From: Azospirillaceae bacterium
GTDB lineage: Bacteria > Pseudomonadota > Alphaproteobacteria > Azospirillales > Azospirillaceae
Length of the DNA: 64,000 nt
NCBI GenBank assembly: GCA_035645145.1
Contig: DASQNC010000002.1
Span: 62,001 to 126,000 of the forward strand
Direction: 5' to 3'
The notes beneath the pieces were generated by a model. It was not told the DNA's origin. It made no database searches and saw only the letters and a list, made by a program, of their open reading frames with translations. The stretch's first letter is position 1. Every line of letters starts with the position of its first letter. Shown piece by piece: positions 1 through 64,000 of the stretch. Position numbers and translations under genes: made by a program.

Positions 1-1097
1 TGACCGCGGGCGGCCTGACGGTGACCAACCTGGCGTCGGGTGGAACGTTGATGCTGACCGCCCCCGTGGGGGCTGCGTCCAGCGTAGCGGTGAAGGATAC
101 CGGCGCGACCGACGTCCTCAACCTGAGCCTCGAGGGGACGGACGGCTTCGGCAACACCGGGGCCCTCACCGTCACCGGCGCCGAGACCATCAACATCGTC
201 ACCAACGACTCCAACAGCGGCGCCGGGACCATGACCTTCCTGGCCAATCTCAAAGCGGCGACCGCGACGAAGATCACGGTGTCCGGCGAGATGGGTGTGG
301 ATTTCACCTTTTCCACGCTGACGGCGGTCACCGTGATCGACGGCAGCGGAATCACCGCCACCGGTTCCGCCGGCGCGCTGACCGTGGACGCCGAGGCGAC
401 CAGCGGCGTGACCATTACGGGCGGCGCTGGCGACGACCAGATCACCGGCAACTCGGCGACCGGCATGGTGGATACCCTGTCCGGCGGTATGGGCGCCGAC
501 ACCATCACCGGCGGGTCGGGCAACGACGTCCTCAGCGGCGGCAACGACAACGACACCCTTGATGGGGGGCTTGGCAACGACACCATCGACGGCGGTTGGG
601 GCATCGACATCCTCAACGGTGGCGACGGCAACGACACCCTCGTTGGGGGGGGCAGCAACGACACCGTCATGGGCGGTGCCGGCAACGACACCCTGACCGG
701 CGGCGCCGGCATGGACCAACTGACCGGCGGGACCGGCGCCGATACCTTCGTGGCCGAGGCACCGGCAATGATCGCACAGCGCGACACCATCACCGACGCG
801 GAGGCCGGTGACCGGATCCAGGTCGTGAACCGGGGAACCGAGAGCTTCAACAGCACCGCGCTGACCGGTGAAGCGAGCGTCGCGGCCTACCTGAACCTCG
901 CGGCCGCCGGCGACGGCGGTGTCAACGGCGCCATTTCCTGGTTCCAGCTCAATGGCGCCACCTACGTGGTCCAGGACCTGAGCGCTGCCGGGTACTTCGT
1001 GGAGGGAACCGATCTGGTGATCCAGCTCACCGGCTTGGTCGATCTCAGCACCGCCACGCTCGGCGGCACTACCGGGAACCTGCTGACGCTGGTGTAA
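1..1097 (+). CDS. RTX / S-layer-like calcium-binding protein, C-terminal part
   Basis: The frame is open from base 3 with no stop, so the gene starts before the window and only its last 364 or so residues are seen. The first 130 residues are Thr/Ala/Gly/Val-rich beta-type sequence with phrases such as [11 protein letters not shown], as in RsaA-like S-layer proteins. Next come about ten glycine/aspartate nonapeptides of the GGxGNDxLx type (about bases 420-760), which bind calcium in type I-secreted RTX proteins. The last 110 residues are the usual non-repeat tail carrying the uncleaved C-terminal secretion signal. Role inferred: a protein exported through an ABC/HlyD/TolC system, surface-layer or secreted. 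It cannot be told whether an enzyme domain lies upstream. A strong terminator follows. Confidence 0.85.
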
Positions 1098-1145
1098 CCG
1101 GCGCGGGGCCACTTCGGCGGCTCTGTAAAAAGACCTTTCGGGTGG

Positions 1146-1171
1146 GGGGCCGGTCCTTCGGGGTCGGCCCC
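1146..1171 (+). terminator. Rho-independent terminator after the RTX gene
   Basis: An 11-bp stem (two internal G-U pairs) closes on a TTCG tetraloop at 1157-1160 and is followed by CTTTCC. It sits 48 bp after the stop codon of the RTX gene. Confidence 0.75.
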
Positions 1172-1330
1172 TTTCCATTTGCATGATCCGCTGGTCGCCG
1201 CCCGCCATGGCAGGACGGGCACTGTCCACACCATGAGCTCACCCGCGAAGCTTGCCACTTGTTTCCGCCGCATCCAGGCACGTCGACGCGCGGCGGCTGT
1301 TCGGTCTCCCATGAGGACACGGATGGGAGC

Positions 1331-1798
1331 ATGACGGCCGAACGGACGCTTTTCCTGGACCTGGACGGGGTCCTGGCGGATTTCGACCGGGGTGTGCGCG
1401 CAGTCACCGGTCGCGACCCCAAGGGGCTGGGCACGCGGGAGATGTGGCGCGCACTGGCCCGCCACCCCGACTTCTTCAACACGTTGGAGATGATGGCCGA
1501 CGCCGAGGCGCTTTGGGCCTTCTGCCGGCCGCACCGCCCGGTGATCCTCACCGGACTGCCGCTCGGCGATTGGGCGCCCGAACAAAAGCGGCGCTGGGTG
1601 GCGCGTGTGCTGGGCGGCGATGTGGAGGTCGTCACCTGCCTGTCGCGCGAAAAGCACCGCTGGTCCGGCCCCGGCCGGGTGCTGGTGGACGACCGCGCTT
1701 CATTGCGGGACGCGTGGGAGGCCGCAGGCGGCGACTTCATCCTGCACACCGATGCGGCCCGTTCCATCGCCGCGCTGCGGCGGCTGGGGTTCGATTAG
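1331..1798 (+). CDS. Small HAD-superfamily phosphatase (5'-nucleotidase-like)
   Basis: The 155-aa protein has the HAD signature early: FLDLDGVLADF with nucleophile Asp10 and acid/base Asp12, motif II Thr74 in ILTGLP, a lysine at 108 and the metal-binding acidic pair Asp120-Asp121 in VLVDDR. The small size with little cap resembles the NT5C/deoxyribonucleotidase-like branch, which removes phosphate from (deoxy)nucleotides; the true substrate is not known. The ATG at 1331 follows GGGAG and places the first Asp at the usual distance; an earlier in-frame ATG at 1259 would add 24 residues with no HAD character. It stands alone after the RTX terminator and is followed 54 bp later by a tiny gene in the same direction. 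Confidence 0.8.
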   Translation: MTAERTLFLDLDGVLADFDRGVRAVTGRDPKGLGTREMWRALARHPDFFNTLEMMADAEALWAFCRPHRPVILTGLPLGDWAPEQKRRWVARVLGGDVEVVTCLSREKHRWSGPGRVLVDDRASLRDAWEAAGGDFILHTDAARSIAALRRLGFD

Positions 1799-1852
1799 CG
1801 GAACCGCGCCATCCGGGGACGGTTTCCCTCGGGACCGCATCGGGAGGGTCTT

Positions 1853-2014
1853 ATGAAGCAGCCCCATACGGAAGCCGACATCAAGCACACCGACGACCAG
1901 CAGAACACCGGCAACCACAAGAAGCCGGGCACCATCGACGAGAAGGGCTCCGATCGTTTCGGCGGCACCCGCAAGGGGGCCGAAAACGTGGAGCGGACGG
2001 ACAACAAGAAGTGA
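1853..2014 (+). CDS. Small hydrophilic protein, 53 aa
   Basis: The ATG at 1853 has a strong ribosome-binding site, GGGAGG at 1842-1847. The 53 residues are rich in Lys, Asp, Glu, Asn and Gly, with no Cys or Trp and no hydrophobic segment, so the product is probably soluble and disordered. I do not recognise a family. The run KPGTIDEKGSDRFGG is the least random part. A strong hairpin terminator follows 40 bp later. It may be co-transcribed with the HAD gene, or be a stress-type small protein; both are inference. A similarly hydrophilic small gene lies at 56392-56592. Confidence 0.6.
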   Translation: MKQPHTEADIKHTDDQQNTGNHKKPGTIDEKGSDRFGGTRKGAENVERTDNKK

Positions 2015-2053
2015 CCGCGCCGTGCGCCGGCCACGGCCGGTGCACGGCGTGTC

Positions 2054-2085
2054 CACCCTCTCCCACGCCGTGGGAGAGGGTGTTT
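2054..2085 (+). terminator. Terminator between convergent genes
   Basis: A perfect 13-bp stem (2054-2066 with 2070-2082) with a GCC loop runs into TTTGTTG on the plus strand. It lies between the 53-aa gene and the oppositely oriented pepF-like gene. Confidence 0.7.
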
Positions 2086-2116
2086 GTTGTCGAAGCCGGC
2101 GTCGGGCGGATTGCCC

Positions 2117-3910
2117 TCAGCCCATGGCCTCCAGTTCCTCGACCATGCCGGCGATGACCGCCAGCCCCTTCTGCCAGAAGGACGGATCGGTCGCGTCCAG
2201 GCCGAAGGGCGCCAGCAGCTCCCGGTGCCGCTTGGTGCCACCGGCGGTCAGCATCTCCAGGTACCTCTCGGCGAACCCGGCCTCGGTGTCCTGGTAGACC
2301 GCGTACAGCGAGTTCACCAGGCAGTCGCCGAACGCGTAGGCGTAGACGTAGAAGGGCGAGTGGATGAAGTGGGGGATGTAGGTCCAGAACGTCTTGTATC
2401 CGTCGTCGAACCGCAGGGCCGGGCCCAGGCTTTCGGTCTGGATGCCCATCCAGATCTCGCCCAACCGCTCGGCCGTCAGCTCGCCCTTGCGGCGCTCGGC
2501 GTGCACGCGCTCCTCGAAGGTGAAGAAGGCGATCTGGCGCACCACGGTGTTCAGCATGTCCTCGACCTTCCCGGCCAGCAGCGCCTTGCGCCGCTTCGGG
2601 TCGGTCTCCTGCGCCAGGAGCGACTGGAAGGTCAGCATCTCGCCGAACACGCTGGCGGTTTCGGCCAGGGTCAGCGGCGTGTCGGACATCAGGTGGCCCT
2701 GGCGGCCGGCCAGCACCTGGTGCACGCCGTGGCCCAGCTCGTGCGCCAGGGTCATCACGTCCCGCGTCTTGCCGTGATAGTTCAGCAGCAGGTACGGGTG
2801 CGCACTCGGCACCGTCGGGTGGGCGAAGGCGCCGGGCGTCTTGCCGGCCCGGGGGGCGGCGTCGATCCAGGCATTGTCGAAGAACCGGCGTCCGACCGCG
2901 GCGAGGTCCGGCGAGAACCGCCCGTAGGCGTCCAGGACGATGCCGCGCGCTTCGGTCCAGGAGATCCGGCGGTCGTCGTCGTCCGGCAGCGGCGCGTTCC
3001 GGTCCCAGTAGTCCAGGCGGTCGCCGCCGAACCACTTGGCCTTCAGCCGGTAGTAGCGGTGGGAGAGCGACGGATAGGCGTCGCGCACCGCACTCGCCAG
3101 CGCGTCCACCACCTCGTCCTCGACCCGGTTGGCAAGGTTTCGCGCCGAGACCGGGCGCGGGTAGTCGCGCCACTTGTCCTCGATCTCCTTGTCCTTGGCC
3201 AGCGTGTTGGTCACCAGGGCGAAGACGCGGATGTTCTCGCCCAGGACCTTGCCGATCACCTCGGCCGCCGTCTTGCGCTTGGCCCCATCCTTGTCGGACA
3301 GCAGGTTCAGCGCATCGCTCATGGTCAGGTCCTTGCCGCCGATGCGGAAGCGCAGGCCCGCCACCGTCTCATCGAACAGCCGGTTCCAGGCGGCACGCCC
3401 GACCACCGCCTTGTCATGCAGCAGCCGTTCGACCTCGTCGGAAAGCTGGTGCGGGCGGAAGGCGCGGACATCGTGCAGCCATGGCGCATAGCGGGCGAGT
3501 TCCGGCGCCTTCAGCTTGGCCTCGAGGTCGGCGTCTTCGATCCGGTTCAGCTCGAGCGTGAAGAAGACGAGGTGGGTGGAGATGTCGCTCACCCGCTCCT
3601 GCATGGACTGGTAGAAGCGCGCCACCTCCGGGTCCGTCATCGCGCCGCTGTAGGTCAGCGACGCGTAGCTCATGATGCGCGACAGCACCTCGTCGATGCG
3701 TTCGAACTCGGCCACCGCCGCGCCCAGGGCGGCTCCGTCCAACTTGTCCAGCCGGCCCTGGTACTGCGCCGCGAACGCCTTGGCGGATGCCTCCATTTCC
3801 GACAGGGCCTGCGCCAGCTCGGGGCTGTCCCGGCCGGGGAACAGGTCGGACAGGTCCCAGGCGGGGAGGTCGGTGGACGGGTGGTCGGCGGCTGTCTGCG
3901 CTGAGGTCAC
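2117..3910 (-). CDS. pepF: Oligoendopeptidase F (M3 family zinc peptidase)
   Basis: A cytoplasmic zinc metallopeptidase that cuts short peptides. The gluzincin motif HExxH is present as HELGH in the segment LAHELGHGVHQVLAG, followed by the downstream acidic ligand region (ETASVFGEML). The N-terminal DLSDLFPG and central SLTYSGAM/FEERVHAE segments are typical of M3B oligopeptidases. I place the start at a GTG (3910) giving 597 aa, close to the family's usual 600. An ATG at 4021 would add 37 residues that do not look like a coding N-terminus. The Shine-Dalgarno sequence before 3910 is weak, so the start is uncertain. No operon partner; upstream lies a pair of tiny genes in the same direction. 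Confidence 0.88.
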   Translation of the reverse strand: MTSAQTAADHPSTDLPAWDLSDLFPGRDSPELAQALSEMEASAKAFAAQYQGRLDKLDGAALGAAVAEFERIDEVLSRIMSYASLTYSGAMTDPEVARFYQSMQERVSDISTHLVFFTLELNRIEDADLEAKLKAPELARYAPWLHDVRAFRPHQLSDEVERLLHDKAVVGRAAWNRLFDETVAGLRFRIGGKDLTMSDALNLLSDKDGAKRKTAAEVIGKVLGENIRVFALVTNTLAKDKEIEDKWRDYPRPVSARNLANRVEDEVVDALASAVRDAYPSLSHRYYRLKAKWFGGDRLDYWDRNAPLPDDDDRRISWTEARGIVLDAYGRFSPDLAAVGRRFFDNAWIDAAPRAGKTPGAFAHPTVPSAHPYLLLNYHGKTRDVMTLAHELGHGVHQVLAGRQGHLMSDTPLTLAETASVFGEMLTFQSLLAQETDPKRRKALLAGKVEDMLNTVVRQIAFFTFEERVHAERRKGELTAERLGEIWMGIQTESLGPALRFDDGYKTFWTYIPHFIHSPFYVYAYAFGDCLVNSLYAVYQDTEAGFAERYLEMLTAGGTKRHRELLAPFGLDATDPSFWQKGLAVIAGMVEELEAMG

Positions 3911-4105
3911 GGCGATGGTCCCGGCTGCTGTTTCACGGCATCTGTTCGCAATACCGTAGATAGGCCCGGCCCTCGGGCATGGCGAGTGCCAGGAGGCCAT
4001 AGGTTGCCGCCGTCCCGGCACGTGGCGGCGGCCGGAGGGTTTGGCCCGGTCCCTGGGTGGTCAATCATTCATTATCAGTGGGAAGTATATGCGGCGGGTG
4101 ACAAC

Positions 4106-4133
4106 GGCCCCTATTCAGCGGCCCCTATTCAGC
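4106..4133. repeat. 14-bp perfect tandem duplication
   Basis: The unit GGCCCCTATTCAGC occurs twice without a gap (4106-4119, 4120-4133). The second copy carries the stop codon of the small minus-strand gene at 4129-4305, so the duplication sits exactly at that gene's 3' end. Confidence 0.9.
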
Positions 4134-4305
4134 GGGATGCCAGGCCGCCACTCAGCTTTCGGCCAATCCGGGCCACACGTTCCGACAGTTCCACCAGTTC
4201 GATCGCCGTTGTCGGATCGCCGATCTGCATGCGTGAAAGGCAACGCAGTTCCTGGGCGATCTCCAAAAGGCGGCTGGCGGCGTTCACGCGATTGTCGTTG
4301 GTCAA
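4129..4305 (-). CDS. Small hypothetical protein, 58 aa, TTG start
   Basis: The TTG start at 4305 lies just after a GAGGAGG ribosome-binding site (about 4311-4317). The product begins with TNDNRVNAASRLLEIAQELR and continues with two amphipathic helices (IELVELSERVARIGRKL), so a small helical, possibly dimerising protein is likely. The start overlaps the stop of the upstream small gene by four bases (TTGA), a sign of translational coupling. No family recognised. A 14-bp tandem duplication covers its last codons. Confidence 0.55.
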   Translation of the reverse strand: MTNDNRVNAASRLLEIAQELRCLSRMQIGDPTTAIELVELSERVARIGRKLSGGLASR

Positions 4306-4451
4306 GTCGCCTCCTCGCCTTCCAGCTGTATTTTCTTAAAAATCGACTCTATGCGGGCGAGGCGACGCGTCGATGGCGCGTCGGTGGATACTCCTAACAA
4401 GGATGTGCTGTCCTGGTTAGCCTGACTGGCTCGATTGGACAGAGGTCGCAT
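4302..4451 (-). CDS. Small hypothetical protein, 49 aa
   Basis: The ATG at 4451 gives 49 residues ending RLARIESIFKKIQLEGEEAT; the last 20 form an amphipathic helix. The start has only a modest purine-rich upstream sequence; an in-frame ATG at 4559 is also possible. The stop overlaps the TTG start of the next gene, so the two are probably translated together. Function unknown. Its credibility rests mainly on the coupling with the better-supported 58-aa gene. Confidence 0.4.
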   Translation of the reverse strand: MRPLSNRASQANQDSTSLLGVSTDAPSTRRLARIESIFKKIQLEGEEAT

Positions 4452-4639
4452 GTTTTCGGCCTTCTGCCTGCAATTTCCAATCCCGCGTCGCCATGTTTTG
4501 GATCCGGCCTTGCTTTTTTCGTATCCAGCCGCAAGGGGATTTGCCGGATAGGACAGCACGTATTACCTTTTTCACCGTGCCATGGGGTTCAAGGAAGCAA
4601 GAAGAAGATCCATGGCCGTTCCTTAGGGAGTGGAACGCG

Positions 4640-7600
4640 ATGGCTCTTGCCGCTGTCACCCTCGAAGACAAGTACACGCTTGAGGCCGGCCGGATTTACC
4701 TGACCGGTGTGCAGGCGCTGGTCCGCCTGCCGATCATGCAGCGCCGCCGCGATCTGGCGGCCGGGCTGAACACCGGCGGATTCGTCTCCGGTTACCGGGG
4801 CTCCCCGCTCGGCGGCTACGATCAGGCCCTGTGGTCGGCGCGCAAGCTGCTGAAGGAACACCACGTCCACTTCCAGCCCGGCGTGAACGAGGAGCTGGGG
4901 GCCACGGCGGTCTGGGGCTCGCAGCAGGTCAACCTGTACAAGGGCGCCAAATACGACGGCGTGTTCTCGCTCTGGTACGGCAAGGGGCCGGGCGTCGACC
5001 GGTCGGGCGACGTGTTCAAGCACGGCAACGCGGCCGGCACCTCCAAGCACGGCGGCGTGTTGCTGCTCGCCGGCGACGACAGCGCGGCCAAGTCCTCCAC
5101 CTTCCCGCACCAGTCCGAGCACGCGTTCATCGCGGCGATGATCCCGGTCCTGAACCCGGCCGGCGTGCAGGAGATCATCGACTACGGCCAGATCGGCATC
5201 GCCATGAGCCGCTATTCGGGCTGCTGGCTGGGCTTCAAGATCATCGCGGAAACCGCCGACAGCGGCGCCTCGGTCTCGGTCGACACCAACGGGCTTCAGA
5301 TCAACCTGCCCACCGATTTCGAAATGCCGCCGGGCGGGCTCAACATCCGCTGGCCCGACAAGCCGCTCGAGCAGGAAGAGCGGCTGATGAAGCACAAGCT
5401 GTACGCGGCGCTGGCGTTCGCGCGCGCGAACAACATCGACCGGGTGGTGCTGACGTCGCCCCGGCCGCGGCTGGGCATCATGACGACCGGCAAGGCCTAT
5501 CTCGACGTGCGCCAGGCCTTGGACGACCTGGGCATCAGCGACGAGATGGCCGCCGACCTGGGCCTGACCATCTACAAGGTCGGCATGCCCTGGCCGCTGG
5601 AGCCGAAGGGCGCCCATGCCTTCGCCGAAAGCGTCGAGGAGATTCTGGTCGTCGAGGAGAAGCGCGCCCTCATCGAGAACCAGCTGAAGGAACAGCTCTA
5701 CAACTGGCCGGCCGCCACCCGTCCCCGCATCTCCGGCAAGTTCGACGAGTTCGGCCTGCGTGAAAGCGCGCTCGAGCGCGAGCAGGTTCTGCCCGCGTAC
5801 GGCGAGCTGTCGCCCGCGCGCGTCGCCATCGTCATCGGCAAGCGGCTGATGGGCATGGGGGTGGGGGCCTCGTGGCTGAAGGACCGCGTCGCCTATCTGG
5901 AGGCGCTGGAGAAGCAGAAGACCGCCAAGGCCCTGGTCGAGCGCGTGCCGACCTTCTGCTCGGGCTGCCCGCACAACACCTCCACCAACGTGCCGGAAGG
6001 CAGCCGCGCGGTGGGCGGCATCGGCTGCCACTACATGGTCACGTGGATGGACCGCCGGACCGACACCTTCACCCAGATGGGCGGGGAGGGCGTGCCCTGG
6101 GTCGGCCAGGCCCCGTTCACCGAGGAAAAGCACATCTTCGCCAACCTGGGCGATGGCACCTACTACCACTCGGGCCTGCTGGCGGTCCGCCAGTCCATCG
6201 CCGCCGGCGTGAACATCACCTACAAGATCCTCTACAACGATGCCGTTGCCATGACCGGCGGGCAGAAGGTCGAAGGCGGCCTGACCGTTCCGCAGATGGC
6301 GCGCGAACTGATGGCCGAAGGCGTGAAGCGGATCGTCGTGGTCTCCGACGAACCCGAGAAGTACACGCCCGACGTCGGCCTGCCGGCCTTCATCCAGGTG
6401 AAGCACCGTGACGATCTGGATCTCGTGCAGCGCGAGCTGCGCGAGGAGGAGGGCGTCACGGTCATGATCTACGATCAGACCTGCGCGTCCGAGAAGCGCC
6501 GCCGGCGCAAGCGCGGTCTCATGGCCGACCCGGCCAAGCGCGTCATCATCAACGAGCTGGTCTGCGAAGGCTGCGGCGACTGCTCCAAGGTTTCCAACTG
6601 CATGTCGGTGGTGCCGGTCGAGACCGAGTGGGGTCGGAAGCGCCAGATCGACCAGTCCACCTGCAACAAGGACTTCAGCTGCGTGAAGGGCTTCTGCCCG
6701 TCCTTCGTGACGGTCGAGGGCGGCCAGCTGAAGAAGCCCATGACGATGAAGAAGGCGGGCGGACCGATCCCCGTCCTGCCGGACCTGCCGATGCCGCAGA
6801 TGCCCTCGCTGGACGAGCGGCCCTGGAACGTGCTGGTCACCGGCGTCGGCGGCACGGGCGTGGTGACCATCAGCGCCCTGCTGGGCATGGCCGCGCACCT
6901 CGAGGGCAAGGGCTGCTCGACTTTGGACATGACGGGTCTCGCCCAGAAGGGCGGGGCGGTCACCAGCCATATCCGCATCGCCAAGGCGCCCGAGGACATC
7001 CACGCCGTCCGCATCGCCGCGGGCGGGGCGGGGGTGGTCATCGGCTGCGACCTGATCGTGGCGGCCGGCGGCGACGCCATGTCGAAGATGGATCCGGGCC
7101 GGACCAAGGCGGTGCTGAACACCGACACGGCCATGACCTCGGCCTTCACCAAGGATCCCAACTTCCGGATTCCGACGAAGGACCTGACCGCCGCCGTCGC
7201 CGAGCGTTGCGGGCCGGACAACACCTTCGCGGTGGACGCCAACCGGATCGCGGTCGCGCTCATGGGCGACAGCATCGCGACCAACGTCTTCATGCTGGGC
7301 TATGCCTGGCAGAAGGGCCAGATCCCGCTGTCGGTCGAGGCCATCGAGCGTGCCATCGAGCTGAACGGCGCGGCGGTGGAGATGAACAAGCAGGCGTTCC
7401 TGTGGGGCCGCCGGGCCGCCCACGACATGGCCTCGGTCGAGGCGGCCATCCGTGCGGTGAAGGGGGGCGAAGGCCGTGAAGCGGCCGAGCCCGAGCACCG
7501 CCGCCTGTCCGAAACCCTCGACGAGATGATCGCCCGTCGCGTCGAGAGTCTGACGGCCTACCAGGATGCCAAGTACGCCGCCCGCTACAAGGATCTGGTG

Positions 7601-8173
7601 GACCGGGTGCGCGCGGCCGAGGCGGCGAAGGCCCCGGGCCTGTCCGGCCTGACCGAGGCGGTGGCCCGCTTCGCCCACAAGCTGATGGCCTACAAGGACG
7701 AGTACGAGGTGGCGCGGCTATACACCGACGGCACCTTCGTCAAGCAGATCCAGGACCAGTTCGAGGGCGACTACAAGCTGACCTTCCACTTGGCCCCGCC
7801 GGCGGTGGCCCCGCGCGATCCGCACACGGGCCACCTGCGCAAGGTCACCTATGGTCCGCGCATGCTCCAGGCCTTCAAGGTTCTGGCGAAGCTGAAGCGC
7901 CTGCGCGGGACCTTCCTGGATCCGTTCGGCCGGACCGAGGAGCGCCGGACCGAGCGGCAGCTGATCACGGACTACTTCGCCACCGTCGAGGAGCTGCTGG
8001 CGAAGCTGAACCACGGCAACCACGGCCTTGCGGTGCAGATCGCGTCCATCCCGGACCAGATCCGCGGCTTCGGCCATGTGAAGGAAGGCAACCTGAAGGC
8101 CGCCAAGGTGCGCGAGGCCGAGCTTCTCCAGGCCTTCCGCAACCCGGCGGCACCCAAGGTGGCGGCGGAGTAA
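4640..8173 (+). CDS. Indolepyruvate ferredoxin oxidoreductase, fused alpha-beta type
   Basis: Oxidatively decarboxylates indolepyruvate and related aryl pyruvates to acyl-CoA using thiamine diphosphate and ferredoxin, in aromatic amino acid breakdown. The 1177-aa chain holds, in order, the pyruvate-oxidoreductase alpha-like domain (LNTGGFVSGYRGSPLGGYD near the N-terminus), a cysteine-rich CSGCPHNTS near residue 440, the TPP-binding GDGTYYHSG with a downstream Asn near 503, a cysteine cluster around CEGCGDCSKVSNC (about 641) for iron-sulfur binding, and the gamma-type domain with GVGGTGVVT near 734. The ATG at 4640 follows GGGAG with 9-nt spacing; an open frame upstream to 4493 lacks homology. 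This is the fused form common in proteobacteria. A strong terminator follows, so it is probably monocistronic. Confidence 0.93.
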   Translation: MALAAVTLEDKYTLEAGRIYLTGVQALVRLPIMQRRRDLAAGLNTGGFVSGYRGSPLGGYDQALWSARKLLKEHHVHFQPGVNEELGATAVWGSQQVNLYKGAKYDGVFSLWYGKGPGVDRSGDVFKHGNAAGTSKHGGVLLLAGDDSAAKSSTFPHQSEHAFIAAMIPVLNPAGVQEIIDYGQIGIAMSRYSGCWLGFKIIAETADSGASVSVDTNGLQINLPTDFEMPPGGLNIRWPDKPLEQEERLMKHKLYAALAFARANNIDRVVLTSPRPRLGIMTTGKAYLDVRQALDDLGISDEMAADLGLTIYKVGMPWPLEPKGAHAFAESVEEILVVEEKRALIENQLKEQLYNWPAATRPRISGKFDEFGLRESALEREQVLPAYGELSPARVAIVIGKRLMGMGVGASWLKDRVAYLEALEKQKTAKALVERVPTFCSGCPHNTSTNVPEGSRAVGGIGCHYMVTWMDRRTDTFTQMGGEGVPWVGQAPFTEEKHIFANLGDGTYYHSGLLAVRQSIAAGVNITYKILYNDAVAMTGGQKVEGGLTVPQMARELMAEGVKRIVVVSDEPEKYTPDVGLPAFIQVKHRDDLDLVQRELREEEGVTVMIYDQTCASEKRRRRKRGLMADPAKRVIINELVCEGCGDCSKVSNCMSVVPVETEWGRKRQIDQSTCNKDFSCVKGFCPSFVTVEGGQLKKPMTMKKAGGPIPVLPDLPMPQMPSLDERPWNVLVTGVGGTGVVTISALLGMAAHLEGKGCSTLDMTGLAQKGGAVTSHIRIAKAPEDIHAVRIAAGGAGVVIGCDLIVAAGGDAMSKMDPGRTKAVLNTDTAMTSAFTKDPNFRIPTKDLTAAVAERCGPDNTFAVDANRIAVALMGDSIATNVFMLGYAWQKGQIPLSVEAIERAIELNGAAVEMNKQAFLWGRRAAHDMASVEAAIRAVKGGEGREAAEPEHRRLSETLDEMIARRVESLTAYQDAKYAARYKDLVDRVRAAEAAKAPGLSGLTEAVARFAHKLMAYKDEYEVARLYTDGTFVKQIQDQFEGDYKLTFHLAPPAVAPRDPHTGHLRKVTYGPRMLQAFKVLAKLKRLRGTFLDPFGRTEERRTERQLITDYFATVEELLAKLNHGNHGLAVQIASIPDQIRGFGHVKEGNLKAAKVREAELLQAFRNPAAPKVAAE

Positions 8174-8195
8174 AACCGGCCGCGACTGTGTGGAT

Positions 8196-8229
8196 ACGGG
8201 CGGCCCCGGACCTTGGGGCCGCCCGTTTT
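8196..8229 (+). terminator. Rho-independent terminator
   Basis: A 12-bp GC-rich stem (8196-8207 with 8215-8226), 7-nt loop and TTTT tail, 22 bp after the oxidoreductase stop. Confidence 0.88.
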
Positions 8230-8274
8230 GTTCGGGGATGGCCAATGCCATTCCGAAGCCCGTAACGGAACCCG

Positions 8275-8718
8275 ATGCCGGCCACCGCGTCCCCAGCGAC
8301 TGCCACCGTGGTCCTGCCTTATTCCCGGCAGGTCCTGTTCGATCTGGTTTCGGACGTGGAACGCTATCCGGAATTCCTGCCCTGGCTCGGCCGGGTCCGC
8401 GTGCTGGAGCGCAGCGGGGACACTTTGCGCGCCACCGTGTCGGCCGCGCACAAGGGTTATGCCGTGGACCTGGAAGCCCGCATCCGGCTGTCCCCGCCTT
8501 CGGCCATGCGGATCCAGGCGGTCGGCTGGTGGTTCCGGCGGCTGGAGAGCCGCTGGGACCTGGACGAGCTGCCGGACGGCGGCACCCGTGTCTCGCACAT
8601 CTTGGACTACGCCCTTTCGGTGCCGCTTCTGTCGGCGATCGCGCGGCCGATGGTGGAAAAGGCCGTCCCGCGGGTGACCGAACGCTTCGTGGCGCGTGCC
8701 CACGCCCTTTTCGGCTGA
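8275..8718 (+). CDS. COQ10/RatA-like START-domain protein
   Basis: The 147-aa protein belongs to the SRPBCC fold; the start VVLPYSRQVLFDLVSDVERYPEFLPW is the hallmark of the COQ10-like branch. Family members bind ubiquinone or its intermediates and help respiratory electron transfer; the E. coli relative RatA was described as a ribosome-association toxin. Ubiquinone binding is the more likely role in an alphaproteobacterium (inference). It lies 45 bp after the terminator of the oxidoreductase, so it needs its own promoter, which I cannot place. The start at 8275 has no strong ribosome-binding site. Confidence 0.82.
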   Translation: MPATASPATATVVLPYSRQVLFDLVSDVERYPEFLPWLGRVRVLERSGDTLRATVSAAHKGYAVDLEARIRLSPPSAMRIQAVGWWFRRLESRWDLDELPDGGTRVSHILDYALSVPLLSAIARPMVEKAVPRVTERFVARAHALFG

Positions 8719-8773
8719 CAGGGCCTAGTTTTCTGACAGCTGGCCAACTGATGGAGGCCGCCTTCGTCGGCTA

Positions 8774-9150
8774 GGTCGTGTCGCCAAAGCCGCGTAACCA
8801 GTCATGATCGAGGCGATCAGGGCGAAAGCGAGGTAATGGGCGGCGAATTATCGTAATGGGTGGCGACGCTTCCAGACCGCGGCAGTGGTCAAGCGCTGCA
8901 GACGACGCCAAGCGGTGCGCCAATTCGCCACCTCGGCCGGCAGATCGCGCCAGGGCGAGCCGGTGCGGGCCAGCCAGAGGGGACGGCCGCGACGAAGCGC
9001 CGTGAGCGGGGGAGGGCCGTCCCATCCTGGGCTTCTGGGGCGGCACAGGGCGGGAGTCGGTCCCACACGGCATCGGCCAACATGGTCTGGAGGGTCACCT
9101 GACCAGACGCGATCGGTTCAGCCTCGCGCCAGCCCTTTGGTGACACGACC
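8774..9150 (-). mobile_element. Internally deleted IS5-like element (MITE-like remnant)
   Basis: The ends are 16-bp inverted repeats with one mismatch (GGTCGTGTCGCCAAAG at 8774-8789 and its complement at 9135-9150). CTA stands directly outside both ends, a possible target duplication. The minus strand holds pieces of an IS5-type transposase: LADAVWDRL near the right end, then in another frame RTGSPWRDLPAEVANWRTAW, and near the left end LAFALIASIM, the usual C-terminal phrase. The catalytic DDE middle is missing and the frames are broken, so the element cannot code for a transposase. It could still be moved by a full-length relative elsewhere. The 377-bp length is about a third to a half of a complete IS5-family element. 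Confidence 0.75.
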
Positions 9151-9180
9151 CTAAGGCGTAAGGCCACCAGCCAAATTCAA

Positions 9181-9208
9181 TTGGCGGGTTGCTATTTTGG
9201 AGTATATT
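9181..9208 (+). promoter_or_regulatory. Candidate sigma-70 promoter for the membrane-protein pair
   Basis: TTGGCG (9181-9186), 16-bp spacer, TATATT (9203-9208), about 80 bp before the first small membrane-protein gene and directly after the IS remnant. The local sequence is AT-richer than the surroundings. Confidence 0.45.
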
Positions 9209-9291
9209 CCCTGCCACTCCCTCGTTGCCAAGTTGCCTATTTGGCCGGGATGGTAACATCAATACTCTCTCAAGGCAGGTTTTCAGTGTCG

Positions 9292-9507
9292 ATGGGAAAC
9301 GCGATGCGCAAGAAGATCCTCGCCGGGCTACGGGCCGCGCAGGTACTGTTGGCGCTGAAAGCAGCAGTCGGGGGCGGCGCTGCGGCACTCGCGTTCTTTG
9401 GTATTGGCGCCGACTATCTCGGCTTCGAGCCGTCGTTTGCTGCAGAGGGAACTGTGAGCGCCGTAGGGGCTGCGCTAGCCATTGCCTTGGCACTGCGAGG
9501 CGCCTAA
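9292..9507 (+). CDS. Small membrane protein, 71 aa
   Basis: Two hydrophobic segments (about residues 15-37 and 49-69) separated by GADYLGFEPSF suggest a two-pass inner-membrane protein with a basic N-terminus (MRKK). Two in-frame ATGs compete, 9292 and 9304; I use the first. The gene ends directly before the TTG start of the next small membrane gene. Base composition and codon use are visibly less GC-rich than the neighbours, which suggests transfer. No family recognised. The size and layout recall phage holin or antiholin pairs, but no other phage gene is near and nothing in the sequence proves that role. Confidence 0.55.
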   Translation: MGNAMRKKILAGLRAAQVLLALKAAVGGGAAALAFFGIGADYLGFEPSFAAEGTVSAVGAALAIALALRGA

Positions 9508-9873
9508 TTGCAACAGAAAGAGTTGCCAGCTTTAGGTTCGCCTGCCGATCAAATTGAATGGCTTGCCGTTGTTTTGCCGACAACGTCACATGGTGTGAAT
9601 ATTTGGGTAGGCCTTGCGATCATTGCTTTTTTGCTGGTCGCATATGCCACTCGTGTGCGCTCTTGTGGTTGGCTCAATGTCGACAAAGGGGAGATGATTT
9701 CTGCCCTTTTCGGCGGGGCGACATTCGGTACCGGTACTCTCCTCTTCTTAACCCTATTCCATCCACCCTTGCTCAAGCTTATGGGTGATCAAACGCTATG
9801 GATTGCCATTAGCGGTGGGGCCGGTGTCATTGCTTCGTTCGGCGGCCTCATTAAGAAGGCGCCGGCCGATTGA
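9508..9873 (+). CDS. Small three-pass membrane protein, 121 aa, TTG start
   Basis: Starts at TTG immediately after the TAA of the previous gene; a GAGG about 8 nt upstream supports this start. Three hydrophobic stretches are seen: VNIWVGLAIIAFLLVAYAT (about 30-49), the Gly/Thr-rich ISALFGGATFGTGTLLFLTLF (about 64-84) and LWIAISGGAGVIASFGGLI (about 97-115), with a basic end (KKAPAD). No recognised family. Composition is low-GC like its partner. The pair, its own promoter, and the hairpin after it form a compact two-gene unit next to an IS remnant. A phage-type holin, a membrane-damaging toxin or a harmless orphan are all possible. Confidence 0.6.
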   Translation: MQQKELPALGSPADQIEWLAVVLPTTSHGVNIWVGLAIIAFLLVAYATRVRSCGWLNVDKGEMISALFGGATFGTGTLLFLTLFHPPLLKLMGDQTLWIAISGGAGVIASFGGLIKKAPAD

Positions 9874-9877
9874 GAAT

Positions 9878-9900
9878 GGCCGCTCCGTCAGGAGGCGGTC
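9878..9900 (+). terminator. Probable terminator of the membrane-protein pair
   Basis: Stem of about 8 bp with one bulged base around a GTCA loop (GGCCGCTCC against GGAGGCGGTC), then GTTTCT, 5 bp after the stop codon. Confidence 0.5.
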
Positions 9901-9950
9901 GTTTCTAGAGGCGGTATCGCTATGATTGGGCAGCGAGAATGTGCTCGGGG

Positions 9951-11177
9951 CTAGTTGTTTAGCCCGGACGTTTGGGCCTGGACGTCCGGCGGTGCGCCGC
10001 CGAGACCGGCCAGCGCGGCGGCAATCCGCCGGCCGGGACCCGGAAGGCGCAGCAGCGGGCCGGCGAAGGCGTCGCGCACGCCGCCCAAGGGCGTGAACTT
10101 CGACAGCAGGAATGGGGCGGCGCACCGCGCGGCGGTGCGGCCCAAGGCGACGGCCGGCCGGCGGACGGCGTCGTAGGCGGCCGTCGCGTCCTCGACCGTG
10201 CGCGCGGCCTCGACCGCGTCGGCCAGCAGGGCGGCGTCCACCAGGGCCTGCGTGGTGGCCTGGTGGAGCAGGGGGGAGCCGCCACGTACGGCGTCCCCGA
10301 CCAGGGCCACCGGCCCATGGCCCAGCCGCGCCATGGCCACGTCCCGCCAGCGCAGCACGTCCAGGTCGTCGGGCGATTGGAAGAAGTCCCAGAGCGGCGA
10401 CGCCGCGGGCCACAGGGCCGCGGCGTCGGCCCGCCACCGCGCCATGCCGTCCCCCCGCCATCGGGACAGCGCCTGTGCCGGGATGCCCCATGCGACCCAC
10501 GCCAGGGGCCAGCCGCCCGGGTCGTCCGGCAGCCGGCCCGCCGGCAGGACGGCGGCGAACCGCGACGTGCCGGCGTGGATCTGGCGGGCCACGCCGGCGA
10601 AGAGGCCGCGCGGATCCGGGGCGAACCCGTGCAGGACCGCCCAGTCGTCCTCCCGCTCGCGGACGGAAAAGCCCAGGGCGGATCGCAACGTCGATCCTGC
10701 GCCGTCGGCCACGATCGCCATGTGGAACGGTCCGAATGCGGGGCCGCCCGCCTCGACCAGCATGACGCCCTCGTCCACCGGGTCGACGGCAACGATGCGG
10801 GTGCCGGGCTTCACGTCGATGCCGGGCTCCTCGTGCACGGCTTCGAACAGGGCTTGGAACAGGGCGCCGGGGTGAAGGCCGAGTGCCGCCGCGCCGGGGA
10901 CCAGATCGCGGTATCGCAGGTCGAAAACGGTCCGGCGCCCGGCCGCGTACCCGACAATCCGTTCGATCCGGGTTCCGAGCGTCGAAAGCGTGCCCAGCAG
11001 CCGCAGGCGGTCGAGCACCGCCAGGCCCGCCGGCTGCACGAGCGACGCGGGCCCGGTCGGACGCGGCCGATCCGCCTGGTCGAATACGGTGGTGCGGTGG
11101 CCGCGCCGGGACAGAAGGAGGGCGGTCGCCATGCCGGCCACGCCGCATCCGATGACGCCGATGTGCAAGCCCCGCAT
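9951..11177 (-). CDS. FAD-dependent monooxygenase (UbiH/PHBH-like)
   Basis: The 408-aa protein opens with the dinucleotide-binding IGVIGCGVAGMATALLLSRRG and an acidic end to the second strand (VFDQ). The second FAD motif appears as VALVGDAVRGGSPLLHQ where the family normally has GDAAHxxxPxxGQG, so the usual His and GQG are altered. Members hydroxylate aromatic rings, for example in ubiquinone synthesis or aromatic degradation; the substrate here cannot be told. It lies 100 bp downstream of marR in the same direction and may be read together with it. It might therefore be under that regulator (inference). Confidence 0.78.
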   Translation of the reverse strand: MRGLHIGVIGCGVAGMATALLLSRRGHRTTVFDQADRPRPTGPASLVQPAGLAVLDRLRLLGTLSTLGTRIERIVGYAAGRRTVFDLRYRDLVPGAAALGLHPGALFQALFEAVHEEPGIDVKPGTRIVAVDPVDEGVMLVEAGGPAFGPFHMAIVADGAGSTLRSALGFSVREREDDWAVLHGFAPDPRGLFAGVARQIHAGTSRFAAVLPAGRLPDDPGGWPLAWVAWGIPAQALSRWRGDGMARWRADAAALWPAASPLWDFFQSPDDLDVLRWRDVAMARLGHGPVALVGDAVRGGSPLLHQATTQALVDAALLADAVEAARTVEDATAAYDAVRRPAVALGRTAARCAAPFLLSKFTPLGGVRDAFAGPLLRLPGPGRRIAAALAGLGGAPPDVQAQTSGLNN

Positions 11178-11277
11178 CGCCCGCCCACCCCAATGGCACC
11201 CCGTTCGGCGTCCATCTTAAGGGGTAGACCGGTGCGGCGTCCATCCTAGGCGGTCGCCGCCCCGGCGGGGCGGTCGT

Positions 11278-11784
11278 TCAGCGCACGAGCCGCTGCACCG
11301 GCACGGGGGGCTGGAAGCGGGTGCGGTCGGCTTCGTCGATGAGGCCCAGCATGATCTTGCGGAACCCCTCCACCGCCTCGGCCCCGGCCTTGCGGTAGGC
11401 CTGGGCGATGCGCTGGCGCTGGGTTTCGGAGAGGCGCCGTTCCAATTCCAGGCCCTGGGGTGTCAGCTCCAGCAGCCGCTGGCGGCGATCCCGCACGCCC
11501 CTCCGCTGGACGATGTAGCCCTTCTGCACAAGCTCGCCGAGGACGCGCGACAGGCTTTGCTTCGTTATCCTGAGGATGCCGAGCAGTTCGGTGACACTGA
11601 TTCCGGGGTGACGTCCGACGAAGTACACGACGCGGTGGTGGGCGCGCCCAAAGCCGATTTCGGCCAGAATGGCATCCGGTTCCGCAGTGAAGTCGCGATA
11701 GCCGAAGAACAGCAGTTCAATGGCTTGGCGCAACTCCTCCTCGCGCAGGAAAAGCGGATTCACCCCGGATTTTATGTCAGTCAT
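11278..11784 (-). CDS. MarR-family transcriptional regulator
   Basis: The 168-aa protein has a winged helix-turn-helix around residues 60-115 (HPGISVTELLGILRITKQSLSRVLGELVQKG and the wing VQRRGVRDRRQRLLELTPQG) between helices used for dimerisation. MarR proteins bind short palindromes and release them on ligand binding or oxidation; no Cys is conserved here that would suggest redox sensing. It is divergent from the branched-chain aminotransferase gene with 76 bp between them, so regulation of itself and that gene is likely. The start at 11784 sits on a short palindrome. Confidence 0.9.
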   Translation of the reverse strand: MTDIKSGVNPLFLREEELRQAIELLFFGYRDFTAEPDAILAEIGFGRAHHRVVYFVGRHPGISVTELLGILRITKQSLSRVLGELVQKGYIVQRRGVRDRRQRLLELTPQGLELERRLSETQRQRIAQAYRKAGAEAVEGFRKIMLGLIDEADRTRFQPPVPVQRLVR

Positions 11785-11814
11785 GTTGACGCAACCAACG
11801 CCGAATGTTACTCA
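11785..11814 (+). promoter_or_regulatory. Candidate ilvE promoter with overlapping MarR-type palindrome
   Basis: TTGACG (11786-11791), 17-bp spacer, TACTCA (11809-11814) fits a weak sigma-70 promoter reading toward the aminotransferase. The -35 lies inside GTTGACGCAAC (11785-11795), an inverted GTTG/CAAC with 3-nt centre that abuts the marR start codon. A repressor bound there would block both genes. Confidence 0.35.
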
Positions 11815-11860
11815 GCGGATCCCGTTCCGGAAATAAACAACAAATCTTTGGGGTGCGAGA

Positions 11861-12757
11861 ATGTCCATCATTCCCTTCGACGATCGCGACGGATTCATCT
11901 GGTACGACGGGCAGTTGATTCCATGGCGCGATGCGAAGCTGCACGTGCTGAGCCACGGCCTGCACTATGCAAGCTGTGTATTCGAAGGGGAGCGGGTTTA
12001 CAACGGCAACGTCTTCAAGCTGACCGAGCACAGCCAGCGCCTGATCGACAGCGCCCGCATCCTGGGCTTCGAGATCCCCTATTCGGTGCAGGAGATCGAC
12101 GCCGCCACCAACGCGGTGGTCAAGGCCAACAACATGGTCGACGCCTATGTGCGCCCGGTCGCTTGGCGGGGCAGCGAGATGATGGGCGTGGCCGCCCAGC
12201 AGACCAAGATCCACGTGGCCATCGCGACCTGGGTGTGGCCCAGCTACTTCCCGCCCGAGGTGAAGGCGCAGGGCATCAAGCTGACCCTGTCCAAGTGGCG
12301 CCGCCCGTCGCCCGACAGCGCCCCCACCGCGTCCAAGGCGGCCGGCCTGTACATGATCTGCACCATGTCCAAGCACGCCGCCGAAAACGCCGGGTTCAAC
12401 GACGCCCTGATGCTGGATTGGCGCGGGCAGGTGGCCGAGTGCACGGGCGCCAACGTCTTCTTCGTGCAGGACGGCGTCCTCCACACGCCGACGCCCGACT
12501 GCTTCCTGGACGGCATCACCCGGCGCACGGTCATGGGGCTGGCTCGCGACCGCGGCATCAAGGTGGTCGAGCGCGCGATCTTCCCGGAGGAGCTCAAGAC
12601 CTTCGACGAGTTCTTCATCGTCGGGACCGCGGCCGAGGTCACGCCCATCGGGCAGCTCGACGACCTGCGGTTCCAGGTCGGCCCGATCACCCGTATGCTG
12701 ATGGACGACTACGGCAACCTCGTCCGGCAGCCGGTCAAGAAGGCCGCCGCCGAGTAA
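11861..12757 (+). CDS. ilvE: Branched-chain amino acid aminotransferase
   Basis: A PLP-dependent fold IV transaminase of 298 aa that makes or degrades Val, Leu and Ile from their 2-oxo acids with glutamate. The PLP lysine is Lys159 in the segment TASKAAGLYM, the substrate-side HGLHYASCVFEGERVY is near residue 32-46, and the phosphate-binding loop region GTAAEVTPI is near the C-terminus. Length is normal for group I proteobacterial BCATs. D-amino acid transaminase or ADC lyase relatives share the fold, but the WYDG start and FEGERVY favour BCAT. Divergent from marR. Confidence 0.9.
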   Translation: MSIIPFDDRDGFIWYDGQLIPWRDAKLHVLSHGLHYASCVFEGERVYNGNVFKLTEHSQRLIDSARILGFEIPYSVQEIDAATNAVVKANNMVDAYVRPVAWRGSEMMGVAAQQTKIHVAIATWVWPSYFPPEVKAQGIKLTLSKWRRPSPDSAPTASKAAGLYMICTMSKHAAENAGFNDALMLDWRGQVAECTGANVFFVQDGVLHTPTPDCFLDGITRRTVMGLARDRGIKVVERAIFPEELKTFDEFFIVGTAAEVTPIGQLDDLRFQVGPITRMLMDDYGNLVRQPVKKAAAE

Positions 12758-12795
12758 GCCGCGCCAAGCAACCCGTACCGGGTACAGGTCTGCGC

Positions 12796-12820
12796 CGCCC
12801 CGGGATCCCATCCCGGGGCG
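12796..12820. terminator. Hairpin between convergent genes
   Basis: Perfect 11-bp stem (CGCCCCGGGAT with ATCCCGGGGCG) and 3-nt loop between ilvE and the leftward oxidoreductase gene. No U-run on either side, so termination efficiency is uncertain. Confidence 0.5.
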
Positions 12821-12826
12821 CGTCCG

Positions 12827-13834
12827 TCAAAGCGTCACGACCACCTTTCCGAAGTGCCCGCCGCGGTCCATCAGACGGAACGCGTCGTGCAAATGGTCCA
12901 ACGGGACCTGCGCGCCGACCACGGGCCGCAATCGCCATTGCGCGACCGCCCGCAACATCGCTTCCAGTTCCGATGTCGGTCCCACGGTGACGCCTTGCAG
13001 GCGCACCTGCCGCATCACCACCAGCGGCAGGTTGAGCATGGGCGCGGGGCCCGACAGCACGCCGATGAGGCTGATCGTACCGCCCGGACGGATGGCGCGG
13101 ACCGACTGCTCCAACGTGCCGGCGCCGCCGACCTCGACGATATGGTCGAGACCCGAGCCGCCCGCCCAGGCCCGCGCCGCCGCCCCCCAGTCGGGAACAG
13201 CCGTGTAGTTGATGCCGTGGTCGGCACCGAGGGCCGCCGCACGGGCGAGCTTTTCGTCGGACGAGGAGGTGGCGACCACCCGCGCGCCGCACAGCTTGGC
13301 GAACTGGAGCGCGAAGACGGACACGCCGCCGGTGCCCTGGACCAGGACGGTGTCCCCCGGCCGGGTGCCGCCAAGTGCGACGATCGCCGACCAGGCGGTC
13401 ACCCCGGCGCATGGGAAGGTCGCGGCTTCGGCGTCGCTCAGGTGGTCGGGCGTGCGAACCAGCGCGTCGGCGGGGAAGACCCGGTATTCGGCCAAGACCC
13501 CGTCGCCCGGGCTGCCGAGGCCGGAGGCCAGGGCCGCGGGCGTGGGGCCGCCGGCAGGCCATCCGGGGAAGAAACTGTTCACCACCCGGTCGCCCGGTTG
13601 CCAGGCGGACACACCGGGGCCCACCGCATCGACCTCCCCGGCGGCATCCGAACAGGGCACCACGGGAAACGCCTGGCGCGGATTGTAGACGCCGCGGACC
13701 AACAGGACGTCCCGGTAGTTGAGGGACACCGCCCGCACCCGAACCCGGACCTCGCCATGGCCCGGCCGCGGGGGCGGGCGCTCGACGATCCGGAGGTTTT
13801 CCAGGCCGAAGCCGGACAATTCCGCGGTGCGCAA
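12827..13834 (-). CDS. Zinc-independent MDR oxidoreductase (quinone-oxidoreductase-like)
   Basis: The 335-aa protein is a medium-chain dehydrogenase/reductase: N-terminal GroES-like domain with SLNYRDVLLVRG, then a Rossmann domain with VLVQGTGGVSVFALQFAKLCGA and a serine-rich loop SSSDEK that suits NADPH. The cysteines that bind catalytic and structural zinc in alcohol dehydrogenases are absent, so it groups with quinone oxidoreductase/enoyl reductase-like MDRs. It reduces an activated double bond or quinone, substrate unknown. The MATE gene ends 55 bp upstream in the same direction and may be co-transcribed. Confidence 0.85.
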   Translation of the reverse strand: MRTAELSGFGLENLRIVERPPPRPGHGEVRVRVRAVSLNYRDVLLVRGVYNPRQAFPVVPCSDAAGEVDAVGPGVSAWQPGDRVVNSFFPGWPAGGPTPAALASGLGSPGDGVLAEYRVFPADALVRTPDHLSDAEAATFPCAGVTAWSAIVALGGTRPGDTVLVQGTGGVSVFALQFAKLCGARVVATSSSDEKLARAAALGADHGINYTAVPDWGAAARAWAGGSGLDHIVEVGGAGTLEQSVRAIRPGGTISLIGVLSGPAPMLNLPLVVMRQVRLQGVTVGPTSELEAMLRAVAQWRLRPVVGAQVPLDHLHDAFRLMDRGGHFGKVVVTL

Positions 13835-13889
13835 GCGTCCTCCCGGCGCGGAGCCGATGGCAACAGGGCGGCCCGACCGCGGTGGGGGA

Positions 13890-15293
13890 TCAGGCCGGTT
13901 TCGTGTTCAGAAGTCCAAGGCGGCCACGCAGGTTCCAGCGGGCGATCATCAGGACCGCCACCACGCCCAGGCCGGTGGCGAGCCCGATCCACAGGCCCGC
14001 CGGCCCGAGGCCCAGCGGAAACGCGAGCACCACCCCCACCGGCAGTCCGGCGGCCCAGTAGCCGAGTGCGGCGAACAGCATCGGCACACGGGTGTCCTTC
14101 AGGCCCCGCAACGCGCCCGCGCCCATCACCTGCCCGCCGTCCACCACCTGGAACACCCCGGCCAGACCGACCAGCAGGACCGCCAGCCCCACGACCTCGG
14201 TATTGGCCGGATCGCCCAGGTCGAGGAACAGGCCGATGATGGGCCGCGGCGCGGTGATGAACAGCACCGCCGTCACGGCCATGAACCCGATCCCCAGGGC
14301 GATGGCGGTCCAGCCGGCCCGGCCGGCGGCGTTCGCATCCTGCCGCCCGGCCGCCAGCCCGACCCTGACGGTCGCGGCCTGCGACAGGCCCAGGGGCACC
14401 ATGAAGGTGATGGCCGCGACTTGCAGTGCAATGCCGTGGGCGGCCAAGGCGTGTGCGCCGAAGGCACCCATCAGGAAGGCGGTGGCGTTGAACACCGTGG
14501 ACTCGCACGCCATCGTGACCCCGATGGGCAGGCCGACCCGCAGGAAGTCGCGCAGGCGCGGTCCGTCGGCCCGCCAGAACCGGCCCAGCAGGTGGTAGCG
14601 CCGGATGCGGCGGTCCCAGTAGGAAAAGGCCAGCAGGCCGGTGAACATGAAGGCGGCCGACAGCGAACTGGCAACCCCGCTTCCGACCACCCCCAGCGCC
14701 GGCGCACCGAGGTTCCCGAACATCAGGACCCAATTGCAGAATGCGTTCACGCCGACCGCCAGGACGGTCATGACCATGCCGGCCCGCGGCCGTTCGAGGG
14801 CGGCCTGGAAATTGCGCAGCACCATGAACCAGAGCGACGGCAGAACGCCCCACATCAGCGCGCGCAGGTATAAGCCGGCCTGCGCCGCCAGATCCGGGTC
14901 CTGACCCATCGCCGCCAGGATGGCGCCGCCGTGCCAAAGCACCGCCCAGGCCAGCACGGAATAGGCGGCCGTCACCCAGAAGCCCTGGCGCACGGTCCGG
15001 CGGACGTCGCGGACGGAATGGCGGTGGCGGCCCAGGGTCTGCGCGACCATGGGCGAAGTGGCGTGGGCGAGGCCCATGCCCAGGATGAAGACCGCGAAAT
15101 ACAGGTTCGTGCCCAGGACCCCCGCCGCCAGCGCCGACGGCCCCAGCCAGCCCATCATGACGACATCGGTCGTCATGATGGCCACCTGGGCCAGGTTGGT
15201 GAGGATCAGGGGCCAGCCGAGGGTGAGCATGGCCCGGACCTCGGCCGCCCAGCCGTCCCGGCGGGCGGAGGTTTCCAGAGCGACCTGTGTCAT
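13890..15293 (-). CDS. MATE-family multidrug exporter
   Basis: The 467-aa inner-membrane protein has about 12 hydrophobic segments in two similar halves, with MATE features such as LGWPLILTNLAQVAIMTTDVVMMGWLG at the start and GLPIGVTMACESTVFNATAFLMGAFG opening the second half. NorM-type members export cationic drugs in exchange for Na+ or H+. The gene reads into the MDR oxidoreductase gene, perhaps as one unit. Substrate is not predictable. Confidence 0.9.
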   Translation of the reverse strand: MTQVALETSARRDGWAAEVRAMLTLGWPLILTNLAQVAIMTTDVVMMGWLGPSALAAGVLGTNLYFAVFILGMGLAHATSPMVAQTLGRHRHSVRDVRRTVRQGFWVTAAYSVLAWAVLWHGGAILAAMGQDPDLAAQAGLYLRALMWGVLPSLWFMVLRNFQAALERPRAGMVMTVLAVGVNAFCNWVLMFGNLGAPALGVVGSGVASSLSAAFMFTGLLAFSYWDRRIRRYHLLGRFWRADGPRLRDFLRVGLPIGVTMACESTVFNATAFLMGAFGAHALAAHGIALQVAAITFMVPLGLSQAATVRVGLAAGRQDANAAGRAGWTAIALGIGFMAVTAVLFITAPRPIIGLFLDLGDPANTEVVGLAVLLVGLAGVFQVVDGGQVMGAGALRGLKDTRVPMLFAALGYWAAGLPVGVVLAFPLGLGPAGLWIGLATGLGVVAVLMIARWNLRGRLGLLNTKPA

Positions 15294-15368
15294 GGGGTCC
15301 AGTTAACCCTGTCCGCGGCGGGGACGGCCAGTGCAATTCCCACCGGGCCGGATTGCGTGCCGGCGTCC

Positions 15369-15830
15369 TTACGTTGTGGGGTTCCGCCACCGGGCGGCGG
15401 CCGCATCGTCGTCCGCCTTCGCGGCGACCCATTGTTCGCCCGCGTCCGTTTCCTCGAGCTTCCAGAAGGGGGCCCGGGTCTTCAGCCAGTCCATCAGGAA
15501 CTGGCAGGCGTCGAAGGCGGCCTGCCGGTGGGCCGAAGCCGTCGCCACCAGCACGATCCGGTCGCCCGGCAGCAGGCGGCCATGGCGGTGGATGATCAGC
15601 GTTCCGTCCAGTGGCCAGCGCGCCTGCGCCTCGGCGTCGATCCGGGCCAGCTCGCGCTCGGTCATGCCGGGATAATGCTCGAGCGTCATCGCACGAACCG
15701 GCCGCCCACCGGCGGTATCGCGGACCAGACCCACGAAGCTGGCCAGGCCGCCGATACCGGTCTTTCCGCGGGTCAGGCCGGCGATCTCGGCGCCGACGTC
15801 GAAATCCTCGCGCTGGACCCGGACGGCCAC
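15369..15830 (-). CDS. moaE: Molybdopterin synthase catalytic subunit MoaE
   Basis: With MoaD it inserts two sulfurs into precursor Z to form molybdopterin. The 153-aa product has the MoaE pattern GIGGLASFVGLVRD, MTLEHYPGM, IIHRHGRLLPGDRIVLVATASAHRQAAFDACQ and the lysine-bearing APFWKLEE that forms the active site. The GTG start at 15830 is two bases after the moaD stop, with the ribosome-binding purines inside moaD, so the two are coupled. Confidence 0.92.
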   Translation of the reverse strand: MAVRVQREDFDVGAEIAGLTRGKTGIGGLASFVGLVRDTAGGRPVRAMTLEHYPGMTERELARIDAEAQARWPLDGTLIIHRHGRLLPGDRIVLVATASAHRQAAFDACQFLMDWLKTRAPFWKLEETDAGEQWVAAKADDDAAAARWRNPTT

Positions 15831-15832
15831 GG

Positions 15833-16084
15833 TCAGCCCCCGGTCACCGGTGGGAAGAACGCCACCTCGTCGCCCGGCCGGACCGGATGGTCGAAGGGCA
15901 CATGTTCCTGGTTGACCGCGGCCTTGACCACCGAGGGATCGGCGAAGGCTTCGGCATAACCGGGGCCGCGCGTCCGCAGCCATGCGACCAGACCCGCCAC
16001 ATCGACGACGTCCGATGGGACATCGGGGGCTTCGTCGCTGAGGCCGATCTTCTGGCGCAGCCACGCGAAATAGAGAAGCCTCAT
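15833..16084 (-). CDS. moaD: Molybdopterin synthase sulfur carrier MoaD
   Basis: The 83-aa ubiquitin-like protein starts MRLLYFAWLRQKIG and ends with the VTGG tail whose terminal glycine is adenylated by MoeB and thiocarboxylated. It donates sulfur to the MoaE active site. The ATG at 16084 is chosen because upstream residues belong to a dispersed repeat and not to the family. Order uvrC-pgsA-moaD-moaE is common in alphaproteobacteria. Confidence 0.92.
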   Translation of the reverse strand: MRLLYFAWLRQKIGLSDEAPDVPSDVVDVAGLVAWLRTRGPGYAEAFADPSVVKAAVNQEHVPFDHPVRPGDEVAFFPPVTGG

Positions 16085-16117
16085 CGCGATCCCTTCATCC
16101 CGCCGAGCGCATGCGGC

Positions 16118-16185
16118 CATGCACCCGGCTTGTTCCTCAAGCGCCGGCGCTCCGCTCGGCTTGCGCGCCATCCGGCGCGGGGCGG
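16118..16185 (+). repeat. Dispersed intergenic repeat, copy A
   Basis: About 68 bp between pgsA and moaD that match, with scattered substitutions, the complement of 56304-56371. Shared core: CGCCGGCGCTCCGCT and GGCTTGCGCGCCA. Copy A ends three bases before the pgsA stop codon. It continues GGTATCA, which resembles the sequence found on the far side of a hairpin in copy B. Confidence 0.8.
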
Positions 16186-16187
16186 TA

Positions 16188-16844
16188 TCATCCCGTGGTC
16201 CCGGCGCGCGGCTTGCCGGTGGAGGTGCCCGCCACCGTGCCACCCGCCACCGTGCCGGGCGGCACGGGTTTCTTCCCGGGCGCGGCGTCGGCGTCGGCCA
16301 TGTGCTGCACGCCCGAGCGCAGATAATCCCAACCGGTGACCATTGTCAGGATGGCGGCGATCCACAGGCCGAACTCGCCGATCGCCCGGACGGGCAGCCC
16401 GTCCGGGCCGGCATCGCCGACGATCAGGATCCCGAGCGCCACCAGCTGCATGGCGGTTTTCCACTTGGCCAGCTGCGAGACCGGGAGGCTCACCTGCACG
16501 CCCGCGAGGTATTCCCGGAGACCGGACACCAGCACTTCCCGCAGCAGGATCACCACGGCCGCCGGGATCGATGGCTGGCTCATGCGGTCGGTGGCGACCA
16601 GCATGAACAGCACCGCCGCCACCAGCAACTTGTCGGCGATGGGGTCCAGGAACTTCCCGATCGCCGAAACCTGCGCCCAGGCGCGGGCAAGGTAACCGTC
16701 CAGGTAGTCGGTGACTGCCGCCGCGGTGAACAGGGCGCAGGCCGCCCAGGCCGCCCAATCGGCCGGGACGTAGAACAGGGCGACGATCACCGGGATGACG
16801 GCGATGCGGGCCAGCGTGAGGATATTGGGCAGGTTGAAGAGCAT
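16188..16844 (-). CDS. pgsA: Phosphatidylglycerophosphate synthase
   Basis: An integral membrane enzyme that joins CDP-diacylglycerol and glycerol-3-phosphate, the committed step to phosphatidylglycerol. The full CDP-alcohol phosphotransferase signature is present: Asp46, Asp49-Gly50, Ala53-Arg54, Gly63, Asp67 and Asp71 in the segment from DYLDGYLAR to FLDPIAD. The ATG at 16844 (MLFNLPNILTLAR) gives 218 aa; earlier codons reach into the tandem-repeat region and are rejected. After the last helix there is a low-complexity tail (GTVAGGTVAGTSTGKPRAG) not usual in the family. Downstream of uvrC in the same direction. Confidence 0.93.
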   Translation of the reverse strand: MLFNLPNILTLARIAVIPVIVALFYVPADWAAWAACALFTAAAVTDYLDGYLARAWAQVSAIGKFLDPIADKLLVAAVLFMLVATDRMSQPSIPAAVVILLREVLVSGLREYLAGVQVSLPVSQLAKWKTAMQLVALGILIVGDAGPDGLPVRAIGEFGLWIAAILTMVTGWDYLRSGVQHMADADAAPGKKPVPPGTVAGGTVAGTSTGKPRAGTTG

Positions 16845-16920
16845 CGCTGCGTTCGTACGGGCGTTGATCCGGGCCGGGCGGCCGGACCGGGAATCAGGCT
16901 GGACCGTTGTCCGGTCGGAC

Positions 16921-17000
16921 CAGTTTAGCCTCCACGGGGCCAGTCTGGCCACCGGGGCGCCAGTCTAGCCACCGGGGTGCCAGTCTAGCCACCGGGGTGG
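16921..17000. repeat. Four 20-bp tandem repeats at the uvrC 3' end
   Basis: Units at 16921, 16941, 16961 and 16981, each close to CAGTCTAGCCACCGGGGTGC. The last two are nearly identical, the first is most divergent. The uvrC stop codon lies in the unit at 16981, so the array seems to have grown downstream from the gene's end. Three of the four units keep a TAG or TAA in the same phase on the minus strand. Units are adjacent without spacers. Confidence 0.92.
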
Positions 17001-19039
17001 AAGTGTTCGTAGACCTTTTTCGCAACCGAACGGCTGATGCCGGGCACTGCTTCGAGGTCAGCCAATCCGGCGCGGGAGACCGCCCGGGCGGATCCGAAAT
17101 GCAGCAGCAGCGCCTTTTTGCGGCTCGGGCCGACGCCGGCGATCTCGTCCAGCTGCGAACGGCCCAATGCCTTTTCGCGCCGCGCCCGGTGGGTTCCGAT
17201 GGCGAAGCGGTGAGCCTCGTCCCGCAACCTTTGCAGATAGTAGAGGACGGGGTCCTTCGGATCGAGTTGGAAGGGCGCGCGACCCGGCATGAAGAACCGT
17301 TCGCGTCCGGCATCCCGGTCCGGGCCCTTCGCGATGGCCGCCACCGGCACATCGTCGATCCCCAGTTCCGCGAAAACCTCGAGCGCGGCATTCAACTGCC
17401 CGATGCCGCCGTCGATCAGCACGAGATCGGGCCAATTGCCCTGGGCGCGCTCCGGATCCTCCTTCAGGGCCCGGCCGAAACGGCGCTCCATCACCTCGCG
17501 CATCATGGCGTAGTCGTCGCCCGCCGCACCCTCCTTGCGGATGTTGAACTGCCGGTAGGCCGCTTTCACGAAACCCTGCGGGCCCGCCACCACCATGGCC
17601 CCGATGGCATTGGTGCCCTGGACGTGGCTGTTGTCATAGACCTCGATCCGTTCGGGCGGTGCCTCGAGCCCGAATACCGTCTGCACCCCGGCCAGCAGTT
17701 TCGCCTGGGACGAGCTTTCCGCCAGACGGCGGCCCAGCGCCTCGCGGGCGTTCGACAGGGCATGCTCCACCAGCCGGCGCTTGTCCCCGCGCTTGGGCAC
17801 CGCGACCTCGACGCGCGCCCCTGCGCGCACGGCGAGTGCTTCGGCGATCAGGTCCTGCTCCGGCACGTCGTGGCTCAGCAGGACCAGCGCCGGTGCGGCC
17901 TTGTTCTCGTAGAACTGGGCCAGAAAGGCGGCCAGCACCTCGTCGAGGTCGGCCTGCCGGTCGTGGCCGGGGAAGTAGGCCCGGTTGCCGTAGTTGCGAC
18001 CCGCGCGGAAGAAGAAGACCTGGATGCAGGTGCTGCCGCCCTCCTGATGGGCGGCGATCACGTCGGCGTCCTCGACCACGCCTTCGACGTTGATGTCCTG
18101 GTGCGCCTGGATGGCGGTCAGCGCCTTGATACGGTCGCGCCAGCGGGCGGCCGCCTCGAAATCGAGCGCATCGGAGGCCGCGATCATGTGGTGGGCGAAG
18201 CCGGCCTGCACGTCGCCCGGCTGGCCCTTCAGGAAATTGCGGGCGGCCTGAACCTGTTCGGCGTACTCGGCCTCGGTCACCTTCCCGACGCAGGGTGCCG
18301 TGCAACGCTTGATGTGGAATTGCAGGCAGGGCCGTGTGCGTGATGCGAACACCGAATCCGAGCAGTTGCGGAGCATGAACGCCCGTTGCAGTGCCGTGAT
18401 GGTGCGGTTGACCGTACCCGTCGAGGCGAAGGGACCGAAATAGTCCGCCGCTGCCCGGTCGCGGCTGCCGCGGTGCTTGATAAGTTGCGGATAGGCGTGG
18501 TTCCCGGTGATGGCCAGGTAGGCAAAGGATTTGTCGTCGCGCAGCAGGATGTTGAAGCGGGGCAGGTGCCGCTTGATCAGATTCGATTCCAGGAGCAGCG
18601 CCTCGACCTCGGTATGGGTCGAGATGAATTCCATGGAGGCGGTTTCGGCCACCATGCGCTGCAACCGGGTCGGCAGTTTGCCCACCTGCGCGTAGTTGGC
18701 GACGCGTTTCCGCAGGCTTCGGGCCTTGCCGACGTACAGCACCTCGCCATCGTCGGCCAGCATGCGGTAGACGCCGGGACTGTTGGGCAGATGACGGAGA
18801 TAGCCGCGTATGACCTCGGCACCGGCGGCCAGGTCGGGCGGGCGCCGTTTGCCCGAGGGTTGCCCGGTTCCGGTCCCGTCCGGAGCGGTTCCGGCCGATG
18901 GCCCATCCCCCGGCGCCGATGCGTCCGCGGGGGCATCCCCACAGGTGCCGCGCTTCGGGTCCATGCCGACCATAGGCTCGGCAGTCCCGGCCGTTTCGGC
19001 AGGGGCATCGGTTGGTGGGATGACCGGCATGGGTTTCAT
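16985..19039 (-). CDS. uvrC: Excinuclease ABC subunit C
   Basis: UvrC makes both incisions around bulky DNA lesions after UvrA/UvrB loading. The 684-aa protein has a GIY-YIG nuclease domain ([20 protein letters not shown], about residues 86-105), a UvrB-binding region, the RNase H-like UvrC domain ([19 protein letters not shown] and VLIDGG) for the 5' incision, and C-terminal helix-hairpin-helix motifs ([35 protein letters not shown]). About 75 N-terminal residues, rich in Pro, Asp, Gly and Ala, precede the nuclease and look disordered. The stop codon lies in a tandem repeat. Confidence 0.96.
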
Positions 19040-19466
19040 GTTGGCGCCGATAGCTTCGCGATCAACCGTGTGGCTAAGCCCTTTAGCCGGCTATCCAAGG
19101 GATTATGCATATCGAAAGATGTGGTTGGCTGTCCGTTGGTTGGGGGGCGTGGCGGGATATCCACGATTCCTGTGGATAAGCTTGTTCATAACTTCCGCTT
19201 GAAGGCCCGGGAGCAAGGCGGCTCCTAGAGTCCCACGGATCTGCACAAAAAATGTGCAAACCTTTAAGCTATTGATTTTGCTCACTTCTCGTCCTGTCAA
19301 GCGCACGCAATCGTTAAAGAAACAAAAAAATGCAACTTGACAGGCCGCGCCTCCCACTTGAGTTGCCCCCGTGTGTAAAAGTCGCACTAAAGGGCGCAAC
19401 ATCCGTCGTATGACGAAGGTCGTGGGCAGGGGCTCCGGGGGCGCGCGATCCAACGTCGGCGCCCGC
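19040..19466. other. 427-bp noncoding stretch between two leftward genes
   Basis: I see no credible gene. The stretch is AT-rich for this genome around 19240-19340. It holds an inverted pair TATCCAC/GTGGATA (19158-19178), a GCACA/TGTGC hairpin with an A5 loop (19243-19257), two TTGACA hexamers facing each other (19295-19300 minus strand, 19337-19342 plus strand) that lack good -10 partners at 16-18 bp, and a poly-A run. It may hold the uvrC promoter, a small RNA, or a DnaA-regulated region. Confidence 0.5.
19158..19179. promoter_or_regulatory. DnaA-box-like inverted pair
   Basis: TGTGGATAA at 19171-19179 is a perfect complement of the strong DnaA box TTATCCACA. Facing it across 7 nt is TATCCAC (19158-19164), a weaker match. 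The arrangement may also simply be a 7-bp hairpin. It lies 120 bp upstream of uvrC. Confidence 0.4.
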
Positions 19467-20261
19467 TCATTCCTTGGGCACGAAGCCGCGTGCCGGCTGT
19501 GCCCAACCCATATGCTCCCCCCCGTCCAGCGCGATCATCTGACCGGTCAGGGCCGGCGCCGAGAGGATGAATCGCAGTGCGCCGCAGATTTCCCCCGGCG
19601 TCGTTCCACGTCGCAACGGGACGCTCTCCCACTGGGACCGGAAATGCTCCTCTGTCTGACGGTCGTTCCGCAGGGTCGGCCCGGGCCCGATCGCATTCAC
19701 ACGGATGCGCGGCGCGAGGGCGAGGGCGAGCGTCTGTGTCAACGTCCACAGCCCGGCTTTGCTCACCGTGTACGAGAGGAAATAAGGGGTTAGGTTCCAG
19801 ACCCGCTGGTCGAGGATGTTGACGATGCAGCCGTCCGCTTCGGCCGGTGACTGCGCGGGCGGCCGCTTGAGCATCTGTTCGGCGAAGGCCTGCGACAGCA
19901 CCAGCGGTGCCCGCAGGTTCGTCTCCATGTGGCGGTCCCAACTGGGCCGCGTCATGGTGTGGATGTCGTCGTGCTCGAACACGCTGGCGTTGTTCACGAG
20001 CGCGGTGAGCGGTCCCAGCCGCTCGCAGGCCCGCGGCACCAGTGTCGCGACCTCCTCCTCGCGTTCCAGGTTCGCCTGCAGGGGCTCGGCAACTCCGCCT
20101 TCCGCGCGGATCCGCGCCACGACCTCCTCGGCGTCCGCGGTCGAGGTGTAATGGTGCACGCCGACCCGCCATCCCGCGCGCGCGAGATCCAGGGCGATTT
20201 CGCGTCCGATCCGTTTCGCGGCGCCGGTGACCAGAACCGCGCCTTTTTCCACCCCGGCCAT
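19467..20261 (-). CDS. Pteridine-reductase-like short-chain dehydrogenase
   Basis: The 264-aa SDR has the cofactor motif TGAAKRIG (residues 12-19), i.e. TGxxxRxG, which marks pteridine reductases such as PTR1 and FolM rather than the general TGxxxGxG. The active site reads Asp151, Tyr164, Lys168 (LDQR and SYTVSK); Asp replaces the common Ser exactly 13 residues before Tyr, again as in PTR1. NNAS is at 90-93. It probably reduces dihydrobiopterin, dihydromonapterin or dihydrofolate with NADPH. It is divergent from a TetR gene and has its own promoter. Confidence 0.85.
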   Translation of the reverse strand: MAGVEKGAVLVTGAAKRIGREIALDLARAGWRVGVHHYTSTADAEEVVARIRAEGGVAEPLQANLEREEEVATLVPRACERLGPLTALVNNASVFEHDDIHTMTRPSWDRHMETNLRAPLVLSQAFAEQMLKRPPAQSPAEADGCIVNILDQRVWNLTPYFLSYTVSKAGLWTLTQTLALALAPRIRVNAIGPGPTLRNDRQTEEHFRSQWESVPLRRGTTPGEICGALRFILSAPALTGQMIALDGGEHMGWAQPARGFVPKE

Positions 20262-20292
20262 GACCCGTCCCCCTGCCGCTGCCGATCGAGTG

Positions 20293-20325
20293 TCCGGTAC
20301 ATACGGTCCGGAGGCGCCGGGTCAA
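20293..20325 (-). promoter_or_regulatory. Promoter of the SDR gene with a possible TetR operator
   Basis: On the minus strand TTGACC (20325-20320), 16-bp spacer, TATGTA (20303-20298), about 37 bp before the ATG at 20261. An inverted TCCGG/CCGGA pair with a 10-nt centre (20293-20312) covers the -10. The divergent tetR gene makes this a reasonable operator. Confidence 0.45.
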
Positions 20326-20409
20326 GGCCGATGCGGGGGGTGCCGGGCGCCGACCGTGCCCCATATGATGGCACGCCGGCAGGATCCGGTTTGCAATTCC
20401 GGGGGGAAG

Positions 20410-21036
20410 ATGCCCGACAACACCGATCCACGACGCCGCATCCTTGCGGCTGCCATGGATGTGGCGGCCGAACGTGGCTGGCTGTCCCTGGGATTTGCGG
20501 ACGTCGCGTCGCGGGCCGGTGTCCCGTTGGCGGATGTCCACCGGTTCTTTCCCACCCGGTTGGATCTGCTCGCCGGGGTCGGGCGTCTCGCCGATGCGGA
20601 TGTGCTGTCCGGTCCCTTGCCCGATCCCGACGATCCGCCGCGCGACCGCCTGTTCGAGGTGCTGATGGCGCGCTTCGACGCGCTTGCCCCCTTCCGGCAC
20701 GGGTTGCGCTCGATCGCCCGGGACTTGCCGCGTGATCCGCTGGCGGCGACGGCACTGGCGCCACACCTGGGACACTCGATGCGGTGGATGCTGGAGGCGG
20801 CGCGCATCGACGCCGGCGGCCTGCGCGGTGCCGTCCTGGCATCCGGGCTGTCGCTCCTGTGGCTGGCGGTGTTCCGCGTCTGGATCGAGGACGAGACCAC
20901 CGACCTGTCGCGGACCATGGCGGCGCTGGATGCCCGCCTGCGTCGGGCCGAAGGGCTGGTGGGCGGCGTCCTGCGCCGTCGGCGCGGTCCCGGCGATTCC
21001 GACGGGGCGGACACCGCGGCGCCGCCGTCGGGCTGA
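20410..21036 (+). CDS. TetR-family transcriptional regulator
   Basis: The 208-aa protein has a TetR DNA-binding domain at residues 8-55 (RRRILAAAMDVAAERGWLSLGFADVASRAGV, then VHRFFPTRLDLLAGV) and a helical C-terminal ligand domain. The recognition helix region differs from the common SxxTLYRYF type (LADVHRFFPT), as in some COQ9-like or fatty-acid-related TetRs. The ATG at 20410 follows GGGGGGAAG; an earlier open frame from 20227 overlaps the promoter. Divergent from the pteridine-reductase-like SDR, its likely target along with itself. Confidence 0.85.
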   Translation: MPDNTDPRRRILAAAMDVAAERGWLSLGFADVASRAGVPLADVHRFFPTRLDLLAGVGRLADADVLSGPLPDPDDPPRDRLFEVLMARFDALAPFRHGLRSIARDLPRDPLAATALAPHLGHSMRWMLEAARIDAGGLRGAVLASGLSLLWLAVFRVWIEDETTDLSRTMAALDARLRRAEGLVGGVLRRRRGPGDSDGADTAAPPSG

Positions 21037-21076
21037 GCCTGCGCCGGAACCGGCGCGCCCGTGACGGATTTTATGT

Positions 21077-21148
21077 TGCGGTGCACAAACAAGGAGGTTG
21101 ACAGGACCGCCTCGCGTTTCCATGTTTCCATCATGATGTTGCAATGCA
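21077..21148 (+). promoter_or_regulatory. Phasin promoter with two PhaR-type operators
   Basis: TTGACA (21098-21103), 17-bp spacer, CATGTT (21121-21126). Two TGCnnnGCA palindromes flank it: TGCGGTGCA at 21077-21085 and TGCAATGCA at 21140-21148, the second near the expected transcription start. TGC-rich palindromes of this type are bound by PhaR, the repressor of phasin genes that leaves DNA when polyhydroxybutyrate granules form. The phaR gene itself is not in the window. Confidence 0.55.
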
Positions 21149-21168
21149 GCAAAAACGGAGATGGGATC

Positions 21169-21600
21169 ATGACGAGCAAGGCGGCAAACCCGTTTGGGGA
21201 TATTGACTTCACGCGGTTCTTCGGCGAATTCCGCATGCCCGGCTTCGATGCCGAGGCTCTGATCGCCACCCAGCGCAAGAACTTCGAAGCGATTGCCACC
21301 GCCAATCATCTGGCGCTCGAAGGCGTGCAGGCGGTCATCCGCCGGCAGGGCGAAGTGGCCCGTCAGATGATGGAAGAGACCCGCGGGATGGTCACCGACC
21401 TGGTCGGCGCCGGTGCGCCCGAGGACAAGGTGGTCAAGCAGACCGACCTGGTGAAGGCGACGTTCGAAAAGACGCTCGCCAACATGCGGGAAACGTCGGA
21501 GATGCTGGCGAAGTCCAACATGGAGGCGGCGGACAAGATCGCCCGCCGCGTCAGCGAAAGCCTGGATGAGATGAAGGTCGCCCTCGGCGCCCGGAAGTAA
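21169..21600 (+). CDS. Phasin (polyhydroxyalkanoate granule protein)
   Basis: The 143-aa protein is a long amphipathic helical chain with the alphaproteobacterial phasin core (FEAIATANHLALEGVQAVIRRQGEVARQMMEE) and a heptad-rich second half ending SESLDEMKVAL. Phasins coat PHB granules, limit their size and help polymer turnover. The ATG at 21169 follows a GGAGATGGGA stretch; the open frame from 21061 contains the promoter and operators and is not coding. A strong terminator follows, so it is a single-gene unit. Confidence 0.92.
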   Translation: MTSKAANPFGDIDFTRFFGEFRMPGFDAEALIATQRKNFEAIATANHLALEGVQAVIRRQGEVARQMMEETRGMVTDLVGAGAPEDKVVKQTDLVKATFEKTLANMRETSEMLAKSNMEAADKIARRVSESLDEMKVALGARK

Positions 21601-21623
21601 GTCCGTCGCTCGCAGGACATGCG

Positions 21624-21654
21624 AAAGGCCGCCCCGGTTCGGGCGGCCTTTTCA
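21624..21654 (+). terminator. Rho-independent terminator of the phasin gene
   Basis: Perfect 11-bp stem (AAAGGCCGCCC with GGGCGGCCTTT), 6-nt loop, then TCATTTG. Confidence 0.92.
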
Positions 21655-21814
21655 TTTGTGCGCAAAGGAGGTGGCCCTTTCCCCGTGCCCGGGGCGTTGT
21701 CGTAGGCGCTTCGGCTTAGGTGCGGCGTGCCCCTCTGCGGAAAGTCTAAATTCGCAATTTCCGTCCTGCCCCTATTCTCCGATTGAACGATTCAACCGTA
21801 CCGCGAGCGATGGG

Positions 21815-23968
21815 ATGGGGCGATTTCAAAGGGATTGGTCGCTTCGTGCCCTCCTGGTCCTGTCGCTGCTGATACCCGGCAGCGTTGTCGGCGTCCTGGC
21901 CTATGCGGACAGGGCACGCACCCTTGATGAGGCCGCGGCCCGCGCCAGCCGCATGACCGACGTGCTGCACGAGCATGCGCTGAGGGTGATGGAAACCAAT
22001 CAGCTCATCCTATCCCAGGCGAGCCGGTTGGTGGCGGGGTTGGACCGGGATGAGGTCCGGGAGCGCGAGGGGGAGATCCACGCGGATCTCGCGGACCTGA
22101 AGGGCGACCTCGCCCAGGTGCAGCGCATTCGGATCATGGGTGCGGACGGTCGTCTGGCCGTTGACAGCGAACGCTATCCCGCTCCCCCCGAGGACCTGTC
22201 GCGGTTCGCCCACGTTCGGACCCCACCCCCGCCGGGGCGGCGGTCCATGGTGGGGGATCTGATCCTTGAGCCTGGGGAAATCGTCCAATCCCTACGCCTC
22301 GGTTCCAGGCCGGCGCCCCATCCCAGGTCGCCCGGTGCGTTCGAGGGGCTCGTTGCGGTCTCGATTCAGCCCGCCTATTTCCGAGCGGCCTGGAGCGGCC
22401 TCGACGCCGAGGCGGGCAGTACCGTCCGGCTGTTCCGGACCGATGGCCGGGTGCTGGTCGGCAGCCGGAGCGGGATATCGGGACGGATCGGACCCGAACT
22501 CGCGGCCGCAACGGATGCCACGCCGTCGGGTGTGGTGATGATGGCGTCCGACATCCATCCGGATGGCGAGATCGTGGCCTACCGCCGTGTCGGCCCGTTT
22601 CCCTTGTATGTCGCCTACGGCATGTCCCGGACCGAGGTCACCGCCCGGTGGCGTCAAAACTGGATCGGCTTCGCGGTCCTGGGCACGCTTGCATCCGTGG
22701 CGCTTGCCACCGTCGCCGTGCTTGCCATGGGCGGAGCCCGGCGCGAGCGCAAGGCGAACACCGCATTGGCCCAGGCGATTGCCCAGCTTCGGGCCGAAAT
22801 GGCCCGGCGCGAGGCGGCCGAGGCCACCGTCCGCATGACCCAGAAGCTCCAGGCACTGGGCGAGTTGACCGGTGGGGTCGCCCATGACTTCAACAATCTG
22901 CTGACCGCCATTTCCGGCAGCCTGCGCCTGATGGCCGTCCACGTGACGGCGAAGGGGCGCCGGCACTTGGAAACCGCCAATCAGGCGGTCGCCAGCGCGA
23001 CGGCCCTCACACGGCAACTCCTGACCTTTTCGCGCCGCGATATCCCGCGCGTCGAGGTCGCGGACGCCAACGCGGTGCTGGAAGCCAGCCGCGGGATGTT
23101 TGCGCGTGCCCTCCGGGGCCGGGGCGACCTCGAGTTCGATCTGGCCCCGGAGCCGTGTGTGCTGGAGGTGGACACGACCCAGTTCGAACTGGCGGTCTTG
23201 AACCTGGTGACCAACGCCGCCGACGTCCTTTCGTGCGACGGCAAGGTGCGTATCTCCACCTGCCATGTCGACCTCCGCGACCGCTGGGATGGTCTGCACG
23301 GCCGGTTCGTGATGGTGTCGGTTCAGGACGACGGCCCCGGCATGCCGCCCGAGGTGGCCGCCCGCGCCTTCGAGCCGTTCTTCACCACCAAGGATGCCGG
23401 CCATGGGACCGGCCTCGGCCTGTCGATGGTCTACGGCTTCGCCCAGCAGGCAGGAGGCGTGGCCGAGATCGACAGCGGACCGGGCCTGGGCACGGCGGTG
23501 CGCCTGCTCATCCCGGCATCGGCGAAGATCCCGGAGCCCCAACCGGGCGGGTGCCCCGGACCCGTGGCCGAGGACGAGCCGTGCGATGTGCGCGTCCTGG
23601 TCGTGGAGGACAATGTCCTGGTCCGGATCGTCACCGTGGACAGCCTACGGACCGCCGGGTTCGACGTGCTGGAGGCCGGCAGCGGGGCGCAGGCGCTGGA
23701 GGTGTTCGAGCGCAACCCCGGCATTTCGGTTTTGGTGTCCGATGTGGTCATGCCGGGGGGCATCAGCGGACTCGATCTGGCCCGCGAGGTGCGCCGGCGC
23801 TATCCGCACGTGCGCACCATCCTGACGTCGGGCTACACCCGCGACGCCCTGATCGGCATGGCACCCGAGGACGAGGTTGAACTCATGGCCAAGCCCTACG
23901 ACCCCGATGCGTTGGCCGAACGGGTGCGCGCGCTTCTGGGCGAACGTCAGATCGCCATGCCGCTTTAG
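21815..23968 (+). CDS. Hybrid sensor histidine kinase with C-terminal receiver
   Basis: The 717-aa membrane protein has a first transmembrane helix (about residues 10-30), a periplasmic sensor of about 250 residues resembling a double-Cache domain, a second helix near 278-302, then HisKA with His357 in [12 protein letters not shown], the ATPase with the N box [24 protein letters not shown] and [12 protein letters not shown], and a receiver with Asp643 (SDVVMPG) and Lys693. The HDFNN-type H box is common in LuxR/NtrB-like hybrid kinases. The start at 21815 has a weak ribosome-binding site. No partner regulator adjoins it; output probably goes to an unlinked phosphotransfer protein or regulator. 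Confidence 0.88.
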
Positions 23969-24003
23969 GCAAGGATCCGGGGGCCGGCCCCCGGATCCTT
24001 GCC
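23968..24003. terminator. 36-nt perfect palindrome between convergent genes
   Basis: Two 18-bp arms meet without a loop (GGCAAGGATCCGGGGGCC and its complement), starting at the last base of the kinase stop codon and ending 10 bp before the ychF stop. Likely a bidirectional terminator; no U-run. Confidence 0.7.
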
Positions 24004-24013
24004 GGACGTCCGG

Positions 24014-25111
24014 TCAGACGTTGAAGCGGAAGTGGAAGATGTCGCCGTCGACCACGACGTATTCCTTGCCCTCCTGGCGCATGCGGCCGGCATCCTTGGC
24101 CGCTTGCTCGCCGCCCAGGGTCGCGAAATCGTCATAGGCGATGGTTTCGGCCCGGATGAAGCCGCGTTCGAAGTCGCTGTGGATGACCCCGGCCGCTTCC
24201 GGCGCCTTGGCGCCGCGCCGGACGTTCCAGGCGCGCGCCTCCTTCGGGCCGGCGGTGAAGAAGGTGATGAGGTCCAGCAGCTTGAATCCGGCCCGGATGA
24301 CCTTGTTCAGGCCCGGTTCCTCAAGTCCCAGGGCGGACAGGTATTCCTCCTTCTCGCCCGGGCCGAGCGAGGCCAGCTCCGCTTCGATGGCCGCGCAGAT
24401 CACCACCGCCTCGGTGCCCTCGGCCGCAGCCTTCGCCTGCACCTTGCGCGTCAGCTCGTTGCCGGTGGCGGCCTCGCCCTCGTCGACGTTGCAGACGTAG
24501 AGCAGGGGCTTGGCCGTCAGGAGCTGGAGCTGCTTCCACACCGGCTTTTCGTCGTCGGAGACCTTGGCCGTGCGTGCGGGCCGTCCCTCGCGCAGCACCG
24601 CGAGCGCGCGTTCCATCAGCTCGATCTGGGCCTTGGCTTCGGCGTCGCCGCCGCGGGCCTTCTTGGTGGCCGCGACCAGCCGCTTTTCCAGGCTGTCCAT
24701 GTCGGCCAGCATCAGCTCGGTCTCGATGGTCTCGGCGTCCCGGACCGGATCGACCGAGCCTTCCACGTGGGTGATGTCGCCGCTCTCGAAACAGCGCAGC
24801 ACGTGCAGGACGGCATCCACCTCGCGGATGTGGCCCAGGAACTGGTTGCCCAGCCCTTCGCCCTTCGAGGCGCCGCGCACCAGGCCGGCGATGTCCACGA
24901 ACTCCAATTGGGTCGGGATGACCTTGGCCGACTTCGCCACCGCCGCGATCTTGTCCAGGCGCGGATCGGGCACGCCGACACGACCGACATTGGGTTCGAT
25001 CGTGCAGAACGGATAGTTCGCGGCCTCGGCCGCCTGGGTGGAGGTCAGCGCGTTGAACAGCGTCGATTTGCCCACGTTGGGCAGGCCGACGATACCGCAA
25101 TTGAAGCCCAT
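24014..25111 (-). CDS. ychF: Redox-regulated ATPase YchF
   Basis: An Obg-like P-loop ATPase (OLA1 family) that binds ribosomes and influences stress and translation quality. The 365-aa protein has the Walker A GLPNVGKSTLFNAL at its start, the switch DIAGLVRGASKGEGLGN, a coiled-coil insertion (LEKRLVAATKKARGG) and the C-terminal TGS domain ending FHFRFNV. The NKxD specificity loop is replaced by NVDE (LLYVCNVDEGE), as in the ATP-preferring YchF group. Last gene of the leftward housekeeping run, after pth. Confidence 0.96.
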   Translation of the reverse strand: MGFNCGIVGLPNVGKSTLFNALTSTQAAEAANYPFCTIEPNVGRVGVPDPRLDKIAAVAKSAKVIPTQLEFVDIAGLVRGASKGEGLGNQFLGHIREVDAVLHVLRCFESGDITHVEGSVDPVRDAETIETELMLADMDSLEKRLVAATKKARGGDAEAKAQIELMERALAVLREGRPARTAKVSDDEKPVWKQLQLLTAKPLLYVCNVDEGEAATGNELTRKVQAKAAAEGTEAVVICAAIEAELASLGPGEKEEYLSALGLEEPGLNKVIRAGFKLLDLITFFTAGPKEARAWNVRRGAKAPEAAGVIHSDFERGFIRAETIAYDDFATLGGEQAAKDAGRMRQEGKEYVVVDGDIFHFRFNV

Positions 25112-25172
25112 GGCCGCCTTGGAGATCTGGAAAACAATGGTTGCGGCGGGTTATGCCGCGCCCCGGCGCCGC

Positions 25173-25190
25173 GCACAACGTCCGTTGTGC
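25173..25190. repeat. Short palindrome upstream of ychF
   Basis: Perfect 8-bp inverted repeat (GCACAACG with CGTTGTGC) with a 2-nt centre in the 191-bp gap between pth and ychF, 62 bp before the ychF start. Could be an operator or a transcript hairpin. Confidence 0.5.
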
Positions 25191-25302
25191 CGGCCCGACG
25201 CGGTGCCTGAAATGGGAAGGGAAGGGGGCCGGGGAAACCCGCCGGATCCGATTTCACGATCCTTCCCGCACCCATGCGGGCGCAGGGATGGCCGTTCCCT
25301 CG

Positions 25303-25989
25303 TTATTCCCTCGTGGGACCGCCCTCGGCATCGGTGGCGCGCCCGCCGGCCGTTGGCTGGGCGCCTTCGGTTTTGGACGGCGCGGTTTTGGCGGGCGCGG
25401 TTTTGGGGGGGGCGGGCTTGGGCGGGGCGGTGCGCAGCGAGACCTTGCTGCCGAAGTCCGGCATCCGTCCGGCCGCCAGCAGCGGCGCCTCCGCGCTCAA
25501 CGCATCCATCAGGGCGTCGAGCCAATCCTGATCGGCCTTGGCGAAAGGGTGCAGCACATAACCGTGCACCTGCTCCTTGCGACCGGGGTGGCCGATGCCA
25601 AGCCGCACCCGCCAATAGTCGGGGCCGATGTGCTGGTCGATGGAGCGCAGGCCGTTGTGCCCACCGTGCCCGCCACCCTGCTTCACGCGGATCTTGCCGG
25701 GGGGCAGGTCCAGGTCGTCGTGGAACACGATGATGTCGGCCGGCGCGATCTTATGGAAGCGTGCGGCCTCGCCGACCGATTGGCCGGACAGGTTCATGTA
25801 GGTCAGCGGCTCCAGCGCCAGGATTTTCCCGCCGCCGATCGTGCCGTCGGCGATCTGGCCCTGGAACTTGCGCCGCCAGGGCGAGAGTCCGTGCCGGCGC
25901 GCAATGGCCTCCACGGCCATGAAGCCGATGTTGTGCCGCGTCTTTTCGTATTCGGGGCCCGGGTTGCCCAGGCCGACCAGAAGAAGCAT
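25303..25989 (-). CDS. pth: Peptidyl-tRNA hydrolase
   Basis: Recycles tRNA from prematurely released peptidyl-tRNA. The 228-aa protein starts LLLVGLGNPGPEYEKTRHNIGF (His20 and Asn10 are catalytic/binding positions of the family), with YMNLSG, DDLDLPPGKIRVKQGGGHGGHNGLRS and the lid region typical of bacterial Pth. About 35 C-terminal residues form a Pro/Lys/Ala repeat (PPKTAPAKTAPSKT) beyond the normal 190-aa length, probably disordered. It sits between rplY and ychF, the usual rplY-pth-ychF order. Confidence 0.96.
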   Translation of the reverse strand: MLLLVGLGNPGPEYEKTRHNIGFMAVEAIARRHGLSPWRRKFQGQIADGTIGGGKILALEPLTYMNLSGQSVGEAARFHKIAPADIIVFHDDLDLPPGKIRVKQGGGHGGHNGLRSIDQHIGPDYWRVRLGIGHPGRKEQVHGYVLHPFAKADQDWLDALMDALSAEAPLLAAGRMPDFGSKVSLRTAPPKPAPPKTAPAKTAPSKTEGAQPTAGGRATDAEGGPTRE

Positions 25990-26058
25990 GGGGGTGGCTT
26001 CTACGGAGGTCCGCCGCCCGGCCGGAACCGGACGGCGGAACGAACCCCGTCAGACGAC

Positions 26059-26664
26059 TTAGCCGGCGGTGCCGGCCGCATCGGCGTCGGACTTGAGGCC
26101 CGACGGCGCGATGATGGTCGCAACCGTGAAGTCACGGTCGCTGATGGTCGGCTTCACGCCGTCCGGCAGCTTCACCGCGCTGATGTGGATGCTGGAGTTG
26201 ATGTCGTAGCCGAGCAGGCTGATGGTGATCTGCTCGGGGATGGAATCGGCCCGGCAGACCATCTCGATCTCGTGGCGAACGATGTTCAGCACGCCGCCGG
26301 CGCGCAGACCCGGGCACTTTTCCTGGTCCGTGAAGTGGACCGGGACGTTCACGGTGATCTGCGAGTTGGCACCGACGCGCAGGAAGTCCACGTGCACCGG
26401 GCGGTCGGTGACGGGGTGCAGCTGGAGATCGCGGGCCAGCACGCGGTGCGAGGTGCCGTCCACGTCGATGTCGAACAGGTGCGTGAAGAAGCCGGGCTTG
26501 TGCAGCTGCTTCGTCAGCGTGTTCTCGTCCAACGAGATGATGACGGGGGCCTGCTTGTCGCCGTAGATGACGGCGGGGACGCGGCCTTCCCGGCGAGTGG
26601 CGCGGGCGTTCCCCTTTCCGGCCCGCGACCGCGCCTGGGCGGCCAGCTTGATGGTCTCGGCCAT
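26059..26664 (-). CDS. rplY: 50S ribosomal protein L25/Ctc
   Basis: Binds 5S rRNA on the large subunit. The 201-aa protein is the long Ctc/TL5 form: N-terminal RNA-binding domain (RVPAVIYGDKQAPVIISLDENTL) plus a C-terminal beta domain (VNVPVHFTDQEKCPG). A good AAGGAG site lies upstream. A GC-rich hairpin separates it from prs and another from pth, but spacing suggests one operon. Confidence 0.95.
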   Translation of the reverse strand: MAETIKLAAQARSRAGKGNARATRREGRVPAVIYGDKQAPVIISLDENTLTKQLHKPGFFTHLFDIDVDGTSHRVLARDLQLHPVTDRPVHVDFLRVGANSQITVNVPVHFTDQEKCPGLRAGGVLNIVRHEIEMVCRADSIPEQITISLLGYDINSSIHISAVKLPDGVKPTISDRDFTVATIIAPSGLKSDADAAGTAG

Positions 26665-26688
26665 AACAACTCACTCCTTGAAAGCAGT

Positions 26689-26716
26689 TCCGCCGGCCTC
26701 CAGGGGTGCCGGCGGA
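26689..26716 (-). terminator. Hairpin between prs and rplY
   Basis: 9-bp perfect stem (TCCGCCGGC with GCCGGCGGA) and a 10-nt loop, ending 25 nt before the rplY start. No U-run, so partial termination or RNA processing is more likely than a full stop. Confidence 0.4.
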
Positions 26717-26811
26717 CCGGGGCTTCACGCCCGCGGTTTCGGAAGGGGCCCATATAGGGCCCCCGGATCCCGTTGAACAGGGCCTTGTCGCCGCGGCCCC
26801 GCCCGGATGCC

Positions 26812-27747
26812 TCAGTTGAACAGGCTGGAGACGGACTGCTCCTTGCTGATCCGGGTGATCGCCTCGGCCATCAGCGGCGCGATGGAGAGCTGCCGGACAT
26901 TGCGCGACACGCGCACGGCCTCGGTCGCCTGGATGCTGTCGGTGGTCACCAGCTGTTCCAGCGGCGACGCGGCGACGCGGGCGACCGCACCGCCCGAAAG
27001 CACGCCGTGGGTCACATAGGCCGCGACCGACTTGGCCCCTTGCTCCATCAAGGCCACCGCCGCGTTGCACAGGGTGCCGGCGCTGTCCACGATGTCGTCA
27101 ACCAGAATGCAGCGCCGCCCCTTCACGTCGCCGATGACGTTCATCACCTCCGACACGCCCGCGCGCTCGCGCCGCTTGTCGATGATGGCGAGGTCGGCAT
27201 CCAGGCGCTTGGCGATGGCGCGGGCGCGCACCACGCCGCCCACGTCGGGCGACACGATGACCAGATCCTTGCCGGTGCCGTAATTCTCCTGGATGTCCTT
27301 GGTGAAGACCGGCGCGGCTTCCAGGTTGTCCAGGGGGATGTCGAAGAAGCCCTGGATCTGCCCGGCGTGCAGGTCGAGCGTCAGGACGCGGTTCGCCCCG
27401 GCGACCGTGATCAGGTTCGCCACGAGCTTGGCCGAAATCGGCGTGCGCGGGCCCGTCTTCCGGTCCTGGCGGGCATAGCCGTAGTAGGGCAGAACCGCCG
27501 TGATCCGCCGCGCCGAGCCGCGCCGGAGCGCGTCCAGCACGATCAGCAGTTCCATCAAGTTGTCGTTGGCCGGAAACGACGTGGACTGGACGACGAAAAC
27601 GTCCTCGCCGCGCACGTTGTCCGTTATTTCCGCAAAGATCTCCATATCGGAGAAGCGGCGGATGTTCGCCTTGGTCAACGGCGACTGGCACGCGGCCGAG
27701 ATGGCTTCGACCAGGGGGCGGTTGCTGTTCCCCGCGATGAGCTTCAT
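26812..27747 (-). CDS. prs: Ribose-phosphate pyrophosphokinase
   Basis: Makes PRPP from ribose-5-phosphate and ATP for nucleotides, His, Trp and NAD. The 311-aa protein has the class I features: an N-terminal [12 protein letters not shown], the ATP/flexible loop [38 protein letters not shown] and the PRPP-binding [18 protein letters not shown]. Complete and of normal length. Confidence 0.97.
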
Positions 27748-27875
27748 GTCTGTCAGGATCCCGCCGGCTGGAGGCGGTGGAACATACCAATGGTGCTTCG
27801 GTGTGTAAACGTCCGCCGCACCGGTTGCATATGCCTACGGGATATGACCCAAAGGCATGGCTTCCCTGGCCGTTC

Positions 27876-28706
27876 TCATCCCTCCATTGCGATGGCCGAA
27901 AGTTCGCGCCCGTAATCGGCCTCGCCGCGCAGGGTGGTCCGGCGGTAGCTGAAGAACCGTTCCGGCTCGGTCAACGTATCCCACGCTTCGCGGCGCACCA
28001 TGTCCACGCCCGCCTGGTTCAGGCGTTTTTCGACATATCCCCCCAGGTCGAACATATGGTGGCCTGCGCGCTGCGACGGGTGGAAGAAGGCGGTGTCGGC
28101 TGGATCCCGGGCCAGGAACGGGGCCGGGAAATCCGGCCCCACCTCGTAGGAGCCGGGGCCGATGTGGGGGCCGACGGCGGCAACGATCCGGCCGGGCCGC
28201 GCGCCGAGATCCACCATCGCCCGGACCGTGTTGTCCAGGACCCCTCCCAACGCGCCCTTCCATCCGGCGTGGGCCGCAGCGATCACGCCGGCCTCCGCAT
28301 CGGCGAACAGCACGGGAACGCAGTCGGCCGTCAGAATGCCGAGCGCGATGCCGCGGCGCCGGGTTACCAGCGCATCGGCTTTGGGCGCATGCGCGTGCGG
28401 CCAGGGTTCGTCCACCACCGCCACGTCGGCGCTGTGCACCTGGTACACGGTCACCAGCCGGTCGGGCGCCAGACCCAGGGCCCGCATGGCGCGCGCCCTG
28501 TTTTCGCGGACGGCGTCCGGCGAATCGTCCGAGCCGAAGCCGACGTTCAGGCTGGCGTAGAGGCCGGTCGAAACCCCGCCGACGCGGGTGAAGAACCCGT
28601 GCCGGATGCCCTTCAGCCCGTTCAACGCCCCCAGTGTCAGGGCGGGCGGCACCGTTCCATCCGCCGTTCCCGGCCCGTCCATCCGCGCTTGGTCCATGCC
28701 CGCCAA
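27876..28706 (-). CDS. pgeF: Peptidoglycan editing factor PgeF / polyphenol oxidase family
   Basis: The 276-aa protein is a DUF152/laccase-domain member: GFFTRVGGVSTGLYASLNVG, then the metal ligands His in YQVHSADV, Cys in LTADCVPVLF and His in AAAHAGWKGALGG. In E. coli the homologue YfiH edits UDP-MurNAc-L-Ser; relatives show Cu/Zn-dependent oxidase or nucleoside activity. Which applies here is inference. The run lgt-MidA-like-pgeF is widespread in alphaproteobacteria, here with a rhodanese between. Confidence 0.9.
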   Translation of the reverse strand: MAGMDQARMDGPGTADGTVPPALTLGALNGLKGIRHGFFTRVGGVSTGLYASLNVGFGSDDSPDAVRENRARAMRALGLAPDRLVTVYQVHSADVAVVDEPWPHAHAPKADALVTRRRGIALGILTADCVPVLFADAEAGVIAAAHAGWKGALGGVLDNTVRAMVDLGARPGRIVAAVGPHIGPGSYEVGPDFPAPFLARDPADTAFFHPSQRAGHHMFDLGGYVEKRLNQAGVDMVRREAWDTLTEPERFFSYRRTTLRGEADYGRELSAIAMEG

Positions 28707-28820
28707 ACCCGCTTCGATCCCTTCGCGCCGGTCGCCCGGCTCGCGTCGTCCGGCATTACTTTGCCAATTCGCATGGCGGCGCCAAGGACAAGTGTGCGCC
28801 CGGCCCGTGCCTTCGCCGCA

Positions 28821-29201
28821 CTAGACCCGCTCGACGGGGCCGCCATTCTCGGCCCAATCCTTGAAACCGCCGAGGTTGCGGACGTCCCGATAGCCGAGAT
28901 CCTGCAATGTTTTGCCGGCCAGCGCCGACCGTCCGCCCGAGGCGCAGTAGAGGATCACCGTGCGGTCGCGATCGAAGGCCGCATCGTGGTAGGGCGAGTC
29001 CGGGTCGGCGCGGAATTCCAACATGCCGCGCGGGACATGCACCGCCCCCGCGATCTTGCCGCTGGCCTGCATCTCCGGGGCATCGCGCACATCGACGACC
29101 AACGCTTTGCCATCCCTCATCAGGGACTCCGCCTCCTCGCGGCCAACCCGCGGTACCGTGGCGTTGGCGGCTGCGACCATTTCCTCGACCGACGTCGGCA
29201 T
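28821..29201 (-). CDS. Single-domain rhodanese-like protein
   Basis: The 126-aa protein has one rhodanese domain: ALVVDVRDAPEMQASGKIAGAVHVP early and the active loop CASGGRSA with the persulfide-forming Cys, ending NLGGFKDWAENGGPV. It moves sulfur to an acceptor such as thiols or cyanide; the true acceptor is unknown. It is inserted between the MidA-like methyltransferase and pgeF in the same direction. Confidence 0.9.
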   Translation of the reverse strand: MPTSVEEMVAAANATVPRVGREEAESLMRDGKALVVDVRDAPEMQASGKIAGAVHVPRGMLEFRADPDSPYHDAAFDRDRTVILYCASGGRSALAGKTLQDLGYRDVRNLGGFKDWAENGGPVERV

Positions 29202-29365
29202 TTCGATCCTCCCGCGTCATCGGGGCCGCCCGGCCAGATCCGTGGTCGGGGTTCCCCGGATGGGCGTACGAGGGTGCGCCTGCGCCGGAGGCCGGTCAAT
29301 TTGACCCTATGCCGGACGGCGGGCGCCGACCGGGGTAAGCATCGGTGCCTTCGATCGTGCCGGCG

Positions 29366-30475
29366 CTACGCACGATCGTCGTGGAAACCCGCCGGGATCC
29401 CGAACCCCGGGGCGGTGATGGCAAGGACGCGGAACAGGGTGCCCATCTGGTCCGCATCGACAAGGCGCGACAGCGCCGCATCGACCGCGGCCGCCTGGGC
29501 CGGCGTGCCCGTCCGGCGCAGGCGGTCGGCCCGGACCCGGATGCCGAGCCGTTCCAGGAACGCCCCCTGGCCCACCGGCCCGTGGGTTTCCGCCCCCGCT
29601 TCCGTGGCCGCGGCGGCCAAGCCGGCGAAGCAGACGTGGGCGGTCAGGTCGGCGGTGCCGGGCGCCTCCAGGACCGGCGCGTAGGCATGCCCTTTGACCG
29701 CCTGCAGCGTGTCCCCCGGTGCCGGCCGGTCGTACCCGTAGTCGATCACCAGCGCCGCCCCGCCGTAACGGGCCACCCGCTCGCCGATCCGGCGGGCGAC
29801 GGCACGCCCGGCGGGCGAAACCTCGGCCACACTGCCGATGGCGGCACGGGTGCGCACCTCGTCCGGGATCAGGGCCGCCGCCGCGGACGGCAGCGGATCG
29901 ACGGCCATGCGGAAGCCGCCGGTCGCGGGGTCCACATCCACCCGCCGCTCGTGCCATCCGTCCGGGTGCCGCTCGAACTGGCGGATCGGCAGGGCGTCGA
30001 AGAACTCGTTGGCCAGCAGCAGGGTCGGCCCCTCCGGCACCTCCGCGAGGTCGGCGTGCCATTCCGGCGGGGCCGCGAGGCCCGTATGCCCGGCCAACGC
30101 CTGCGCCTGCCGGTCGCGCAGCACCGGGCTGGTCTCGACGAAATGGACGCGGACGGCGGCCAGGAAGTCCGGTGCCACCCGCGCCGCCCGCAGCGCATCG
30201 GCCATCAGGGTGCCCCGTCCGGGACCCGGTTCCACCAGCCGGACCGGGGTGGGGCGGCCCATGCGTGTCCAGGCGTCCACGCACCACAGCCCCAGCAGTT
30301 CGCCGAACATCTGGCTGATTTCGGGGGCCGTGGTGAAATCGCCGGCCGTTCCCAATGGATCACGCGTGGCGTAATAGCCGAGGCCGGGCAGGCCCAGCGC
30401 ATCGGCCATGAAGGCTGCGACCGTGATCGGGCCTTCGACGGCGATCCGGCGCCGCAGGGCCTCGGCTGCGCTCAT
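29366..30475 (-). CDS. MidA/NDUFAF7-like SAM-dependent methyltransferase
   Basis: The 369-aa protein belongs to the COG1565 family, whose mitochondrial member NDUFAF7 dimethylates an arginine of complex I subunit NDUFS2. Seen: RDPLGTAGDFTTAPEISQMFGELLGLW near the N-terminus, the SAM-binding VRLVEPGPGRGTLMADALR, LLANEFFDALPIRQF and VIDYGY. A role in complex I assembly is plausible in an alphaproteobacterium but not shown. Located directly after lgt (46-bp gap), as in many relatives. Confidence 0.9.
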   Translation of the reverse strand: MSAAEALRRRIAVEGPITVAAFMADALGLPGLGYYATRDPLGTAGDFTTAPEISQMFGELLGLWCVDAWTRMGRPTPVRLVEPGPGRGTLMADALRAARVAPDFLAAVRVHFVETSPVLRDRQAQALAGHTGLAAPPEWHADLAEVPEGPTLLLANEFFDALPIRQFERHPDGWHERRVDVDPATGGFRMAVDPLPSAAAALIPDEVRTRAAIGSVAEVSPAGRAVARRIGERVARYGGAALVIDYGYDRPAPGDTLQAVKGHAYAPVLEAPGTADLTAHVCFAGLAAAATEAGAETHGPVGQGAFLERLGIRVRADRLRRTGTPAQAAAVDAALSRLVDADQMGTLFRVLAITAPGFGIPAGFHDDRA

Positions 30476-30521
30476 CCCCTCGATCCTGTGCTCCGAACGG
30501 CGTGATGCCGTTTCCCGGTGT

Positions 30522-31322
30522 TCAGCGGCGGACCATGTTCCGCTGCGCCCGCCAGATCAGCCAAGCCCCGAACAGCACCATGGGCACCGACAGGATCTGG
30601 CCCATGGTCGCCCCGCCGAACAGGTACCCGAGCTGCCGGTCGGGTTCGCGGAAGAATTCGACCGCGATGCGGGCCAGGCCGTAGCCGATGAAGAACACGC
30701 CGGCGACAAACCCGGGCCTGCGGCGAATGCCCTCCCGCCGTGCCATCAGGAACAGGATCACGAACAGCACCAGCCCTTCCAGCACCGCCTCGTAGAGCTG
30801 GCTGGGGTGGCGGGGGATGTAGCCGCCGTGCGGGAACTCCACCGCCCAGGGCACATCCGTCGGACGGCCGTACAGCTCGCCGTTGATGAAGTTGGCGATC
30901 CGGCCGAAGAAGAAGCCGATGGGACCGGCGGCGGCGATCAGGTCACCCAGCGCGAAGGGCGAAAACCGGCGGGCCCTGGCAAAGAGCAGGATGGCGACGA
31001 CGATTCCGATCAGCCCACCATGGAAAGCCATGCCGCCGCGCCAGATCATCAGCGCCTCGGCGGGATTCCCCAGGTAATAGGGCAGGTTGTAGAACAGCAC
31101 ATAGCCGATCCGGCCGCCCAGGATCACACCGACCACCGCCCAGGGCAGGAAGTCATCGAGATCCTGCGCGGTCGGACGCAGCGGCGCCCGCTTGGCCAGC
31201 CACATGCAATAACGCCAGCCGGCGACGAATCCGGCCACGTAGGCCAGCGCGTACCAGCGGATCACCACCGGCCCCAATTGCAGCGCGACGGGGTCGATGG
31301 CGGGGAAGGCGATCGCAAGCAT
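30522..31322 (-). CDS. lgt: Prolipoprotein diacylglyceryl transferase
   Basis: First enzyme of lipoprotein maturation; transfers diacylglycerol from phosphatidylglycerol to the lipobox Cys in the inner membrane. The 266-aa protein has seven hydrophobic segments, the GGMAFHGGLIG loop, the signature GRIANFINGELYGRPTDVPWAV with its essential Asn/Glu, and RHPSQLYEAVLEG. First gene of the leftward run; divergent from the chemoreceptor. Confidence 0.96.
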   Translation of the reverse strand: MLAIAFPAIDPVALQLGPVVIRWYALAYVAGFVAGWRYCMWLAKRAPLRPTAQDLDDFLPWAVVGVILGGRIGYVLFYNLPYYLGNPAEALMIWRGGMAFHGGLIGIVVAILLFARARRFSPFALGDLIAAAGPIGFFFGRIANFINGELYGRPTDVPWAVEFPHGGYIPRHPSQLYEAVLEGLVLFVILFLMARREGIRRRPGFVAGVFFIGYGLARIAVEFFREPDRQLGYLFGGATMGQILSVPMVLFGAWLIWRAQRNMVRR

Positions 31323-31489
31323 GAACGATGGGTCGTGGGGAGGGAACGGGAGGCCGTGCCCTTATAGGCGCGGGCGTGCGGCCGGGGCAAGGCGAGGTAC
31401 GGCGCGCCGTGGGGCCGCGCATGACGCGGATCTGCCCCGGTGCAACCGTTAATTTTATATGCAATATCGTGCGACTGTTGGTATATCCC

Positions 31490-31516
31490 CTCCAAAAGTA
31501 TTACATCCTTTTGGAG
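31490..31516 (+). promoter_or_regulatory. Hairpin that pairs the ribosome-binding site of the chemoreceptor gene
   Basis: A perfect 9-bp stem, CTCCAAAAG (31490-31498) with CTTTTGGAG (31508-31516), and a 9-nt loop. The 3' arm contains the GGAG Shine-Dalgarno sequence of the GTG start at 31525. When folded, the site is closed, so translation could depend on temperature, an antisense RNA or a protein. Confidence 0.65.
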
Positions 31517-31524
31517 TAGATGCC

Positions 31525-33198
31525 GTGAAGACCGTCAAAGCGCAGCTCCTAACGGCCCTGGCGGGCCTTAGCGCCATCATCGTCGTCTGCGCCGCCAGTG
31601 CCTGGCTGTTCCTGGGCGGTTCGTTCGCCAGTGTCGCGACGATCTACAAGGACCGCGTCGTCCCGCTCAGGGACCTGAAGGTCGTCGCGGACATGTACGC
31701 GGTGAACATCGTCGACTCCGCCCACAAGGTCCGCTCGGGCCAGCTGCCGCCGGAGCAGGCCGCGCGTCTGGTGGAGGAGGCGAAGGGCAACATCCGCAAG
31801 GCCTGGTCGTCGTACATCGTGACCGAAATGGACGCGAACGAACGGCGGCTCGCCGAAGCGGCCGAACGGCTCATGGGCCAAGCCGACGAGGCGGCGGTGG
31901 CGTTGTTGCGGCTGCTCCAGGCGAAGGATCATACCGGTGTGGAGGCCTTGGCGACCAGCCGCCTCTACCCCGCCATCGACCCGGTGAGCGAGGCGATCGT
32001 CAAGCTGATCGACGTCCAGCTGGCCGAAGCGGCGGAAGCGTATGCGCGGACCGAAGCCAACTACCACCGTGCCCTATGGATCATGGGGGCTCTGACCGGT
32101 TTGGGGCTCGTGGTCTTCGCCTTCGCCCTCGTGACCGTCCTCCACCGGATCGTGCGGCCGCTGCATGCGATGTCCGCGTCGATGGAACGCTTGGCCAAGG
32201 GCAACCTGGAGGTTGAGGTCATCGGCGCCGACCGTGTGGACGAGATCGGTTCGCTGGCGCGTTCGCTCGCGGTTTTCAAGGCCGGCATGATCGAGACCGA
32301 ACGCCTGCGGGCCGAGCAGGAACAGGCCAAAGCCCGCGCCGAGCAGGAGCGCAAGGACGCCATGATGCGGATGGCCGACACGTTCGAGGCGAGCGTGAAG
32401 GGCGTGGTCGAGGCCGTGGCCTCGGCGGCGACGGACATGCACGGCGCCGCGACCACGCTGCTGGCGACCGCCGAGGAGACCAGCCGGGAAGCGATGTCGG
32501 GCGCATCCTCGTCCGAACAGGCCGCAGCCAACGTGCAGATGGTCGCCGGCGCCGTGGAGGAGCTGTCCGCCTCGATCCAGGAGATCGGGGTGCGGGTTTC
32601 GGATTCGACCCGGATCGCCGACCAGGCGGTGTCCGAGACCGAGCGCACCACCGCCACGGTCGGCGGCCTGGTGGAGGCGGCCCGGGCCATCGGAGCGGTC
32701 GTCGAGATGATCCAATCCATTGCCGGGCAGACCAACCTCTTGGCCCTGAACGCGACCATCGAGGCGGCGCGCGCAGGGGACGCCGGCAAGGGCTTCGCCG
32801 TGGTGGCGTCCGAAGTGAAGGCTTTGGCCGACCAGACCGCGCGGGCGACCGTGGAGATCCAGGCCAAAGTGGCCGAGATCCATCAGGCCTCGGGCGGGGC
32901 GCAGACCGCGATCGACGGGATCGGGCGGACGATCGCCCGGATGAGTGAAATCGCGGGCGAGATCGCCGCGGCCGTCGAGCAGCAGCAGGCCGCGGCGCGC
33001 GACATCTCCAGCAGCGTCCTGCAGGCGGCGCAGGGCACGCACGGGGTGTCGGCCAGCATCTCCGTCGTGAACCAGGCCGCGGCGAAGACGGGTGCGGCGG
33101 CGTCGCAGGTGCTGGGGGCGTCCGCCGGCCTTGCCGACGAAGCCAAAACCCTCCGCCGCGAGGTCGAGGACTTCATCGCCACCGTGCGGGCGGCCTGA
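31525..33198 (+). CDS. Methyl-accepting chemotaxis protein
   Basis: The 557-aa chemoreceptor has a first transmembrane helix (about residues 10-30), a periplasmic helical sensor that looks like a four-helix bundle (about 35-185), a second helix near 183-205, HAMP, and a long coiled-coil signalling domain whose tip contains [20 protein letters not shown] (about 398-417). It signals through CheW/CheA to the flagellar motor. I use GTG at 31525, nine nt after GGAG; an ATG at 31520 is out of frame and a frame open from 31459 would include the hairpin. Ligand unknown. No che genes adjoin it. Confidence 0.92.
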
Positions 33199-33248
33199 GC
33201 GCCCGTTTCGACGCCGGCTCAGGGGCAGGGGCCGCAGCGGGCCCCTTG

Positions 33249-34622
33249 CTACATCGGCAGCGTCACTGTCGCGCGCAGGCCGCCGCGCGGACTGTCCGAC
33301 AGGGTGAGGTCGCCGCCGTGGGCGCGGACCACGTCGCGGGCGATGGCCAGTCCCAGACCGGCGCCGCCGGTGTCCTGGTTGCGTGAACTGTCCAGGCGGA
33401 AGAAGGGCTTGAACACCTCCTCCCGCATCTCGGCCGGGATGCCGGGGCCGTCGTCGTCCACGTGGATCGTCAGCACCAGCCCCTGCCGCCGGGCCGTGAC
33501 CCAGGTGCGGTCGGCGTGCCGCCCGGCGTTGACCAGCAGGTTCGCGATGCAGCGGCGGAAGGCGTTGGGCCGCAGGTCCAGCACGATCCCGTCGGGAACG
33601 TCGGCCTCGACCCGGCCGCCCTCGCGCCCGGCGTCGGACACCACGTCGCGCAGGAGGGTGCTGACGTCCGTGCGCCGCGTCGCCTCGCCCCCCTCGCCGC
33701 GGGCGAAGGCCAGATAGCCCTCGATCATCGCCTCCATCTCGGCAACGTCCCGGCGCAGCTCCTCCACGTCCGGATTGTCGCCCAGCATGGCGAGTTGCAG
33801 CTTCATGCGCGTCAGCGGCGTCCGCAAATCGTGGCTGACGCCGGCCAGCATCTCGGTCCGCTGCTGGATCTGGCGCTGGATGCGGTCGCGCATCAGAAGG
33901 AAGGCGGCGGCGGCCTTCCGCACCTCGGCCGCGCCCTCCAGCTTCAGGTGCGCCACGTCGCGGCCCTTGCCCAGCCGGTCCGCCGCCTCGGCCAGACGGC
34001 GGATCGGGCGGATCTGGTTGCGCATGAACAGGATGGCGATCCCGATCAGCACCATGGCGCTGCCGGTCATCCACAGGATGAAGATGTAGGTGGTCGGGCT
34101 GAACAGGCGGCGTTCCGGGGAGAGGATGCGCAGCACCCCGTCGGGCAACTGGACCCGCACCTCGTACCATTCGTGCGCGACACGGGTGTTGATGGTGAAG
34201 GGGCGCCGGACCCTGTTGGCCAGGGCATAGGCCAGCGTCTCCTCCAGCATGCCCGAGATGCGCTGGGGGGCGTCCGGCAGTCGCGCACCCGGCTCGATCG
34301 TGACGATCAGGTCCATGGTGCGGGCGGCCCGCGCGATGGTCTCGGCCCGGTCGGCCGCCCCCCCGTCCTCGTCCAGCTCCTCGATGACCATGGCGATCTC
34401 GCCGGCCACCGCGAAGGCCAGGCGGTTGGTCATGGTTTCCCAGTGCCGGTCGTAGAAGATGAACGTCGCCACCAGCTGGGCCAGGATCACCGGCGTCAGC
34501 AGGATCAGCAGCGACCGCCCGAACAGCGTGCGCGGCAGGATCAGCTTCAGGATCCGCGTCGGCAGCGGGCGGGCCTGGTCACGGGCGCGGCGTTCGGCGC
34601 CGGCTTCGACGGCGGTGGTCAT
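33249..34622 (-). CDS. EnvZ-like sensor histidine kinase
   Basis: The 457-aa inner-membrane kinase has helices at about 36-57 and 178-200, a periplasmic domain of about 120 residues, HAMP (201-254), the H box with His264 (GVSHDLRTPL), N box near 361-365 (NLLVNAGRHA), DDDGPGIP at 389-396 and AGLGLAIA. The arrangement and the LFGRSLLILLTPVILAQL start match EnvZ-type osmosensor kinases. It is 22 bp after the OmpR-like gene in the same direction, so it phosphorylates that regulator. Confidence 0.92.
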   Translation of the reverse strand: MTTAVEAGAERRARDQARPLPTRILKLILPRTLFGRSLLILLTPVILAQLVATFIFYDRHWETMTNRLAFAVAGEIAMVIEELDEDGGAADRAETIARAARTMDLIVTIEPGARLPDAPQRISGMLEETLAYALANRVRRPFTINTRVAHEWYEVRVQLPDGVLRILSPERRLFSPTTYIFILWMTGSAMVLIGIAILFMRNQIRPIRRLAEAADRLGKGRDVAHLKLEGAAEVRKAAAAFLLMRDRIQRQIQQRTEMLAGVSHDLRTPLTRMKLQLAMLGDNPDVEELRRDVAEMEAMIEGYLAFARGEGGEATRRTDVSTLLRDVVSDAGREGGRVEADVPDGIVLDLRPNAFRRCIANLLVNAGRHADRTWVTARRQGLVLTIHVDDDGPGIPAEMREEVFKPFFRLDSSRNQDTGGAGLGLAIARDVVRAHGGDLTLSDSPRGGLRATVTLPM

Positions 34623-34644
34623 GGCACCCTCGCGGGGTCTGCCC

Positions 34645-35334
34645 TCACGGGTCCGGCCTCAACACATAGCCCTCGCCGCGCACCGTTTGCAGGTACCGCG
34701 GTTCGCGCGGGTCGGGTTCGATCTTGCGGCGCAGCCGGGTCACCTGCACGTCGACGGTGCGGACGTTGGCGCCGCTGATGCTGGATTTCTCCACCAGCGC
34801 CTCGCGGGTGAAGATGGTGCCCGGCGTTTCCGCCAGCACCCGCAGCAGGCTGGCCTCCGCCTGGGTCAGGCGGATGATCCGGTCGCCGTCGCGCAGCTCG
34901 TCCCGGCCCACATTGTAGACGAGGCCGCCCAGGACCAGTTCCTGCGGCGGTGCCGGCGGGCGGGGCACGCGGCGCAGGATGGATCCGATGCGCAGCAGCA
35001 GCTCCCGCGGTTCGAAGGGCTTGGCCAGATAGTCGTCGGCCCCGGCCTCCAGGCCGGCGATGCGGTCGTCGGGTTCGCCGCGGGCGGTCAGCAGCAGGAT
35101 CGGCACGCTCTTGGTCGCGCGGAGCGAGCGGGTCAGGTCCAACCCGCTCTCGCCGGGCATCATCACGTCCAGCACGATCATATCGACCTCGAACGCCGCC
35201 AGGTGCGCCCGGGCTTCGGCCGCGTCCTTGGCGGCGGTGACGAGGAAACCGTTCTCGACCAGATACCGGCGCAGGAGGTCGCGCAGACGGGTGTCGTCGT
35301 CCACCACCAGGATGTGCGGCTTTTCCTCGGACAT
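34645..35334 (-). CDS. OmpR-family response regulator
   Basis: The 229-aa regulator has a receiver with the acidic pocket (VVDDD), phospho-acceptor Asp56 and Lys105, and an OmpR-type winged helix that ends RTVDVQVTRLRRKIEPDP and RGEGYVL. The ATG at 35334 (MSEEKPHILVVDD) is preferred; the frame continues upstream without homology. Paired with the EnvZ-like kinase. Targets unknown; porin genes are typical. Confidence 0.93.
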   Translation of the reverse strand: MSEEKPHILVVDDDTRLRDLLRRYLVENGFLVTAAKDAAEARAHLAAFEVDMIVLDVMMPGESGLDLTRSLRATKSVPILLLTARGEPDDRIAGLEAGADDYLAKPFEPRELLLRIGSILRRVPRPPAPPQELVLGGLVYNVGRDELRDGDRIIRLTQAEASLLRVLAETPGTIFTREALVEKSSISGANVRTVDVQVTRLRRKIEPDPREPRYLQTVRGEGYVLRPDP

Positions 35335-35545
35335 GCGGCCCCTTCCTGCGTTCCCTCCGGGGGCGAGTATAGGGAATCCGGCGGCCAAGGCGACAGCCGC
35401 ACCTTGACGGCGGGTGGCCGACGGGCGGATTCTGTGGACCGGCGCGGCCCCTTCGCGCCGGTTCCTTTTCTGCGGCGGACCCGTGGTACCGGAATATTCT
35501 GCGCCGGACGTGACGGCAAGATTGCTTGCCCCCCGGGGAAACACC

Positions 35546-36280
35546 GTGGGGACGGACGAGGCCCGGCTGGTGGAAAGCCATGTGCCGTTGGTCAAGAGCT
35601 TCGCCCGCCGCTACGCCCGCTTCGGCGTGTCCCAGGCCGATCTGGTGCAGGAGGGGCTGATCGGCCTGCTCCAGGCCGTCCGGAAATTCGACCCGTCCCG
35701 CGATGTGCGCCTCGGCACCTATGCCGCCTGGTGGGTCCGGGCCGCCATGCAGGACTATGTGGTCCGCACCTGGTCGGTGGTCCGGCCCGGCAAGACGGCG
35801 CCACACCGGGCGCTGTTCTTCGCCCTTGTGCGCAAGGCGGCCGAACTGCGCACGGAAACGGGGCTCCTGGGCGAGGATGTGGTGGCGCGGCTTTCGGCCC
35901 GGTTCCGCCTGCCGCCGTCCGAGGTGGCGGGCATGGCCACCCGCCTGTCGGCCCGGGACCATCCGTTGCCACCCACCGAAGCGGAGGAGGGGGCATTGCG
36001 GGCGCCCGACCCGACGCCCGAGGAGGTGGCCGAGGCCCGGTCCATGGCCCGGCTCTGGCGCAAGGCGGTGGAAGCCGGCCTTGCCGTCCTGCCCCCGCGC
36101 GAGGCGACCATCGTCCGCCTGCGGCATCTGAGCGAGCCGGGGTCGACGCTGGAGGCGCTCGCCCACGAGTTGGGGATCAGCAAAGCGCGGGTGGTCCAGC
36201 TCGAACGCCGCGCGCTGGAGCGTTTCCGCCAAGCGGTGGAGCCGATGGCCGGCGCGCTCCTGTCCGGCCGGGCGGCTTGA
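35546..36280 (+). CDS. RpoH-like sigma factor lacking region 1.2
   Basis: The protein shows sigma region 2 (ESHVPLVKSFARRYARFG, DLVQEGLIGLLQAVRKFDP, GTYAAWWVRAAMQDYVVRTWSVV), then ALFFALVRK where RpoH proteins carry the QRKLFFNLR box, and region 4 (LEALAHELGISKARVVQLERRALERF). Regions 2 and 4 are complete but the usual 40 residues of region 1.2 are missing before VESHVPL. I choose the GTG at 35546 after GGGGAAA, giving 244 aa; GTGs at 35510 and 35483 are alternatives. It is probably an additional heat or general stress sigma factor of the RpoH family. Divergent from the OmpR-like gene. Confidence 0.8.
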   Translation: MGTDEARLVESHVPLVKSFARRYARFGVSQADLVQEGLIGLLQAVRKFDPSRDVRLGTYAAWWVRAAMQDYVVRTWSVVRPGKTAPHRALFFALVRKAAELRTETGLLGEDVVARLSARFRLPPSEVAGMATRLSARDHPLPPTEAEEGALRAPDPTPEEVAEARSMARLWRKAVEAGLAVLPPREATIVRLRHLSEPGSTLEALAHELGISKARVVQLERRALERFRQAVEPMAGALLSGRAA

Positions 36281-36290
36281 GCGGAGAGGC

Positions 36291-37145
36291 CTAACGCAGT
36301 TCCCCGGCCCGGCGCGTGGCGGCGGCGATGGCGCGGTCGAACAGGTCCTGGATGCCGTCGGGTGCCATCAGGACATCCAGTGCCGCGCGGGTGGTGCCGC
36401 CGGGGCTGGTGACGTTCTCGCGCAGCCGGGACGCGGGTTCCGGCGACAGGCGGGCCAGTTCGCCCGCCCCCGACACCGTGGACCGGGCGATCCGCATGGA
36501 CAGGTCGGGCGGAAGCCCCGCCTTCCGCCCGGCCTCGGCCAGCGCCTCGATCAGCAGGAACACATAGGCGGGCCCGCCGCCGGACACGGCCGTGACCGGA
36601 TCGATCAGATCCTCCTGCTCCACCCACGCGGTTTCGCCCACCGCCGACAGCAGCCGGTCGGCAAGCGCGCGCTGGGCGGCGGTCGCCGCCGCGTTGGCGC
36701 AGCAGACGGTCATGCCACGCCCGACCGCCGCCGGCGTGTTGGGCATGGCGCGGACCACCGCCGCACCCGGAAACCGGTCTTCGAAATAGCCGATGGTCTT
36801 GCCCGCGGCGATCGACACCACGACCGTGCCGGGGCCCACGAAGCGGGCGCAGGCCGGGGCAGCGGCGTCCATCATCTGCGGCTTCACCGCCATCAGCAGG
36901 GCATCCGGCTGGAAACCGGCCGGCACCTCGTCGGGGGATCGGCGCAGGATCACACGTGCGTCGGCGGGCACGGACCCGCCGTCGCCCCGGGTCGCGTTGG
37001 GATCGACCACCTCGACCGCCGAGACGGTGCCCGCCGCAAGCCAACCCTGGAGCAGGGCGCCGCCCATCTTGCCGCAGCCGACCAGCAGAAGCCGGGCGGC
37101 CGCGGCATCGTTCCGGGACGGGGTGGGGGACGATGCGGTGCTCAC
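36291..37145 (-). CDS. proC: Pyrroline-5-carboxylate reductase
   Basis: Last step of proline synthesis, NADPH-dependent. The 284-aa protein has the Rossmann start LLLVGCGKMGGALLQGWL, VKPQMMD, RAMPNTPAAVGRGMT and the C-terminal signature VTSPGGTTRAALDVL. The GTG start (37145) overlaps the stop of the YbjN-like gene as GTGA, so translation is coupled. Confidence 0.93.
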   Translation of the reverse strand: MSTASSPTPSRNDAAAARLLLVGCGKMGGALLQGWLAAGTVSAVEVVDPNATRGDGGSVPADARVILRRSPDEVPAGFQPDALLMAVKPQMMDAAAPACARFVGPGTVVVSIAAGKTIGYFEDRFPGAAVVRAMPNTPAAVGRGMTVCCANAAATAAQRALADRLLSAVGETAWVEQEDLIDPVTAVSGGGPAYVFLLIEALAEAGRKAGLPPDLSMRIARSTVSGAGELARLSPEPASRLRENVTSPGGTTRAALDVLMAPDGIQDLFDRAIAAATRRAGELR

Positions 37146-37645
37146 GCCTCGCCGACGGTTTCGAGGATGGCGGCTTCGACCGCCTCCTGTGCGGTTTTCC
37201 CGCCCCAGACGACGAACTGGAAGGCCGGATAGTAGCGCTCGCTCTCGGTCAGGGCGGCCTCCATCAGGTCCTCGATCTGCTCCACGCTGATGCCGCGTGT
37301 GCCGCGCAGCAGCAGGGTGTGGCGGAACATGGGGGTGTGCTCGTCGGGCTCGACGTCGAAGTGACCCAGCCACAAGCGGTTGTTCACGGTGGCCAGGAGT
37401 TCGTTGACCTGGCTGCGGCGGCCGGCCGGCACCTTCATGTCGAACTGGCAGGTGAATTGGAGCGTGCCGAATTCCGGCTGCCAGACGAAGTAGACGCGGT
37501 AGTCGCACCAGCGGCCCTGGATCTCGACCAGCAGCTCGTCGTCGCTGGCACGGTCACAGGGCCATTCGTTCGCGAGAACGACCTCCTCAATCACGTCCAG
37601 GGGATTGGCGGATGTCTTCTGGGTTTCGATGGCGACAACCGACAT
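37142..37645 (-). CDS. YbjN domain-containing protein
   Basis: The 167-aa protein matches the alphaproteobacterial YbjN group: NPLDVIEEVVLANEWPCDR, then a beta-rich middle (FTCQFDMKVPAGRRSQVNELLATVNNRLWLG) and a helical end with ERYYPAFQFVVWGG. The fold resembles type III secretion chaperones; the role is unknown, with effects on motility and stress reported for E. coli YbjN. The ATG at 37645 has a full AAGGAGG site; an earlier ATG at 37708 does not. Coupled to proC. Confidence 0.85.
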   Translation of the reverse strand: MSVVAIETQKTSANPLDVIEEVVLANEWPCDRASDDELLVEIQGRWCDYRVYFVWQPEFGTLQFTCQFDMKVPAGRRSQVNELLATVNNRLWLGHFDVEPDEHTPMFRHTLLLRGTRGISVEQIEDLMEAALTESERYYPAFQFVVWGGKTAQEAVEAAILETVGEA

Positions 37646-37828
37646 GCCTTGCGCCTCCTTGCGCGCCAGGGGACGGTCCTTCACCCGGTAAACCTCCGTC
37701 CACGACATGTTGTGGCCGTTCGGTCATGGGCTACTACAACAGGGACGGTGCCAGACCGCCCCCACCCCCGCAACTGAATTGACTGGATTCGGGCCGCGTC
37801 CAGATGGGCCGGAACGGGCCCGCCGGGG

Positions 37829-38182
37829 TTAGTCCGTGTCCCCGCCGCCCGCAGCGGGCGCGTCGCCGTGCCCCTTGCGAGGCGCCGGCCGTTTCGGGGC
37901 CGGATCCGCATGGGCGAGCTCGCGGTCGGCGAGCAGGGTGGCGACGACGGCTTCCAGGCTGGCGACGCGATCCTCCAGCTCCTCCTGCCGGCGGCGGGCT
38001 TCGGCGGCCATGGCACGGGCCACCTCCAACTCCTCCCGGCTGGGGACGTCCATATCCCGCATCCAGCGCTCCAGGCGCTGGCGGACATGGGACTCGAGTT
38101 CGTCGCGCACGCCGACAGCCGCACCGATGGCACCGGTGGCAAGACGGGCGAGATCGTCCAGGAGCTTGTTGTCGGTCTGCAT
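37829..38182 (-). CDS. ubiK: UbiK-family ubiquinone biosynthesis accessory factor
   Basis: The 117-aa protein has the UbiK/BMFP layout: MQTDNKLLDDLARLATGAIGA amphipathic helix, a middle with SHVRQRLERWMRDMDVPSREELEVARAMA and a coiled coil (RRRQEELEDRVASLEAVVATL), then a Pro/Ala/Gly tail. UbiK helps the Ubi complex assemble and binds lipids. First gene of ubiK-ybjN-proC. Confidence 0.85.
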   Translation of the reverse strand: MQTDNKLLDDLARLATGAIGAAVGVRDELESHVRQRLERWMRDMDVPSREELEVARAMAAEARRRQEELEDRVASLEAVVATLLADRELAHADPAPKRPAPRKGHGDAPAAGGGDTD

Positions 38183-38370
38183 GGATCCGGACCTTCGAAG
38201 CTTTCGGGCTATATGGCGCCCGACGGCGCCCGGCGCAACGCCGGTTTTACCGGCGGGCGGATCCCAGGGGTTTTGGTCGTCCCCTGTATAACATGGGACA
38301 TCCCCGATCGTTGCGGCTACCACCTTGCCGGGCGCCGCCCGGCGGGCGATGCTGCCGGCGGAAAGACCGC

Positions 38371-39072
38371 ATGGGAGGGATCGTGGACAGGCCCCGGATC
38401 GCCGTCCTTCTGGACGAGAACACAAGCGAGGACGCCACCCGTTACGAGGCGTCGAAGACCTATTTCGCGGCCGTGCGGGACGCCGGCGGGCTGCCCTTCG
38501 GCATTCCCTACCTGCCCGAGATCGTGGCCCCGGTCCTGGACGACTTCGACGGGCTTTTGTGCGTGGGCGGGCGGTTCGCCTATCCCGACGCCTGGTACCT
38601 GGACGGCATGCGGTCGCCTTTCCCTGAATCCGAGCGGCTGGGAATCGAACGGGCGCTGATGGAGGGGTTCCTTTCCCGGGACAAGCCGGTGCTGGGCATC
38701 TGCGCCGGCATGCAGATGCTGGCCTGCCTGCACGGCTGCCGGCTGTCCCCCGACCTCAAGGCGACCCGCCCGGGGGCCGGCGAGCACGACAAGCGCGGGC
38801 ACATCCACGCCGTCGAACTCGCGTCCGGCTCGATGCTGGCGGGGATCGTGGGGCAGGGCACCTTGCCGGTGAACAGCCGCCACCGGGAGGAGGTGGCCGC
38901 GGTTTCATCACGGGTGGTCGCCAGCGCGCACGCCGGGGACGGGGTGGTGGAGGCGGTGGAGGTGCCCGGCCGCCGTTTCGCCCTCGGCCTGCAATGGCAC
39001 CAGGAGGCGTTCGCCGGGACCGACCATCCGGGCAACCGTATCTTCAACGCCTTCGTGGGGGCCTGCGCGTGA
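38371..39072 (+). CDS. Class I glutamine amidotransferase-like hydrolase (PuuD-type)
   Basis: A peptidase C26/gamma-glutamyl-GABA hydrolase-like enzyme. The nucleophile Cys is in VLGICAGMQMLA and the catalytic His-Glu in QWHQEAFAG; GGRFAYPDAWY near residue 65 forms the substrate pocket side. PuuD homologues free GABA from gamma-glutamyl-GABA in putrescine breakdown; other members act on different gamma-glutamyl amides. Two starts compete: ATG 38371 and GTG 38383, the latter with a stronger GGGAGGG site. Its stop overlaps the GTG of the following cupin gene. Confidence 0.82.
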   Translation: MGGIVDRPRIAVLLDENTSEDATRYEASKTYFAAVRDAGGLPFGIPYLPEIVAPVLDDFDGLLCVGGRFAYPDAWYLDGMRSPFPESERLGIERALMEGFLSRDKPVLGICAGMQMLACLHGCRLSPDLKATRPGAGEHDKRGHIHAVELASGSMLAGIVGQGTLPVNSRHREEVAAVSSRVVASAHAGDGVVEAVEVPGRRFALGLQWHQEAFAGTDHPGNRIFNAFVGACA

Positions 39073-39422
39073 CGGGTCGGCCGACGGACGCGGTGCCCCT
39101 GGTCTTCCACCTCGCTGACGCATCGGCCGCGCTGGAGCGGCAAGGGCATCCGCGGTTCGTCGAGATGGGGCGTCATGGGACCATGTCGGTCGAGCTTTAC
39201 GCCCCCCGCGGCACCGACCCGCAGCAGCCCCACAAGCAGGACGAACTGTACGTGGTGGTGTCGGGCACCGGCCGGTTCCTGTGCGCCGACCGGTCGACGC
39301 CGTTCGGCCCCGGGGACGTGCTGTTCGCCCCGGCCGGCGCGGTCCACCGGTTCGAGGACTTCAGCGACGATCTGGCGGTGTGGGTGATCTTCTACGGGCC
39401 GCAGGGCGGGGAGGCGCCGTAA
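39069..39422 (+). CDS. Single-domain cupin protein
   Basis: The 117-aa protein has both cupin motifs: SVELYAPRGTDPQQPHKQDELYVVVSGTG (metal-binding His and Glu) and FGPGDVLFAPAGAVHRFEDFS (second His). The GTG start overlaps the previous stop by GTGA, so it is coupled to the amidotransferase. Enzymatic role unknown; small cupins act as dioxygenases, isomerases or sensors. Confidence 0.85.
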   Translation: MTGRPTDAVPLVFHLADASAALERQGHPRFVEMGRHGTMSVELYAPRGTDPQQPHKQDELYVVVSGTGRFLCADRSTPFGPGDVLFAPAGAVHRFEDFSDDLAVWVIFYGPQGGEAP

Positions 39423-39511
39423 GGCGCCCCAGCTGGCTGCTTCTGCCGGCTGTGGAGGCAACCAATGCCTCCACATGCCGGAGGGCGCGACTGCGCCCCG
39501 CGCCCGGTGGT

Positions 39512-40678
<1,167 letters not shown>

Positions 40679-40680
<2 letters not shown>

Positions 40681-41347
40681 ATAATGTTAGGGGCCATTGT
40701 TCAACCGGTGCAAAAGATCGCCGGTGGTGCGGCGTAGGTCCCCGTTCGCGCAATGCGCGCAAATGCTCTGCGGTTGGATAGCCGGCATTGCGGTCCCACC
40801 CGTAATCCGGGTGGTTTTGCGCCAGTTCGGCCATGATCCGGTCGCGCTCGACTTTCGCCACGATGGACGCGGCGGCGATGGACAGGGACCGGGCGTCGCC
40901 TTTCACCACCGTGACGCAGCGGCAGGCCAAGCCGGGCGGCGCCCGGTTCCCGTCCACCAGCGCCAAGTCGGGTGCGACGCCCAGCCCCTCCACCGCGCGG
41001 CACATGGCCAGCATGCTGGCGTGCAGGATGTTCAGCGCGTCGATCTCGGCGACATCCGCCAGCGCCACGCCGACGCGGGCGTGGGCGCGGATCGCGGTGG
41101 CCAACTCCGCCCGGCGGGCGGCAGGGACCTTCTTGCTGTCGTCGATCCGGGCGGCGATGTCCGCCGGCAGGCCGCCGTGCGGGTCGTGCACATCGGGCAG
41201 CAGCACGGCCGCGGCCACCACCGGGCCGGCCAGCGGCCCGCGGCCCACCTCGTCCAGTCCGCACACACGCGCCGGTGCCGGGGCGTGCAGGCGTTCCAGC
41301 GACAGGTCCGGCCGGGAGCGGATGGTTTTGGTACGGGTGTTGGGCAT
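40679..41347 (-). CDS. rnhB: Ribonuclease HII
   Basis: Removes ribonucleotides from DNA and RNA primers. The 222-aa enzyme has the catalytic acids Asp32 and Glu33 in [15 protein letters not shown], Asp132 in LVDGN and Asp169 in the segment [11 protein letters not shown]. The ATG at 41347 is chosen over 41386, which adds unrelated residues. Directly upstream of ccrM; the ccrM control region starts at its stop codon. Confidence 0.95.
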
Positions 41348-41407
41348 GGCGCCTAGCTGCCGTGTCGGCGCCGACGGGTCAAGCACCTGCTCTCGGACCC
41401 CGGGGGC

Positions 41408-42496
41408 CTAGAGCAACCGCATCTGGTCCCCGGGCCGGGGCGGCGGGGCGAACAGGTCGGTGCGCAGGTCCCAGCGGCGTTTGTTCAGACCCAGGCGCTT
41501 GCAGGCCAGATCGAAGCGCCGGGCCAGCAGGGCGGCGTAGGGGCCGGTGCCGCTCATCCGCTCGCCGAAGCGGCCGCGGTAGAGTTCGCCGTCGCGGCTC
41601 TGCCGGATCAGGGACAGGACGCGCTCGGCCCGGTCCGGCGCGTGGGCGCGCAGCCACTCGTCGAACAGGTCCGCGATCTCCCGCGGCAGGCGCAGCAGGA
41701 TGTAGTTGGCCGCCGTGGCCCCGGCTTCGGCCCCGGCCTCCAGGATGCGTTCCAGCTCGTGGTCGGTCAGCGACGGGATCATGGGCGAGGCCAGCACCGC
41801 CGTGCGCACGCCCGCGGCCGACAGCTCGCGCAGGGCCGCGATCCGCCGTGCGGGCGTGCTGGCCCGCGGTTCCATCCGGCGGGCAAGCTCCCGGTCCAGC
41901 GTCGTGACCGACAGGCAGACCGTCACCAAGCCCTTGGCCGACATGGGCGCCAGGATGTCCAGGTCGCGCAGCACCAGCGCGGATTTGGTGATGATCCCGA
42001 CCGGGTGGTTGTGGGCCGCCAGCACCTCCAGCAGCCGGCGGGTCAGGCCCAGGCGCCGCTCCACCGGCTGGTAGGGGTCGGTGTTGGCCCCCAGCGCGAT
42101 CATCTGCGGCGTGTAGCCGGGCGCGCGCAGGGCCTTTTCCAGCAGGTCCGGCCCGTTCGGCTTCCAGAAGATCCGGGTCTCGAAATCCAACCCCGGCGAC
42201 AGGCCGAGATAGGCATGGGTCGGCCGGGCGAAGCAGTAGATGCAGCCGTGTTCGCACCCCTTGTACGGGTTGATCGACCGCTCGAAGGGGATGTCCGGGC
42301 TGTCGTTCGTGGTGAGGATCGTCCGACTGGCATCCACGCCCAGGACCGTCGCCAACGGCGGGGGATCGGCATCCTCCCCATCCGGTACGCCCCAGCCGTC
42401 GTCCACCCGGGCACGGGCATGCGCCTCGAACCGGCCCACCCGGTTCGAGACCGCACCGCGGCCCTTGCGCACGCGATCGGGAAGCTCGTCCGACAT
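41408..42496 (-). CDS. PA0069-family radical SAM protein
   Basis: The 362-aa protein has the radical SAM CxxxCxxC motif in NPYKGCEHGCIYCFARPTHAYLG and the SAM-binding segment MIALGANTDPYQPVER, typical of the COG1533/PA0069 group related to spore photoproduct lyase. Function in bacteria is unknown. The ATG at 42496 gives a sensible start (MSDELPDRVRKGRGA); earlier codons are out of family. Divergent from the DUF1622-like gene. Confidence 0.9.
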   Translation of the reverse strand: MSDELPDRVRKGRGAVSNRVGRFEAHARARVDDGWGVPDGEDADPPPLATVLGVDASRTILTTNDSPDIPFERSINPYKGCEHGCIYCFARPTHAYLGLSPGLDFETRIFWKPNGPDLLEKALRAPGYTPQMIALGANTDPYQPVERRLGLTRRLLEVLAAHNHPVGIITKSALVLRDLDILAPMSAKGLVTVCLSVTTLDRELARRMEPRASTPARRIAALRELSAAGVRTAVLASPMIPSLTDHELERILEAGAEAGATAANYILLRLPREIADLFDEWLRAHAPDRAERVLSLIRQSRDGELYRGRFGERMSGTGPYAALLARRFDLACKRLGLNKRRWDLRTDLFAPPPRPGDQMRLL

Positions 42497-42603
42497 GGCG
42501 GAAACTTGCCCGCTGATTTGGAACATTTCAAGAACATTCGGGCGGGTTTCCCGATGTCGTGCGTTACACGGGCGACGCGCCACTTCGGGAGCCTTGCCGC
42601 CTC

Positions 42604-43053
42604 ATGGATGTTCGCCCGAACCCGATTGTCCCGGTGCTCGCCGCCGACCCGAACGAGGCGGCGTCCGCGACCGCCAGTGCCATCGACCATGCCCTGCACG
42701 GAATTGCGACCGCGATCGAGATCACGGGGGTGGGGATCATCCTTGTCGGCGCGATCATCGCCTCGGTCCTGTTCCTTCGTCGGGGGTTCGGGGCGCCGGG
42801 CTGGGGCCCGGCCTTCCGGGGGTACAGGGCCAATCTCGGGCGTGCCATCCTGCTGGGCCTGGAACTGCTGGTCGCGGCCGACATCGTCGGCACGGTGGCG
42901 GTGACGCCGTCGTTCCAGTCGCTGGGCGTGCTCGCGGTGATCGTGCTCATCCGCACGTTCCTGAGCTTCTCGCTGGAGGTCGAGATCGAAGGACACTGGC
43001 CCTGGCGGCGGCGCGAACTCGAAGGCCGGCACGGAACCGGCGAGCGGCTTTGA
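42604..43053 (+). CDS. DUF1622-like membrane protein
   Basis: The 149-aa protein has three hydrophobic segments: EITGVGIILVGAIIASVLFL, ILLGLELLVAADIVGTVAV and LGVLAVIVLIRTFLSFSLEVE, matching the DUF1622 pattern including the RANLGRAILLGLE loop and the final IEGHWPWRR. Role unknown. An ATG at 42559 is possible; 42604 is preferred because it keeps clear of the divergent promoter. Confidence 0.85.
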   Translation: MDVRPNPIVPVLAADPNEAASATASAIDHALHGIATAIEITGVGIILVGAIIASVLFLRRGFGAPGWGPAFRGYRANLGRAILLGLELLVAADIVGTVAVTPSFQSLGVLAVIVLIRTFLSFSLEVEIEGHWPWRRRELEGRHGTGERL

Positions 43054-43074
43054 CCGCGATGTCGGGCAAGCCCG

Positions 43075-43569
43075 TCAACCCACGGGCAGCGTGGCTCCCA
43101 GGACGCCGCCGTAGACCAACTGCCCCAGCAGTGTCGTCAGCGGCGTGCGCCGGCCGTAGTTGAGGCCCAGGAAGCCCGGTGGTTCCAGGCCGCGCCGGGC
43201 GATGGGCGGATCGTACTCCGATGCGATGCGCGGATGCACATGGGGCACGACCGTCAGGGAAACGAGCAGGAACAGGCCGTGCAGCGCGCCGAGGGCCGCG
43301 CCCAGCCACCAGCTCGCATGGCCCAGGCTGGCGAACATGAGGAAGTAGAGCATCGCGAAGGCCGACCCGCCCAACGTGTAGAGGACGTAGCCGAGGACCA
43401 CGGCCCGGCGGCGGTTCGCGGTCACGAAGGTCCCGAACAGGAAGGGCAGGCTCAGGCGCGAGAACCCGAGGCTCTGGCTTCCCTGAAGGATGATCGTCAT
43501 CAGCGCCGTGGCGACCAGGCTCCAAACCAGCACGGCGTCGATGTTGGCGAGCAGGCCGGCGATCAGCAC
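43075..43569 (-). CDS. Membrane protein overlapping a glycosidase gene
   Basis: The 164-aa protein has about four hydrophobic segments (DAVLVWSLVATALMTIILQG, YVLYTLGGSAFAMLYFLMFA, LGAALGALHGLFLLVSLTVV and the final LGQLVYGGVLGATL). A stretch VPHVHPRIASEY precedes a cytoplasmic or periplasmic loop. GTG start at 43569 overlaps the last seven bases of the GH15 gene, so it is translated with it. I do not recognise the family with confidence. Confidence 0.75.
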   Translation of the reverse strand: MLIAGLLANIDAVLVWSLVATALMTIILQGSQSLGFSRLSLPFLFGTFVTANRRRAVVLGYVLYTLGGSAFAMLYFLMFASLGHASWWLGAALGALHGLFLLVSLTVVPHVHPRIASEYDPPIARRGLEPPGFLGLNYGRRTPLTTLLGQLVYGGVLGATLPVG

Positions 43570-45479
43570 GGCCGGCCTCCCGGGGATCCGCAGCCGGCGG
43601 CCCTCCTCTCCGCTTGGCACAGGGCGAGGGCCGCCGACACGAGACCGGCGTGGGTGTAGGCCTGCGGGATGTTCCCCAGCGCCTCGCCGCTCGCGGGATC
43701 GAACTCCTCCGCCAGCAGCCCGACATCGTTGCCCATCGCGAGCACGCGTTGGAAAAGGCGGTGCGCCTCGTCGATCCGGCCCTGGAGCGCCAGCAGCTCG
43801 ACCGTCCAGAAGCTGCACATCCCGAACGCACCCTCGCGGGTGGGGATCCGGTCGTACCCGTCGCCGTACCGGCGCACCAGTCCCCCATCGCCGAGGTCGG
43901 ACATCAACCGCTGGAGGGTGGAGACGATCCGCGGGTCGCGGGCGTCCCGGTAGCCGAGCCGCGCCATCGTCAGCACGGCGGCATCGAGCCAACCCTCGTC
44001 CAGAACGCCGACATAGCACCGGCGCGCGGGGTCGAAGCCGCGTGTCTCGATCGCCTCCCGGATCGCATCCCGTTCGCGGCGGTACACGTCGGCCGGCACC
44101 TTGAGCCGGCCCGCCTCGTGCAGGCGCACCAGCCGGTCCAGCGCCACCCAGCACATCAGCTTGGAATGCACGTAGTGGCGGGGCGGGCCGCCGATCTCCC
44201 AAATCCCGTTGTCGGGTTCGCGCCATCGCTCGCAGACGATCCGTCCGAACTGCCGCAGCATGTTCTGCTCGGCATAGTCCAGCCTGCCACCACGCTCGGC
44301 GAACAGGAACGCGCCATCGACGACGGAGCCATAGACGTCGAGTTGGAACTGCTTGACGGCGTCGTTGCCGACGCGGACCGGCCGGGACCCCCGGTAGCCC
44401 TCCAGATGGTCCAGTTCGGCGCCCCTCACATCCGAACGCCCGAAGGCGTCGTAGAGGATGTCGAGCCGCGGCCGGGTCAGGCGGGTGGAGTGGAGCAGCC
44501 ATTCCAGGAACGCCTCCCCCTCGCCCCGATAGCCGAGGTCGAAGAACACCTGGAGCGTCGTGGACGCGTCGCGCAGCCAGCAGAAGCGGTAGTCCCAGTT
44601 CCGACCGGCGCCGATGGCTTCGGGCAGCGAGGTCGTGGCCGCCGCCATCACCGCCCCCGATTGACTGTAGGTGAGGAGCTTGAGTGCCAGCGCGCTGCGC
44701 AGGACCGCGGCCCGGTACGGGCCGTCGTAGCGGCACCGGCCACTCCAGTCCGCCCACCAGCCGACCGTCTCCGCCAGCCGCCGGCCGGCCTCTTCGAGCG
44801 GCGGCAGCACGAGGATGTCGCGGTTGGCGTAGACAAGGGACAGCACGCATTCCATACCCGCGCGGACCACCATGCATCCGCGCAGTGAGGTCCCGTTCGC
44901 AACCGGCTCCAACGCCGTGCCGCCGCGCAGGAGGAGGATTTCGCCGCGGTGTTCGCACGCCCAGCCCAGCGTGCCCCGTCGCGACAGCCGGACCGAGGCG
45001 CGTCCATAATCGGGCCGGGGCTGGAACAGGATCTCGACATCGACTTCGCCCTCCAGGCCCTCGACGATGCGCAGGATTTCGCGCTCGGGATCGAGACGGG
45101 CATCGCCCTCCACCTTCAGGCCCACGAGGTCGGTGACCCGCACCCGTCCGGAGGAGGTGGTGAAGACGGTTTCCAGGACGTTGGTCCCCTCGGTGTAACG
45201 ACGCTCGGTGGCGAAGGGAGACACCGGCCTGACCGCGAAGCGGCCGCCGCGCCGACGGTCGAGCAGGGCCGCGAACACCGAGGGGCTCGATATGTCCGGC
45301 AGGCACAGCCAGTCGATGGAGCCCTGGCGCGACACCAGCGCCACCGATCGGCAATCGCCGATGGCGGCGTAGTCGGCGATGGGAGGGTAGGCCGTCTCGT
45401 CCGAGGCCGGCCGCAGGGCGGCCCCGGCATCCCGCCGCGGCCGTTCGATCCCGCCTCTGCGGTGCACGGCATCGGCCAT
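43563..45479 (-). CDS. Glycoside hydrolase family 15 protein (glucoamylase/trehalase-like)
   Basis: The 638-aa protein matches bacterial cytosolic GH15 proteins: start YPPIADYAAIGDCRSVALVSRQGSIDWLCLP, the beta-sandwich N-terminal domain, then the (alpha/alpha)6 catalytic barrel with GRNWDYRFCWLRDAS and CSFWTVELLALQGR. No signal peptide. Activities known for this group are alpha-1,4/1,6-glucosidase and trehalase; which one cannot be told. The ATG at 45479 follows AAGGAG. Divergent from the ECF sigma operon. Confidence 0.9.
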   Translation of the reverse strand: MADAVHRRGGIERPRRDAGAALRPASDETAYPPIADYAAIGDCRSVALVSRQGSIDWLCLPDISSPSVFAALLDRRRGGRFAVRPVSPFATERRYTEGTNVLETVFTTSSGRVRVTDLVGLKVEGDARLDPEREILRIVEGLEGEVDVEILFQPRPDYGRASVRLSRRGTLGWACEHRGEILLLRGGTALEPVANGTSLRGCMVVRAGMECVLSLVYANRDILVLPPLEEAGRRLAETVGWWADWSGRCRYDGPYRAAVLRSALALKLLTYSQSGAVMAAATTSLPEAIGAGRNWDYRFCWLRDASTTLQVFFDLGYRGEGEAFLEWLLHSTRLTRPRLDILYDAFGRSDVRGAELDHLEGYRGSRPVRVGNDAVKQFQLDVYGSVVDGAFLFAERGGRLDYAEQNMLRQFGRIVCERWREPDNGIWEIGGPPRHYVHSKLMCWVALDRLVRLHEAGRLKVPADVYRRERDAIREAIETRGFDPARRCYVGVLDEGWLDAAVLTMARLGYRDARDPRIVSTLQRLMSDLGDGGLVRRYGDGYDRIPTREGAFGMCSFWTVELLALQGRIDEAHRLFQRVLAMGNDVGLLAEEFDPASGEALGNIPQAYTHAGLVSAALALCQAERRAAGCGSPGGRPC

Positions 45480-45495
45480 GGAAAGCTCCTTCGGC

Positions 45496-45511
45496 CGTGG
45501 GATTTCCCACG
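45496..45511. promoter_or_regulatory. Palindrome in the GH15/ECF divergent region
   Basis: CGTGGGA, two-base centre TT, TCCCACG: a perfect 7-bp inverted repeat just 17 bp before the GH15 start. Could be an operator for a dimeric regulator. Confidence 0.4.
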
Positions 45512-45578
45512 TCCTGCCCGCCGGAACGCGTCAAGTGAACCTCCGCTTCGGCCGCTCTGTTGCAGGTTGTGTGGTCGC

Positions 45579-45606
45579 GGAACCGCGGTCGGGATCCGCA
45601 CGTCCG
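45579..45606 (+). promoter_or_regulatory. Candidate ECF-type promoter
   Basis: GGAACC (45579-45584), 16-bp spacer, CGTCCG (45601-45606), about 100 bp before the sigma gene. GGAAC/CGTC elements are typical for ECF sigma factors that drive their own gene. A second GGAAC at 45523 lacks a good -10. Confidence 0.42.
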
Positions 45607-45705
45607 GACCGAGCGGGATCATCCCTACGACGGAAAGGCGACCCCGTCCGTGCGGGAACCCCGCCCCCCGGCCAGCGCATCAAACCCCCGAAGACGGAGG
45701 GGCGC

Positions 45706-46419
45706 ATGGACCCGATGGGCGTGATCCGACAGTCCGCAACCGCAGCCGATGGGGATCTCGTTGCGCGTCTCCGCAACGGGGAGGCCGATGCGTTCCGCAC
45801 CCTCATGCAGCGGCACAACCAGCGCCTCTTCCGATTGGCGCGGGGCATCCTGCGGGACTCCGCCGATGCCGAAGACGCGCTCCAGGATGCCTACGTCCTC
45901 GCCTTCACCCGCATGGACCAGTTCCGTGCGGACTCCAGCCTGGCGACCTGGCTCGGGCGCATCGTCATCAACGAGGCGCTCCGGCGGCTCCGGCAAAGGA
46001 TGCCCATGGTGGACCGCGACGGCGATGGATCCACCGGCAGGGGACGGGAGGGCCAGGTGGTCCCCTTGTTCCCGGCCCAGCAGCCGCCCGCCACGCCGGA
46101 AGAGGATGCGGCACGTGCCGAGATCCGGCGCGTGCTGGTGCGTGCGATCGACGGTCTGCCCGACAAGTTCCGGCTGGTCTTCATCCTACGCGAGGTCGAG
46201 CAGATGAGCATCCGGGAGGCCGCTTCGGTCCTTGGCATCCCCGAGGACACCGTCAAAACGCGCCTGCACCGGGCCCGCCGCATGCTCGGCCGCAGCCTCC
46301 GCCGGCAACTTTCGTCGGACCTGCCCGGCATGTTCCCGTTCGCCGGCGCGCGTTGTGCGCGTGTGGTTTCGCATGTGATGGGGCGCCTGGGGGCGCAGGG
46401 GGCATCGGCCGGTGACTAG
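45706..46419 (+). CDS. ECF-type RNA polymerase sigma factor
   Basis: The 237-aa protein has sigma region 2 (FRTLMQRHNQRLFRLARGILRD, DAEDALQDAYVLAFTRMDQFR, about 30-95) and region 4 (LPDKFRLVFILREVEQMSIREAASVLGIPEDTVKTRLHRARRML, about 151-194), with a Pro-rich linker and a C-terminal tail of 40 residues holding a Cys (GARCARVVSHVMGRLG). ATG at 45706 follows GGAGGGG. No anti-sigma gene is adjacent, so control may be through its tail or an unlinked protein. It leads a three-gene run with a TTHB210-like protein and a cupredoxin. Confidence 0.9.
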   Translation: MDPMGVIRQSATAADGDLVARLRNGEADAFRTLMQRHNQRLFRLARGILRDSADAEDALQDAYVLAFTRMDQFRADSSLATWLGRIVINEALRRLRQRMPMVDRDGDGSTGRGREGQVVPLFPAQQPPATPEEDAARAEIRRVLVRAIDGLPDKFRLVFILREVEQMSIREAASVLGIPEDTVKTRLHRARRMLGRSLRRQLSSDLPGMFPFAGARCARVVSHVMGRLGAQGASAGD

Positions 46420-46463
46420 GTTGGCCACCTCCAGGGATCGATCCATTGACGAGGGAGGGAACC

Positions 46464-46892
46464 ATGACGATCCGCACAATCCTGGCCACGGGCCTGATCG
46501 CCGGCGCATTTGTCCTGGCGGATGTTCCCGCGCAGGCCCAATCCATGGAACAGGCGCCGCCCGGCGGGGCGTACCGGAAGGTCAGCGAGCTTGTCAGGCT
46601 GCCGGACTTCCTTCCGGGGCTCGGCACGCTCTACGTCGATCCCGGAACGCTGCCGGCCGGACCCTTCCTCGCCTATGACCGCGACGGCCGGCTGGTCAGC
46701 ACGATCTACATGGTGCCGCTCGAGGACATCCAGGCGCAGAAGAGGTTCGACAACCTCACGTCGGCCGGAGCCAACGTCGACCACGTCGACATGTATTTCA
46801 ACGCCGGCCATCCGGGGGTGGAAAAACCCCACTACCACATCGTGCTTTGGCATGTGACCCAGGCGGACGAGGCCCGCGTTGCCAGCCGGTAG
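46464..46892 (+). CDS. Exported TTHB210-like (DUF5602-type) protein
   Basis: The 142-aa protein has a clear signal peptide (MTIRTILATGLIAGAFVLADVPAQAQS). The mature part contains a proline/glycine-rich LPGLGTLYVDPGTLPAGPFL and the histidine-rich VDHVDMYFNAGHPGVEKPHYHIVLWHV, which suggests metal binding. This pattern resembles TTHB210 of Thermus thermophilus, itself under an ECF sigma factor; I recognise that by pattern only. Strong site GGAGGGA before the ATG at 46464. Its end overlaps the next gene by 14 bases. Confidence 0.7.
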   Translation: MTIRTILATGLIAGAFVLADVPAQAQSMEQAPPGGAYRKVSELVRLPDFLPGLGTLYVDPGTLPAGPFLAYDRDGRLVSTIYMVPLEDIQAQKRFDNLTSAGANVDHVDMYFNAGHPGVEKPHYHIVLWHVTQADEARVASR

Positions 46893-47409
46893 CGTTATCG
46901 GGCGGCGCTCGGTGCTGTGGGCCGGCGGCTGTGCCGCCGGCCTCGCGCCGTTCGGCATGCCCTTGCCCTCGGTGGCCGCTCCGGTGGTCGAGATCCGCAT
47001 GCGCGGCAACGCCGACGGCTCGAAGGTCTGGTACGACCCGGTCGGGGTGCTGATCGAGCCGGGGCAGATCTTGCGCTGGATCAACGCGGATCCCGGCAAC
47101 GCGCACACCTGCACCGCCTACCATCCGCGGAACAACGGGCATCCGCTGCGTATCCCGGACGGGGCGGAGCCGTGGGATTCCGACTATCTGCTGCCCGGCG
47201 GGACATTCGAGCTGCGGCTCTCGGTCCCCGGCGTCTACGACTATTTCTGCATTCCGCACGAGGAAGCGGGCATGGCGGGACGCATCGTCGTCGGCCGGCC
47301 GGCCGGGCGCGCGGAGGTGTCCGCGGACACCCTGCCGGAGCCGGCCCGCCGGGTTGTCCCGCCGGTCGCCGAAATCGTCCGGCGCGGTGCGGTCGGGGGC
47401 GTCCCCTGA
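46879..47409 (+). CDS. Tat-exported cupredoxin-like copper protein
   Basis: The 176-aa product has a twin-arginine leader (IGRRSVLWAGGCAAG to PLPSVAA), followed by a plastocyanin/azurin-like domain. Type 1 copper ligands are visible: His76 or His82 in AHTCTAYH, Cys124, His127 and Met132 in FCIPHEEAGM. It is expected to carry an electron or copper in the periplasm. The TTG start at 46879 overlaps the previous gene by 14 bases. Being third in an ECF operon suggests an oxidative or copper stress role (inference). Confidence 0.83.
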   Translation: MPAGSVIGRRSVLWAGGCAAGLAPFGMPLPSVAAPVVEIRMRGNADGSKVWYDPVGVLIEPGQILRWINADPGNAHTCTAYHPRNNGHPLRIPDGAEPWDSDYLLPGGTFELRLSVPGVYDYFCIPHEEAGMAGRIVVGRPAGRAEVSADTLPEPARRVVPPVAEIVRRGAVGGVP

Positions 47410-47431
47410 GCCACGCCGGCCCGAGCGGCCG

Positions 47432-47977
47432 TCACCGTCCCGGCTTCCGGTGCTCCTGAAGGCGGGGCATCAGTTCGACGAAGTTGCAGGGCCGGTGGCG
47501 GTTGTCCAACTGGTCCTTGAGGATCAGGTCCCAACCGTCGCGCACGGCGCTGGTGCTGCCGGGCAGGGCGAACAGGTAGGTGCCGCCCGCCACCCCGGCG
47601 GTCGCCCGGCTCTGGATCGTCGACGTCCCGATCTTCTGGTAGCTGAGCCAGCGGAACAGCTCGCCGAAGCCGGGGATGTCCTTTTCGCAGACCTCGGCGA
47701 AGGCTTCCGGCGTGACGTCGCGGCCGGTCACCCCGGTGCCGCCGGTGGTGATCACCGCATCCACCTCCGGGTCGGCGATCCAGGCGCGCAGCCGGGCCGC
47801 GATGGCGGCGACATCGTCCTTGACGATCGCGCGGTCGGCCACCGTGTGGCCCGCCGCCCCGATCCGCTCCACCAGCGCATTGCCGGACGTGTCGGTGTCC
47901 GGCGTGCGCGTGTCGGAGACCGTCAGGACCGCGATGCGGACCGGAATGAAGGGGCGGGTTTCGTCAATTCGTCCCAT
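47432..47977 (-). CDS. moaB: Molybdenum cofactor biosynthesis protein MoaB/MogA-like
   Basis: The 181-aa protein has the molybdopterin-binding fold: [39 protein letters not shown] and [17 protein letters not shown]. MogA-type proteins adenylate molybdopterin; MoaB is the related form, and the length with the DETRPFIP start favours MoaB. The ATG at 47977 overlaps the transglycosylase stop by 14 bases. Confidence 0.9.
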
Positions 47978-49979
47978 CCTCGGACATCCCATTGGAGTCT
48001 GGGCCGTTGGGGCTTGGGCCGCTGGGGCTTGGGCCGCCGCCGTAGTCCGCCATTTCGGCGGCTTCGGCCGGCACGAACTGCGGCCATTGGCCGGCCGCCA
48101 GCGCATCCAGCGTGGGCGTCTCCTGGCCCAGGCGCAAGCGGTAGATCCAGAAGTTGGCGAGCACCCGTTCCACGAACGTCCGCGTCTCGCGCGCCGGCAG
48201 GGTCTCGATGAACAGCAGCGGATCGCTTTCCGCCCGCATCGTCTTGCGCCAGCGGCTCAGGTTGCCGGGACCCGCGTTGTAGGCTGCCAGCATGGCCAGC
48301 AGATTGTTGCCGATCTCCGGATGTCCGCCGAGCTGCGCCAGATAGCGCTGGCCCAGGCTGACGTTCAGGCCGGGTTCGAACAGGTGCTCGCCCGTGGCGT
48401 TCGGGCGGTGCACCGGAGGCAGGCCCTGGAGGGCGCCGGCGGTGGCCGGCATCAGCTGCATCAGGCCCGAGGCGCCGGCATGGCTGCGCGCCCGCGGATC
48501 GAACCGCGATTCCTGGCGCATCAGGGCGAACACCAGGGCCTTGTCGATGGCGAACCCCTCGGGCGGGGTCCAGGGCGGCACGGGATAGAGGGCCGCGTCC
48601 CAGGTGGAGCCTTCGGGCGTTGCGATGGCGTTGCCCAGCCTCAGCGCCAGCATCGGCATCTGCGCCCGGACCGAGATCGCCAGCAGCGACTGCTCGAGCA
48701 GCGGCTCGCCCTGCGGGTTGATGCGGCGCAGCTCGGCCTCCGCCAGTTCGCGTTGCCCGGCCTGCAGCAGGCCGATGGCGCGGCGTCCGGCCGGCGTGGC
48801 GTCCAGCTTGGCGAGGTGCGCGGCCGTCAGCTCGGGCACCTCCCACTTGAATTCGGCGTCGATGCCCAGAAGGCGGCCGGCGATCAGACCGTAGAAGGTG
48901 CGCGGGTATTCGGCCGCGCGCGCCAGCCACTTCGACACTTCGTGCGGGCGGCCGGCACGGGTGTGGGCGCGCGCCGCCCAGAATGCACCCGCCGACACGT
49001 CCCAGGCGGACACGCCGTTGCCGCGCACGACCGCCTCGAAGAAGCGGGCGGAGCGGTCGACCTGACCGGTGCGCCAAGCCGACAGGCCGGCGATCCAATT
49101 GGCCAGCGGGATCGACGCGCCGGTGCGGCCCGCGACCTCGGCGGCCACGCGCAGCGCCTCGCGGGGGTGGCCGGCATAGAACAGCTCCGCCGCCGCATCG
49201 GCCCGCGCCATGTCCAGGGTCTGCGGATCAAGGTCCTGGGCCGCCCCGTCGCTGTCCAGCAGCGAAACGGCCTCTTCCAGTTCGCCCGCCTTCAACAGAC
49301 GGTCCACCCGCTCCAGCAGGGCCGTGCCGGCGGCCGACCGTTCGGCCCGGGCGCGCGGCTTCACGTCCAGCGGACGCTGGTTGTCGTAGCTTTCCAGATT
49401 GCCGCCGCCCAGACCGCCCGTTTCGGCGGGCGCCTTGGGCGGCCGTTCGCCGCGCGGCTGCCGCCGGACGGCCAGACGGTACACCTGGTCGGCGTTGGGA
49501 TGGTCGGCATACCGGTCCAGCCACGCGCGGAGTTCCGGGAAGCCGGCGCGGTACGAGGGGTGCATCAGGCGCTGATAGAGCACATGGCCCATCAGGCGCT
49601 GGTCCTGGATGCGCGCGAGTTCGCGGTCGGCCCTGTCCCAGTCCGCTTCGGATTGCAATTCGAACACCCGGCGGTAGCGGCGGGCGTCGGCCGGCGGCAT
49701 CTGGTGGTCCTGCGCCTGCACCTCGTCCGTCAGCAGCACCGGGTCCGTCAGGGACCAGGGGCGCAGCGCCTCGGGCGCGGGCTTGGCCATCGCGGATGGC
49801 TGCGGTTGCGTAACCGCAGCAACCTGGACGGTTGCCGGCGCGGCGGGATTCGGCTCGTCGGCCTTGGCCCGTATCTCGCCGGTTGGATCGCCAGAGGCGA
49901 GCACCAGCAATGACGCGCCTAAGAGGAGGGTCGTTCGCAGATACCGCGAGGTACCCACGTTCCAGCTCATCCTATGCAT
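47964..49979 (-). CDS. Soluble lytic murein transglycosylase
   Basis: The 671-aa Slt-type enzyme has a signal sequence ([20 protein letters not shown]), a long superhelical middle that resembles the U domain, and a C-terminal SLT domain whose catalytic Glu is in [20 protein letters not shown] (about residue 490), followed by LMQLMPATA and [15 protein letters not shown]. It cuts the MurNAc-GlcNAc bond to make 1,6-anhydro ends. The start could also be the ATG three codons in. It reads into moaB with an overlap. Confidence 0.92.
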
Positions 49980-50097
49980 GTGGTTGAGTTAGACGGCTGG
50001 AGGGCGGAGGGCAATCCTCAAATCGGAGACAAATTTTAGACTTTCGGATAGTCGCGTGCCGGTTCCCTTTGGAATCTCAGCATTTTCCCGGCCCGGA

Positions 50098-50964
50098 TCA
50101 GCCGGAATCTTTAGTTAAAATTTTTTGCTTGACCGAAAGCAGATCCTTCCACGCCTCCCGCTTCGCCGACGGCGTGCGCAGCAGATAGGCGGGGTGGAAG
50201 CAGGCGAGTGTGGGCACCGGGGACGGCAGGCCGGTCACCGGATGTTCGAACCAGCGCCCGCGCAACCGGGTGATCCCTTCGCTGCGGCCCAGCACCGCGC
50301 TGGCCGCGGTTCCGCCCGCCAGCAGGAGCACGGGCGGCCGCACCAGCGCGATGTGCCGTTCCAGGAACGGCAGGCAGACCTCCATCTCGGCCGGGCTGGG
50401 TTTGCGGTTGCCCGGCGGCCGCCAGGGCAGGACGTTGGTGATGTAGGTGTCGGCCGTCCGCGACAGGCCGATGGACCCGAGCATCAGGTCGAGCAGGCGT
50501 CCGGCGGGGCCGACGAAGGGCTTGCCCTGCCGGTCCTCCTCCTCGCCCGGCGCTTCGCCCACCACCATCACGCGCGGTCCCGACGCCACGCCGTCGGCGA
50601 AGACGGTGGAGGTGGCGGTGAATTTCAGCGCGCAGCCTTCGAAGTCGCGGACGGCGGCTTCCAACTCCTCCAGCGTCCGTGCGGCCTGGGCCAGGCGGCG
50701 GGCCTCGGCGGCGGCCTCGGCGGCACCGAGGGGGGCGGTGCCGGTGCGTGCCGGCCGGGGTGCCCCCGGTGAATGGAGTGGGGCGGGCGGGGCTGTCCCC
50801 GCGGATCCGGGGCGGGTTCCTTCGGGGGATTGCCGGGCCTGGACGGCGGCGCGCGCACGGGCGGAAACGGCCGTCCAATCGGTCGGCTCGTCCGCGATGG
50901 CCTCGTCCGCGCCGGCATCGATCTGCCAAGCGAGTGCGGCGAGAAGTTGCGCCCCGTCGGTCAT
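50098..50964 (-). CDS. Uracil-DNA glycosylase, family 4-like
   Basis: The 288-aa enzyme has GEAPGEEEDRQGKPFVGPAGRLLD (water-activating loop) and FHPAYLLRTP (leucine loop side) of family 4/5 glycosylases, plus YITNVLPWRPPGNRKP. The N-terminal Cys pair that anchors the iron-sulfur cluster reads FEGC, so its first Cys is replaced by Phe; only one partner is left there. About 95 N-terminal residues are Ala/Pro-rich linker. The last codons are AT-rich. Removes uracil from DNA in base excision repair. Confidence 0.88.
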   Translation of the reverse strand: MTDGAQLLAALAWQIDAGADEAIADEPTDWTAVSARARAAVQARQSPEGTRPGSAGTAPPAPLHSPGAPRPARTGTAPLGAAEAAAEARRLAQAARTLEELEAAVRDFEGCALKFTATSTVFADGVASGPRVMVVGEAPGEEEDRQGKPFVGPAGRLLDLMLGSIGLSRTADTYITNVLPWRPPGNRKPSPAEMEVCLPFLERHIALVRPPVLLLAGGTAASAVLGRSEGITRLRGRWFEHPVTGLPSPVPTLACFHPAYLLRTPSAKREAWKDLLSVKQKILTKDSG

Positions 50965-51085
50965 TGGCCCGATGATGCTCCCGTCCTAATTTTCATACAC
51001 GGTTCCGGTGACCGCGGCCATGCCGGCGGATGTCGGCACGAAGCAAGAGCGCCCGTGGACGGCGCCAGTGGGGTTGGGGAGAGAT

Positions 51086-52744
51086 ATGGAACGCGAAAGC
51101 ATGGAATTCGACGTCGTGATCGTCGGCGCCGGCCCCTCGGGCCTGTCCGCGGCGATCCGGCTGAAGCAGCTTGCGGCCGAACAGGGCCACGACGCCAGCG
51201 TCTGCGTGATCGAGAAGGGGTCCGAGGTCGGCGCCCACATCCTGTCGGGTGCCGTGATCGACCCGATCGCGCTGAACGAGCTGATCCCCGACTGGCGGGA
51301 CAAGGGGGCGCCGCTCAACACCCCGGTCACCGAGGACCGGTTCGTCATGCTGACGGAAACCGGCGGCCGGCGCGTCCCCAACCGGCTGCTGCCGCCGCTG
51401 ATGAACAACCACGGCAACTACATCGTCAGCCTGGGCAACGTGTGCCGGTGGCTCGCCCAGCAGGCCGAGGCGCTGGGGGTCGAGATCTTCCCCGGCTTCG
51501 CCGCCGCCGAGGTGCTGTACCACGAGGACGGCAGCGTGAAGGGGGTCGCCACCGGCGACATGGGGATCGGCCGCAACGGCGAGCACCTGCCCAGCTACAC
51601 GCCGGGGGTGGAACTGCACGCCAAGTACACGTTCTTCGCCGAGGGCGCCCGGGGGTCGCTGTCCAAGCTGGTGCAGGAAAGGTTCAACCTGCGCGAGGGC
51701 GTCGATCCGCAGAAGTACGGCATCGGCATCAAGGAGCTGTGGCAGATCGACCCGTCCAAGCACCAGCCGGGCCTGGTGATGCACACCGACGGCTGGCCGC
51801 TCGGCAAAGGTGCGGCCGGCGGCTCCTTCATGTACCACCTGGAGGACAACCAGGTGGCGGTCGGGTTCGTCGTCCACCTGAACTACGAGAACCCGTACCT
51901 GTCGCCGTTCGACGAGTTCCAGCGATTCAAGACCCACCCGATGATCCGGGGCTATTTCGAGGGCGGCAAGCGGCTGTCCTACGGCGCCCGTGCCATCAAC
52001 GAGGGCGGGTTGCAGTCGGTGCCCAAGCTGGCGTTCCCGGGCGGGGCGCTCATCGGCTGCTCGGCCGGGTTCGTGAACCTGCCGCGCATCAAGGGCACCC
52101 ACAACGCGATGAAGACCGGCATGCTGGCCGCCGAGGCCGCCTTCGCCGCGCTGAAGGCCGGCAGCCAGGGCCATGACACGCTGACCACCTACGAGGAGGC
52201 GTACCGGACCTCCTGGGTCTACAAGGACCTGTGGAAGGTGCGGAACGTGAAGCCGAGCCTGAAGTGGGGCCGGTTCCTCGGCAACTTCCACGCCGGCGTC
52301 AGCATGTGGCTGAACGATCTGGGCCTGGGGGCGCTGCTGCCGTACACGCTGCGCCACGACAAGGCCGACCACGAGACGCTGAAGCCGGCGTCGGAGTGCC
52401 AGCCGATCGTCTATCCCAAGCCGGACGGGGTGCTGACCTTCGACAAGCTGTCGTCGGTTTACCTGTCCAACACCAACCACGAGGAGGACCAGCCCGTCCA
52501 CCTGGTGCTGAAGGATCCGAACCGGCCGATCGAATACAACCTGCCGAAATACGACGAACCGGCGCAGCGGTACTGCCCGGCCGGCGTGTACGAGGTGGTG
52601 CGCGACGACGCCGGGAATGCCCGGTTCCAGATCAACGCCCAGAACTGCGTGCACTGCAAGACGTGCGATATCAAGGACCCGACCCAGAACATCGTCTGGA
52701 CGGTGCCCCAGGGCGGCGGCGGGCCGAACTACCCGAACATGTAG
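51086..52744 (+). CDS. Electron transfer flavoprotein-ubiquinone oxidoreductase
   Basis: A 552-aa membrane-bound flavoprotein that passes electrons from ETF, reduced by acyl-CoA and amino acid dehydrogenases, to ubiquinone. FAD-binding DVVIVGAGPSGLSAAIRL is at the start, and the 4Fe-4S ligands Cys497 (YCPAGVYE), Cys521, Cys524 and Cys527 (NCVHCKTCDIKD) at the end. The ATG at 51086 has GGGGAGAGAT before it. It is consistent with the amino acid catabolism seen elsewhere in the window. Confidence 0.95.
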   Translation: MERESMEFDVVIVGAGPSGLSAAIRLKQLAAEQGHDASVCVIEKGSEVGAHILSGAVIDPIALNELIPDWRDKGAPLNTPVTEDRFVMLTETGGRRVPNRLLPPLMNNHGNYIVSLGNVCRWLAQQAEALGVEIFPGFAAAEVLYHEDGSVKGVATGDMGIGRNGEHLPSYTPGVELHAKYTFFAEGARGSLSKLVQERFNLREGVDPQKYGIGIKELWQIDPSKHQPGLVMHTDGWPLGKGAAGGSFMYHLEDNQVAVGFVVHLNYENPYLSPFDEFQRFKTHPMIRGYFEGGKRLSYGARAINEGGLQSVPKLAFPGGALIGCSAGFVNLPRIKGTHNAMKTGMLAAEAAFAALKAGSQGHDTLTTYEEAYRTSWVYKDLWKVRNVKPSLKWGRFLGNFHAGVSMWLNDLGLGALLPYTLRHDKADHETLKPASECQPIVYPKPDGVLTFDKLSSVYLSNTNHEEDQPVHLVLKDPNRPIEYNLPKYDEPAQRYCPAGVYEVVRDDAGNARFQINAQNCVHCKTCDIKDPTQNIVWTVPQGGGGPNYPNM

Positions 52745-52759
52745 GCCGGGCCGGCGGGC

Positions 52760-52783
52760 GGAGGGGTGGGGGACCGCCCCTCC
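52760..52783 (+). terminator. Hairpin after ETF-QO
   Basis: GGAGGGG paired with CCCCTCC across a 10-nt loop, 16 bp after the stop, followed by CGTTCG. Probable but weak terminator. Confidence 0.45.
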
Positions 52784-52920
52784 CGTTCGCCCCCATGGCT
52801 CCTCCCTCCGGCGTATTGAAGCCGGGTCGGGTGCGTGCAACCGTCTCGTGCGGCCGGTCCCGGTGACCGCCGCCAACCAAGCACGCGCGCCGAAGGCGCC
52901 GCCCTGGGAGGAGCCTCGCA

Positions 52921-53976
52921 ATGAATCCGAACCGTCGTTCCCTTCTTGCCGCGACGACCGTGTTGGCCGCAGGCCTGCTGTGCGGCGCCACGACCGCGCT
53001 GGCCCAGCCGAAGATCCTTGTCGGCGTGAGCTGGGCGAACTTCCAGGAGGAGCGCTACAAGACCGACGAGGCCGCCATCAAGGCGCGGTTGCAGGAGCTG
53101 GGGGCCGAATACGTCGGCACCGACGCCCAATCCAACGCCGGCAAGCAGTTGTCCGACGTCGAAGGCATGCTGGCCCGCGGCGTGAAGGCCATCATCGTCA
53201 ACGCCTGGGATGCCGACGCCATCCAGCCGGCCGTCGCCAAGGCCCTGGCCGAGGGCGTTCCGGTGATCGGCTACGACCGTCCCATCGAGGCCCGCGAGGT
53301 CTTCAACGTCACCTTCGACAACCGCGAGGTTGGCCGCATGCAGGGCCGCGCGCTGCTGGAGGCGAAGCCCAAGGGCAACTACGTCTTCATCAAGGGCGCG
53401 CAGACCGACCCGAATGCCGCCGTCTTCCACCAGGGCCAGCGCGACGCCCTGAACGAGGCGATCCAGAAGGGCGACATCAAGGTGGTGGGTGACGAGTTCA
53501 CCGAGCGCTGGCTGCCCGCCAACGCGCAGCGGAACATGGAACAGATCCTCACCCGCAACAACAACCAGGTGGATGCGGTGGTGGCCTCGAACGACGGCAC
53601 CGCCGGCGGCGTCATCGCCGCCCTGGCCGCCCAGGGCCTGACCAACGTCCCGGTGAGCGGGCAGGATGCCGATGTGGCGGCGCTGAACCGCATCGCCCGC
53701 GGCCAGCAGACCATGACCGTCTGGAAGGACGTGCGCGAACTGGGCAAGGTCGCCGCCGACACCGCCGTCCAGCTCGCCCGCGGGACCAAGCCCGGGCAGA
53801 TCGCGGGCGTGACCAAGCTGGCCGGCCCGAAGAACGTCCAGACCGACGCCATCCTGCTGAAGCCGGTGGCCGTCAACCGCGACAACCTGGCGGCCCTGAT
53901 CGAGGTGGGCTGGGCCCGGAAGGAGGCGGTCTGCCAGGGCGTCTCGGGCGCGAACGCGCCGACGGCGTGCCGCTGA
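52921..53976 (+). CDS. Sugar ABC transporter substrate-binding protein (XylF-like)
   Basis: The 351-aa periplasmic protein has a signal peptide cleaved after TTALA and a type 1 periplasmic binding fold: [59 protein letters not shown] and [16 protein letters not shown]. The sequence is nearest XylF (D-xylose) and related monosaccharide proteins. GGGAGGAG precedes the start. First of a three-gene importer; two hairpins follow. Confidence 0.87.
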
Positions 53977-53986
53977 CCGGCAGCCG

Positions 53987-54028
53987 TGGAGCACGGCCCG
54001 ATCCCACGGATCGGGCGGTCGTGCTCCA
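53987..54028 (+). repeat. Strong hairpin 1 in the importer operon
   Basis: Outer stem TGGAGCACG/CGTGCTCCA (9 bp) and inner stem GCCCGATCC/GGATCGGGC (9 bp) around a CAC loop, with a 3-nt bulge on one side. It lies 10 bp after the binding-protein stop. Such hairpins protect the 5' mRNA from exonucleases and so raise binding protein over permease; partial termination is the alternative. Confidence 0.75.
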
Positions 54029-54041
54029 TGTGCTTGTTCGA

Positions 54042-54089
54042 TGGAGCAAACTCCACTCCGGCGGTTCCGCGTGAGTGGAGTTTGCTCCA
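54042..54089 (+). repeat. Strong hairpin 2 in the importer operon
   Basis: A perfect 17-bp stem (TGGAGCAAACTCCACTC with its complement at 54073-54089) with a 14-nt loop holding a GCGG/CCGC mini-stem. It starts with the same TGGAGCA as hairpin 1. Confidence 0.8.
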
Positions 54090-54161
54090 GCGGACCTTCC
54101 GTCCGACCGGTGTGGAGGCCGGTCCGCCCGGCCTCCACGGCCCCTTCCATGGTGCCGCCCC

Positions 54162-55406
54162 ATGACCGTCGCCCTCGACACCCGTCCGCGTGACAAAGGC
54201 GCCGACGGACGGATTGCGCGCATCACCCGCACGCTGGAGCTGGACACCCGCCTGCTCGCCATGGCCGCGGCCCTGGTGGTGGTCTGGGTGGGGTTCGACC
54301 TTCTGACCGGCGGGGTGTTCCTGACCCCCCGCAACCTGTGGAACCTGGCCGTCCAGACCAGCGTAATCGGCATCACGGCCGCCGGCATGGTGCTGGTCAT
54401 CGTGGCCCGCCACATCGACCTGTCGGTGGGGTCGGTGCTGGGGTTCGTCGCGATGGTCATGGCCGTCCTCCAGGCCGAGCTGTTCCCCTACGGCGTCTGG
54501 TGGAACTGGATCGTCTCGCTGGCGGCCGGTCTGGCGCTGGGGGCGGCCATCGGCGCCTTCCAGGGCTGGTGGGTGGCGTACCGGGCGGTGCCGGCGTTCA
54601 TCGTGACGCTGGGCGGGCTGCTGATCTACCGGGGGCTCGCCTGGTGGGTGACCGAAGGGCGCACCGTCGCCCCGCTCGACCCGACGTTCCAGTTGATGGG
54701 GGGCGGCCTGCTCGGCTCCATCGGCGGGTTCTGGACCTGGGTCTTCGGGGCGGTGGCCTGCGCAGCCCTGGCCTATGGCGCCTGGAGCAACCGGCGGCGG
54801 CGCCTGGCCCATGGGTTCCATGTGCGGCCGATGTGGGCGGAGCTCCTGGTGCTGGGGATCGGGACCGCGCTGGTCCTCGGTTTCTGCTGGGTGATGAACG
54901 CCTACACCCGGCCGCGGACCGATCCGCCGATGTCCCAGGGCATTCCGATCCCGGTCCTGATCCTGATCGGCGTGGTCCTGGTCATGTCGTGGCTGGCCCG
55001 GGCGACCCGCTTCGGCCGCTACGTCTTCGCCATCGGCGGCAACCCCGAGGCCGCGGTGCTCGCGGGCATCAACACCCGGCGCGTGACGCTGGCCATCTTC
55101 GCCCTGATGGGCACGCTGGCGGCGTTGGCCGGGGCGGTGCAGGCGGCCCGGTTGAACGCCGGCGCCAACTCCACCGGCGAACTTCTGGAACTCAGCGCCA
55201 TCGCCGCCGCAGTGATCGGGGGCACGTCGCTCGCCGGCGGTGCCGGCACCATCGCGGGGGCGGTGCTGGGGGCGGTCATCATGCAGAGCCTTCAAAGCGG
55301 CATGGTGCTGCTGGCCCTGCCGACCCCGTTGCAGAACGTCGTGATCGGCGCGGTCCTGATCGTCGCCGTCTACTTCGACAACCTCTACCAGCGCCGGCGG
55401 CGCTGA
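54162..55406 (+). CDS. Sugar ABC transporter permease (XylH-like)
   Basis: The 414-aa inner-membrane protein has about 10-12 hydrophobic segments and the monosaccharide-permease marks IDLSVGSVLGFVAMV, FIVTLGGLLIYRG, FAIGGNPEAAVLAGI (the EAA-like loop) and IGGTSLAGGAGTIAGAVLGA. Length and the two extra mid-protein helices fit XylH rather than RbsC. ATG at 54162 is preferred; the frame opens within hairpin 2. Confidence 0.88.
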   Translation: MTVALDTRPRDKGADGRIARITRTLELDTRLLAMAAALVVVWVGFDLLTGGVFLTPRNLWNLAVQTSVIGITAAGMVLVIVARHIDLSVGSVLGFVAMVMAVLQAELFPYGVWWNWIVSLAAGLALGAAIGAFQGWWVAYRAVPAFIVTLGGLLIYRGLAWWVTEGRTVAPLDPTFQLMGGGLLGSIGGFWTWVFGAVACAALAYGAWSNRRRRLAHGFHVRPMWAELLVLGIGTALVLGFCWVMNAYTRPRTDPPMSQGIPIPVLILIGVVLVMSWLARATRFGRYVFAIGGNPEAAVLAGINTRRVTLAIFALMGTLAALAGAVQAARLNAGANSTGELLELSAIAAAVIGGTSLAGGAGTIAGAVLGAVIMQSLQSGMVLLALPTPLQNVVIGAVLIVAVYFDNLYQRRRR

Positions 55407-55427
55407 CGCCCGAGGGAGGTTCCGGTC

Positions 55428-56180
55428 ATGGCGACCCCACTTGTGGAGATGCGCGCCATCTCCATCCAATTCGGCGGCGTGAAGGCCGTGGACGATGTGT
55501 CGGTGGACCTCCACCCCGGCGAGGTGGTGGGGCTGCTCGGCCACAACGGTGCCGGCAAGTCCACGCTGATCAAGATCCTGTCGGGGGCGTACCGCGCCAC
55601 GTCGGGCGAGATCCGGATCGACGGGCGCAAGGTCGACATCGGCAGCCCGCAGGATGCCCGGCGCCATGGGATCGAGACGATCTACCAGACGCTGGCGCTG
55701 GCGGACAATCTGGACGCGCCGGCCAACCTGTTCCTGGGGCGGGAACTGCTGACGCCCATGGGCACGCTGGACGACCACCGGATGGAGGCCGAGACCCGCA
55801 AGGTCATGAAACGGCTGAACCCGAACTTCACCAAGATGAAGGAACCGGTGAAGAACCTGTCGGGCGGCCAGCGGCAGGCCATCGCCATCGCCCGCGCCAT
55901 CTACTTCAACGCCCGCATCCTGATCATGGACGAGCCGACGGCGGCACTCGGCCCCGAGGAGACCCGCCAGGTGGGCGAGCTGGTCAAGCAATTGAAGGCC
56001 GAAGGCATCGGCATCTTCCTGATCAGCCACGACCTGCACGACGTGTTCGACCTGTCCGACCGCTGCACGGTCATGAAGAACGGCAAGCTGGTCGGCACCG
56101 TGCGAACCCGGGACGTCACCAAGGACGACGTCCTGGGCATGATCATCCTGGGGAAATCCCCCGCCATCGCGGTCGCCTGA
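55428..56180 (+). CDS. Sugar ABC transporter ATP-binding protein, single-domain
   Basis: The 250-aa ATPase has Walker [15 protein letters not shown], the signature [15 protein letters not shown], Walker [12 protein letters not shown] and the H-loop ISHDLHD. XylG and RbsA usually carry two ABC domains (about 500 aa); this one has only one, like FrcA-type sugar importers, and must work as a dimer. GGGAGG precedes the ATG. Third gene of the importer. Confidence 0.88.
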
Positions 56181-56258
56181 CGGGCGGCCCGCCCGCGGGG
56201 CCGGCCGAGGGGCGGGGGAGGGGCGGGGGAGGGGGCGAGGTCCAGGGGTGGTCTCATA

Positions 56259-56292
56259 CCGCCCAGCGAAAGTTTCGACTTTCGCTGGGCGG
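56259..56292. terminator. Perfect hairpin after the importer
   Basis: 15-bp perfect stem (CCGCCCAGCGAAAGT with its complement) closing on a TTCG tetraloop, 78 bp after the ATP-binding gene. No U-run. It sits inside or next to dispersed repeat copy B. Confidence 0.6.
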
Positions 56293-56303
56293 CGGGTGCG
56301 ACC

Positions 56304-56371
56304 GCGCCCCGCGCCTCCTGGCGCGCAAGCCAAGCGGAGCGCCGGCGTTTGAGGGACAAGCCGAGTGCATG
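56304..56371 (-). repeat. Dispersed intergenic repeat, copy B
   Basis: The complement of this 68-bp segment aligns with 16118-16185 over its whole length, with identity I estimate above 85 percent by eye. Copy B is followed, on its right-hand side, by the 15-bp hairpin at 56259-56292; copy A has none, yet both then continue GCGGTAT. It lies between the importer and the 66-aa gene. Confidence 0.8.
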
Positions 56372-56391
56372 GAGACATGCACTCGGCGGTC

Positions 56392-56592
56392 TCAGCGGTT
56401 CCGGGACGTGTTTCCTTTGCCGTCGCCGGCAAGGTTTCCGGCCACGCCCTGGGCATGGCGGTCGATCTGCTCGGCATCGGCGGTGTGCTTGTTGCGGGCA
56501 CGGGTGCCGGTCCCGCTGGGCATGGCATTGCCCTGTGACTCCTTGCCCGGATCCTGGTCCGGGTTGTCGATGTTGCGCTTGTTCCCGCTCAT
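56392..56592 (-). CDS. Small hydrophilic protein, 66 aa
   Basis: The ATG at 56592 follows GAAGGTG. The product is rich in Asn, Asp, Gly, Arg and Gln ([35 protein letters not shown]), has no hydrophobic run and is probably disordered. No family recognised. Divergent from the TPR gene. Similar in style to the 53-aa protein at 1853-2014, but I see no direct homology. Confidence 0.45.
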
Positions 56593-56757
56593 GGCTTGCA
56601 CCTTCGACAGGATGGAATGCCCGCAACAGCCGGCGACCCGAATGGTCACGGAAGAGCGGCGCGCCGTGGCGGTGTGAAGGTTGCGCGACCCGGCGGCGGC
56701 GCCTTAACCTTCACGGTCCTGGTGCAGATGGAGCGGCCCTCGCGGCCGGTTGGGCGC

Positions 56758-58494
56758 ATGCTGAGGATCGGAAGGGTGGCGGGTTTCGCCGCGGTGCTGT
56801 CGGGCGCGCTGGCCGCCGGCCTGGGGACCTCGGACGTATCGGCGTCCGGGGTGGCACTGGTGAAGCCGGCCGCCGCGCAGGAGGGTGCCGCCGGGCCGAC
56901 CTCGCTCGCCGGCAGTTACCTGTCCGGCCGCCATGCCCAACGCGTGGACGACTGGCGTGCCGCCGCCGCCTTCATCAAGGGCGCGCTCGAACGCGACGCC
57001 GGGAACGTGGACCTGCTGCGCCGCGCCTTCGTCCTGCAACTCGGCTCGGGCGAAACGGCTGCGGCCCTTTCGTCCGCGCGGGATCTGATCCAGCGGGAGC
57101 CGGGAGCCCAGTTGGCCACGCTGTTCCTGATCGCCGAGGATGTGCGTGCCGGCCGGTTGGACGAGGCCGCCCGGCGGGTCGAGGCGATGCCGCGCGAGGG
57201 CATGGCCCAGTACCTGCAACCCCTGCTGGCCGCCTGGACCGAGATGGCGCGCAAGCAGCCGGAGCGCGCGATTTCCGCCCTGGCGCCCCTGGAGCAGGCG
57301 GCCGGCCTGCGCCCGCTGATGCAGCTTCATGCCGGTCTCATCCACGAGCTGTCGGGCAACGCCGATGCGGCGGCGAAAGCCTATGCGGCCGCTTTGGAGG
57401 CCGGCGCGCCCTTGCGGGTCGTGCAGGTGGTCAGCGGCTTCCATCGCCGCACCGGCCGGACGGCGGAGGCCGACGAGGTGTTGGCGCGGTTCCTGGCCGC
57501 CAATCCGGACAATGCCCTGTTCGATCCCGCCGACACCCGGCCGGTGGTGGGCAACGCGGTCGAGGGCATGGCCGAGGCCCTGTTCAATCTTGCGGTGGCG
57601 CTCGACCAGGAGGGGGCGGACGAGACGGCCCTGCTGTACGGCCGGATCGCCCTGCATCTGAGGCCGGAGTTCGGCATGGCCCGGCTTGTCATCGGCGACG
57701 TGCTGACCCAGCGCCGTCGGTACGACGAGGCCATGGCCGAGTACGCCCGGGTCAAGGGGGATGCGCCGCTGTCCTGGGTGGCGCGGATGCGCACCGTGGA
57801 CGCGCTGAATGCCCTGAAGAAGCATGACGAAGCCCTGACCCTGCTGGCGGCCATGGCGGACGAGCGCAAGGACCGGTCGGATGCCCTGACCCGGATGGGC
57901 GATATCCAGCGCCAGACGGAGCGCTTCGCCGACGCCCTCGCCTCCTACGACCGCGCGATGGAGCGCATCGGCACGCCCCAACCCCGGCACTGGTCGATCC
58001 TGTACGCCCGCGGCATTGCCGGCGAACGGTCGGGCAACTGGGCCAGGGCCGAACAGGATTTCCTGAAGGCGCTGGAGCTTTCGCCCGAGCAGCCGTACGT
58101 CCTGAACTATCTCGGCTACACTTGGATCGACCGGGGCGAGAACCTGGAGCGCGGCAAGCAGATGGTGGAGCGCGCCGTCCAGCTTCGCCCCAACGACGGC
58201 CATATCGTCGACAGCCTGGGCTGGGCCCATTTCAAGCTGGGCGACCTGGAACAGGCGATCAAGCACCTGGAACGCGCGGTCGAGTTGCAGCCGTTGGACG
58301 CGACCATCAACGACCACCTGGGTGATGCCTATTGGCAGATCGGCCGCCACCAGGAGGCACGGTTCCAGTGGAACCGCGCCCTGCTGAAGGCCGAGGAGGC
58401 CAAGCAGATCGCCGAGATCAAGACGAAGCTGGAGCGCGAGATTCCGCGGCGGCTGGCCGCCGGGGCCCAGCGGAGCGGTGGACCGTCCAAGTGA
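56758..58494 (+). CDS. Tetratricopeptide repeat protein, exported
   Basis: The 578-aa protein starts with a signal sequence ([23 protein letters not shown]) and consists of TPR helices throughout, with the best repeats near the end ([59 protein letters not shown]). TPRs mediate protein contacts, here probably in the periplasm or on the outer membrane. ATG 56728 is an alternative start. The stop overlaps the ispE start (GTGA). A link with ispE is seen in several alphaproteobacteria. Confidence 0.85.
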
Positions 58495-59426
58495 CCGCCG
58501 GGGCCATTGCCGACCCGGTGCGGCCGGCCGTCGTCACGGTTGCCGCTCCGGCAAAGGTCAACCTGTACCTCCACGTCACCGGCCGCCGGCCGGACGGCTA
58601 CCACCTGCTGGACAGTCTGGTGGCGTTCGCGGGCGTCGGCGATACGGTGGAGGCGACGCCCGCGGACACCCTGTCGCTGACCATCGACGGGCCGCAGGCG
58701 GGGGCGCTCGCCGCGGAGCCCGACAATCTGGTGCTGCGGGCGGCGCGCCTGCTGGCCGAGGCAGCCGGGCAGGAAGGCCGGGGTGCGGCCCTGCGCCTGA
58801 CCAAGCGGCTGCCGGTGGCGTCCGGCATCGGCGGCGGGTCGGCCGATGCCGCCGCGGCGCTGCGGGCGCTGGCCGCGCTGTGGGGGCTGGCCCTGGACGA
58901 TCCGCGCCCGATGGAGATCGCGCCCCGGCTCGGGGCCGACGTTCCCGTCTGTCTGCTCGGCCGTACGGTGCACATGGGCGGCGTGGGCGAGCTCCTGACG
59001 CCTGCGCCCGCATTGCCGCCGGTCTGGCTGGTGCTGGCGAATCCCGGCATTCCCTGTCCCACCCCGCCGGTCTTCAAGGCGCGGCGCGGCCCATTCTCGG
59101 ACCCCGCGCCGTTGACGACGGCCCCGGCCGACGCGCAGTCCCTGGCGACGGCCCTGGCCGCGCGGCGCAACGATCTGGCCGAGGCCGCGACGGCGCTGGT
59201 GCCCGAGATCGCGACGGTGCTCGCCGAGCTTGCCGCGCTGCCGGGATGCCTGCTGTCCCGGCTGTCGGGCAGCGGGGCGACGGGCTTCGGCCTGTTCGCC
59301 GAGTCCGGGGCGGCGCAGCGGGGTGCGGCGGCGCTCCAGGCCGAACGGCCGGGCTGGTGGGTCGCGGCGGCCCCCTTGTTGCCGGACGGCCATTCGTTCC
59401 AGGAGGCCCCCACCCCCGAAAGATAG
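58491..59426 (+). CDS. ispE: 4-diphosphocytidyl-2-C-methyl-D-erythritol kinase
   Basis: A GHMP kinase of 311 aa in the non-mevalonate isoprenoid pathway. Substrate lobe start [25 protein letters not shown] and ATP loop [18 protein letters not shown], with [10 protein letters not shown] and [12 protein letters not shown] near the end. GTG start at 58491 overlaps the TPR stop as GTGA. Complete. A tRNA gene follows. Confidence 0.95.
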
Positions 59427-59489
59427 GGAGGGCTTCGTCTGGGTGTTGATCCCCGGCGCGTCAGTGGCTATGTTCCCGTCCCGCGCTGG

Positions 59490-59564
59490 TGGGGCGTCGC
59501 CAAGCGGTAAGGCAGCGGTTTTTGGTACCGCCATTCCTAGGTTCGAATCCTAGCGCCCCAGCCA
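59490..59564 (+). tRNA. tRNA-Gln (UUG)
   Basis: Acceptor TGGGGCG (59490-59496) pairs with CGCCCCA (59554-59560); discriminator G and an encoded CCA end (59562-59564). The anticodon loop reads TTTTGGT with anticodon TTG, and the T arm has GGTTCGAATCC. 63 bp after ispE. The restriction-modification gene starts 290 bp downstream. Confidence 0.97.
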
Positions 59565-59854
59565 CCCTTCAAATCGTGAAATCCAAATTTATACAAAGGC
59601 TTAAGACAGCGCTGTAGCCGCGACTTTAGCGCGCCTCTAGGCGTCCGGGATGAATTGTCGGCAAACAAGGCTGGGTGGCCAACGTCACAGGCCGTGGGAC
59701 GGGAACTGGCGGGATAGGTGGATGGAGTGTTTTCCACTGCCGATCTGCGGCGACCCCGTACGGCTCTGTGGGCCTGTCCTGCTGCACAGTGTGCCGGCCA
59801 TCTTGTCCGCACCGGCTACGCTCACTGCCGTCCGAGCCGGGGGAGCGTCAGATT
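59565..59854. other. 290-bp gap between tRNA-Gln and the restriction enzyme
   Basis: No credible gene. The first 80 bases are AT-richer (59570-59640). I looked for a copy of the tRNA 3' end, which would mark an integration site, both here and after 63307, and saw none. Confidence 0.5.
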
Positions 59855-62800
59855 ATGGACATCGAACAGTTCATTTCCCGTTGGACAGCGGGCGAGGGCG
59901 GGCAGGAACGTGCCAACTATGCTCTCTTCCTGAGCGAGCTTTGCAGCGTCATTGGTGTGCCTCCCCCTGATCCGGCCGGGACTGCCACCGAGAACAATGC
60001 TTATGTGTTTGAACGTGCGGTGACCTTCCGTGAGCCCGATGGCTCAACGGCACGAGGACGGATCGACCTCTACAAGCGAGGATGCTTCGTACTGGAAGCC
60101 AAGCAGAGCCGCCAGGGAGAGGGCCCGAAGGCAAGCGGTGGGGGAAAGCAGGAACCCCTTCTTGCCCTGGAGCCTGCCACGCGGAGCAAGCGTTCCAGTC
60201 GGCATTGGGACGTTCTCATGATGAACGCCCGGCGGCAGGCAGAGGACTACGCCAGGGCTCTGCCAACCTCCGAGGGGTGGCCTCCGTTCCTCATTGTCTG
60301 CGATGTTGGACGCTGCCTTGAGTTCTATGCGGACTTTTCTGGGCAAGGGAAGAACTACGCTCAATTTCCCGACCGGCAGGGCTTTCGCGTGTTCGTCGAG
60401 GACTTGCGCGACCCTGCCATTCGGGAGCGGCTGAAGCTTATCTGGACCGAGCCGCACAGCCTCGATCCAACCAAAAGGTCGGCCAAGGTCACCCACGACA
60501 TCGCTGCTCGTCTTGCCAAGGTCTCCAAGTTCCTTGAGGACCAGCGCAGCGCGGATGGCCGACCTGTCCACTCGCCCACTCAGATCGCTCTCTTCCTCAT
60601 GCGCTGCCTCTTCACGATGTTCGCGGAGGATGTGGAACTGATCCCGAAGGACAGCTTCAGGGGCATTCTGTCCCGATGCCGGGAGAACCCGGACCTCTTC
60701 CCACGCCTTGTCGGGCAGATGTGGGGGGCGATGGACACGGGCGGCTTCGCTTTCGCTATCGAGGCCACCGTCCGCCGGTTCAATGGCTACCTGTTCAAGG
60801 ATCGGACGGTGCTGCCCCTGCCGCGGGAGGAAATCGGGGAACTCTTCGAGGCAGCCAATGCGAACTGGAAGGAGGTCGAACCCGCGATCTTCGGCACCTT
60901 GCTGGAACAGGCGCTCGATCCTTCGGAACGCCGTCAACTCGGAGCCCACTATACACCCCGCGTCTATGTTGAGCGGCTTGTGGTCGCGACCGTGATCGAG
61001 CCCTTACGTGAGGAATGGGACCACGTTCGCGCAACGGCGGAACGCCTGAACGCGACCGGCAACCCCAAGGGGGCACTTGCCGAGGTGCAGAAGTTCCATA
61101 CCCGGTTGTGTGACTTGCGGGTGCTGGACCCGGCCTGTGGGACGGGCAACTTCCTCTACGTTACGATGGAGATGATGAAGCGCCTTGAAGGCGAGGTGCT
61201 TGAGGCGGTGGCGGACCTCGGCGGGCAGGAAGCCCTGGGCCTGGAAGGCCATACGATTGATCCGCATCAGTTCCTCGGGATGGAAATCAACCCGCGAGCG
61301 GCGGCAATTGCCGAACTCGTGGTGTGGATCGGGTATCTGCAATGGCACTTCCGCACCAAAGGCGGCGCGCCCGCAGATCCGATCCTGAAGGATTTTCGCA
61401 CGATCAAAACGATGGATGCCGTGCTGGCCCACGATGGCCGGGACCTCGTTCGGGATGGCAGTGGGCGTCTGGTGGCCCGCACCGATGCCGAAGGGCAACA
61501 GGTCGAGGTCTACAGCTACCGGAACCCACGTCGTCCCGATTGGCCGGCGGCGGACTACATCGTCGGCAATCCCCCGTTCATCGGCGGCAAGGACATCCGG
61601 GGGCGCTTGGGCGAAGGGTATGCGGAGGCTCTGTGGAAGGCGCACCCGCACATGAATGAGAGTGCGGATTTCGTCATGTACTGGTGGGACCGGGCTGCGG
61701 AACTCCTGACCCGGAAGGCTTCGCGTCTCAGGCGGTTCGGTTTCGTGACGACGAACTCCATCACGCAGGAGTTTTCGCGTCGGGTCATGGTGGAGCGGCT
61801 GAAAGCGAAGAAACCCGTCTCGTTGCTGATGGCGATACCCGATCATCCATGGACGAAAGCGACACGCGACGCCGCCGCGGTGCGGATTGCTATGACGGTG
61901 GTAACAGCCGGGACGCACGAGGGCGTGTTGCAGGAAGTAGTGCGGGAAACCGGCCTTGATAGCGATACGCCTATGGTTGAAATGGAAGATCACCGAGGAG
62001 TGATAAATCCAGATCTTTCTGTTGGTGCAGATGTAACAAGTGCGGTTCCGTTACAAGCAAATGACTACATTTGTTCTCCAGGTGTGAAACTACATGGTGA
62101 GGGCTTTGCGGTCACGCCTCAACAGGCGGTTCATCTTGGGTTTGATAAGCGCGAGGGTTTGGGTCGGTATATCCGACATTATCGAAATGGACGCGACCTA
62201 GCAGGGATTGCAAGGGGAGTTATGGTAATCGACCTGTTCGGGTTATCGGCGGAGGAGGTTCGTGCCCGATATCCCGAAGTTTACCAGCATCTTCTTGTGA
62301 CTGTTAAGCCAGAACGCGAACATAACAATCGTAATACTTATCGGTTGAATTGGTGGATATTTGGTGAGCCGCGTCGAGAGTTGCGAGCCGCGCTTACCGG
62401 TCTGCCCCGCTACATCGCGACAGTTGAGACGGCCAAGCACCGCGTCTTCCAGTTCCTGGATGCATCGATCCTCCCCGATAATATGCTTGTCTGCGTGGGC
62501 CATGATGATGCCTGGGTTCTCGGGGTTCTCTCCTCACGCATCCATGTCTTGTGGGCCTTGCGAACCGGTGGTTGGTTGGGGGTTGGCAACGACGCTCGAT
62601 ACCAGAAAGCGCGATGCTTCGACCGCTTTCCCTTCCCCGATCAATCCGAACCGCTCCGTGACGACATCCGGGCCATCGCCGAGGAACTGGACGCCCATCG
62701 AAAGACCCGACAAGCGGAGCATCCCCGACTCACGCTCACGCAGATGTACAACGTCCTGGAAAAGCTAAGGGCTGGAACTCTGCTCGATGCCGATGATGAG

Positions 62801-63307
62801 CGCATCAAGAGCGAGGGCTTGGTGCTGATCCTCAAGGAGCTTCACGATCGGCTCGATGCTCTCGTGTTCCAAGCCTATGGATGGTCTCCCGATCTGTCGG
62901 ACGAGGAGGTGATTGCCCGTCTCGTCGCCCTTAACAAGGAGCGGGCGTCCGAGGAGGCACAGGGTCTCGTCCGATGGCTCCGCCCTGCCTACCAGAAGGC
63001 TCGCGCTGGGATCACCGAACAGGTCGTACCGGAAGTGATGGAGAGCCAACGCGAGATGGTCCTTGTGGCGGAAGTCACCAAGGATCAGAAGCCCCGCTTC
63101 CCCGATGATGAGGTGGCCCGCACGGCTGCTGTCATGGCTGCCCTCGCAAACAGCACCGGAGGGCTCGATGCCGCGACGCTCGCCAGCACCTTCCGGCAGG
63201 GCAGGCGTGTCGAACCTCAGATCAGGGCAACCCTCACGTCGCTCATGCGGCTCGGATTCGCCTCATCGAACGATGGCTCCACGTTCCGCCTTCGCCGTGC
63301 GGCATAG
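59855..63307 (+). CDS. MmeI-like (type IIL) fused restriction-modification enzyme
   Basis: One 1150-aa chain appears to hold nuclease, methyltransferase and target recognition. The PD-ExK nuclease site is Asp71, Glu81, Lys83 (RIDLYKRGCFVLEAKQS), the same spacing as in MmeI. A helical spacer (about 150-400) leads to the gamma-class adenine methyltransferase: motif I DPACGTGNFLY (425-435) and motif IV NPPF (572-575). The region after about 700 is the target-recognition domain, then a helical C-terminus ending in a winged-helix-like tail. Such enzymes cut about 20 bp from the site and protect by methylating one strand only. ATG 59855 has GGGGGAG before it. Located near tRNA-Gln, with no second subunit nearby. 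Confidence 0.88.
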   Translation: MDIEQFISRWTAGEGGQERANYALFLSELCSVIGVPPPDPAGTATENNAYVFERAVTFREPDGSTARGRIDLYKRGCFVLEAKQSRQGEGPKASGGGKQEPLLALEPATRSKRSSRHWDVLMMNARRQAEDYARALPTSEGWPPFLIVCDVGRCLEFYADFSGQGKNYAQFPDRQGFRVFVEDLRDPAIRERLKLIWTEPHSLDPTKRSAKVTHDIAARLAKVSKFLEDQRSADGRPVHSPTQIALFLMRCLFTMFAEDVELIPKDSFRGILSRCRENPDLFPRLVGQMWGAMDTGGFAFAIEATVRRFNGYLFKDRTVLPLPREEIGELFEAANANWKEVEPAIFGTLLEQALDPSERRQLGAHYTPRVYVERLVVATVIEPLREEWDHVRATAERLNATGNPKGALAEVQKFHTRLCDLRVLDPACGTGNFLYVTMEMMKRLEGEVLEAVADLGGQEALGLEGHTIDPHQFLGMEINPRAAAIAELVVWIGYLQWHFRTKGGAPADPILKDFRTIKTMDAVLAHDGRDLVRDGSGRLVARTDAEGQQVEVYSYRNPRRPDWPAADYIVGNPPFIGGKDIRGRLGEGYAEALWKAHPHMNESADFVMYWWDRAAELLTRKASRLRRFGFVTTNSITQEFSRRVMVERLKAKKPVSLLMAIPDHPWTKATRDAAAVRIAMTVVTAGTHEGVLQEVVRETGLDSDTPMVEMEDHRGVINPDLSVGADVTSAVPLQANDYICSPGVKLHGEGFAVTPQQAVHLGFDKREGLGRYIRHYRNGRDLAGIARGVMVIDLFGLSAEEVRARYPEVYQHLLVTVKPEREHNNRNTYRLNWWIFGEPRRELRAALTGLPRYIATVETAKHRVFQFLDASILPDNMLVCVGHDDAWVLGVLSSRIHVLWALRTGGWLGVGNDARYQKARCFDRFPFPDQSEPLRDDIRAIAEELDAHRKTRQAEHPRLTLTQMYNVLEKLRAGTLLDADDERIKSEGLVLILKELHDRLDALVFQAYGWSPDLSDEEVIARLVALNKERASEEAQGLVRWLRPAYQKARAGITEQVVPEVMESQREMVLVAEVTKDQKPRFPDDEVARTAAVMAALANSTGGLDAATLASTFRQGRRVEPQIRATLTSLMRLGFASSNDGSTFRLRRAA
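61965..62365 (+). other. AT-rich recognition-domain segment inside the restriction enzyme
   Basis: About 400 bp, codons around 700-840, are visibly AT-richer than the rest of the gene (many AAT, ATA, TTA, ACA codons, e.g. around VINPDLSVGAD and RNGRDLAGIARG). The reading frame is intact. It coincides with the expected start of the target-recognition domain of MmeI-type enzymes. This suggests the recognition module was exchanged from another source. Confidence 0.65.
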
Positions 63308-63531
63308 CCGGAAGACAAGCCATTCTGGAGTTAGTCGTTTGGCTGCGAGACTTCCTTGGCGTGGAGGACGGCGCGGAGAGCGTTGACCCGGTTGCGGGCC
63401 TTGGTGCGCCAAGGTGCCGGGTGTGCGGGTCACCGAGGCCGCCCCCGGCTTCCTCGCCACCGTCGGGCGGCGCGAAGCGCGTCTATGTTACGCGCCGGCG
63501 GGGCCTCACGGCCCTGTGGCTGTCTCTTTTG

Positions 63532-63586
63532 CCGAGGCCGGGATGATGGACGTGGAGGCGAGCTGATCCACCAATCCCGGCCTCGG
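63532..63586. repeat. 13-bp inverted repeat with a 29-nt loop
   Basis: CCGAGGCCGGGAT (63532-63544) with its perfect complement (63574-63586), in the 292-bp gap between the restriction enzyme and the leftward DapA-family gene. It may end transcription from both sides. The rest of the gap (63308-63531) shows no gene I can support. Confidence 0.6.
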
Positions 63587-63599
63587 GTGCCTTGAGTGG

Positions 63600-64000
63600 C
63601 TAACGACTATCCCCACCCAGCATCCCCAATGCCGCGACCACGCGCTGGCGGTCGGCGGGGGACAGCGGGAGGATCGGCCGCGGCGGTTCGGAATGGCAGA
63701 GGCCCAAGGCATCGGCGGCGGCATACATGACCCGCAGGCTGCCCAACTCCTTGAACAGGTCCCAGAGCGGCTCGAAGCGCCCGTTCCAGCGCGCCACTTC
63801 GGCCTCGTCGCCCGCCTGGGCGGCGCGGAGGAGCTTCAGGGTCGGTACGGGCAGCAGACCGCCGACCACGCTGTACCACGCATCTCCACCGGCCAGGACG
63901 GCAGCCGGGACGTTCCAGTCACCGCTGTAACCGATGGCAAACGTGCCCGGGACCCTTGCGCGGAGCGCCTCGTGCCGCGCTCGCGCCTCCGCGGCCGGGG
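63600..64000 (-). CDS. Dihydrodipicolinate synthase / N-acetylneuraminate lyase family protein, C-terminal part
   Basis: The frame is open to the right edge, so the N-terminal part with the Schiff-base lysine lies outside. The 133 visible residues fit the C-terminal half of DapA/NanA-family aldolases: GTFAIGYSGDWNVPAAVLAGG, then GGLLPVPTLKLLRAAQAGDEAEVARWNGRFEPLW and a final helix (SPADRQRVVAALGML). The phrase after GGLLP agrees with the tetramer-interface helix of the family. Substrate cannot be inferred without the missing half; several aldolases and dehydratases share this fold. Confidence 0.82.
   Translation of the reverse strand, partial: PAAEARARHEALRARVPGTFAIGYSGDWNVPAAVLAGGDAWYSVVGGLLPVPTLKLLRAAQAGDEAEVARWNGRFEPLWDLFKELGSLRVMYAAADALGLCHSEPPRPILPLSPADRQRVVAALGMLGGDSR

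Follow-up and report, generated by a model that had tools for sequence, protein, structure and literature searches.

Genes and features of the operon

The window, which denotes the whole stretch of 64,000 nucleotides that was analysed, carries three consecutive genes on its forward strand. The first of these (45706-46419) encodes an ECF sigma factor of the NF008888 class and ECF29/RpoE8 type, which matches the Pfam families Sigma70_r2 and Sigma70_r4_2 and has an NCBIfam NF008888 score of 275 bits (cut-off 204). It is the sole match above this cut-off in its own 3.89-Mb genome. Beyond about residue 205 the protein has a C-terminal extension with the stretch FPFAGARC...L (residues 210-228; 46333-46389, forward strand). 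An earlier note on this DNA had described a sigma factor with a cysteine-bearing tail, and Cys-217 (codon 46354-46356) of this tail is in fact the single cysteine residue of the whole protein. An AlphaFold2 model showed a two-domain ECF sigma factor with one extra helix (residues 215-228, pLDDT about 78-91) and the cysteine close to the helix start; the Foldseek matches of the model were ordinary ECF sigma factors.

The second gene (46464-46892, forward strand) encodes a TTHB210-like protein with a score of 29.6 bits against PF18197 (gathering cut-off 26.6) and an N-terminal export signal identified by eye. Profile comparison with the solved Thermus protein 3vg8 gave an E-value of 9e-45, and the model of the window protein matched the 3vg8 fold with a VIA Z of 12.1 and an rmsd of 3.3 over 97 positions. 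Among the matches listed in the fold search 3vg8 alone was well above background, which does not show that the fold is new. The protein has a histidine motif, H116-PGV..PHxH125 (46809-46838, forward strand), whose residues His-116, His-123, and His-125 do not vary across the 12 rows of alignment A1 or the 34 rows of A4, and which probably binds metal. A role of the TTHB210-like protein as anti-sigma factor was considered and rejected, because its signal peptide should keep it from meeting a cytoplasmic sigma factor. A second PF18197 match, below the cut-off at 22.7 bits, lies on another contig of the same genome (L134; G000:C16:150989-151114).

The third gene (46879-47409, forward strand) starts with TTG and encodes a plastocyanin-like cupredoxin (PF00127, 34.0 bits, cut-off 21.2), in which inspection by eye showed a C-x2-H-x4-M site of the plastocyanin type and a twin-arginine start. 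The predicted type 1 copper ligands His-76, Cys-124, His-127, and Met-132 are kept in 80-81 of 82 aligned rows, the remainder being gaps. Both exported products agree with the earlier reading of an exported TTHB210-like protein followed by a Tat-exported type 1 copper protein, and the 14-base overlap reported between their genes stands provided that translation begins at the TTG at 46879. No terminator was found after the cupredoxin gene, the two predicted sites both lying inside genes, and no sigma-70 type promoter was found in the operon region. The flanking genes on the opposite strand encode, by reading, a glucoamylase-like protein (GH15-type, 43563-45479) and a MoaB-like protein (47432-48106).

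Conservation of the three genes

Relatives were collected by scanning genome contigs with an alignment of TTHB210-like proteins; 259 were confirmed, and the best 80 of these 259 were used for all locus counts. Clustering of the ORFs in these 80 loci placed the TTHB210-like protein under 29 genus-level labels, the cupredoxin under 27, and the sigma factor under 26, with the next gene families (DUF488-like and dehydrogenase, named by reading) under 8. No anti-sigma family was found among the recurring neighbours in these loci. The cupredoxin gene lay downstream on the same strand in all 75 loci in which it was placed. A sigma gene was present in 59 of the 80 loci: in 52 it followed the exported pair and shared its strand, in 6 it preceded the pair, and in 1 it lay on the opposite strand. 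The widest separation of cupredoxin and sigma genes, about 2.5 kb, occurred in Microvirga loci. Judged by sequence comparison, the three genes are a real, conserved operon-like unit that lacks a conserved linked anti-sigma gene, and both points had been anticipated in the earlier note. The unit is sporadic rather than core, because a TTHB210-like match was present in 4 of 385 genomes of the class, the organism's own included and one of them borderline.

The remaining 21 of the best 80 loci had no sigma gene within the stretch covered, some stretches being short. Fifteen of the 80 had the exported pair with neither a sigma gene nor the promoter motif nearby, and the pair can thus presumably work under other control. 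The separation of the three genes in relatives, which had been named beforehand as evidence against the unit, was accordingly found in part. In the Mesorhizobium loci L016, L054, L056, L058, L059, L077, and L081, which lack linked sigma and motif, a conserved stretch like TTCGTTTGACGA lies instead no more than about 160 bases upstream of the TTHB210-like gene and is perhaps the site of another regulator. Genes for a truncated haemoglobin, Rrf2, and LysR lie nearby in L016. On plasmids of Roseibium and Thioclava (L019:7301-12010 and L021:7697-12357) the TTHB210-like gene adjoins a cbb3 oxidase cluster and a gene for a hexameric tyrosine-coordinated heme protein; on the Thioclava plasmid the cupredoxin is matched in part only, and the region is flanked by IS6 transposase genes.

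A predicted ECF29-type promoter

Comparison with other loci suggested a promoter upstream of the sigma gene that consists of GGGAAC (45654-45659, forward strand), a 17-base spacer, and GCATCAAA (45677-45684). The operons of relatives are preceded by GGGAACCTTT...CATCCAA, with a spacer of 15 bases in most of them and 16 in Azospirillum. The motif usually stands before the sigma gene if this comes first and before the TTHB210-like gene if that comes first. A different promoter, GGAACC-N16-CGTC at 45579, had been proposed earlier, but a count over the 3.89-Mb genome gave 62 matches to GGAACC-N15-17-CGTC and 61 to its backwards control, and the proposal was abandoned. The pattern GGGAACN{15,17}GCATCNAA has one match in the same genome, at the window operon (control 0), and one match each in genomes G017 and G413, at their respective operons (controls 0). 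Genome G395 has a TTHB210-like gene but no match to this pattern.

Among the best 80 of 259 loci, the motif was found in 54 of the 59 with a sigma gene versus 6 of the 21 without (Fisher p 8e-8, a value that ignores kinship among loci). The same stretches held 71 motif sites versus 0 sites of the backwards pattern, and 22 motif sites were found elsewhere in 2.66 Mb, counting both strands. The prediction that motif loci without a linked sigma gene would have one elsewhere did not discriminate, as this was the case in 4 of 5 genomes with the motif versus 11 of 14 without it. A close pattern applied to 39 genomes gave 48 sites (backwards control 4), of which 32 immediately precede a TTHB210-like gene, another 3 fall within those loci, and 13 lie elsewhere. 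Six of these 13 sites were inspected for the genes that follow them: GTP cyclohydrolase I in L120, DUF4142 paired with a cupredoxin in L126, a product that matches cytochrome c in L123, one with only a PEP-CTERM match below the cut-off in L121, a membrane protein-like ORF named by reading in L122, and no clear gene in L125. One of the three additional same-locus sites (L124) lies upstream of an ORF with a Glyco_hydro_1 match. An ORF with a membrane-like N terminus under its own ECF29-type motif was observed in Microvirga at L124:1345-3144 and L122:294-2117; at L124 this motif is located between the cupredoxin and sigma genes.

Comparison with known systems

The window sigma factor is 42% identical to RpoE8 of Sinorhizobium meliloti over 213 positions (E 2e-55) and has the same cysteine tail, and both proteins fall inside the sigma tree, above the outgroup. 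According to a 2018 study, rpoE8 (ECF29) is accompanied by SMb20593 and by amcY, a blue copper gene, the RpoE8 promoter is GGGAAC/GCATCCAA, no anti-sigma factor is known, and the authors call the regulation of RpoE8/ECF29 a mystery (PMC6180224). The same study reports that RpoE8 overexpression in S. meliloti revealed no targets, despite the motif before the partner gene, and that amcY was up in nodules of an rpoE8-SMb20593 deletion strain (PMC6180224). The two systems have in common an exported partner, a blue copper protein, the lack of a known anti-sigma factor, and the GGGAAC..GCATCCAA motif, from which the window -10 element GCATCAAA is one base off. They differ in the spacer (15 bases in S. 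meliloti, 17 in the window) and in that S. meliloti has a second motif, located upstream of the partner gene. Strain Ak57 of S. meliloti has the motif upstream of SMb20593 letter for letter and that of rpoE8 with one base changed; the partner is annotated as DUF4142, not as TTHB210-like, and the cupredoxin is shorter. The earlier statement that no named system has this composition therefore has to be narrowed, since the rpoE8-SMb20593-amcY set is published, although with a DUF4142 protein in place of the TTHB210-like one. Kinship to RpoE8, the predicted promoter, the lack of a linked anti-sigma gene, and the C-terminal extension all mark the window sigma factor as one of the ECF29 type, a group that appears among those listed with regulatory extensions in a table of PMC8999054.

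In Thermus thermophilus HB8, too, the TTHB210 gene (3vg8) has an ECF sigma gene next to it, a parallel to which attention had been drawn before. Its neighbours there are a sigma gene paired with an anti-sigma gene and, past these, a Ferritin_2 gene. Going by the title of a structure paper, TTHB210 is reportedly controlled by SigE. Unlike the window, the Thermus locus has another type of sigma factor without the tail, an adjacent anti-sigma gene, and no cupredoxin. No paper on TTHB210 or DUF5602 was found in the literature searched, which covers few of the subscription journals.

Several other assignments were rejected. A classical ECF sigma/anti-sigma pair does not fit, as no anti-sigma gene is adjacent. 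The sulfite response of S. meliloti RpoE1/RpoE4 (ECF26) likewise has an ECF sigma factor that controls an exported cupredoxin together with an electron-transfer enzyme, but it employs sulfite oxidase, and its different promoter and linked membrane anti-sigma factors EcfR1/EcfR4 rule it out as the identity of the window system. CorE and CorE2 of Myxococcus xanthus (ECF44/ECF238) resemble the window sigma factor in having cysteine in a C-terminal extension and no anti-sigma factor, but CorE requires a cysteine-rich domain and, in its linker, a CxC motif (PMC8999054). The window sigma factor, with one cysteine residue in the whole protein, does not fit this type of copper-sensing ECF. The RpoE8 of Azospirillum brasilense apparently shares the name only; its operon contains a heavy-metal sensor gene (PMC12826043), and it was left out of the evidence.

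Exchange of exported cassettes

A class-wide sample of 385 genomes contained 11 with a sigma factor above the NF008888 cut-off. The neighbours of these 11 sigma genes, out to about 1.5 kb, were of four kinds: 2 of the genes (one being that of the window) had a TTHB210-like protein and a cupredoxin beside them, 3 had DUF4142 and a small cupredoxin, 5 had a ferritin-like protein together with a c-type cytochrome, and 1 had GTP cyclohydrolase I. Eight of the 10 ferritin-like and cytochrome proteins were confirmed by Pfam, and the ferritin-like protein of L143 and the cytochrome of L144 were identified by eye. The strict motif was found in none of the 5 Ferritin_2-cytochrome c operons; by eye, a GGGAACCTTT-type -35 element lies near the sigma start in L139, L140, and L142, and weaker -35 forms in the remaining two.

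A careful tree was built from 47 hand-picked sigma factors, including 31 of the 59 TTHB210-linked ones and that of the window, and leaving out L018 and the Thermus sigma factor, both of which were in an earlier quick tree. The TTHB210-cupredoxin label changed 7 times on the 47-sigma tree, at least 5 of the changes being forced by well-supported branches, and a single clade of all TTHB210-linked sigma factors was rejected (p-AU 4.6e-5). The set of DUF4142, cupredoxin, and sigma factor also occurs at plasmid loci of Rhizobium, Mesorhizobium, and Caballeronia, and a DUF4142-cupredoxin pair lies under an ECF29-type motif in Microvirga rosea. In Mesorhizobium genomes that have the TTHB210-like pair without sigma gene and motif, the sigma factor is mostly found elsewhere together with DUF4142 and a small cupredoxin. 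No title describes this set among the literature matches listed, most subscription journals being outside the collection.

On this comparative evidence, the sigma type has repeatedly exchanged cassettes of TTHB210-like protein with cupredoxin, DUF4142 with small cupredoxin, and Ferritin_2 with cytochrome c. The position of an ECF29/RpoE8 sigma gene beside a blue copper gene, the shared motif, and the lack of a known anti-sigma factor were known before; the TTHB210-like protein in place of DUF4142 and the evidence for repeated cassette exchange are new. A side observation concerns folE, the GTP cyclohydrolase I gene, which recurs beside ECF29-type sigma genes or behind an ECF29-type motif (L105:3222-3906, L120:2166-3044, L135:783-1443, and also L019, L151, L160, L161, and L162).

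Possible role of the tail and control of the sigma factor

The tail Cys-217 is invariant in 55 of 55 aligned sigma factors and is kept in all 11 above the NF008888 cut-off in the 385-genome sample, while two weaker matches under the cut-off lack the tail. A single cysteine rules out an internal disulphide and a metal site of the CorE kind, but it could enter a mixed disulphide, be oxidised to a sulphenic acid, or contact a partner. A copper-specific response, in which the tail would bind copper as in CorE and the operon would buffer or oxidise periplasmic copper, could account for the copper protein encoded in the operon, and an ECF sigma factor that has a cysteine-bearing tail and responds to copper is described in PMC8999054. 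But the window sigma factor and 22 of the 59 TTHB210-linked ones from the best 80 of 259 relatives have just one cysteine residue, short of the cysteine-rich domain and CxC motif of CorE, and the same tail is present in sister sigma factors beside Ferritin_2 and cytochrome c. We consider this explanation improbable, and the presence of the tail beside Ferritin_2 and cytochrome c makes the earlier suggestion of a copper response with the tail as sensor less convincing. Because the same tail accompanies copper-free cassettes, a switch that works through thiol/redox chemistry or protein binding is more probable than a sensor specific for copper.

A stronger competitor, though still an unlikely one, is that the tail is structural and that the sigma factor is controlled by an unlinked anti-sigma factor or solely through its transcription by another regulator. 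It draws on the S. meliloti overexpression result, in which RpoE8 was inactive as if restrained by something (PMC6180224), and on a published table in PMC12542648, according to which PhaR binds upstream of S. meliloti rpoE8. However, the triad has no further conserved neighbour in the best 80 of 259 loci, and PhaR-like sites precede the operon in 7 of these 80 loci versus 5.7 expected from shuffles; PhaR input was rejected on this count. Finally, the three genes might be neighbours without functional link, as several Mesorhizobium and Sinorhizobium relatives have the exported pair without sigma gene and motif. This is hardly credible in view of the recurrence under 26 genus-level labels, in two gene orders and mostly with short gaps, among the best 80 of 259 loci, and of a common motif that moves with the first gene.

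Proposed mechanism and implications

The reading that we prefer, by a small margin over even chances, is a self-contained, autoregulated ECF29 (RpoE8) operon that encodes an exported redox pair and is governed by a sigma factor under control of its own tail. The sigma factor with RNA polymerase would transcribe its own operon from GGGAAC-N17-GCATCAAA (45654-45684), which in this genome is probably the one strong target that it has, and would thereby yield more sigma factor and the two exported proteins. The Tat-exported type 1 copper protein is expected to pass single electrons, and together with the TTHB210-like protein it may form a small periplasmic electron-transfer unit, which would remove an oxidant or keep metal centres in the right redox state. 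DUF4142 with a small cupredoxin or Ferritin_2 with cytochrome c would play the same role beside the sister sigma factors. The short C-terminal extension presumably holds sigma activity in check, its invariant cysteine reacting to thiol/redox stress or meeting an unlinked partner. The S. meliloti results on RpoE8 overexpression and on amcY in nodules count against so simple a picture, as do the window's longer spacer and the 15 of the best 80 of 259 loci whose exported pair has neither sigma gene nor motif nearby. The operon is most likely an autoregulated, near single-operon response for periplasmic electron transfer or against oxidants.

With one sigma factor, one predicted genomic promoter, two exported proteins, and one invariant tail cysteine, the locus is a compact test case. 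The cassette exchange ties uncharacterised exported families (TTHB210-like, DUF4142, and ferritin-like) to one likely common task, which can be tested by swapping cassettes. More tentatively, and at rather less than even chances, ECF29 as a whole may be a family of switches that dispense with anti-sigma factors, sense thiol/redox state through a one-cysteine tail, and drive their own operons with repeatedly swapped periplasmic cassettes of a catalyst and an electron carrier, sometimes together with GTP cyclohydrolase I. If so, different catalyst families would do the same job.
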